A stretch of 35,476 bases of DNA from Nitrospiria bacterium. Lineage in GTDB: Bacteria; Nitrospirota; UBA9217. Numbering within the stretch: position 1 is the stretch's first letter; each line of letters begins with the position of its first letter. Positions 1-35,476 of this stretch are shown piece by piece. The translations under genes were made by a program, and so were the position numbers. The stretch lies in assembly GCA_919901555.1 (NCBI GenBank), contig CAKKPG010000040.1, positions 1-35,476 of the forward strand. Direction: 5' to 3'. The notes below the pieces were generated by a model. That model saw nothing but the letters and a program-made list of their open reading frames with translations. It did no database searches and was not told where the DNA came from.

Positions 1-18
1 CTCCGTGGTAAAGTTTCT

Positions 19-52
19 TTTATGGTCTGAGGTTCACCTCGTTAACCATAAA
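19..52. repeat. Two-tier hairpin at the window edge
   Basis: An 8-bp perfect outer stem (tttatggt at 19-26 with accataaa at 45-52) encloses a 5-bp inner stem (gaggt 29-33 with acctc 36-40, loop tc). A further short palindrome, cccgta-ga-tacggg, follows at about 74-87. The block lies downstream of the lolC/E stop codon on the minus strand and next to the GTAACGG-type repeat. It could end or protect the lolC/E transcript or belong to the repeat itself. No U-run follows on either strand, so it is not called a terminator. Confidence 0.5.
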
Positions 53-91
53 TTCAAATTATCCTTTCTTTGCCCCGTAGATACGGGTGTT

Positions 92-212
92 CGTGGTAAC
101 GGTAAAGGACCATCGGTAACGAAGCCCGTTTCGTGGCTCGGCAACGGTAACGTCTTAAAAACACGAACGACGAACTACGTAACCGAAACGGGCCTCGTGG
201 CCGTAACCGTAT
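92..212. repeat. GTAACGG-type dispersed inverted repeat, copy 1
   Basis: This stretch is rich in GGTAACG/CGTAACC words. It contains an internal inverted repeat: cgaagcccgtttcg at 120-133 pairs with cgaaacgggcctcg at 184-197, 13 of 14 positions. The reverse complement of 20821-20932 shares the blocks cggtaacgaagcccgt, gcaacggtaacgtc and acacgaacgacg in the same order and has the same inverted-repeat plan. It starts about 40 bases beyond the lolC/E stop codon. An open reading frame crosses it but has no recognisable protein character. Nature unknown: a non-autonomous mobile element or an RNA-structure element are both possible. Confidence 0.75.
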
Positions 213-254
213 GATGATCTTTCCCGACGAAGCATCGTGCCGACTGCCTGTCCC

Positions 255-1490
255 CTACTCATACCGCAGCACTTCCACCGGGTCCTGACGCGCGGCCTGC
301 CACGCAGGGTAGATGGTCGCGGCGAAGCTTATGCCGAGCGCCGTGAGCGAGATAAAGAGTATGTCAAAGCCGGTGATCGAGAGCGGCAGATGGCTCACCT
401 GGTACACGTCCTTCGGGAGCGTTATCAGCCCGCTCCTGGCTATGAGGGCCACGGCCCCGTATCCGATCGTGGAACCCAGCACCGTACCCACGACGCCGAT
501 GAAGACCCCGCTGAACATGAAGATCTTCATGATGCTGTTCCTCGTGGCCCCCATGGACTTGAGGATGGCGATCTCCCTGCTCTTCTCCATGACGATCATG
601 GTGAGCGTGCCGATGATGTTGAACGAGGCCACGATGATGATCACCACGAGGATGAGGGACATGCCGATCTTTTCGAGCTTGAGGGCCGAGAAGAAATTTT
701 TGTTCATCTCGATCCAGTTCCGCGTGTAGTACGGAAAGCCGATGACGGACTGGATGGATTCAGCAATGGCGCCTGCGCGGTAAATATCGTCGACCCGCGC
801 CTGGAGGCCGCTCACGCGGCCCGGCATGTTGAAGAACTTCTGGGCCTCGCCGAGGGAGATGTACACGAAGGTGGTGTTGTAATCGTACATGCCCGCGTCG
901 AACACCCCCACGAGCTCGAATTTCCGCATCTTGGGCACCACTCCCATGGGCGATTCCTCCCCGATGGGGTTCACCATGGTGAGCGTATCGCCGATATTCG
1001 CGCCGAACTTGCGCGCAAGGTCTTCGCCGATAACGATCCCGGGCAGTTTCCTTCCGAGGCCTTCGAGGTCGCTGAGCGAGCCCTCGGTGATGTTCTTTTC
1101 CAGGTCCGTCACCTGTCCTTCGGTCTTCGGGTCGATCCCGCGGACGACCACGCCCTGGACGCGGTCCTTCGTGGTGAGCATCACCTGGTTGATGATGAAC
1201 GGCGTGGTGGCCTTCACGTGCGGCACCCTGCCCACCTTCTCCTGGAGCGCCTTCAGGTCCCCTACCCCCTCGCCGGAGTATTCCATGACCACGACGTGGG
1301 AGATGGCCGAGAGGATCTTGTCGCGGAAGTATCCCTGGAAGCCCGTCATGACGGCGAGGGTGATGATGGACGTGGCAACGCCGATCACCACGCCGGCAAT
1401 GGAGATAAAGGTATTAAGCGATATGGTGCCATAGCGCTTCTTGGTTTTCAGATACCGAAGGCTGACGAATATTTCGTAGGGGGTCTTCAT
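255..1490 (-). CDS. lolC: LolC/LolE-type lipoprotein-releasing ABC transporter permease
   Basis: Inner-membrane permease of the FtsX/MacB family which, with the LolD ATPase, extracts mature lipoproteins from the inner membrane for transfer to LolA. The 411-residue product has the family layout: a short cytoplasmic N-terminus, a first membrane segment near residues 23-50, a large periplasmic MacB-like domain, three C-terminal membrane segments (about 275-300, 325-352, 378-400) and the ending YPAWQAARQDPVEVLRYE typical of LolC/E. The ATG at 1490 is preferred to an upstream frame extension because the product then begins MKTPYEIFVSLRYL, as homologues do. No clear ribosome-binding site precedes it. 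It follows lysS on the same strand across a 114-base gap. lolD is not in the window and may lie beyond its left end. LolC and LolE cannot be separated here. Confidence 0.93.
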   Translation of the reverse strand: MKTPYEIFVSLRYLKTKKRYGTISLNTFISIAGVVIGVATSIITLAVMTGFQGYFRDKILSAISHVVVMEYSGEGVGDLKALQEKVGRVPHVKATTPFIINQVMLTTKDRVQGVVVRGIDPKTEGQVTDLEKNITEGSLSDLEGLGRKLPGIVIGEDLARKFGANIGDTLTMVNPIGEESPMGVVPKMRKFELVGVFDAGMYDYNTTFVYISLGEAQKFFNMPGRVSGLQARVDDIYRAGAIAESIQSVIGFPYYTRNWIEMNKNFFSALKLEKIGMSLILVVIIIVASFNIIGTLTMIVMEKSREIAILKSMGATRNSIMKIFMFSGVFIGVVGTVLGSTIGYGAVALIARSGLITLPKDVYQVSHLPLSITGFDILFISLTALGISFAATIYPAWQAARQDPVEVLRYE

Positions 1491-1504
1491 AAAGATAGTA
1501 AACG

Positions 1505-1591
1505 GTAGACAGGAGGCGGCAGACAGGAGGGCAAAACGGAAAATGCGCAAAATTATTTCCCTTTTCCCCCCGACTACTGCATGCTGTCTAC
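1505..1591. repeat. CTGTCTAC-type degenerate repeat between lysS and lolC
   Basis: The gap between the lysS stop and the lolC/E start holds ggtagacaggaggcggcagacagg on one side and actgcatgctgtctactgactgctg on the other. The words gtagacag (1505-1512) and ctgtctac (1584-1591) are exact inverted copies, and each arm contains further imperfect copies of the same word. This looks like a short intergenic repeat of degenerate AGTAGACAG units. Only one locus is seen in the window. Confidence 0.45.
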
Positions 1592-1604
1592 TGACTGCTG
1601 ATCA

Positions 1605-3083
<1,479 letters not shown>

Positions 3084-3136
3084 GAAGCTTCCTTTCAAGA
3101 ATCTTGAATCAGCTCTTGTTGCATGAGACAGAACGG

Positions 3137-3166
3137 ATTATACTGATTAGTCGCTGACTATGTCAA
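3137..3166 (-). promoter_or_regulatory. Sigma70-type promoter of lysS
   Basis: On the minus strand TTGACA (3166-3161) and TATAAT (3142-3137), both perfect consensus hexamers, are separated by 18 bases. The predicted RNA start is about 45 bases before the lysS ATG, leaving room for its AAGGAAG ribosome-binding site. The -35 box overlaps the TGA stop codon of purC (3165-3163), so lysS can be transcribed independently of purC. Confidence 0.85.
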
Positions 3167-4062
3167 GAATAAACGGCCTCTCCCGTGAGCATGGCGAGCA
3201 CTTCAAGATACTTTTCGCTCGTCTTCTTCACCACATCATCGGGGAGCATCGGCGCGGGCGGTCTCTGGTTCCATGACAGGGAGAGCAGGTAGTCCCGGAC
3301 AAACTGCTTGTCAAAGCTCTTCTGGGATACGCCGGCCTGATACCCGTCCCGGGGCCAGAACCTTGACGAATCCGGGGTGAGCGCTTCATCAATAAGAATG
3401 ACCTCGCCCTCGTAGGTCCCGAATTCGAGTTTGGTGTCGGCGATGATGATCCCTTTGGGCTCCGCAATTTCGCAGGCCCTTGTATAGACGTCGAGCGTGT
3501 ACTTCCTGATCTTTTCAGCCGCGTCTTTTCCCACCAGCTTGCTGACCGTATCGAAATCGATGTTCACATCGTGCTCGCCGGCCTCGGCCTTCGTCGAGGG
3601 AGTAAAGATCGGCCCGGGCAGGCGCGAGGCCTCGGTAAGACCCGGCGGAAGCTTGATGCCGGAAACAGCTCCGGTCGAACGATATTCCTTGAGCCCCGAG
3701 CCGGAGAGGTAGCCCCGGACAATGCACTCCACGGGAAGGGGCCAGGCCTTTTTCACGAGCATGCTCCTGCCTTCGAGCACCGCGGCATGGGCCCTGCATT
3801 CAGCGGGAAAATCGCCGACCTCGGTCGAGATGAGGTGGTTCTTGACGATATCCGCGGTCTTCGCGAACCAGTACTGTGAAATTCGGGTGAGCACTCTGCC
3901 CTTTTCCGGGATGGCGTTCGGGAGCACGACGTCAAAGGCCGAGATCCGGTCCGTGGCCACGATCAGGAGGGCCTCTCCAAGGTCGTAAATATCGCGCACC
4001 TTTCCGCGCTTCGGCGGCTTCAATCCCGCAAGGTTGGTTTCAAGCACCATCGGCGTCTTCAT
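3163..4062 (-). CDS. purC: Phosphoribosylaminoimidazole-succinocarboxamide synthase (SAICAR synthetase)
   Basis: Joins aspartate to carboxyaminoimidazole ribotide with ATP in de novo purine synthesis. The 299-residue product is of the roughly 300-residue form. N-terminal [12 protein letters not shown] and [20 protein letters not shown] are the nucleotide-binding signatures; [10 protein letters not shown] and [14 protein letters not shown] are the C-terminal ones. The ATG at 4062 gives [14 protein letters not shown] and has AGAGGACGG upstream; another ATG at 4077 is possible. The start lies inside the 3' end of the upstream CBS-domain gene, so the two are probably translationally coupled. No other purine gene is in the window. 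Confidence 0.97.
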
Positions 4063-5374
4063 CTCCCGTCCTCTCATGGTTTTCGTGATTTAATTTTAAT
4101 ATGCGGATGCGGTTGAGCCGGTTTTTCCGCAGACGAAGCACGGTGAACAGAACGCCGTCATGGCGGATCTCGTCGCCCTCGGCGGGCAGCCTGCCGAAAA
4201 GTCCAAGGACGAAACCGCCCACGGTCTCGAACTCCTCCTCGGGAAGGTTCAGCCCCAGTTTTTCGTTCACCGTGCCGATATCGGTCTTGCCGTCGACGAT
4301 GTAGCGGTTCCCGGCGATCTCCTCGATTTCCTTGAGCTCCTTTTCTTTCTCGTCCCTGATGTCGCCGACGATCTCCTCGATCAGGTCTTCCATGGTCACG
4401 AGACCGTCGATGCCGCCGTATTCATCGCCGACAAGCACGAGGTGGATGCGGCGTTCGCGCATCTCTTTGAGCAGTACGCTCACCTTTTTGTTCGGCGGCA
4501 CGATGTAGGGTTTGCGCAGGACGCTTTCCAGGCTGAAGGGCTGGTCCATAACGTGGAGCGGAAGGATGTCTTTCACATAGACGACGCCTACGACGTTATC
4601 GATGGTCCCGGCGTAGACGGGCAGGCGCGAGAAACCCTTCTCGTTCATGGTGCGGAGGATGGCATCGATATCGCTGTCCGCGTCAACCGCCGCGATGTCC
4701 GTGCGCGGGACCATGACCTCCCGCACCACGGTGTCCGTGAATTTGAACACGCTGTGGATGAGGTCCTCTTCCGACGGCTCGAAGACCCCCCTCTTGCGGC
4801 CCTCGCGGATGAGATATTTGACCTCGTCCTCGGAAATGAACGCCGACTCCTCCGGCGGCCGGAGCCTGAAAAAGGCGAGCACAAAATTGTTCGACGCCGT
4901 GAGCACGCGCAGGACCACGCTGAACAACCGTGAAAGAGCGTCAATAACGGCCGCCGTGAAAAAAGCGACCTGCTCGGAATAGCGGATCGCCAGGGACTTC
5001 GGAACCAGCTCGCCGGCCACAAGCGTAATGTACGTAATAACCATGACGACGATGACCAGGGCGATGGGTTCGGCCGCCTTCCGGATGAATTCCACGGGAA
5101 CGCCGGCGAGGACCGGCTTGATCCGCTCGATGGCGATCACCCCGCCCAGGGCCGAGGCGAGGGTGCCGATGAGCGTTACGCCGATCTGCACGGTGGCGAG
5201 GAAACGCTCGGGCTCCTCCTGGAGCTTCTGCACCCGTCTGGCCGCGGCGCTTCCGGTCTTGACCAGGTGTCTCACGCGGCTTTTGCGGAGGGAGATGAGG
5301 GCGATCTCGGACGCAGAGAAAAAGCCGTTCATGAGGATGAGGAAGAAAATCAAGAAGAGTTCGATGATTAACAT
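4040..5374 (-). CDS. HlyC/CorC family (CNNM-CBS-CorC_HlyC) membrane protein
   Basis: Integral membrane protein of the UPF0053/CNNM-like family, associated with Mg2+ or Co2+ efflux and often annotated as hemolysin-like; the transported ion cannot be read from sequence. The 444 residues begin with a DUF21/CNNM domain of about four hydrophobic segments (residues 1-190, [19 protein letters not shown] at the start). A CBS pair follows (about 215-340; [43 protein letters not shown]). The C-terminal CorC_HlyC domain includes [20 protein letters not shown]. Its 3' end overlaps purC. It appears to be driven by a promoter formed inside an AT-rich repeat and has no Shine-Dalgarno sequence. Confidence 0.93.
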
Positions 5375-5384
5375 AAGGTCAGAA

Positions 5385-5471
5385 GATTGTAAATTGCAAA
5401 TTGGAAATTGTAAATTTGAAATTTACACCTTCCTTTTGCAATTTGATATTTACAACTTGAAATTTACAATT
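5385..5471. repeat. AT-rich dispersed inverted repeat, copy A
   Basis: This stretch is almost free of G and C apart from scattered bases, in a GC-rich region. The left arm (attgtaaattgcaaattgg) and right arm (5440-5471, aatttgatatttacaac onward) are imperfect inverted copies. The right arm matches 25294-25325 at 30 of 32 positions. It begins 6 bases after the ubiD stop codon on the minus strand; copy B sits in the same place after the TamB stop codon. Confidence 0.85.
5386..5414 (-). promoter_or_regulatory. Promoter of the CBS-domain gene, built inside an AT-rich repeat
   Basis: Minus-strand TTTACA (5414-5409, 5 of 6 to consensus) and TACAAT (5391-5386, 5 of 6) are 17 bases apart. Only 11 bases separate the -10 box from the ATG at 5374, and none resembles a ribosome-binding site, so the mRNA may be almost leaderless. 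Both boxes are words of the repeat, so AT-rich chance matches must be kept in mind. Confidence 0.5.
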
Positions 5472-5477
5472 CGGTCG

Positions 5478-6947
5478 TTAAAATCCGTATTCCTTCCAGC
5501 GGTCCTCTACTCGTTTCCGGACAACGGGGTCCATCTTGACCTCGTCGGGCCACGGCCGGGTGAACCCCTCGCCCGGGCCTTTTCGCGTGGCGTCAATTCC
5601 CATCTTGCCGCCGAAGCCGATCTGCGGGCAGGAGTGGTCGAGGATATCGAGCGGCCCGTCGGTTATCACCACGTCCCGCTGCGGGTCCACATGGTTCATC
5701 ACCTTCCAGGTGACTTCGGAATAGTCGTGAATGTCCACGTCTTCGTCGCAGACGATGACGAATTTTGAGAGCATGAGCATCCCGGTGCCCCAGATGGTAT
5801 GGATGACCTTCTTGCCGTGGCCCGGATAGCGCTTTCGGATCTTGACGATCACGTTGTTGTGAAACACACCCTCAACAGGCATGTCCATGTCCAGGATATC
5901 GGGGGCCACCGTTTGCAGGAGCGGCAGAAATATCCGTTCCGTGGCTTTGCCCAGGTAGGCGTCTTCCTGCGGCGGCCTGCCCACAAGGGTTGCCGGATAG
6001 ATGGCGTTCTTTCGGTGTGTAACGGCCGTGATATGGAACACGGGGTATTCATCGGCTTCGGAGTAATACCCCGTATGGTCCCCGAAGGGGCCTTCCACCC
6101 TGCGCTCGGCGGGATCGATGAACCCCTCCAGGACGAATTCCGCCTCGGCGGGAACACGCACATCAACGGTCTTGCACTGGACGATTTCGAGGGGCTTTTT
6201 CCGTAAGAATCCCGCGAAGACATATTCGCCGATGGCGGGAGGGAGGGGCGCCGTGGACGAATAGATGATCGAGGGATCGCCGCCGATGGCGACGGCCGCC
6301 TCCATGCGTTTGCCCGCGGCCTCGTAATGCTGATAATGTCTGGCCCCGTCCTTATGCTTGTGCCAGTGCATGCCGGTGGTTTGGTGATCGTAGACCTGCA
6401 TGCGGTACATGCCTACGTTCGTGATCCTGGTCACCGGGTCCACGGTGCAGACCATGGGGAGCGTGATAAATCTGCCCCCGTCCGCGGGCCAGCATTTGAG
6501 GATGGGAATTGCTGCGAGATCGACCTGCTCTCCCGTCAGAACAACCTCCTGACAGGGGGCCTTTTTAACGGTCTTCGGGAAAAAACCCGAAAGTTCGGCG
6601 AGCTTCGGCAGCATCTGGATCTTGTCCATGATCCCGGCCCCGGGGCCCGGGAAGAAATTCACCGGGTCCAGGAGCTCTCGAATCCGCCCGCCGATCTCAT
6701 CAAGGTCCGCCACGTCCAGGGCAAGGCAGATCCGCTTCATCGAGCCGAAGGCATTGGTGAGGACGGGAAAGGCGGAATCCTTCACCCGCTCAAAGAGGAG
6801 CGCCCTGTTCTCGGCCCCCTTGTGCTTCGATACGCGATCCGTGATCTCGGCGATCTCGAGCGCGGCGTCCACTTCCGCGGTGATCCTCTTGAGCTCTCCC
6901 GCCTTCTCGAGAGCGGCTATAAAATCCCTCAGATCATCGAATGCCAT
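5478..6947 (-). CDS. ubiD: UbiD family decarboxylase (prenylated-FMN dependent)
   Basis: Member of the UbiD family, reversible decarboxylases that use prenylated FMN and usually a divalent metal; in many bacteria they act on polyprenyl-hydroxybenzoate or the naphthoate intermediate of quinone synthesis. The 489-residue product is close to E. coli UbiD in length. Visible signatures are TNVGMYRMQVYDHQTTGMHW (cofactor and metal region with the conserved Arg), GGDPSIIYSSTAPLP and VEGPFGDHTGYYSEADEYP (the acidic active-site region). The ubiX-type FMN prenyltransferase is not in the window. A role in menaquinone synthesis is inference. The gene follows pilR by 58 bases but has its own promoter. Confidence 0.93.
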   Translation of the reverse strand: MAFDDLRDFIAALEKAGELKRITAEVDAALEIAEITDRVSKHKGAENRALLFERVKDSAFPVLTNAFGSMKRICLALDVADLDEIGGRIRELLDPVNFFPGPGAGIMDKIQMLPKLAELSGFFPKTVKKAPCQEVVLTGEQVDLAAIPILKCWPADGGRFITLPMVCTVDPVTRITNVGMYRMQVYDHQTTGMHWHKHKDGARHYQHYEAAGKRMEAAVAIGGDPSIIYSSTAPLPPAIGEYVFAGFLRKKPLEIVQCKTVDVRVPAEAEFVLEGFIDPAERRVEGPFGDHTGYYSEADEYPVFHITAVTHRKNAIYPATLVGRPPQEDAYLGKATERIFLPLLQTVAPDILDMDMPVEGVFHNNVIVKIRKRYPGHGKKVIHTIWGTGMLMLSKFVIVCDEDVDIHDYSEVTWKVMNHVDPQRDVVITDGPLDILDHSCPQIGFGGKMGIDATRKGPGEGFTRPWPDEVKMDPVVRKRVEDRWKEYGF

Positions 6948-6956
6948 AGGACATCG

Positions 6957-6985
6957 ATTGTAACGGAATCCCCGGAGATTTGCAA
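6957..6985 (-). promoter_or_regulatory. Promoter of ubiD with almost no leader
   Basis: Minus-strand TTGCAA (6985-6980) and TACAAT (6962-6957) are separated by 17 bases. Only CGATGTCCT (9 bases) lies between the -10 box and the ATG at 6947. A normal RNA start would fall within about 3 bases of the initiation codon, with no room for a ribosome-binding site. Confidence 0.6.
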
Positions 6986-7005
6986 TAAAAAATATCGGGG
7001 GCCGC

Positions 7006-8367
7006 CTATTCCGACTCGTATTTCTGCAGGCGGTGCCTGAATGAACGAAAGGACAGGCCGAGGATTTTCGCGGCTTCTGTTTTCACGCCGCCGGTCTTCT
7101 CCAGCGCTTTCCGAAGGAGGGTCTTCTCGGCATTTTCCAGGAGCATTCCCAGATCGATGCCGCCGTCGGGGATATCCGAGGGGACCAGTTCGGAGCAGGG
7201 CTGCTCGTTCCTGATCGTGTCCGGCACGTGCTCAAGGCGTATCAGGTCCCCTGATGCGAGGATCACCAGCCGCTCAACGGTGTTCTCCAGTTCCCGGACG
7301 TTTCCCGGCCACCGATTGTTGATCAAGATCTTCATTGCCTCGGGGGTCATCCGCTTCGGCTCCCCTCCCCCCGAAAATTTCTTGAGAAAAAATTCCACCA
7401 GCGGAGGGACATCTTCCTTGCGTTCGCGAAGCGGCGGCAGTTGGATGGGGAGCACGTTCAACCGGTAGTAAAGGTCTTCCCTGAAGGCTCCGCTCTTGAC
7501 CTCGTTGAGGAGGTTCTTATTGCTCGCGGCGATCACCCGCACGTCCACTTTGACATCGGCCGTTCCGCCGACGCGTTTGAACTCACGCTCCTGGAGCACC
7601 CGGAGGAGTTTGATCTGGAGGGCGGGCGTCGTGGCGCTGATCTCATCGAGAAAAATGGTCCCGCCGTTGGCCGCCTCGAAGAGCCCCTGCTTGTTCGACA
7701 CGGCGCCGGTGAATGCGCCCTTCATATAGCCGAACAGTTCGCTTTCGAGGAGCGTCTCCGGAAGGGCGCCGCAGTTTATGGTGACGAAGGGGCCCGTTTT
7801 GCGCGAGCTGTTGAAGTGGACCGCGCGGGCGACCAGCTCTTTTCCCGTGCCGCTCTCCCCCGTTATGAGCACGGTGCTCCGGGTGTCGGCCACCTGCCGG
7901 ATGAGGGAAAAAACGCTCTGCATGGGCGGGCTTTTGCCGATGAAGTTCTCAAACCCCGCGCGGGACTCCATCTCCCGCCTGAGCAGGATATTTTCCTTTC
8001 TCAAAGAGCGCTTTTCGAGGGCCTTCCGGATGACCAGCTTGATCTCTTCCACCTTGAACGGTTTCGTGATGTAATCGTAGGCGCCGAGCTTCATGGCTTC
8101 GACGGCCGTCTCGGTGGTGGCAAAGGCGGTGATCATGAGCACGACGGTTTCCGGAGAGACGTCCTTTACCATCGTGAGCACTTCAAGGCCGTCCATGCGG
8201 GGCATTTTCACGTCGGTGATCACAAGGTCGAAGATCTCGGCCTGCACGGCCCGCAGTGCGTCTTCACCATTCCCGGCAATCGAGACCTCATACCCTTCTT
8301 TTTTGAGCATGATCGAGAGAAAATCCCGCATGCTTTTTTCATCATCCACGACAAGTATCCTGGTCAT
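7006..8367 (-). CDS. pilR: PilR-like sigma54-dependent response regulator
   Basis: NtrC-class activator that opens sigma54 promoters when phosphorylated. The 453-residue product has a receiver domain (about 1-120; acidic VDDE and the phosphorylatable Asp in ITDVKMP), an AAA+ domain with Walker A GESGTGKE and the sigma54-contact loop GAFTGA, Walker B GGTIFLDEI, and a C-terminal Fis-type HTH (TEAAKILGLSFRSFRHRLQKY). The ATG at 8367 starts MTRILVVDD; one four codons upstream is also possible. It directly follows a PilS-like kinase in the pilus operon, so PilR is the best assignment. In known systems PilR activates pilin (pilA) transcription; no pilA is present here. Confidence 0.93.
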   Translation of the reverse strand: MTRILVVDDEKSMRDFLSIMLKKEGYEVSIAGNGEDALRAVQAEIFDLVITDVKMPRMDGLEVLTMVKDVSPETVVLMITAFATTETAVEAMKLGAYDYITKPFKVEEIKLVIRKALEKRSLRKENILLRREMESRAGFENFIGKSPPMQSVFSLIRQVADTRSTVLITGESGTGKELVARAVHFNSSRKTGPFVTINCGALPETLLESELFGYMKGAFTGAVSNKQGLFEAANGGTIFLDEISATTPALQIKLLRVLQEREFKRVGGTADVKVDVRVIAASNKNLLNEVKSGAFREDLYYRLNVLPIQLPPLRERKEDVPPLVEFFLKKFSGGGEPKRMTPEAMKILINNRWPGNVRELENTVERLVILASGDLIRLEHVPDTIRNEQPCSELVPSDIPDGGIDLGMLLENAEKTLLRKALEKTGGVKTEAAKILGLSFRSFRHRLQKYESE

Positions 8368-8412
8368 ATTCTCACTCACGAAAAGAACGGCCCCGAATGC
8401 ACGACGCGCCTT

Positions 8413-10074
8413 CTACCGGATGAGCGCCGTCACTTCAGGCATCGGCAGCCTGATTCTGAATGTGGTCCCCTCTCCCGGTTTGCTTTCGACGGCGATCGTG
8501 CCTCCATGGTCCTCGATGATCCGGTAGACGATCGCCAGTCCGAGGCCGGTGCCGCCGGTCTTGGTGGTAAAGAACGGCTCGAAGATCTTTTCCAGGTGCT
8601 CGGGCCCGATCCCCGCGCCCGTATCCGAGAAAATTATTTCCAGCCACTCATCATCGCCCTGCCCCGGCGAAAGCCGGACGGCGCTGATCCTGATCTCGCC
8701 GCCCTCGGGCATGGCCTGGCAGGAATTGATGAGGAAGTTCCACAACACCTGCCGCAAGCGATGGGGGTCGCCCTTGATCACGGCCCGGTCGTCCACGGCG
8801 CAGGTAATCAGAATGCTCTCCTTGAAATCCCTGCTGTTTTTAAACAGAGTAATTGCGTCATGAAACAGGGCCGCCGGCGATATCTCTTCCAGCGACGACG
8901 TTCTCGGCCGGGCATATTCCAGAAATTCGGTAATAATCGTGTTCAGCCGGTCGGTCTCGCGGAGGACGATATCCATAAGGTGCTTGCCGTCGCCCTGGAG
9001 GCTCAGTTCACCCTGGAGCATCTGGATCGAACCGCTGAGGGAGGCGAGGGGGTTCCGTATTTCATGGGCAATGCCCGCTGCAAGGCTCCCGACCGTGGCA
9101 AGGCGCTCCTGCCTTCTTACGTTTTCCTCCATTTCAACCATCCTGGTGATGTCCTGAAAGATCAGAATGATGCCGCGGACGTTATCCCGATCATCTTTGA
9201 GCAAAGAAGCCGTCATGCCGAGTATGGCTGCGCTCCCGTCGCTCTTCCTTATTTCTCCCTCGAAATTAAAAGAGCGCTCTTTCAGGTCTTCCGTATGGCC
9301 GAACAGGGACTTTATGGTCGCACCGAACACTTCCTGCCAGCGGCCCTTGATCTGAGCAAAGCCGTATCCCGTGATCTGCTCTGCCGCCGGGTTCCAGGAC
9401 GTGATAGTCCCGTCCATATCCAGCGTGACGATCCCGTTCCCGACGCTCCGGAGTATGTGGTCCTGGAACACACGGAGGTCATCGAAGTCCGTGCTTTTTT
9501 CCTGGAGTTCCTGGCGCGTTTTTCGCAGACGTTCGGAAAGATAGCCGCTCAGGAAGGCAACCGTATAAAAGGAAAGAAGATTGATGATGACCTGGTAGAG
9601 GACCTGCACGGCGGTAAAATTCCGGCTCCGCACGAACACGAGAACATTGTAATGCTGCATGTCCAGCATGCCCCCGTACAGGATGCTTGCCAGGGATGCG
9701 GAAAGATAACCGCCCCTGCGGTACAGGATGATGCTTGCGGAAATGATCATCAGATGATAGAGAAGCGAAAGACCGCTGTCGATCCCACCGGTAAGGTGTA
9801 CGAGAAAGGTCACGAGGATGATATCGACGGCGATCTGAAGGTACGCGAAAAGCGGAAGGTTGGACGTTTTCGGCAGCAGATACCAGTAGGCGCCGCTGAG
9901 AATATAGACGAAAAGAGTGAAATAATAGAGGTATGCGGCGTGAAATGGATAAATCCTGTATCGATGCTGGAAAAAAATAAGGGTGCCGAGCAGAAAGGTC
10001 AGGAGCACGACCCTGCTCACGATCAACCACTTTATTCGTGTCGTGTACTCCTCTCTTGAATACCCCGGATTCAC
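8413..10074 (-). CDS. pilS: PilS-like sensor histidine kinase
   Basis: Membrane sensor kinase expected to phosphorylate the adjacent PilR-like regulator. The 553-residue product has about six N-terminal hydrophobic segments (residues 15-185) as in PilS, then a PAS domain (about 205-320; [27 protein letters not shown]). The HisKA box follows ([20 protein letters not shown], phospho-accepting His), then a GHKL ATPase domain with N box [14 protein letters not shown] and G boxes DTGAGIG and [13 protein letters not shown]. It starts 8 bases after the pilC stop codon. In Pseudomonas, PilS senses pilin in the membrane; whether this one does is inference. Confidence 0.92.
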
Positions 10075-10082
10075 TTGACTTC

Positions 10083-11297
10083 TTAACCGCCCGCCAGTGC
10101 GCCCATCTGGAATATAGGCATGTACATGGCCACGATCACGAACCCTACGGTAACGCCGAGAAAGATCATGAGCATGGGTTCGAGCATGGACGTAAGGGCC
10201 GCAACGGCCGAATCCACTTCATCATCATAAAAATCAGCGATCTTGCCGAGCATGTTGTCCAGGGCGCCGGTGGCTTCACCCACGGAAATCATCTGGGTGA
10301 CCATGGGCGGAAAGACCTTGGCCTTGCTCAAGGGTTCGGCAAGGGTCTTACCTTCGCTCACACTCTGCCGCGTGGCAAGGACCGCTTCTTCCACGACCTT
10401 ATTGCCTGCCGTTCGGGCCACGATCAACAGTCCTTCCAGGATCGGCACGCCGCTTGAGATGAGCGTTCCGAGGGTGCGGGTAAACTTCGCCACGGCGACT
10501 TTCCGAATGAGCACGCCCACAACAGGTACTTTAAGTGCAATGCCGTCCGTTATCCGTTTCCCGGTCACGGTCTTTCTCCACTGCACAAGGCCTACGATGA
10601 ATCCCGCGATTGAAATTGCAAGGATCAGACCGCCCCACCCTTTGAGGAAGTTGCTGATGAAGATCACAATGCGCGTGGGCAGCGGCAGAGCCTGGCCCAT
10701 CTCCGCGAACATGCCGGCCAGCATGGGGACAACGACGACCATCAGAAGGGCCACCACGCCGACGGCCACGCTGAGAATCACCGAAGGGTAGATCATTGCC
10801 GACTTGATCTGTCTTTTGATCTTGGCGAACTTCTCCATGTACGAAGCAAGGCGCTGGAGGATCGTATCGAGGATACCGCCCGCCTCGCCTGCCATGACCA
10901 TGTTTACGTAAAGATCGTTAAAAGCCTTGGGATGTTTTTTGAGCGCCTCACCGAAGGTGGCGCCGCTTTCCACATCGGACCGCACCTGGGTAACGATCTT
11001 TGAGAGTGATTTGTTTTCCGTCTGCGTCCCGAGGATCTCAAGGCACTGCACGAGCGGCAACCCGGCATCGATCATGGTGGCGAGCTGCCGGGTGAATATA
11101 ACGACGTCTTTATCGGTCACGCTTGCTGCGCCGAATTGAAGAGTAAGCGACTTCGGCTTGGCTGCGACGGTGATAGGAAGAATATTCTGCTTCCGCAGCA
11201 GAGAGATGACTTCATCCTTGCTGTTCGCCGCCAGCTCGCCTTTCTGGATCGCTCCCTGGCGCGTCTTCCCTTCCCATTTAAATACGGTCGTTGCCAT
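10083..11297 (-). CDS. pilC: Type IV pilus inner-membrane platform protein PilC
   Basis: Polytopic platform protein on which the PilB and PilT motors act. The 404-residue length is standard. It begins with FKWEGKTRQGAIQKGEL, the common start of the PilC/GspF family, and has two T2SSF domains (about 70-195 and 270-395), each ending in hydrophobic segments (about 168-200, 218-240, 375-397). The signatures FTRQLATMIDAGLPLVQCLE and FTRTLGTLISSGVPILEGL mark the two repeats. The ribosome-binding site GAGGTGA is adjacent to the ATG, and the gap to pilT is 12 bases. Confidence 0.97.
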   Translation of the reverse strand: MATTVFKWEGKTRQGAIQKGELAANSKDEVISLLRKQNILPITVAAKPKSLTLQFGAASVTDKDVVIFTRQLATMIDAGLPLVQCLEILGTQTENKSLSKIVTQVRSDVESGATFGEALKKHPKAFNDLYVNMVMAGEAGGILDTILQRLASYMEKFAKIKRQIKSAMIYPSVILSVAVGVVALLMVVVVPMLAGMFAEMGQALPLPTRIVIFISNFLKGWGGLILAISIAGFIVGLVQWRKTVTGKRITDGIALKVPVVGVLIRKVAVAKFTRTLGTLISSGVPILEGLLIVARTAGNKVVEEAVLATRQSVSEGKTLAEPLSKAKVFPPMVTQMISVGEATGALDNMLGKIADFYDDEVDSAVAALTSMLEPMLMIFLGVTVGFVIVAMYMPIFQMGALAGG

Positions 11298-11309
11298 TCA
11301 TCACCTCGA

Positions 11310-12413
11310 TCAGCGGTATTCCTTCGGGGTCGTCTGCGCAGCCGCAAGGCCTGAACGGCCGAGCATCTGTATGAGTTCGTCCGCATTGGAAGACCTGCCG
11401 ACGCAGTCTTCGTAGGAAATCTGCTTCTTGACATAGAGCTCGTAGAGGGACTGGTTCAAGGTCTGCATGCCGAATTTGGCCTGCCCCGTCTGCATGATGG
11501 AATAGACCTGATGGATCTTATCTTCACGGATCAGGTTCCGGATCGCGGCGTTCGGTATCATGACCTCCAGGGCGAGCACCCTCCCGCCGCCTGCGCGGGT
11601 GATAAGCTGCTGTGATACGACGCCTTCGAGGACGAACGAAAGCTGCGCCCTGACCTGGGACTGCTGGTGGGGAGGGAACACGTCGATAATGCGGTTCATG
11701 GTCTGCGCGGCCGAGTTCGTGTGGAGCGTTGCAAAGGTAAGATGGCCCGTCTCGGCGATGGTCAACGCGGCCTCGATGGTCTCAAGGTCGCGCATTTCGC
11801 CCACGAGCACCACGTCGGGGTCCTGGCGGAGGATGTATTTCAATGCGTCCTTGAACGACTTGGTGTCGGCGTTCACCTCGCGCTGGTTCACCAGGCATTT
11901 TTTGTGCGGGTGCAGATATTCGATGGGGTCCTCGATGGTGATAATATGCTCCTGCCGCTCGCCGTTGATCTTGTCGATCATCGAGGCAAGGGTCGTCGAT
12001 TTGCCGCTTCCCGTCGGCCCGGTGACCAGGACGAGCCCCCGCGGTTTTTTGCATAAATCGGAAACTATCTCGGGAAGCCCCAGTTCCTGGAACGTCTTTA
12101 TTTTGAACGGGATGGTCCTGATCGCCGCCGCCACGGCGCCCCGCTGCACGAAGATGTTCGCGCGGAACCGTGAGAGGCCTTTTACCCCGAAGGAGAGGTC
12201 AAGCTCGTTGTTCTCCTCGAACTTGTGCTTCTGTGCGTCCGTGAGAATGCTGTAACAAAGGTCCTTGGTCTGGGTGGCGGACAGGGCCTCCAGCCCGGGG
12301 ATCGGCTTCATCTTGCCGTCCACGCGGATGGTCGGCGGTATTGCCGTCGTGATATGAAGGTCGGAAGCGCCCTTTTCGATCATGTACTTGAGCAGGTCAT
12401 GTAAATTGGCCAT
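11310..12413 (-). CDS. pilT: Type IV pilus retraction ATPase PilT
   Basis: Hexameric ATPase that disassembles pili, giving twitching movement and DNA uptake. The 367-residue product has an N-terminal PAS-like domain (1-100) and a RecA-like core with Walker A GPTGSGKSTT, an Asp box (IEDPIEYLH), Walker B with VGEMRDLETI and the His box GHLTFATLHTNSA. The C-terminal region contains EVMIPNAAIRNLIREDK, a variant of the AIRNLIRE motif needed for retraction in PilT. AAGGAG precedes the ATG at 6 bases. It stands between pilB and pilC, a common order. Confidence 0.97.
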   Translation of the reverse strand: MANLHDLLKYMIEKGASDLHITTAIPPTIRVDGKMKPIPGLEALSATQTKDLCYSILTDAQKHKFEENNELDLSFGVKGLSRFRANIFVQRGAVAAAIRTIPFKIKTFQELGLPEIVSDLCKKPRGLVLVTGPTGSGKSTTLASMIDKINGERQEHIITIEDPIEYLHPHKKCLVNQREVNADTKSFKDALKYILRQDPDVVLVGEMRDLETIEAALTIAETGHLTFATLHTNSAAQTMNRIIDVFPPHQQSQVRAQLSFVLEGVVSQQLITRAGGGRVLALEVMIPNAAIRNLIREDKIHQVYSIMQTGQAKFGMQTLNQSLYELYVKKQISYEDCVGRSSNADELIQMLGRSGLAAAQTTPKEYR

Positions 12414-12445
12414 CCAGAGCTCCTTCTCGCACTCAGAGAGCGCTT

Positions 12446-12495
12446 ATTTTCCCCGGGAGCCGCGTGCGATGCCGCAGCCGCTCAAAAGGGGAAAT
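12446..12495. other. Structured spacer between pilB and pilT
   Basis: In the 90-base pilB-pilT gap, attttcccc (12446-12454) can pair with ggggaaat (12488-12495) around a GC-rich interior with a short gagc/gctc pairing. On the minus strand the 3' arm is followed by AATAAGCGC rather than a U-run. It may modulate read-through from pilB or set relative amounts of the two ATPases, but no known regulatory RNA was recognised. Confidence 0.35.
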
Positions 12496-12503
12496 CACTA
12501 TTG

Positions 12504-14216
12504 TTAATCGGCAAAGGTCGTGCCGACTACTTCTTCCAGGGATGTCAGCCCCTCCTTGACCTTCGACAGTCCGCTCATGCGGAGCGTCTTCATCCCCAGT
12601 TTTACGGCTAATTTTTTGATATCGAGGGCCGAGGCCCCCTGGAGGATCAATTCTTTTATCTCTTCCTTCACCGGCATGACCTCGTACAGGGCGATCCTGC
12701 CCTTGTAGCCGGTATTATTGCACGCGTTGCACCCCTCGCCCTTGTAGCTGACGACCGTGGCCGCGTCTTCCTTCGTGAATCCGGCGTCGATGAACGTCTG
12801 CGTCGGCACTTTTTCGGGCTTTTTGCAGTTCTGGCAGCTCTTGCGGACGAGCCTCTGTGCCAGGATCAGGATAACCGACGAAGACACGAGGAAAGGCTCC
12901 ACGCCCATGTTGAGCAGACGGTTGATGGTGCTCGGCGCGTCATTGGTGTGCAGCGTCGAAAGCACGAGGTGGCCCGTGAGCGCCGCCTTGACGGCGATCT
13001 CGGCCGTCTCATAATCGCGGATCTCCCCCACCATGACGATGTCCGGGTCCTGACGGAGGAAGGAGCGGAGCGCGGCGGCAAAATTCAGCCCGATCTCGTC
13101 TTTCATATGGACCTGATTGACGCCCATGAGGTTGTATTCAACGGGGTCCTCCGCCGTCATGATGTTCACGTCGATGGTGTTGATCTGCTGGAGCGCCGAA
13201 TAGAGGGTCGTCGTCTTGCCGCTCCCCGTGGGGCCGGTCACGAGCGCCATGCCGTAGGGAGAGGTGATGGCGTCCATGAAGTCCTTGAGCGCCTTGGGCT
13301 CGAAGCCCAGCCTGGTTAGGTCGAGCATCAGGTTGCTCTTGTCCAGGATGCGCATCACGATCTTCTCGCCGAAGAGGCACGGGAGGGTGGAAACGCGGAG
13401 ATCGACTTCCTTGTCCTTGATCTTGAGCTTGATCCTTCCGTCCTGGGGCAGGCGGCGTTCGGCGATGTCGAGTTCCGCCATGATCTTGAGCCTGGAGGTA
13501 AGCGCCGCCCGGAGCTTCATGGGCGGCGACATAACTTCGTACAGGGAGCCGTCGATGCGGTAGCGCACCCGGAAGGACTTTTCGTACGCCTCGATGTGGA
13601 TATCACTGGCGCCCTTCTGCACGGCGTCGGTAAGAATGAGGTTCACCAGCTTCACCACCGGCGCGTCTTCCACCTCGGCCTTGAGCTTGGCCACGTCGAT
13701 CTTTTCCTCTTCTTCGTGGATGACGCCGACGGACTTGTCGTCCTCTTGAAGGGAGGTCATCACCTTCTCAATGGCGGAGGTGAGGCTGTAATACTTGGCG
13801 ATAGAGCTCTTGATGCCGGCCTCGGTGGCCACTACCGGTTCAACGTTATAGCCGGTCATGAACTTTACATCATCTATTGCGAAGACGTTGGAAGGGTCCA
13901 CCATGGCGATGGTGATCGTCGCGCCGGTGCGGTTGATCGGCATGATCTGGTATTTCTGGGCGACCTCGGAAGGAATGAGCTTTACCACATTGACATCTAC
14001 ATCGAACCGGTTGAGGTCCACATAGGGCACGCCGTACTGCTTGCTCAGGAACATCATGAGCTTCTCTTCCTGAACAAAATTCATTTTCACGAGGATCGAG
14101 CCGAGCCTGCCGCCCTCTTTCTGCTGAACGGCCAGCGCCTTTTTGAGCTGTTCCTCGTTAATGAGGCCCGAGGACACGAGCATGGCCCCCAGCCGCCCAG
14201 CCATCGCCATCGCCAT
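12504..14216 (-). CDS. pilB: Type IV pilus assembly ATPase PilB
   Basis: Extension motor that powers pilin polymerisation. The 570-residue product has the N-terminal MshEN/GspE-N domain (about 1-150; GRLGAMLVSSGLINEEQL) and the secretion ATPase core. Visible core motifs are Walker A GPTGSGKTTT, the Asp box TAEDPVEYN, Walker B VGEIRDYETAEIA and the His box GHLVLSTLHTND. A tetracysteine zinc motif, CQNC with CNAC 30-odd residues later, is typical of PilB and absent from PilT. The ATG at 14216 has AGAAGGAG at 6-base spacing. It is the first gene of the pilus operon and has its own promoter. Confidence 0.97.
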   Translation of the reverse strand: MAMAMAGRLGAMLVSSGLINEEQLKKALAVQQKEGGRLGSILVKMNFVQEEKLMMFLSKQYGVPYVDLNRFDVDVNVVKLIPSEVAQKYQIMPINRTGATITIAMVDPSNVFAIDDVKFMTGYNVEPVVATEAGIKSSIAKYYSLTSAIEKVMTSLQEDDKSVGVIHEEEEKIDVAKLKAEVEDAPVVKLVNLILTDAVQKGASDIHIEAYEKSFRVRYRIDGSLYEVMSPPMKLRAALTSRLKIMAELDIAERRLPQDGRIKLKIKDKEVDLRVSTLPCLFGEKIVMRILDKSNLMLDLTRLGFEPKALKDFMDAITSPYGMALVTGPTGSGKTTTLYSALQQINTIDVNIMTAEDPVEYNLMGVNQVHMKDEIGLNFAAALRSFLRQDPDIVMVGEIRDYETAEIAVKAALTGHLVLSTLHTNDAPSTINRLLNMGVEPFLVSSSVILILAQRLVRKSCQNCKKPEKVPTQTFIDAGFTKEDAATVVSYKGEGCNACNNTGYKGRIALYEVMPVKEEIKELILQGASALDIKKLAVKLGMKTLRMSGLSKVKEGLTSLEEVVGTTFAD

Positions 14217-14269
14217 ACTTCACTCCTTCTCGGTTAACCTTGACGGTCCGCGGTAAATGTACAAGAGTA

Positions 14270-14298
14270 ATTGTACTTTAAGAGCGCTCACCTGTCAA
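14270..14298 (-). promoter_or_regulatory. Sigma70-type promoter of the pilB-T-C-S-R operon
   Basis: Minus-strand TTGACA (14298-14293) and TACAAT (14275-14270) are 17 bases apart. The palindrome GAGCGCTC lies in the spacer and could bind a regulator. The predicted leader is about 45 bases and includes the pilB ribosome-binding site. No GG-N10-GC sigma54 element was found here, so the motor operon looks housekeeping-driven although it encodes a sigma54 activator. Confidence 0.75.
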
Positions 14299-14326
14299 GG
14301 GCAGGACAGGTCCGGCCGAGCGCTTG

Positions 14327-15184
14327 TTACGCCCTGCGTGAGGCGATCTGCCCGGCAAGAGCGTTTTTCATGACCCGCACCGGCGCCTTTTTCCCCGTCC
14401 ATATCTCGAACGCGATCACTCCCTGGTACAGGAGCATACCGAGCCCTGAAAGCCCTTGCGCGCCCCGCGCCCTTGCCGCCTTGAGAAGCGCCGTCTCGGG
14501 AGGATTATAGACCAGATCACAAACAAGCTGACCCCGCTGGATCTGTTCCTTCCCGATGGGGAGCGGATCGGACTTCCTTAATCCGAGCGGCGTAGCATTG
14601 ACGAGACAATCTGCCGCGCGGGCAAACGTCTCAATGGCTTCATCACGCACCGCCGTTGCCGACACGCCGGTCTTATTCCGAATATCCCCAACGAGAGCTT
14701 CTGCCTTCTCCCTGTCCACATCCCTGAGCCCGATCCCTGCCGCACCGGCAAGCGCAAGGCTGAAGCCGATCGCCCGCGCCGCACCCCCTGCGCCCATAAT
14801 GAAAAACCGCTTGCCCCGGGGATCGAATCCGGCATCGTCAGTCAGTGAGCGGAGAAATCCTCTGCCGTCGGTATTATGGCCGATAAGCTTGCCCTCGACC
14901 ACTTCGACGGTGTTCACCGCCCCGATCAGCCGCGCCTCTTCAGAGAGTTCGTGGAGAAAGGGAATGACCTTCTCCTTATGCGGCACGGTAACGTTCAGGC
15001 CTTGAAGTCCCAAGGGCACGATGGCCCTGACGGCATCAGCCAGACTGCCCGGGTCGACTGCGAAAGGAACGTAGCATGCGTCCATGCCGAGCTTTATGAA
15101 TCCCGCATTGTGCATCCCCGGCGAAAAGGTGTGCTCCACCGGAAATCCGAAGATGCCGTACACGTTCGTTCTGCCGGAGATCAT
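14327..15184 (-). CDS. aroE: Shikimate dehydrogenase (NADP+)
   Basis: Reduces 3-dehydroshikimate to shikimate in aromatic amino acid synthesis. The 285-residue product has the substrate domain with FGFPVEHTFSPGMHNAGF, the catalytic Lys in GLNVTVPHKE and the catalytic Asp in GHNTDGRGF. The Rossmann domain contains GAGGAARAIGFSLALAG and the C-terminal signature is GLGMLLYQGVIAFEIWTG. Its ATG overlaps the TGA of the upstream DUF512 gene (ATGA), indicating translational coupling. The other shikimate-pathway genes are not nearby. Confidence 0.97.
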   Translation of the reverse strand: MISGRTNVYGIFGFPVEHTFSPGMHNAGFIKLGMDACYVPFAVDPGSLADAVRAIVPLGLQGLNVTVPHKEKVIPFLHELSEEARLIGAVNTVEVVEGKLIGHNTDGRGFLRSLTDDAGFDPRGKRFFIMGAGGAARAIGFSLALAGAAGIGLRDVDREKAEALVGDIRNKTGVSATAVRDEAIETFARAADCLVNATPLGLRKSDPLPIGKEQIQRGQLVCDLVYNPPETALLKAARARGAQGLSGLGMLLYQGVIAFEIWTGKKAPVRVMKNALAGQIASRRA

Positions 15185-16476
15185 TTCCCGCGATCCTCCT
15201 CGCCGCGCAGCGCTGCAACGAGCTCCCGCAGGGTCCCTGCCGTGCGCACCGGCGCCCCCAGCGCGCGTTCCAGATGCGCCAGTGTCATATTGTCGAGGAA
15301 CACATCTTCGTCCTCTTTGACGGCATGCGCGGGGACCACGACAAGGGCGCCGGGATTCCTGCCGCGCAGCGCTTTCAATATATCCTGCCCCGTGAGAAGG
15401 CCGGCCACCGTCACCGACGGGCCGAAGAACCGGTTCTTCACCGTGACCAGCCTGATGGAGACCCCTTTGACCCTGTTCAACCGCTGTAAAACGCCCTTGA
15501 GTATGGCGCCGAAGGAGACGCCCGTGACTATGGTAACCGTCCGTGAGGCGATCCGTGCGGGAAGCTTTGTGCGGCGGGCATCGCCGAGGAACTCCGCGAC
15601 CATGCCCACGCCGTTCTCTATCTGGGGAAAGTCCTCGTAGAACGATGCCGGGGGGGTCGGCTCGCCCGCCTTAATGTAGAATTCATCGGACGCGAAGACG
15701 AGGCGGGCGCCGAATTTCTTTTTATACTTTGCACCCAGTCCTTCGACGCTCTCGAGCAGGGCCTTTGCCCCCCGTGAAGTAAAGGCTTTGAGCGGGAACA
15801 ACCCTTTCCGGTGCGCCGTCAGCCCCACAGGCACCACGGCGATGGAAGCAACCGCCGGGAAGAGTCCTGCCAGGTCTTCCACGGTCCTGGCGAGGTGCGG
15901 CCCGTCATTGATCCCGGGGCACGTAACGATCTGCGTGTGCATCCTGATGCCGCCTGCGGCGAGGCGCTTCAAGCCGGCCATGATGTCCGGCGCTTTTCTA
16001 TTGCCCAGAATGAACGAGCGGAGAGAGGGGTCGGTGGCATGGACGGAGACGTACAGCGGGCTCAGCCGCCGGCTGAAGATCCGGTCCCAATCGTCCTCCG
16101 TAAGGGCCCCCAGGGTGATGTAGTTGCCGAACAAAAAGGACGCCCTGAAATCATCGTCCTTTACGTACAGGCTTCTGCGGCATCCCTTCGGCATCTGGTC
16201 CACAAAGCAGAAAACACACCGATTCCGGCACCGCCTGACGCGAAGGGGGGCGAATTCGAGCCCGAGATCGTCATCAGGCTCCTTGGGCACGGCCGTTTCC
16301 ACCAGCGAGCCGCCCTTCTTTTTCACGACGAGCGACGGATGTTCGTCGGCGATGGTAAAGGCATAGTCGATACAATCGTTGATCTCCTCACCGTTCACGG
16401 AGATCAGGGCATCGCCGGACGCCAGACCAAGGCGCGCAGCCGCGCTGCCCGGCAGAACACGCGCAATCTCAAGCAA
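15181..16476 (-). CDS. DUF512-family radical SAM protein with N-terminal PDZ-like domain
   Basis: Conserved iron-sulfur oxidoreductase family of unknown substrate. The 431-residue product starts with a PDZ-like segment (about 1-65; GLASGDALISVNGEEINDC). A radical SAM-type cluster motif CRNRCVFC (CxxxCxxC) is followed by FVDQMPKGCRRSLYVKDDDF, then HTQIVTCPGINDG. The C-terminal DUF512 domain contains FASDEFYIKAGE and a late GRNPGALVVVPAHAV. Translation probably starts at TTG 16476, directly after the TGA of the HTH gene; AAAGGAG lies 7 bases upstream and no ATG is better placed. It is coupled on both sides, to the HTH gene and to aroE. The reaction is not known to me. Confidence 0.85.
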   Translation of the reverse strand: MLEIARVLPGSAAARLGLASGDALISVNGEEINDCIDYAFTIADEHPSLVVKKKGGSLVETAVPKEPDDDLGLEFAPLRVRRCRNRCVFCFVDQMPKGCRRSLYVKDDDFRASFLFGNYITLGALTEDDWDRIFSRRLSPLYVSVHATDPSLRSFILGNRKAPDIMAGLKRLAAGGIRMHTQIVTCPGINDGPHLARTVEDLAGLFPAVASIAVVPVGLTAHRKGLFPLKAFTSRGAKALLESVEGLGAKYKKKFGARLVFASDEFYIKAGEPTPPASFYEDFPQIENGVGMVAEFLGDARRTKLPARIASRTVTIVTGVSFGAILKGVLQRLNRVKGVSIRLVTVKNRFFGPSVTVAGLLTGQDILKALRGRNPGALVVVPAHAVKEDEDVFLDNMTLAHLERALGAPVRTAGTLRELVAALRGEEDRGK

Positions 16477-16911
16477 TCAGGCGCTCCTTTTTGATGCGAA
16501 CATGTATTCAACGTACCCCGTAATCTGCGTCCTCGCCTCGTCGGTCACCTGACGGAACTTCCTCAGCATCTGGATCTCGTCTATGCTCAGGATCTTTTCG
16601 AGGTAATTGATCTGTTCTTCCGACAGGGGATACCTGCGCTTCCCGCGGCGGTATTTGGTGGACGACGGCGACAGGAAAAACCCCTTCACTTCCGCGGGCA
16701 CCTTTTCCTGATGGGCGGAGAGAATAAGGACGGACTTCTCCAGGCCCAGCTTGTTCGCGATCATGATGAGCGTTTTGTCCTTGGGGATATGCCCCTTGTT
16801 GATCGTGACCCGCAAGAGTTCCGGGCTGATTCCGAGGACCTTGGACGCATCCTTCAGGTTCTTAAAGCCCTTCTTTTCCAGCGCCTGGCGAATCATATCT
16901 GCAACTTTCAT
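16477..16911 (-). CDS. Small helix-turn-helix protein, unknown target
   Basis: The 144-residue product carries an XRE-like HTH at the N-terminus (about 5-60; LKDASKVLGISPELLRVTINKGHIPKDKTLIMIANKLGLE split over helices). A basic linker (KYRRGKRRYPLS) leads to a charged helical C-terminal region (LSEEQINYLEKILSIDEIQMLRKF). It has no membrane or catalytic features. GGAGGAA precedes the ATG. It lies between pgsA and the DUF512 gene, with its stop codon abutting the next start. The C-terminal region is not a fold I recognise, so the family stays open; local autoregulation is only a guess. Confidence 0.7.
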   Translation of the reverse strand: MKVADMIRQALEKKGFKNLKDASKVLGISPELLRVTINKGHIPKDKTLIMIANKLGLEKSVLILSAHQEKVPAEVKGFFLSPSSTKYRRGKRRYPLSEEQINYLEKILSIDEIQMLRKFRQVTDEARTQITGYVEYMFASKRSA

Positions 16912-16978
16912 GCGTTCCTCCGTGGATGGAATTATTCCCGTTCATAATCAATGCTGCGGCCTGCCTGGCGGACGCGGC

Positions 16979-17503
16979 TCATCCGACGATCTTCATTCCC
17001 CGTCCGACGTACTGCACGCCGGAACCGATGGTTATGGCCGCCGTGATCCACTGCAGGACGGACAGAAACCTCATTTCCGTACCGTAGCTTATCAGCACAA
17101 GGGTAAGCGCAACGACGAGGAGCTGTAAAACCGTGGTCGCCTTCCCGATCAAAGACGGCTGGACCGTTATGCCGTGCCCCATGAGGTAGATGACGAGGCT
17201 GCCCAGCGCGAGGATCACGTCGCGGCTCACCACGATAATAACGAGCCACACGGGCAGTTTACCGAGAAGCACAAGCGTTACGAACGCAGAGATAATAAGC
17301 AGCTTGTCCGCCATGGGGTCAAGAAAGGCCCCGAGCTCCGTTTGGGTCTTCATGAGCCGGGCGATCATGCCGTCGAGCGCATCGGTCGCACCCGCCACAA
17401 CGAAAACCGCCAAGGCCTCGCGGTAATAGCCGTACACCATAAGATTGATAAAAAAAGGAATCAGTACCACCCTGAACAGAGTGATATAGTTCGGAAGGTT
17501 CAT
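16979..17503 (-). CDS. pgsA: CDP-diacylglycerol-glycerol-3-phosphate 3-phosphatidyltransferase
   Basis: Makes phosphatidylglycerophosphate, the first committed step to phosphatidylglycerol and cardiolipin, in the inner membrane. The 174-residue product starts MNLPNYITLFRVVLIPFF, the usual PgsA opening, and contains the CDP-alcohol phosphotransferase signature DGMIARLMKTQTELGAFLDP followed by MADK with all Asp residues present. Several hydrophobic segments follow. The ATG at 17503 is preceded in frame by a GTG; the ATG matches homologues better. A strong promoter lies directly upstream. It heads the pgsA-HTH-DUF512-aroE group. Confidence 0.95.
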   Translation of the reverse strand: MNLPNYITLFRVVLIPFFINLMVYGYYREALAVFVVAGATDALDGMIARLMKTQTELGAFLDPMADKLLIISAFVTLVLLGKLPVWLVIIVVSRDVILALGSLVIYLMGHGITVQPSLIGKATTVLQLLVVALTLVLISYGTEMRFLSVLQWITAAITIGSGVQYVGRGMKIVG

Positions 17504-17539
17504 CACTGTTTGAAACCCCCACCTCCACCGCGATGGATA

Positions 17540-17568
17540 ATAATAAACACATTTATTTGTGCTGTCAA
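17540..17568 (-). promoter_or_regulatory. Sigma70-type promoter of pgsA
   Basis: Minus-strand TTGACA (17568-17563) and TATTAT (17545-17540) are separated by 17 bases. The spacer GCACAAATAAATGTGTT contains an imperfect CACA...TGTG palindrome between the two boxes, a position suited to an operator; no regulator can be named. Confidence 0.75.
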
Positions 17569-17680
17569 CATTTTTCTTTTTGTTTTTTGGGCATACCTGC
17601 GCCCGGTCAGGGCCTGCCCGGCGTGTCAGTACGCCTCTGACGTTCTGGACAGGGGTCTCTGGCTGATCGGAGGGATTGAG

Positions 17681-17755
17681 TGGAGCCGGCGGTCGGGATT
17701 GAACCGACGACCTGCTGATTACGAATCAGCTGCTCTACCGCTGAGCTACGCCGGC
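17681..17755 (-). tRNA. tRNA-Thr (anticodon CGT)
   Basis: The minus strand folds as a complete cloverleaf. The acceptor stem GCCGGCG pairs with CGCCGGC, the D arm contains TAGCTCAGCGGTAGAGCA, and the anticodon stem GCTGA/TCAGC has the 7-base loop TTCGTAA, giving anticodon CGT (codon ACG, threonine). The T arm contains GGTTCGATCC, the discriminator is T and CCA is encoded (17683-17681). No intron or att-like duplication was noticed at its 3' end. Confidence 0.97.
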
Positions 17756-17790
17756 AAACAAGAAGGTATGCAAGAAAAAACGAACGGTTG

Positions 17791-17820
17791 TTTATACATC
17801 ATTCCGGCTTTAAGTGTCAA
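17791..17820 (-). promoter_or_regulatory. Promoter of tRNA-Thr
   Basis: Minus-strand TTGACA (17820-17815) and TATAAA (17796-17791) are separated by 18 bases. The -10 box ends 35 bases before the 5' end of the mature tRNA, leaving a short leader for RNase P to remove. Confidence 0.7.
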
Positions 17821-17862
17821 GAAAATCTTTCGGCGCTTTTTTCTCGCCGCAACCGATCTGTG

Positions 17863-17934
17863 CCTGTCATGGTGAGCGAAGCGGAGAATCACGCTTTTTC
17901 AAAACACGTAAGACACCCCGCTCACGGTGACATG
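17863..17934. repeat. TGTCATGGTGAGCG inverted repeat
   Basis: Arm tgtcatggtgagcg (17865-17878) pairs with cgctcacggtgaca (17919-17932) at 12 of 14 positions. The sequence after the left arm, aagcggagaatcacgc, resembles the tgtcattctgagcgaagcgaagaatc class of intergenic repeat that I know from many environmental genomes; that link is from memory. It lies just past the Uma2 stop codon and could act as a 3' hairpin for that transcript. Confidence 0.6.
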
Positions 17935-17957
17935 CAAAAACGTTTTTCAGCTGCCTT

Positions 17958-18533
17958 TTATTGCTCCGTCGGCGGAGGGATTTCGAACACCTCCCAAAGC
18001 GGAATTTTCACCCCTTCGACAAAGGCGAGGGTCAGGATCTCCTGCGCTCCGGCGGCGTCCGGTTCGCTGAATTTTCCATCCATGAGACGATATCGCTCGA
18101 TGAACATGTCCTCGGGATAGGCGATGATGTATTCCCTCACTCCCAAGCGCTCATAGAGCGACTTTTTCTCTCTCTTGTCCTTTATCGAAGTGGCGGGAGA
18201 AAGGACTTCCACGACCAGATCCGGAGCGCCCTGGATGTTTGCGGCGGTAATTTTATTTTTGTCGCATACCGCAAACACATCAGGCTGCACCACGTCATGC
18301 TCCGAGAGCACGACATCCGTAGGCGCGATGAAAACCCTGCATGGACCGCCCTTAAGTTTTTCCCGTAAAAGAGCCCCGAAATTGACAACAATCTGCTGAT
18401 GCCGTGTTGTAGGCGCAGGCGTCATATCGTACGCTTTGCCGTCGATCAGCTCCCAACGCTCATCTCCGGGCCACGTAAGACGGTCTTTATAGGTGAACTT
18501 CCCGTCCGGTTTTTTCTTTACCGCATATCCCAT
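17958..18533 (-). CDS. Uma2 family (DUF820) putative restriction-endonuclease-fold protein
   Basis: The 191-residue product has the PD-(D/E)XK arrangement of the Uma2/DUF820 family. It starts with ERWELIDGKAYDMTPAPTTRHQQI, then VVQPDVFAVCD, then APDLVVEVLSPATSIKDKREKKS with the catalytic-type Asp, Glu and Lys, and ends with LGVREYIIAYPEDMFIERYRL. The family is abundant in cyanobacteria and in environmental bacteria; its biological role is unsettled and a link to mobile DNA is often suggested. GGGAG precedes the ATG. It is a single gene between the cytochrome and the tRNA, flanked by a hairpin repeat and a terminator. Confidence 0.9.
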   Translation of the reverse strand: MGYAVKKKPDGKFTYKDRLTWPGDERWELIDGKAYDMTPAPTTRHQQIVVNFGALLREKLKGGPCRVFIAPTDVVLSEHDVVQPDVFAVCDKNKITAANIQGAPDLVVEVLSPATSIKDKREKKSLYERLGVREYIIAYPEDMFIERYRLMDGKFSEPDAAGAQEILTLAFVEGVKIPLWEVFEIPPPTEQ

Positions 18534-18606
18534 AATATCTCCCGTAGTATGATCGAATTTTATCCAAATGGCGGGACAATAGCAAGGGGATTTTATTCCA
18601 CAAAAT

Positions 18607-18641
18607 GAAACAGGCAGGCAAATTCGCCTGCCTTCTGTTTC
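18607..18641 (-). terminator. Terminator downstream of the multiheme cytochrome gene
   Basis: aggcaggc and gcctgcc(t) form an 8-bp GC-rich stem around the loop aaattc, extended by gaaaca/tgtttc after a two-base bulge. On the minus strand the hairpin is followed by ATTTTGTGG, moderately T-rich. It lies about 50 bases beyond the cytochrome stop codon and in front of the Uma2 gene. Confidence 0.7.
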
Positions 18642-18693
18642 GCCGCGGAAGTTACAGAGGGGTTAGAGAAAAAAGCGACGCTAAAGACAATTG

Positions 18694-20790
18694 CTACTGA
18701 TGACACCCTGTTCCTGATATCCCACCCCCAGTTGTGCAGTTATCGATTTCAGCATTACCATAGGGTGGTGAAGCCGGTAGTGTTGCACTACTGATTTTAG
18801 CACTTCCCCCAGCCGCATAGGTCGTGACATCTGCTCCGTCTGTACCGAGCACAATCATTGCCTTATTTTTATATCCGTGCGGTATCCGCGTATGGCAGTT
18901 CACGCATCGATATGCGTAGAGCGATGAAGGGCTTGACGTTGCAAGGCTTTTGTGGCGGGTGTGAAGATTGTAGGCGTCGTTCCTGAAACCCGTCCCCGTT
19001 CCTGCCGGTGTTTCCGGTCCCGAAAGATAGGTACTTACATCATGGCACGTAAAGCAGAGATCCGTGCTCGGCTGGACAGGATCGGTTTTTGCCCCTATTG
19101 AATCAGTGTAGGCGTAGGATAAAATGAATTTTTCGCTGGAACCGTGCGGTCCCTGGGGCGAAATCCCTCCGTTCCTCGTATGGCAGTCGGAACAATACAT
19201 GGTCTGTGTGCCGCTGTTCCAACCTCCTGTATAGGTCCCCGCTGTATTGGCATTCGTACCGCCAACGGGGTGGAACGATGCATTGCCCGGATTGAATTCC
19301 TTGGCCTGGTCCGTCATGGCGGCGCCCAGTGACGGCGAGGTCGGCGGGGCCCCTGCCCCCCACGCAAAGGAGCTGTGGCACTTGAAGCACACCTCGTATT
19401 CTTTATCGGCAACGGTTGATACATTATTGACAGCGCCGAGCGGTTCAATATAGGTAAAATTGGTCGATAACGGCGCTGTCCATGCCAAAGGCCACGATGA
19501 CATCCGTGCGCCGCCGGCGCCATACAAAGGGCTCAACGTCGCGCTGACGGCGCTGATGGTATTCAGCCCGATGCTGTGCAAAACGCCGCCTGCGGTGTGC
19601 GGGTTGTGGCAATCCTGGCACTCCACATGCCACGGCGTGGAACCGAGCCAGCCATTCGGATTATAGTCTTTTCCCTCTGTGGCCTTATGGATGTTTGTAT
19701 AGTTCTTTACATGGTGTGCATAGGTCTTGCCTGTTTCGCTCTCGACATTTCTTTTGCCGGCATTAATTCCCGTAGCCGTGCTCCCATGACAAACGCCCGC
19801 GGAACCGGCAGTGCCCCACCGATCGTTCGGATTGTTAAAACAGCTGCCCTCCTCCTGAAACGAGAGCAGATACATACCCATGCCGGGATTTGGCGTTGTG
19901 GGCGCTGTGGCGGTCACGCCGGCTTTATGCGGAAAATGGCAGTCCATGCACTTCACTTCACCGACAGTACTTCCGAGAACACCGGAACCCGTGCCGTTCG
20001 GGGGGGCGTAGGAAAGTGAAGAAACATCATGAATGCTCAGGGTGAACCCTGTTTTGTTGTGACAGCTCGCGCAGATACCTGATTGAGAGTTAGAGTCTAC
20101 GAGGAAATTGCCATACTGATTATCATGGGCATTATGGCATGAGGTGCATTCTACATAACCCGTGCCTGTGGTGTTTTGCGTCTTCACGGCCGTGCTGTCA
20201 TAAAGCCATATCTTGTTTCCCGTAATCAGCCCCCTGAGCTCAGGATCTTGCCCCGGACCGGAACCACTGACGTACTTAATCGCCACGGGATGGTCGTCGC
20301 GAAGGTCAATGCCAACGTAGCCGGCCGCGGTCTGGGGCATTTTGTAGTCCGCTCCGGTGCCCTGCATCGGGATGGTGGAGACGCCGGAGGGCATGTTCAC
20401 CAGTGAACCAAGGGCAATGGTCCCGTCGTGGCAGGAAAGGCAGATTCTGGTTTTCACATGGGCGCCCGTTGCCGGAGACTCTGCCGCGGGATAGGTGCCG
20501 CCGCCGAGCTGGGACAGGACATCGCTGGTGTAAACCGTATATAAAGCGGTAGACATGTTTCTGTTCCATAGCGGTCGTAGAGAAGCGTCCGATCCGGTCA
20601 AGGCCGAATGCGGGGTATGGCAGAAGACGCATATTTCCGAGGTGCCGGCGCCGGTCGACTTGATGGTCCCCGTACCGGAGGTCGAGAGGTTGTGCTTGGT
20701 GTTTGCTACCGGAGTGGGGGCGGCCCCGGCCATCCATGTCGCCGTGAACGTAATGAGAAAAAGGAGTATGATTATTCCGCAGCGTCTCAT
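18694..20790 (-). CDS. Exported multiheme c-type cytochrome (10 CXXCH plus two long-spaced CXnCH motifs)
   Basis: The 698-residue product has a signal peptide (MRRCGIIILLFLITFTATWMAG up to about residue 25). Ten CXXCH heme motifs start near residues 54, 117, 215, 240, 281, 391, 468, 533, 579 and 629. Two more Cys...CysHis pairs have unusual spacing: CX16CH at 317-335 and CX10CH at 685-697, the latter ending the protein. CTSCHNAH...CASCH is a typical paired-CXXCH module. No hydrophobic anchor or catalytic signature was recognised, so an electron carrier or reservoir in the periplasm or outside the cell is most likely. The ATG at 20790 has GTGAGG about 7 bases upstream; a GTG four codons earlier overlaps that site. 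It lies downstream of the NHL gene across a repeat and is followed by a terminator. Confidence 0.92.
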   Translation of the reverse strand: MRRCGIIILLFLITFTATWMAGAAPTPVANTKHNLSTSGTGTIKSTGAGTSEICVFCHTPHSALTGSDASLRPLWNRNMSTALYTVYTSDVLSQLGGGTYPAAESPATGAHVKTRICLSCHDGTIALGSLVNMPSGVSTIPMQGTGADYKMPQTAAGYVGIDLRDDHPVAIKYVSGSGPGQDPELRGLITGNKIWLYDSTAVKTQNTTGTGYVECTSCHNAHDNQYGNFLVDSNSQSGICASCHNKTGFTLSIHDVSSLSYAPPNGTGSGVLGSTVGEVKCMDCHFPHKAGVTATAPTTPNPGMGMYLLSFQEEGSCFNNPNDRWGTAGSAGVCHGSTATGINAGKRNVESETGKTYAHHVKNYTNIHKATEGKDYNPNGWLGSTPWHVECQDCHNPHTAGGVLHSIGLNTISAVSATLSPLYGAGGARMSSWPLAWTAPLSTNFTYIEPLGAVNNVSTVADKEYEVCFKCHSSFAWGAGAPPTSPSLGAAMTDQAKEFNPGNASFHPVGGTNANTAGTYTGGWNSGTQTMYCSDCHTRNGGISPQGPHGSSEKFILSYAYTDSIGAKTDPVQPSTDLCFTCHDVSTYLSGPETPAGTGTGFRNDAYNLHTRHKSLATSSPSSLYAYRCVNCHTRIPHGYKNKAMIVLGTDGADVTTYAAGGSAKISSATLPASPPYGNAEIDNCTTGGGISGTGCHQ

Positions 20791-20820
20791 AAAATACCTC
20801 ACAGGGTTAAACGTCCTAAA

Positions 20821-20932
20821 GTTACGGTTACGGTTACGATGCCCGTTACGTCTTACGGCTACGTCGTTCGTGTTGTGACGTTACCGTTGCACGCATTCCG
20901 ATACGGGCTTCGTTACCGTTACACGTTGCCGT
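20821..20932. repeat. GTAACGG-type dispersed inverted repeat, copy 2
   Basis: cggttacgatgcccgttacg (20831-20850) pairs with cgatacgggcttcgttaccg (20899-20918) at 16 of 20 positions. The reverse complement aligns with copy 1 at 92-212 through three shared blocks. It fills the space between the NHL stop codon and the cytochrome start, so it would be in the transcript if the two are co-transcribed. Confidence 0.75.
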
Positions 20933-20939
20933 TTTGCGG

Positions 20940-21974
20940 CTATTTCAAATGCTGAAACATCTGCATGCGGTAATTGTAGCTGTCCGCAACATACAGCCGG
21001 TCTTTGCCGTCCATGAACAACCCCGCGGGGACGTTGAACTGTCCCCGTTCAATGCCCATTCTGCCGAAGATGAGGAGCAGCCTGCCCTGACGGTCGAAGA
21101 CCTGGATGCTGTTCCTGAGGCTGTCGGAAACCCACAGGTGGCCCTCACTGTCCACGGCAATGCCTTTGGGCTTGATGAAATCATGGATGCTCGTGCCGTT
21201 TCCTCCGAATTTCGACAGAAACTTCCCCGCCTTGTCGAATATCTGCACGCGGAAGTTGAGGGTATCCACCACGTACACGTCCCCCTGGCCGTCGATGGCG
21301 ACATGGGTGGGGAAATTGAACTCCCCGTCACCGGCGCCCCTGCTGCCGAAGGAGAACAGCCTTTTCCCGGCGAGATCGAATATCTCCACCCGGTGCCCAC
21401 GGGTGTCCACGACGTAAAGGGTTTTCTCCGTCCTGTTGACTGCAATTCCCGTGGGACGAAGCAGGGTGTCGTCGCCTATCACCCGCTTGTTCTTGCTCCC
21501 GTCGAACACAAACACCCGTCTCCTGACCGAATCTGAGACGTACAGGAGGCCATCGGCATCGAGTGCCGCCCCGATGGGAGAGGCGAGCGGCCCCAGCTTG
21601 GTTTTGGAAAACTTGTCATATTTTTTTTTCTCGAAATCGAAGAAGTGAATGCATGAGCCTCCCCAGTCGGCAATGTATACCTTGCCGTCGCCGTCGGCCG
21701 CAACGCCGTGGGGGGAGATGATGCGGTCTACCGTGTCCTCGCCCGCGATGAACTCCCAGAGCTTCGCAAAAAATCCCTTTTTTACGCCGAGGTCCTGAGG
21801 AGTGATGAACGTTTTGATGTGCTGTATGCGCGGTTTCTCGGGGGCGAGAGGCCAGACCCAGGGCTTGTCGCTTAGGGTTTGGGACTGTTTCTCTGCGGCC
21901 TGAACACCCGGCAAGGAGAGGGCGGAGGTAAGCGCAAGCAGGCAGAACAGTATAAAAAACCGAAGAGGTTTCAT
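20940..21974 (-). CDS. Exported NHL-repeat beta-propeller protein
   Basis: The 344-residue product has a signal peptide (MKPLRFFILFCLLALTSALS, probable cleavage after VQA near residue 26) and then about six NHL repeats from residue 80 onward. Examples are PHGVAADGDGKVYIADWGG, PTGIAVNRTEKTLYVVDTRG, PTHVAIDGQGDVYVVDTLN and PKGIAVDSEGHLWVSDSLR. NHL propellers are binding scaffolds, and this one should act outside the cytoplasm. Its position directly before the multiheme cytochrome gene suggests a shared role, for example as partner or assembly scaffold; that is inference. A strong promoter lies just upstream and no ribosome-binding site is visible. Confidence 0.9.
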   Translation of the reverse strand: MKPLRFFILFCLLALTSALSLPGVQAAEKQSQTLSDKPWVWPLAPEKPRIQHIKTFITPQDLGVKKGFFAKLWEFIAGEDTVDRIISPHGVAADGDGKVYIADWGGSCIHFFDFEKKKYDKFSKTKLGPLASPIGAALDADGLLYVSDSVRRRVFVFDGSKNKRVIGDDTLLRPTGIAVNRTEKTLYVVDTRGHRVEIFDLAGKRLFSFGSRGAGDGEFNFPTHVAIDGQGDVYVVDTLNFRVQIFDKAGKFLSKFGGNGTSIHDFIKPKGIAVDSEGHLWVSDSLRNSIQVFDRQGRLLLIFGRMGIERGQFNVPAGLFMDGKDRLYVADSYNYRMQMFQHLK

Positions 21975-21988
21975 AATAATTATCGAGA

Positions 21989-22017
21989 GTTATACCATTC
22001 TCACGCCCTGTTGTCAA
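21989..22017 (-). promoter_or_regulatory. Promoter of the NHL-cytochrome pair
   Basis: Minus-strand TTGACA (22017-22012) and TATAAC (21994-21989) are 17 bases apart. Only 14 bases (TCTCGATAATTATT) separate the -10 box from the ATG at 21974, so the leader would be about 8 bases with no Shine-Dalgarno sequence. Confidence 0.75.
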
Positions 22018-22039
22018 TCAGGGAGAACACCGGCGCTCC

Positions 22040-22318
22040 TTATGCGCTCTGGCGATCGTATTGCGAGTGGTTCGGGTTTTCCATGACCTTGTCGATGGCT
22101 TCTGTAACAGCGGTCTCGACCATCACCCAGGGAGAACCGAGTTCCTTGTCCTTTTCCTCATCCACGTAATAGTGCGGCGGCAGATAATTCAGCGCTATGG
22201 CCACGATATCCTGGGTACATCTCGGGCAGTCACACAGGTGTGCATATCGCTCTTTCAGGTATTTTTCCATCACCGTGAGAACCCGTTCATAATTCGCATT
22301 TTTTACCTGATAATCCAT
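22040..22318 (-). CDS. ComFB-like protein
   Basis: The 92-residue product matches the late-competence ComFB pattern: NYERVLTVMEKYL at the N-terminus, then CDCPRCTQDIVAIALNYLPP and HYYVDEEKD. The Cys residues of CDCPRC recall the zinc-binding cysteines of Bacillus ComFB. ComFB-like domains have more recently been tied to cyclic-nucleotide signalling in cyanobacteria; the role here is unknown. The ATG at 22318 has AGAGGA 7 bases upstream and gives MDYQVKNANYERV; in-frame extensions upstream lack such support. It is divergent from polA and preceded by a sigma54-like element. Confidence 0.8.
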   Translation of the reverse strand: MDYQVKNANYERVLTVMEKYLKERYAHLCDCPRCTQDIVAIALNYLPPHYYVDEEKDKELGSPWVMVETAVTEAIDKVMENPNHSQYDRQSA

Positions 22319-22362
22319 CCCGCTATCCTCTCGCATTACACGCACAATCTCTAAATAATGAC

Positions 22363-22380
22363 AAGCAAAAAGAATACCAG
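22363..22380 (-). promoter_or_regulatory. Sigma54-like -24/-12 element before the comFB-like gene
   Basis: The minus strand reads CTGGTATTCTTTTTGCTT from 22380 to 22363. The invariant GG and GC are exactly 10 bases apart and the TTGC part of the -12 element is complete, but the CACG after GG is not conserved. The predicted start would leave a leader of about 35 bases that includes the ribosome-binding site. Upstream DNA (22380-22440) is AT-rich. Confidence 0.4.
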
Positions 22381-22520
22381 ACTTCAAAGATATGTAAATG
22401 TTTATATTTCAACAAGTTATACAAATCATGTCAATATCTTGCCTGACGGCGTTTTGAGCGATACCGAGCACATTGAGCGAAAACCACCAGTTATAACCAG
22501 CCCGGTCCAATATTCCAGGG

Positions 22521-22549
22521 TTGTCTTTTCAGACAAGTTGGGCTATACT
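22521..22549 (+). promoter_or_regulatory. Promoter of polA with almost no leader
   Basis: TTGTCT (22521-22526) and TATACT (22544-22549) are 17 bases apart. Only ccgcgaatc (9 bases) separates the -10 box from the ATG at 22559, and no ribosome-binding site is present. The reading frame is open further upstream to 22358, but that extension resembles no polymerase sequence. Confidence 0.55.
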
Positions 22550-22558
22550 CCGCGAATC

Positions 22559-25234
22559 ATGGTGAGAGAAGGCAAACCGCAGTTCTATATCATCGACGGC
22601 AATTCCTACATTTACCGGGCCTTTTACGCCATCCGCGGGCTGTCCACGTCGTCCGGCCTGCCCACAAACGCGGTTTTCGGGTTTGCCAACATGCTCATGA
22701 AGGTGATCAAGGAAAAATCACCGGACATGCTGGCCATCGCATTCGACCCCAAAGGCCCCACACGAAGGCATGGGGAGTTCAAGGAATACAAAGCCCACCG
22801 GCCGCCCATGCCCAGAGACCTCATTCCCCAGATTCCTTATATACACCGGCTGGTCCAGGCCTTTCGAATTCCCGTATTCATAGAAGAAGGCCAGGAAGCG
22901 GACGATGTCATTGCGACCCTTGCACGCCGCGCGGTGACGCAGGGTATGGAAGTGGTCATCGTCACCGGTGACAAGGACATCTTCCAGCTCATCGGCCCCG
23001 GCATAACGGTCTATGACACGCTGAAGGAAAAGGTGTACGGGCCTGACGAGGTGATAGAGCGTTTCGGCGTGCCGCCGGAAAAAATGGTCGAGATCATGGG
23101 GCTCATGGGAGACGCGGCGGACAATATTCCGGGCGTGCCCGGCATCGGCGAGAAGACCGCCCAGGCGCTTATCAAGCAGTATGGGACCATCGAGAACCTG
23201 CTTTCCCACGCGGACGAGATCACCAAACCAAAGCTCAGGCAGACCCTCATCGAGTCTGCGCGCCTGGCGCGGTTGAGCCGGGAGCTTGCCCGGCTCCATG
23301 AGGACGTGCCCATCGATATCGACTACGACAGCCTGAAATTGAAAGAGCCCGACAACCCCGCCCTTCTTGCGGTCCTCCGGGAGCTGGAATTCCCTTCGCT
23401 GCTCAAGTACGTCACCCTGGAACCGGCGCATGAGGCGGAATACGTCCCCGTGCTCAATGAGAAGGAGCTCCAGGACATGATCACGGCCGTTTCCGCCTCA
23501 TCAGAGCTGTCCTTCGACACCGAGACCACGTCCGTTGATCCCCTGCTGGCCGAGCTCGTCGGAATTTCCTTTGCCGTAGAGCCGTATAAGGCATACTACC
23601 TTCCCCTGGCCCACACCTATGCCGGCGTCCCGAAACAGCTTGATAGAGACCATGCGCTCCAGGCGCTCGCGCCGGTGCTCGCAAACGCGTCGATCAAAAA
23701 GATCGGCCAGAACATGAAGTACGACCTTCTGGTGCTCGGACATTATGGAATTGCGGTGCAGGGCCTTTCCTTCGACACCATGATCGCCTCCTATGTCTTA
23801 AACCCGTCCAAAATGTCCCACGGTCTCGAGGCCATTGCGTTGGAATACCTGAATTACAAGATCACCACCTACGCCGACGTTACGGGAACCGGCAAGAAGC
23901 GGATCGGGTTCAACGAAGTAGGCCTCGAGACGGCGGCGCGCTATTCCGGAGAAGACGCGGACATCACGCTCAGACTGAAGCGCGTCCTGGCGCCGAAGCT
24001 TGCGGAGCATAACCTGGAAAAGCTGTTCCACGAAATAGAGATGCCTCTTATGGAAGTGCTCGTAGACATGGAGCGCACGGGCGTCAAAATAAACGCCGCG
24101 TTTCTGCAGAACATGTCGAATACACTTGAGCATGAAATGGCCCGCGGCGCCGCTGCCGTATACGAACTGGCGGGAACGGAGTTCAACATCAATTCGCCGA
24201 AGCAGCTCGCCGATATCCTGTTCGTGAAGCTCGGCCTCACGCCCCTGAAGAAGACCAAGACCGGGTTCTCCACCGACGTGGACGTACTCGAAGAGCTCGC
24301 CCATGTCCATCCGCTGCCTGCGGAGGTCCTTGCCTACCGCACCCTCGCAAAGCTCAAGTCGACCTATGTCGACGCCCTGCCTGCCATGATCAACCCGGGG
24401 ACCGGGAGGCTGCACACCTCCTATAACCAGACCGTGACCGCGACGGGCAGACTGTCGAGCAGCGAGCCCAATCTCCAGAACATTCCCATCCGCACCGAGC
24501 TGGGCCGAGAAATCAGAAAGGCCTTCATCCCCGAGGCCGGCGCGAACCTTCTCTCCGCGGACTATTCGCAGATAGAACTTCGCATCCTCGCCCACATGAG
24601 CGGAGATCCCGGCCTGATCCGGACCTTTATCAACGGCGAGGACGTGCACAGCCGGACGGCGTCGGAAATATTCGGCCTTCCTGCCGAGGAAGTTACCCCA
24701 GAAATGCGGCGCAAGGCAAAGGCGGTGAACTTCGGGATCATCTACGGCATCTCCGCCTTCGGCCTTGCCCAGGACATCGGCGTTTCGAACAGCGAGGCCA
24801 GGCGGTACATTGACAACTACTTTGCCCGCTACCCCAAGGTGCGCGAGTTTCTCGACAGGACCATCGAAGACGCCAAAACGAATGGCCACGTGACGACGCT
24901 CTTCGGCCGGCGGCGTTTCATCCCCGAACTTGTTTCTTCAACGGCATCGGTGCGAAGCTTCGGGGAGCGGATGGCCGTGAATACGCCCATCCAGGGCACG
25001 GCGGCGGACCTCATCAAGATCGCCATGATCCATATCCATCAACGCATCAAGGAACAGGGCCTCGGCTCGAAGATGATCCTCCAGGTCCATGACGAGCTGG
25101 TCTTCGAAGTTCCCGGCGGAGAGCTCGATCAAATGAAGAATCTGGTCAGGGAAGGCATGGAGAACGTGATCACGCTGTCGGTCCCCATCAGGGTCGACAT
25201 GGCCGCGGGCAGGAACTGGGATGAAGCGCATTAA
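22559..25234 (+). CDS. polA: DNA polymerase I
   Basis: Repair and Okazaki-fragment polymerase. The 891-residue product has all three domains. The 5'-3' exonuclease (about 1-290) starts YIIDGNSYIYRAFYAIRG and contains VTGDKDIFQL and MGDAADNIPGVPGIGEKTA. The 3'-5' proofreading domain keeps its acidic residues (FDTET at about 319-323, NMKYDLL, YSGEDADITL). In the polymerase domain, motif A DYSQIELRILAHMSGD has Asp near 668, motif B is RRKAKAVNFGIIYG and motif C VHDELVFEV has Asp near 845. The start at 22559 gives MVREGKPQFYIIDG. It is the only gene on its strand between the comFB-like and TamB genes. Confidence 0.98.
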   Translation: MVREGKPQFYIIDGNSYIYRAFYAIRGLSTSSGLPTNAVFGFANMLMKVIKEKSPDMLAIAFDPKGPTRRHGEFKEYKAHRPPMPRDLIPQIPYIHRLVQAFRIPVFIEEGQEADDVIATLARRAVTQGMEVVIVTGDKDIFQLIGPGITVYDTLKEKVYGPDEVIERFGVPPEKMVEIMGLMGDAADNIPGVPGIGEKTAQALIKQYGTIENLLSHADEITKPKLRQTLIESARLARLSRELARLHEDVPIDIDYDSLKLKEPDNPALLAVLRELEFPSLLKYVTLEPAHEAEYVPVLNEKELQDMITAVSASSELSFDTETTSVDPLLAELVGISFAVEPYKAYYLPLAHTYAGVPKQLDRDHALQALAPVLANASIKKIGQNMKYDLLVLGHYGIAVQGLSFDTMIASYVLNPSKMSHGLEAIALEYLNYKITTYADVTGTGKKRIGFNEVGLETAARYSGEDADITLRLKRVLAPKLAEHNLEKLFHEIEMPLMEVLVDMERTGVKINAAFLQNMSNTLEHEMARGAAAVYELAGTEFNINSPKQLADILFVKLGLTPLKKTKTGFSTDVDVLEELAHVHPLPAEVLAYRTLAKLKSTYVDALPAMINPGTGRLHTSYNQTVTATGRLSSSEPNLQNIPIRTELGREIRKAFIPEAGANLLSADYSQIELRILAHMSGDPGLIRTFINGEDVHSRTASEIFGLPAEEVTPEMRRKAKAVNFGIIYGISAFGLAQDIGVSNSEARRYIDNYFARYPKVREFLDRTIEDAKTNGHVTTLFGRRRFIPELVSSTASVRSFGERMAVNTPIQGTAADLIKIAMIHIHQRIKEQGLGSKMILQVHDELVFEVPGGELDQMKNLVREGMENVITLSVPIRVDMAAGRNWDEAH

Positions 25235-25249
25235 GACCGGAGGGCATTG

Positions 25250-25327
25250 GAAATGTCAAATTGAAAATTTGAAAGAAAAGGCCTCAGCTTTATAATTTGA
25301 TATTTACAATTTGCAATTTACAATTTC
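25250..25327. repeat. AT-rich dispersed inverted repeat, copy B
   Basis: The right arm 25294-25325 (aatttgatatttacaa and onward) matches copy A at 5440-5471 at 30 of 32 positions. The left part (gtcaaattgaaaatttgaaa) is a partial inverted counterpart. It lies between the convergent polA and TamB-like genes, its right arm ending 7 bases from the TamB stop codon just as copy A ends 6 bases from the ubiD stop codon. Confidence 0.85.
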
Positions 25328-25332
25328 GTTCC

Positions 25333-28300
25333 TTACTTAAACTCAAACCGGAACTTCACGTCCGCTCCGATGTTCCCGATCTCGTTCCGCTCCCCGACGA
25401 GTGAAAAATTCTTATTCAGAATATACTCGATCCTGAAGATCTCCTCCGGCGTCGTTGCACCGACGTTTGAGGAGTAGGTGACATAGAGCTTGTCCCGGAC
25501 GACCTCCTTGCCCACGGTGATCCTGGGCACGGCCGTGTCGCTTTTGCTCACATAGGGGTCCACCTGGAACCGGTCCAGGCCGGTGAGGCTCCGGGCCCGG
25601 CGCTCGAAAATATCCTGGAACTGGCCCGTGGCGAACGAGGCCGCTTCTCCCACGCCGACGCCGGATTCCTTGCCCGTGATCTCTTCGCTCGTCTTGCCGA
25701 GAGCAAGGAGGCTGAGGATGCTGATGTCGGAGAGCGACGGGTCAGAAATCATCGTGACCGTTGCGCGGTCGGCGGTTCCCGAGACCGACAGCCGTATCTG
25801 ATACTCGCGCACGCGGGTCTCGGCCTGGATATCGAGGGCGGGATTCATCCGGCCCGGGTCGAAGAAATCGGCCGACCCATGGAGAATCTTGAAATCGTTC
25901 TTTCTGAAGTATACCGTTCCGCTGCGCGCCTCGATCCTTCCCAGGAGCTGCGGCTGGTTCACCGTCCCCCGGATAAACAGGTCCATCTCGAGCGGCAGTT
26001 TGGCCAGGTTGTTCTGAAAAACAATATTGTCTTTTCCGAAAAAGTGGATATTCAGCTTCGTATCGCCGATCCACTTCACGTCGGTTTTTTTCCGCTGGTA
26101 GAAACCCCGGGACATGTCCACAAGCATGCTTTTCCATTCCACCCGTTTATCGTAGCGGGCCCGCTTGATCTGGACCTCCCCGGAAAGCGACTGCTCGGCG
26201 GCATCACCGTCGTAGGAGAGCTCTCCCGAAAGGGTCGAGGCAAGGCCTTCGGGATAGCGGGTGGTCACGTTATCGAAGGTGACCCGCGACGCGAACTCGC
26301 GGAGCGCAAGGCCGGCAAGCTGGGCATTCCCCGTCACGCGCACGGCGCCGCCGCCCACTTCCCCGGTCAGGTCCTCGGCCACGACCCGTTCCCGGTCAAA
26401 GGCGATCGTACCGTTGAGCGCGGTGAATTTCTGGGGAACATCCTTCACCTTGACCTCGCCGTTCTTGATGCGGAGCTCGCCGGTGACTTCGGGGTTGCTC
26501 CAGTCGTCCGTGACCGCAAGCTTGACCTCCGCTTCGCCGTCGCTGTGCTCCACCTCCGCGTACAGGACCCTGAAGAGCGAGAGATTCGTGCGACCCGTGA
26601 ACGCGAGGTCGACGCTTTTTCCTATCCTGGCGCTCCCCTGAACGGTGATCCCGGTTCCGGGACCAGCGAAGCTCAACGGGGAGAAGGAAAGCCTGCCCGC
26701 CGCAATTTCCAGGTTCTGTTCGGCCTCATTGTCGATGCGGTAATCACCGACGGAGATGCTCAAGCGGCGAAGCGTCGCACTGCCAGAGAGCCGGGAGGGA
26801 TCACGCCCCCGGCCGTTGAGGTTCACACCGCCGTCTGCGGTCACCCGTGCGCGTCCGAAAAGATCCTTTTTCCCGAGCACCACGAAGGGATCGATCCCGT
26901 CGGACCTGACCTCGGCCCTCACGCTCCAGTCGTAGGGCGCCCGGAGTTCCATACGGCCGGCCGCCTTCGCCCGGTCGCCCGTCAGGGCCGCGGTGAAATC
27001 GGCCGTGGCGTTCTTGATCTCCCCCTGTGCGGTCAGCCCCCCGAGGGGGCTCTGATAATACGATAAGGCGGGAACGGCAAGGGACACCCGCACGGCGGGA
27101 GCGGAAAAGCTTCCCGAGGAATCTATGTCGAGTTTAAATTGTCCGGCAAAGGGCAGACCGGACAGCAAGTTCAGCTCCGCAAGGTCGACAAAGCGGGATT
27201 CCAGACTTGCAGAATAGGTCTTGTTGAACCCTATCCAGCCGGAGGCCCGTACCATGCCGCTCCCTTTATACAGGATGACATTCGGGAAGGATATCTTGTC
27301 GCGGGTGAGCGAAACTGACACCGCCCCCTTATCGAACGCTTCCCCGTATGCCGTGCCCCGGTCGAGATCAAGACGCCCCCCGGCATGAAAATCGCGTCCC
27401 TTGCCGCTCAGCGAAAGCCGTCCGGAGGCGGCGAGTGTGAGCGGGAGCGGCCTGTAAAACATGTTCACGATGCTCATCACCTCTGAATGCATCACGGTAA
27501 GCTGAGCTTCATAGACAGGCTCTGCGCCGCTGAAACTGATGAAACCTTCGAGCATATAGCGCGAGGACTGCTGGCGGATGTCGACGTCTGAAAGGGAAAG
27601 CCGTCTCCCGCCGTAGCGAAGTTTGCCGCCGATATCATCGAAGCGAACTCCCCGCACCGTCAGCGGCCAGGCAGAGAGCACCCCGTCGAAGAGCGGTGAG
27701 ACAAGGGGCCCGGTCAAAACGCCCTTGATGCCCACCCGGCCTTCCAGGGCCGCGCCGGTGAGAGAGGAAAGGGTTTTCTCGGATCCCGACGACTCCAGAG
27801 AAAGCACGGCATCAAACCCCGATGCGGCATCGGCCCTGCCGAGCATGCGCGCCTCAAGGTCACCCGCTGCTATGATAAGCCGGTTGATGTCGACTCCCGC
27901 GGCACGGTACGTAAATGATGCATCGATACCATCGATGGCCACGCGTTTTGCCCCCCGCACCAGTGTCCATTTCTTTCCGCCGGCCGTCAAGGTCCGGTTT
28001 CCATAGGCAAACGTCAGGTCCCCGTTCTCCAGCCGCATATCCTTGAACGCGAGGCCCTGGAGCGTGAGCCCGCCGTTGACGACCGGATCGGTCATGTTCC
28101 CTTTCACATCGGCAGCGACGTCGAGGAAGGGCCCCGGACTTTCCCGCCCCTGGACCCTGCGGAGAATATCGGCAAAGGTCCCGAGAACCCGCGGCCCCAC
28201 CCGGGACCGGAGCTTCAGATCAAGCCGTCCGGACGGCAGGGACCCGATGGAACCGCTCGCCGAAAAAACCGCGTCATCGGAGTCCAGGGAAAGCGCGTCA

Positions 28301-28965
28301 ATACGGATCCCGCTCCTTCCGGAGTGAATCGAGGCGCTGAGACGCAGGGAAATTTCAGGATACGCGGCGGCAACAGCGGAAACATCGGCGGATTTTATGG
28401 ACAGCCTCATGCTCATGTCCGACAGCCCTATGCGGGCGTTCATTTTGATATCGGAAACCGAAACCGTCGACGACGACCCCTGGTCGCTAAAGAAGATCCG
28501 TCCCCGCTTGACGGTGATCCCGCGAAGATGGAGATGATAGCGGGAAGGGCCTGCGGTTTCGGCCTGCGAGAACAAGGACCTGATCCGCGCGGAGCTCCGC
28601 GCAACGTTCACTTCTCCGTTCTTCAACCGTTCTATCCGAAGGCGAGGTTCCAGTATGACGATGGACGGCAGGGAGATTTTGTTGACGAGGAGGGCGAACG
28701 GATTGATATAGGCCCGGAGTTTTCTGATCACGACGAAATCTCTTCCCCGGTCATCCACGAGAGCGGCATCGCGCACCTCGACATACAAGGGAACCAGGCT
28801 TGCCTTGATCTTCCCGATGCGCACAGCGGGTCCCAGGGCTTTCGTCAACGGCTCCGTCACGTAAGGACGGATTCTGGCGGAAAAGGCGTCGCTCCGGACG
28901 TAGATCTGCAGGCCCACCAGGGCGATGGAGAATATCAGTGCTGTCGCGATGACGATCTTTTTCAT
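25333..28965 (-). CDS. tamB: TamB-like (DUF490) translocation/assembly module protein
   Basis: Large periplasm-spanning AsmA/TamB-superfamily protein anchored by an N-terminal membrane segment (about residues 4-24, IVIATALIFSIALVGLQIY). The 1210 residues are mostly repetitive beta-strand sequence, as in the lipid-conducting groove proteins. The C-terminal DUF490 domain is recognisable in ARSGTVYFRKNDFKILHGSA, DFFDPGRMNPALDIQAETRV and SDPSLSDISILSLLALGK, with the final strands ending VKFRFEFK. TamB works with the outer-membrane TamA in assembly or lipid transport; no TamA-like gene is in the window. It follows glnD by 67 bases. Its start has no strong ribosome-binding site. Confidence 0.9.
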   Translation of the reverse strand: MKKIVIATALIFSIALVGLQIYVRSDAFSARIRPYVTEPLTKALGPAVRIGKIKASLVPLYVEVRDAALVDDRGRDFVVIRKLRAYINPFALLVNKISLPSIVILEPRLRIERLKNGEVNVARSSARIRSLFSQAETAGPSRYHLHLRGITVKRGRIFFSDQGSSSTVSVSDIKMNARIGLSDMSMRLSIKSADVSAVAAAYPEISLRLSASIHSGRSGIRIDALSLDSDDAVFSASGSIGSLPSGRLDLKLRSRVGPRVLGTFADILRRVQGRESPGPFLDVAADVKGNMTDPVVNGGLTLQGLAFKDMRLENGDLTFAYGNRTLTAGGKKWTLVRGAKRVAIDGIDASFTYRAAGVDINRLIIAAGDLEARMLGRADAASGFDAVLSLESSGSEKTLSSLTGAALEGRVGIKGVLTGPLVSPLFDGVLSAWPLTVRGVRFDDIGGKLRYGGRRLSLSDVDIRQQSSRYMLEGFISFSGAEPVYEAQLTVMHSEVMSIVNMFYRPLPLTLAASGRLSLSGKGRDFHAGGRLDLDRGTAYGEAFDKGAVSVSLTRDKISFPNVILYKGSGMVRASGWIGFNKTYSASLESRFVDLAELNLLSGLPFAGQFKLDIDSSGSFSAPAVRVSLAVPALSYYQSPLGGLTAQGEIKNATADFTAALTGDRAKAAGRMELRAPYDWSVRAEVRSDGIDPFVVLGKKDLFGRARVTADGGVNLNGRGRDPSRLSGSATLRRLSISVGDYRIDNEAEQNLEIAAGRLSFSPLSFAGPGTGITVQGSARIGKSVDLAFTGRTNLSLFRVLYAEVEHSDGEAEVKLAVTDDWSNPEVTGELRIKNGEVKVKDVPQKFTALNGTIAFDRERVVAEDLTGEVGGGAVRVTGNAQLAGLALREFASRVTFDNVTTRYPEGLASTLSGELSYDGDAAEQSLSGEVQIKRARYDKRVEWKSMLVDMSRGFYQRKKTDVKWIGDTKLNIHFFGKDNIVFQNNLAKLPLEMDLFIRGTVNQPQLLGRIEARSGTVYFRKNDFKILHGSADFFDPGRMNPALDIQAETRVREYQIRLSVSGTADRATVTMISDPSLSDISILSLLALGKTSEEITGKESGVGVGEAASFATGQFQDIFERRARSLTGLDRFQVDPYVSKSDTAVPRITVGKEVVRDKLYVTYSSNVGATTPEEIFRIEYILNKNFSLVGERNEIGNIGADVKFRFEFK

Positions 28966-29032
28966 GGCTTCATAGGCGGCCGGGGGCGCGCTCCGGCTTC
29001 GCGGCCTTTTGCCGGCGCTCTCCGGATGCGCC

Positions 29033-31606
29033 TCACTCCAGCACCCGGAGGAGGGCCTCTTTTATCCTGCTCAACCGCTCACTGTCGGCGATCTTCCTGC
29101 GAAAAAGATCGGTCACATAGAAGGAGTCCATGACCCGTGCGCCCTCGGTCACGATCTTCGCCGAGGCGATATCCAGGTTCAGGTCGAACAGCGTCTTTGC
29201 AATCCGGTACAGGAGTCCCACCCGATCGCGCGCGGTAACATCGATGATGGTGCAGAAATCGGAGGTGTCGTTGTCGAATGCAACCATCGGCGGTGACGCG
29301 GCTGTTTCCGTCTTCCGTGCTGTGTAGAGGCCGGGCTCCGGGGGCCTGCGCCGGCTCGTGAGCGCGGCGCGCAGTTCGGTCTTTACGCTCTCCCACGCAT
29401 CTTCATAGGTTGAGATGTTCCCGTCGGCGTCGGTGATCTGGAAGGTGTCGATCATCACGCCGTTCCTTGTGGTGAAGACCTGCGCCCGGAGGATATTCAG
29501 GTTCTTGGCCGCGATCGTCCCCGCGGTCCGGTAGAACATGCCGTAGGCATCGTAGGCGCAGACGGTAAGCTCGGTATATCCTTTTTGCCGGTTGTGCCGA
29601 TGGCCGATGACGAGTTTTTCCTCAGGTAGCGCCTTCATCATGCCCATATGATCGATCACCTTCTGCACCGGCGTAAACAGCAGATACTTCTCCGGCATGA
29701 CCGCAAGATAGTCGTCGATCTCGCGGGGAGAGAAAAGCCCCTCAGCCTCCCTCCTGATCCGCTGGTACGCGGCCTCCCGCTTTGTCTGCTCTTCCTCCTC
29801 GGTCCGGGCGCTGGTGTCAAAGTACCGCATCGTCTTGAGATAGAGGTCCTGCAGGAGCGCCGCCTTCCACTGGGTCCAGGCCCGGGGATTCACCGCGGAA
29901 ATATCGGCATAGGTCAGCAGGTACAGAAGCCTCAGATTCTCGCCGTCGTGTACGCGCCGTGCAAAATCCGCGATAACCTTTTGTTCCGACAATTCTCTCC
30001 GCTGGGACAGGCTGGACATAAGCAGGTGGTTCCTCACGAGGAAGAGGACCCGCTCCCGGTCTTCTCCGGCGACGCCCAGCCGCGCAAGAATCCCACCGGC
30101 CAGGTCCACTCCCCGGTATTCGTGTTCCGACCGGTAGGCCTTGCCCAGATCATGGAGCAGCACGGCAAGCATCAGGACCCACCGTTTCTTCAATGATTTG
30201 AAGGCGTCCCGCAAAATCGTCAGCGCCGGGAAAAGGCCGCCCCACAGGTCCTGGAGGCTCCGGATCGCCAGAAGAATATGCTCGTCCACCGTGTACTGGT
30301 GGTAATAGTCGTGTTTCGCCAGGGACTGGATAGAACGGAATTCCGGGATATACCTTCCCAGGAACCGCAGGTCCTTCATGAGGGTGAGCGTCTCCCACAG
30401 GATATCGGGGTTGTCGAGGATCGACTGGAACACGGCGGCCGCCGCCGTCGATGCGCGCACCTCGTCGCCGAACCTCGCTTCGCGGACCATCGCTTTCAGC
30501 CGGTCGGACATGACGGCGTGGCGTGACTGGGCGATCTGGAAGGCCTGCATGATCAGAACGGGGTCTTTTTGGATCAGGTCTTCCGACGCGGGAACGAGCG
30601 TCCTGTCCACGAGAGAGAATGGTCCGAGGCGCCGAACGGGAACGAACCACCGGCGCGGCGGTTTTCTGAGCGCCGCATCCACGACGAGACTTGAGAATTC
30701 CCGGACATTCTTTGCGTGGAGAAAGTAGGATTTCATGAACCGTTCGACGGCGAGCAGATGGGTGGAATCCCGGTAGCCGAAATTTTTTGCCGTGCGCTCC
30801 TGCATCTCGTACGTGAGGTGGTCGTTCCTGCGGCCCGAAAGGTAATGGAGCTCGTTCCTGAGCTTCCAGAGAAAGTTCCGCGACCTGAGAAAAACCGCGT
30901 ACCGGCCTTCCGTGAGGATGCCGCGGGGAATGAGGTCGGCAAGGGAGGGGACCCTGAAATGGGTGAACGCCACCCAGAAGGCGGTGTGAATATCCCTGAG
31001 CCCCCCGGGGCCTTCTTTGATATTCGGCTCCCGCAGGTAGACGGAGCCGCCGTACTGCTGGCGCGTGGCATTGCGCTCGGCGACCTTTGCGGTAATGAAC
31101 GAAGAGGCCTTCCAATAGAATACATCGCTGCGCATTGCTTTCAGGAAGGAGCCGTAGAGAGGATCGTCGCATGCGATGGGCCTGGATTCGATGAGCGACG
31201 TGCGTATCTTGATGTCCTGCCGCGCAAGCTCTACGCATTCCCGGACCGTGCGTACGCTGTAGCCCACGTCCAGTCCCCCGTCCCAGAGCTGATAGAGCAT
31301 CTCGGGAGCACGCTGCCGGTCGGCCTGGTCCCGGCAGAGGAACATGATGTCGATGTCGGACTGGGGATTCAACTCTCCCCTGCCATAGCCGCCGGTGGCG
31401 ATGAGCCCGGGCATGGGGCCGCTTGTGGTCAGGCGTCCATGAAGCTCCCGGAGCACACGATCGACGAGAGCCGTTCGACGCTGGACCACCTGGCTCCCGT
31501 CGGCGCCGGCGACGTGCGCGTCCCGAATGACGGCGTCCCCCTCATGGAGCGCCGTCCTGATATCGATATCGCGGTCAGCGATTGTCTTGTGATCCAAGCC
31601 AGCCAT
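29033..31606 (-). CDS. glnD: [Protein-PII] uridylyltransferase / uridylyl-removing enzyme
   Basis: Senses glutamine and adds or removes UMP on PII proteins, setting nitrogen status. The 857-residue product has a nucleotidyltransferase domain (GGYGRGELNPQSDIDIMFL at 72-90) and the GlnD-type linker. The HD domain has VDEHILLAI and LLHDLGKAYRSEHEYRG near 480. Two C-terminal ACT domains follow (about 675-760 and 785-857; RDRVGLLYRIAKTLFDLNLD). All catalytic residues seem present. No glnB or glnK is nearby. It follows a small exported protein gene by 18 bases and precedes the TamB-like gene. Confidence 0.97.
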   Translation of the reverse strand: MAGLDHKTIADRDIDIRTALHEGDAVIRDAHVAGADGSQVVQRRTALVDRVLRELHGRLTTSGPMPGLIATGGYGRGELNPQSDIDIMFLCRDQADRQRAPEMLYQLWDGGLDVGYSVRTVRECVELARQDIKIRTSLIESRPIACDDPLYGSFLKAMRSDVFYWKASSFITAKVAERNATRQQYGGSVYLREPNIKEGPGGLRDIHTAFWVAFTHFRVPSLADLIPRGILTEGRYAVFLRSRNFLWKLRNELHYLSGRRNDHLTYEMQERTAKNFGYRDSTHLLAVERFMKSYFLHAKNVREFSSLVVDAALRKPPRRWFVPVRRLGPFSLVDRTLVPASEDLIQKDPVLIMQAFQIAQSRHAVMSDRLKAMVREARFGDEVRASTAAAAVFQSILDNPDILWETLTLMKDLRFLGRYIPEFRSIQSLAKHDYYHQYTVDEHILLAIRSLQDLWGGLFPALTILRDAFKSLKKRWVLMLAVLLHDLGKAYRSEHEYRGVDLAGGILARLGVAGEDRERVLFLVRNHLLMSSLSQRRELSEQKVIADFARRVHDGENLRLLYLLTYADISAVNPRAWTQWKAALLQDLYLKTMRYFDTSARTEEEEQTKREAAYQRIRREAEGLFSPREIDDYLAVMPEKYLLFTPVQKVIDHMGMMKALPEEKLVIGHRHNRQKGYTELTVCAYDAYGMFYRTAGTIAAKNLNILRAQVFTTRNGVMIDTFQITDADGNISTYEDAWESVKTELRAALTSRRRPPEPGLYTARKTETAASPPMVAFDNDTSDFCTIIDVTARDRVGLLYRIAKTLFDLNLDIASAKIVTEGARVMDSFYVTDLFRRKIADSERLSRIKEALLRVLE

Positions 31607-31624
31607 GCACTACCGGAAAACCGT

Positions 31625-32038
31625 TCACTTCTTGAAGTTGATGGATTTCAGCTCATCCATCATGAGCATAAAGCTTCCGAACCCGGCCTCGCCGTAACAC
31701 CGCGAGTCCGCATCCATCTCAAGCGTCGTTTCGCTTCCGTCCACGAGATGCGCCGTGGTCTTCACTTTCCGGTCCTTTTTCTCGCCCACGGTCAGCTCCT
31801 TCACCTTGTCGAAGGGAACCACGACCTGCGCCATGCCCATATATCCTGCGAAGTGGATCCGCCCCTCCCAGCTGAACTTCTCGCCCTTGATCGTATTGCC
31901 CGATGCGTCGGTGATCACGACCGCATAGTTTTTTTCGACCCGCGGCGCCCGCTCAAAACCCCCTCCCTTGCCGCCCATGGCGGTGAGCAAAAATGCCGAG
32001 CAAAGAATGAAGACAGTGTACGCAACTCTCCTGAGCAT
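31625..32038 (-). CDS. Small exported protein of unknown function
   Basis: The 137-residue product has a signal peptide (MLRRVAYTVFILCSAFLLTA, cleavage probably near residue 22, no clear lipobox). The mature part has alternating hydrophobic residues suggesting beta structure (NYAVVITDASGNTIKGEKFS, AQVVVPFDKVKELTV, KTTAHLVDGSETTLEMD). A single Cys remains in the mature region (DSRCYGEAG). AAAGGAG precedes the ATG at 7 bases. It is the first gene before glnD and divergent from mazG. I do not recognise the family. Confidence 0.8.
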   Translation of the reverse strand: MLRRVAYTVFILCSAFLLTAMGGKGGGFERAPRVEKNYAVVITDASGNTIKGEKFSWEGRIHFAGYMGMAQVVVPFDKVKELTVGEKKDRKVKTTAHLVDGSETTLEMDADSRCYGEAGFGSFMLMMDELKSINFKK

Positions 32039-32127
32039 GCCGGTTCTCCTTTCACCCTGAAGGTTTGTCCGCCTCCGACTGATGAAAATAGATTACCATA
32101 ACGCTCCTTGTCTTACAAGAAAAAAGC

Positions 32128-32156
32128 TTGCAAACAGCAACAGGTTTGTGTAAGGT
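32128..32156 (+). promoter_or_regulatory. Possible promoter of mazG with almost no leader
   Basis: TTGCAA (32128-32133) and TAAGGT (32151-32156) are separated by 17 bases. The -10 box is weak (3 of 6). As in polA and ubiD, exactly 9 bases (acacacggt) lie between it and the ATG, and no ribosome-binding site is present. Confidence 0.35.
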
Positions 32157-32165
32157 ACACACGGT

Positions 32166-32960
32166 ATGGACAGGGAGAAGCGGTCACCTGACGCGTTCGG
32201 GAAACTTGTTGAACTGATGGCGATGCTCCGCGGCCCCGAAGGGTGTCCCTGGGACCGCAAGCAGACCGCCGAATCACTCAAGCCGTTCCTTATCGAAGAA
32301 TGCTTCGAGGTGGTTGACGCGCTGGAGGAAAAGGACCCCGGGAAAGTAAAAGAGGAACTGGGAGACCTCCTCTTCCAGATCATCTTCCATGCTCGCATTG
32401 CCGAAGAAAAGGGCGAGTTCACCATGGAGGATGTCATCTCGTCCATCATCGAAAAAATGACCCGGCGCCACCCGCATGTCTTCGGCGATGAGAAGCTCAC
32501 CACCGACCGGGAAGTCCTGGCCCACTGGGAAGCGATCAAGAAGAAGGAAAAGGGCTATGAACAGCGGCGGTCCATTCTCGAAGGCGTGCCGAAAAGCTTG
32601 CCCGCCCTCATTCGCGCCCACCGCCTCCAGGAGCGGGCCGCCCGCGTGGGCTTCGACTGGAAGAAGATCGACGAAACGCTGCCCAAGCTCGATGAGGAAA
32701 TTGCGGAGTTCAAAGAGGCCCTCAGGCTGAAAAACGCCGCCGCTACGGAAGAGGAGCTGGGCGACATCTTCTTCATGCTCGTGAACATCTCACGCTTCCT
32801 GAGTATTGATCCCGAAGAGGCCCTGAAAAAGACGATCGGAAAATTCATCCATCGGTTCAGATATATGGAAGAAAGCGCCGCGGCCCCGGGAAGCTCCCTG
32901 AACGACATGACGATCGATGAGATGGAGCGGCTGTGGCGGAAATCAAAAGAAAAAGGCTGA
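32166..32960 (+). CDS. mazG: Nucleoside triphosphate pyrophosphohydrolase MazG
   Basis: Hydrolyses (d)NTPs to monophosphates and pyrophosphate, cleaning the nucleotide pool. The 264-residue product matches the two-domain MazG of E. coli type. The first domain has GCPWDRKQTAESLKPFLIEE, then EECFEVVDALEEKD and EELGDLLFQIIFHA (EExxE...ExxD metal site). The second has IAEFKEAL and EEELGDIFFMLVNISRFL. The ATG at 32166 is preferred because homologues start shortly before the catalytic GCPWD motif. It is transcribed away from the small exported protein gene and is followed by a hairpin repeat. Confidence 0.97.
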   Translation: MDREKRSPDAFGKLVELMAMLRGPEGCPWDRKQTAESLKPFLIEECFEVVDALEEKDPGKVKEELGDLLFQIIFHARIAEEKGEFTMEDVISSIIEKMTRRHPHVFGDEKLTTDREVLAHWEAIKKKEKGYEQRRSILEGVPKSLPALIRAHRLQERAARVGFDWKKIDETLPKLDEEIAEFKEALRLKNAAATEEELGDIFFMLVNISRFLSIDPEEALKKTIGKFIHRFRYMEESAAAPGSSLNDMTIDEMERLWRKSKEKG

Positions 32961-32964
32961 CATG

Positions 32965-33044
32965 CTTCCGGCGGTAGTCCTTCAGTTACGGGAGCTGCTG
33001 CCCCCTGCTCATGTATCCCCGTAACTGAAGGATTACTTCCGGCG
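32965..33044. repeat. Inverted-repeat element flanked by 9-bp direct repeats
   Basis: Arms at 32974-32992 (gtagtccttcagttacggg) and 33017-33036 (ccccgtaactgaaggattac) pair at 18 of 19 positions around a loop of about 24 bases. The 9-base word cttccggcg occurs immediately outside both arms (32965-32973 and 33036-33044), as expected for a target-site duplication. It lies a few bases past the mazG stop codon. A structural role as a 3' end hairpin for mazG is equally possible; there is no U-run. Confidence 0.7.
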
Positions 33045-33055
33045 CGAACGTCCGA

Positions 33056-33084
33056 TTGACATTGATCCCGCCGTTGGATACAAT
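33056..33084 (+). promoter_or_regulatory. Sigma70-type promoter of the carbonic anhydrase gene
   Basis: TTGACA (33056-33061) and TACAAT (33079-33084) are separated by 17 bases. The predicted leader is about 30 bases and carries AAAGGGG 9 bases before the ATG. Confidence 0.85.
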
Positions 33085-33120
33085 CGGGGTGATTTCTCAT
33101 GCAGAAAGGGGTCCTCGCTT

Positions 33121-33846
33121 ATGAACAGAACGAACAAAGCAGTCTTTCTCGGAATTCTCCTGTTCCTCTTCTTCGCGGCTCTCTACGCATTTCCGGTCTC
33201 GAGCACGGAACTTTCGCAACAGTCATCCACCGAATCAACGCCCGCCTTCAAAGCCGACGAAGCGCTGAAAAAACTCCTGGACGGCAATCAGCGTTTTGCC
33301 GCGGGGCTGCCTGCCCAGAAAGATGTCGGCGCGGCAAGGAGAACGGCGCTCCTCAAGGGGCAGTCCCCGTCCGCCGTGCTCCTCTCCTGTTCCGACTCTC
33401 GCGTCCCGCCTGAGCTCGTTCTTGACCAGGGCCTGGGCGATATCTTCGTCGTCCGGGTGGCCGGAAACGTCGCGGACCCGGTCACGCTGGGAAGTATTGA
33501 ATATGCCGCGGAGCATCTGAACGTTCCCCTGATCATCGTCATGGGTCACGACAGGTGCGGTGCGGTGGCGGCCACCATCCAGGGCGGGAAGCCGGAGGGG
33601 AACATACGCTCAATCGTGGCCAAGATCGCTCCGGCAGTGAGGAAAGCGAGGGCCTCGGGCAAAAAGGGAGACGACCTGCTCGAAGCCGCCGTTATCGAGA
33701 ATGTAAAAAATGTCATAGCGAGCCTCACGAGGGAAAGCAAGATCATTAAACAGCTCGTGAAAGAGAAGAAGGTGAAGATCGTGGCCGCCAAGTACAGCCT
33801 TTCCACGGGGAAAGTCGAGCTCCTCGAACAACCCAAAGGCAGGTAA
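33121..33846 (+). CDS. Exported beta-class carbonic anhydrase
   Basis: Interconverts CO2 and bicarbonate with zinc. The 241-residue product begins with a signal peptide (KAVFLGILLFLFFAALYAFP), so it should act in the periplasm. The beta-class zinc ligands and the Asp-Arg pair are all present: CSDSR (Cys90, Asp92, Arg94) and HDRCG (His143, Cys146). AGNVADPVTLGSIEYAAEHL is the family signature. The 3' end is followed at once by palindromic repeats and a terminator. The gene has its own promoter and is not in an operon. Most beta enzymes are cytoplasmic, so the signal peptide is the notable feature. Confidence 0.95.
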   Translation: MNRTNKAVFLGILLFLFFAALYAFPVSSTELSQQSSTESTPAFKADEALKKLLDGNQRFAAGLPAQKDVGAARRTALLKGQSPSAVLLSCSDSRVPPELVLDQGLGDIFVVRVAGNVADPVTLGSIEYAAEHLNVPLIIVMGHDRCGAVAATIQGGKPEGNIRSIVAKIAPAVRKARASGKKGDDLLEAAVIENVKNVIASLTRESKIIKQLVKEKKVKIVAAKYSLSTGKVELLEQPKGR

Positions 33847-33850
33847 ACCC

Positions 33851-33938
33851 CGTTAGAGAACAAGTTCTCTAACGATTATAGATTGTGGCTTTACCCCGTT
33901 AGAGATGTTTCGCTTGACGCGATCTCTAACGGGGTAAA
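33851..33938. repeat. Tandem CCCCGTTAGAGA palindromes
   Basis: Two related hairpins lie in a row. The first is cgttagagaac-aa-gttctctaacg (33851-33874), a perfect 11-bp stem. The second is tttaccccgttagagat (33890-33906) with atctctaacggggtaaa (33922-33938), a perfect 17-bp stem with a 15-base loop. Both share the word ccccgttagaga. They start two bases past the carbonic anhydrase stop codon and stop just before a terminator. They look like a REP- or MITE-like element. Confidence 0.8.
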
Positions 33939-33946
33939 CAAAAGCA

Positions 33947-33985
33947 AATCACAAAGGCCGGGCAATGTGCCCGGCCTTTGTGATT
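33947..33985. terminator. Strong terminator between carbonic anhydrase and lpdA
   Basis: aatcacaaaggccgggca (33947-33964) and tgcccggcctttgtgatt (33968-33985) form a perfect 18-bp stem with the 3-base loop atg. On the minus strand it is followed by TTGCTTTTGTTT, a good U-rich tail for lpdA. The plus strand is less T-rich, but the stem itself should stop transcription from both convergent genes. Confidence 0.9.
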
Positions 33986-34003
33986 ACACGATTTTCGCTT
34001 GTA

Positions 34004-35407
34004 TTATGATTTCCCCGGCCCGGGAAGGTGAATGGCCATGCCATGGACGTCCTCGGCGGCCTCCATCACGGCTTCTGCAAGGGTCGGATGGGCATGGATC
34101 AGGTGTCCGACGTCGCGGGCCGTGGCGCCCATGCGGATGGCCAGCGCGCCTTCGTGGATCATGTCGGTCGCGTGGGCGCCGCAGATGTGCATGCCGAGGA
34201 TTTTGTCCGTAGCATCGTCGGCGATCACCTTCACCATGCCCGTAATTTCTCCCATGGCGTGCGCCTTCCCCAGTCCGCGGTACGGGAACCTGCCGACCTT
34301 CACCTTTATCCCTTTTTCCACGGCCTGCTTTTCCCGGAGCCCCACGCTGCCCACCTCGGGCATGGTGAATATGCCTGCGGGGACAACGGCGTAGTCCATG
34401 CGCTCATTGCCGCCGAGGGCATTTTCCACGGCCACCAGCCCCTGGTGCGACGCCACGTGGGCCAGCATGACCGTCCCCGTCACATCACCGACGGCATAAA
34501 CACCGGGGACATTCGTCTCCATCTTCTCATTGACCGTGATCTCGCCGCGTTTGCCCCTCTGCACACCCGCCGCTTCAAGGCCGATGTTTTCGGAGTTCAT
34601 GCTCCTGCCGATGGACACGAGGATGGTGTCGGTTCCGACCTCCTGGCCGTTCGAGAGCCGGGCGAGCATCATGCCGTCCGTTGCCCGCTCAACCTTCTCG
34701 ACCGTGACGTTCGTCATGAGCTTGATTTTCGCCTTCTTCAGTTCGCGCTCGATGAGTTCTGATATTTCTTCATCCTCGGTGGAAAGAGCATGCGGCATCA
34801 GCTCCACCATCGTCACTGCAGACCCGAGCGTGCGGTAGATGAACGCGAACTCGCACCCGATGACACCGGCGCCGATGACCAGGAGGCTGGCGGGCACGCG
34901 CTTCATCTGAACGGCATCATCGCTCGTGAGCACGCGCTCGCCGTCGAAGGGGAACCCCGGGAGTCTGGCGGGCCGGGAGCCCGTGGCAAGAATGACTTTT
35001 TCCGATTTAATGTCCTGCGTGGCGCCGTCCTTGTGCACTGCCCGCACCACATCGGGCGAAAGGAGGGAGCCCCGGCCCTGGATCAGGGTGACTCCCCGGC
35101 TTTTGAACAGTCCTCTGATCCCCTTTATCTGGACCGAGACGACCTTGTCCTTGCGCTCACGGATCCTGTCGAGGCTGTACTTCACTTCTCCCGTAAGCTC
35201 GACCCCGAAATCACCGGCATGACGCGCATGCTCGAGCGCCTCTGCCGACGCGACCAGGGTTTTCGTGGGAATGCATCCCCAGTTCAGACAGGTGCCGCCG
35301 ACTTCGTAATCTTCGATGACCGTCACCTGCGCGCCCTTTTGTGCGGCCCGTATCGCCGCCACGTAGCCTCCGGGACCTGCGCCGATGATCGTGAGTTTCG
35401 TCGCCAT
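34004..35407 (-). CDS. lpdA: Dihydrolipoyl dehydrogenase (E3)
   Basis: FAD flavoenzyme that reoxidises dihydrolipoamide in 2-oxoacid dehydrogenase complexes or the glycine cleavage system, passing electrons to NAD+. The 467-residue product has the FAD motif GAGPGGYVAA (about 9-18), the redox-active disulfide GGTCLNWGC (Cys40, Cys45) and the NAD-binding GAGVIGCEFAFIY. The second FAD motif is YAVGDVTG and the C-terminal active-site pair is HPTLAE (His440, Glu445). CAGGAGA precedes the ATG at 35407. No E1, E2 or glycine cleavage gene is in the window; partners may lie beyond the right edge. The remaining 69 bases to the window end contain no recognised feature. Confidence 0.97.
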   Translation of the reverse strand: MATKLTIIGAGPGGYVAAIRAAQKGAQVTVIEDYEVGGTCLNWGCIPTKTLVASAEALEHARHAGDFGVELTGEVKYSLDRIRERKDKVVSVQIKGIRGLFKSRGVTLIQGRGSLLSPDVVRAVHKDGATQDIKSEKVILATGSRPARLPGFPFDGERVLTSDDAVQMKRVPASLLVIGAGVIGCEFAFIYRTLGSAVTMVELMPHALSTEDEEISELIERELKKAKIKLMTNVTVEKVERATDGMMLARLSNGQEVGTDTILVSIGRSMNSENIGLEAAGVQRGKRGEITVNEKMETNVPGVYAVGDVTGTVMLAHVASHQGLVAVENALGGNERMDYAVVPAGIFTMPEVGSVGLREKQAVEKGIKVKVGRFPYRGLGKAHAMGEITGMVKVIADDATDKILGMHICGAHATDMIHEGALAIRMGATARDVGHLIHAHPTLAEAVMEAAEDVHGMAIHLPGPGKS

Positions 35408-35476
35408 TCACTGTCTCCTGGGTAACTACTCAGGTCTGCCGCTGAGCACAGGCGCAAAAAAGCGCGCCGCGACCGT

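Follow-up and report, generated by a model that had tools for sequence, protein, structure and literature searches.

MccA and SirA carry heme-attachment motifs of the CX15CH type, and each is served by its own lyase, CcsA1 for MccA and SirEFG for SirA (PMC6976685), a precedent that had suggested that long heme motifs need a lyase of their own. In OmcZ, a CX14CH motif binds heme 1, with the 14-residue loop placed at the subunit interface (PMC9473688). As PMC11208441 relates in a passage citing the OmcZ work, removal of this loop suppressed the reduction of soluble acceptors; the same source describes some Borg OmcZ proteins that lack the long motif (PMC11208441).

The present analysis concerns a stretch of 35,476 nucleotides from the metagenome-assembled genome (MAG) of a Nitrospiria bacterium of the phylum Nitrospirota (contig CAKKPG010000040.1, referred to as the window in its whole length), which encodes a cytochrome with twelve c-type heme motifs. 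Two of these are long, CX16CH and CX10CH. The long-spaced motif is what the protein shares with MccA/SirA; those, however, are octaheme enzymes with one long motif and a dedicated lyase, whereas the window cytochrome has twelve motifs, two of them long, and a spacing that varies within its clade. The MccA analogy drawn in the preliminary description thus did not survive comparison: no MccA chain appeared among the PDB matches at E <= 1 or in the profile search at E <= 0.1, heme number and context are different, and membership in the MccA/SirA group was rejected for want of a sequence match. OmcZ and the window cytochrome are both extracellular multiheme cytochromes (by prediction, in the window's case) with a long loop between the two cysteines of a c-heme, a loop that is absent in some OmcZ homologues. 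OmcZ, in contrast, is an octaheme nanowire protein with 8 hemes, and its chains were found in none of the phmmer, profile or Foldseek matches of the window cytochrome. Membership in the OmcZ group was therefore also dismissed, there being neither a sequence nor a fold match.

The explanation we favour, at a probability of about 0.74, is that the gene would encode a secreted twelve-heme cytochrome that takes part in extracellular electron transfer, with heme at both long sites, an OmcE-like part, an NHL protein as partner and an ordinary CcsBA synthase for its maturation.

Gene and heme motifs of the window cytochrome

The cytochrome lies in a minus-strand ORF (20802-18694) that gives 702 aa from a GTG start at 20802 and 698 aa from an ATG at 20790. 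The ATG is the more likely start codon, and a GAGG stands 6 bases upstream of it. The features referred to below are as follows; heme motifs 2–5 and 7–11 were assigned by motif scan and alignment.

20940..21974, minus strand: NHL six-bladed beta-propeller protein, conserved partner gene directly upstream (Pfam NHL, 1.9e-39)
18694..20790, minus strand: dodecaheme c-type cytochrome gene, about 698 aa (ATG start, GTG 20802 as alternative; Sec-type signal peptide; Pfam Paired_CXXCH_1 and Cytochrome_C7)
20050..20721, minus strand: OmcE-like tetraheme domain, N-terminal, residues 28-251 (phmmer, profile and Foldseek matches to 7tfs)
20617..20631, minus strand: heme motif 1, CVFCH (conserved in every alignment row covering the site)
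20428..20442, minus strand: heme motif 2, CLSCH
20134..20148, minus strand: heme motif 3, CTSCH
20059..20073, minus strand: heme motif 4, CASCH
19936..19950, minus strand: heme motif 5, CMDCH
19786..19842, minus strand: heme site 6, CX16CH (CFNNPNDRWGTAGSAGVCH), homologous to the CXXCH of 79 relatives
19606..19620, minus strand: heme motif 7, CQDCH
19375..19389, minus strand: heme motif 8, CFKCH
19180..19194, minus strand: heme motif 9, CSDCH
19042..19056, minus strand: heme motif 10, CFTCH
18892..18906, minus strand: heme motif 11, CVNCH
18700..18738, minus strand: heme site 12, CX10CH, C-terminal, homologous to the CX3CH of relatives

The ten CXXCH motifs lie at residues 58, 121, 219, 244, 285, 395, 472, 537, 583 and 633; the long ones are C321-X16-C338-H339 (19842-19786) and C689-X10-C700-H701 (18738-18700). 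The count of ten CXXCH and the coordinates of the two long motifs, already given in the preliminary description, proved exact to the base. The mature protein has 24 Cys and 12 CH, and its cysteines, 24 out of 24, form exactly twelve C..CH pairs. When the ten CXXCH were kept fixed and the remaining mature sequence was randomised, two extra C-X(3-20)-CH motifs arose by chance in 1 of 20,000 shuffles. A sequencing artefact or frameshift was considered as the source of the long motifs and discarded, given that a stretched site 6 occurs in 7 genomes of the window's family and in 13 further clade members. Programs that count CXXCH only would score this protein as a ten-heme cytochrome, so that heme counts need correction for proteins of this kind.

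Past the stop codon, at about 18611-18634 of the window, an inverted repeat (aggcaggc...gcctgcct) was noticed by eye; it could be a terminator.

Heme positions 6 and 12 in the dodecaheme family

The window cytochrome was aligned with 100 relatives (101 proteins in total) collected from GTDB genome scans and from 396 genomes of the phylum. They form a large dodecaheme family with members in Planctomycetota, Pseudomonadota, Nitrospirota and other groups. Within the window's class, 6 of 13 other genomes have the gene, all of them in one family, at 50-54% identity. The commonest form in the alignment, shown by most of the 101 proteins though not strictly, has eleven CXXCH and a C-terminal CX3CH, which makes twelve sites. 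All twelve motifs of the window cytochrome stand at positions conserved in this NHL-linked family, the long motifs occupying position 6 (CX16CH) and position 12 (CX10CH). Thus, the window protein shares with the CXXCH-type members (a paralogue on contig C153 of its own genome and 78 others) the twelve heme positions, the conserved histidines and the upstream NHL gene, and differs from them in the spacing at these two sites. In addition to the 12 proximal His, there are about 15 largely conserved His columns that do not belong to CH pairs, so that twelve bis-His hemes are possible.

At site 6, by alignment column, the second Cys and the His are present in all 101 proteins and the first Cys in 100. 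Counted by group, all 20 long-motif proteins keep C321, C338 and H339, as do 80-81 of the other 81. The spacer between the cysteines varies: it measures 2 (CXXCH) in 79 proteins, 3 in one (L045), 4 in another (L086), and 7, 11, 12, 13, 14, 16 or 17 in the 20 proteins with a long site. In a quick tree built from 552 columns these 20 make up a single clade centred on Nitrospirota (SH-aLRT 99). In most rows of both groups the flanks are alike: EE or EEx precedes the first Cys, and CHG or CHxG stands at the second. The window's own clade retains [DN]RW in the loop. One clade member, L037, is labelled Bacteroidota, perhaps through transfer or mis-binning.

Because site 6 is homologous to a normal heme site and keeps Cys, Cys and His constant while length and sequence of the spacer vary, we regard it as a working heme site, and heme is very likely bound there as judged from these sequence data. 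Both long motifs would hold heme covalently through their two cysteines with the His as proximal ligand, site 6 being a stretched CXXCH and site 12 a stretched CX3CH, each produced by in-frame insertion between the two Cys; the inserted residues would make a loop at the protein surface, close to the heme, as is the case in OmcZ. The AlphaFold model is only of moderate quality (pLDDT 63.6, pTM 0.72). Its pLDDT is under 50 in the loop of site 6 and over the whole C-terminal part, starting at residue 638 (window numbering), and the model is thus uninformative on heme geometry at sites 6 and 12.

The preliminary description had left a choice between twelve hemes and ten, the latter with both long Cys pairs as disulfides or relics. 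Disulfides could indeed preserve two cysteines, and the loops are long. A disulfide, however, leaves the invariant His beside C338 (101 of 101) without explanation, as that residue would be superfluous, and the position is occupied by CXXCH in 79 relatives. We rejected a disulfide-only site 6 on these grounds, and consider a protein with ten hemes highly improbable. Free replacement of the long-motif cysteines, looked for across the 101 proteins, was not seen, and with both motifs aligned to CXXCH or CX3CH sites of relatives the first of the two choices, twelve hemes, is most probably correct.

Site 12 is conserved less strictly. By alignment column, C689 is matched in 101 of the 101 proteins, C700 in 97 and H701 in 93, and 85 of the 101 have CX3CH. 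In the window's clade the CH follows spacers of CX3, CX5, CX6, CX7, CX10 or CX11. These figures bear on a further alternative, in which site 6 binds heme and the C-terminal CX10CH is degenerating, its Cys pair being a disulfide or unused, so that eleven hemes would be bound. Such decay would suit a site at the extreme C-terminus, where the model is disordered and where the second Cys is no longer directly followed by His in 8 of the 20 clade members. On the other hand, the Cys pair is present in 20 of 20 members by spacing count, CH is kept in the window protein and 5 of its 6 nearest relatives, and CX3CH prevails in the family at large. We therefore judge eleven hemes unlikely; at the window's site 12 the retained CH favours heme, less certainly than at site 6, and binding there is likely on the sequence evidence.

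In the C-termini of the eight members in question (L011, L013, L037, L143, L144, L147, L148 and L150), the Cys pair of site 12 is followed by a His 2-5 residues downstream, as in CYSTYSGCTTHG and CSTNCGGHGG; CTTH, CGGH and CAGDH also occur. These forms are either degenerate or an unusual attachment motif. While long CXnCH sites as such are already known (OmcZ, MccA), the graded spacer series at site 6 and the displaced-His forms at site 12 are new elements.

OmcE-like domain and gene neighbourhood

Residues of about 10-250 of the window cytochrome match OmcE (7tfs) in phmmer (6e-26) and in the profile search (3e-48). Foldseek with the AlphaFold model returned 7tfs as the sole significant PDB match (E 4e-10, TM 0.73 normalised by target). 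Over this region the protein has four CXXCH in the same order and the same conserved His as OmcE (PDB 7TFS) and the 9YUQ cytochrome. OmcE, by contrast, stands alone as a subunit of about 230 aa, whereas in the window protein some 450 residues carrying 8 additional heme motifs are joined to the domain; at 702 aa and 12 motifs the protein falls outside the stand-alone tetraheme type (about 230 aa). The eight further hemes would lengthen the chain that begins in the OmcE-homologous N-terminal domain.

The NHL gene is immediately upstream of the dodecaheme gene in 63 of 74 loci of relatives, and another multiheme or OmcE-like gene lies upstream in 57 of the 63 loci that have enough upstream sequence. 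The order polA, NHL, 12-heme is conserved in relatives of the window's family; in other phyla the NHL and 12-heme pair is found within OmcE-like/pentaheme/PPIase clusters. A similar cluster surrounds the CXXCH-type paralogue of the own genome (C153:11247-13049) and comprises an OmcE-like tetraheme, an NHL protein, a pentaheme, a 680-aa protein, a SurA/PPIase, an NHL protein and the 12-heme protein. The 680-aa protein has no Pfam match and ends in Phe; we infer that it is barrel-like. Our literature searches, with the terms tried, found no description of the 12-heme/NHL pair; 11-12-heme OmcX-related cytochromes are mentioned in Skennerton 2017.

Such gene neighbourhoods point to a role in extracellular electron transfer, and they link long heme motifs to the setting of OmcE-type nanowire genes. 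The cytochrome and the NHL beta-propeller protein from the adjacent upstream gene would act jointly. As for its place in the electron path, we infer that the cytochrome would most likely serve as an electron relay or adaptor that joins a conduit in the outer membrane either to OmcE-like filaments or to an external acceptor. A narrower form of this explanation would place the protein at the end of an OmcE-like filament, as its end piece or as its anchor in the outer membrane; the N-terminal domain would dock on the terminal subunit of the filament, and the C-terminal hemes would reach the conduit. The OmcE-like domain itself, the co-location with OmcE-like genes in other phyla and the use of a neighbouring subunit's His in OmcE filaments (PMC9473688) are all in keeping with it. 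No OmcE-like gene adjoins the cytochrome in the window, however. Since the window gene stands apart from any OmcE-like cluster, its link to filaments is one of homology only, and we treat the anchor as possible rather than probable.

Two other features of the region may be recorded. Between the NHL gene and the cytochrome gene, at 20879-20938, a 15-base repeat (CGTTACCGTTGCACG) occurs in three imperfect copies. A few kb away, at 7006-14216, are type IV pilus genes (PilR-, PilS-, PilC-, PilT- and PilB-like by Pfam), whose order is partly kept in two of the related genomes (G005 and G008).

Cytochrome c synthases and the long motifs

A lyase census of the genomes was made by family searches only. 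In the own genome it returned a main CcsBA (C59), a small ResB3/CcsA3 pair (C3) and a ResB2/CcsA2 pair, the last probably split across contigs C95 and C89; a HemX-like match beside hemA (C44) was left out of the synthase count. No dedicated heme lyase is encoded near the cytochrome by those window genes that were searched against Pfam.

According to the preliminary description, long motifs need a dedicated heme lyase, and a specialised one might be encoded elsewhere in the genome. In the additional ResB2/CcsA2 pair, ResB2 adjoins cytochromes with CX4CH motifs, not the window gene. Furthermore, the pair is absent from G005 (97% complete) and G008 (94% complete), which carry the long-motif cytochrome and hold just two synthase pairs, the same ResB/CcsA set as in the non-carriers G006, G007 and G011. 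With carriers matching non-carriers, and with loops of 7-17 within one clade, the need for such a lyase could not be upheld: from the absence of ResB2/CcsA2 in G005 and G008 we conclude that it is not generally required, an argument limited by the 94-97% completeness of these MAGs. A strictly required extra lyase was accordingly set aside as unsupported by the presence/absence table.

The corresponding alternative, that the long sites are loaded with heme only when a dedicated extra CcsBA-type lyase assists, as for MccA (CcsA1) or SirA (SirEFG), can draw on this precedent (PMC6976685), on the extra synthase beside CX4CH-rich cytochromes, and on one relative (G004), the only one in which the 12-heme gene with the long motif is followed directly by ResB-CcsA on its downstream side (L136, G004:C219, 1998-3904). 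The two-pair carriers speak against it, as does the variable loop length, which is at odds with recognition of a fixed motif. On balance we find it doubtful, and think that a helper lyase may operate in some lineages, given the G004 arrangement. For the window cytochrome, an ordinary CcsBA (System II) synthase would probably load the long sites.

A heme site that occurs with a range of spacer lengths, both in genomes that have extra synthases and in genomes that lack them, provides natural constructs for testing recognition by the cytochrome c synthase. We tentatively consider, and hold somewhat less probable than its negation, a natural series at one heme position (n = 2, 3, 4, 7, 11, 12, 13, 14, 16, 17) in which all members would bear heme and be served by ordinary CcsBA, the Cys-Cys spacing being far freer than the CXXCH rule; in addition, the C-terminal CXnC-X(2-5)-H of the 8 relatives may be a further attachment motif with a displaced His.

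The ResB2 gene forms part of a cluster (L127, G000:C95, 4424-16961) with an OmcE-like tetraheme, a 916-aa NHL protein, a 1210-aa cytochrome and a 937-aa cytochrome; the 1210-aa cytochrome has 21 CXXCH and 5 CX4CH.
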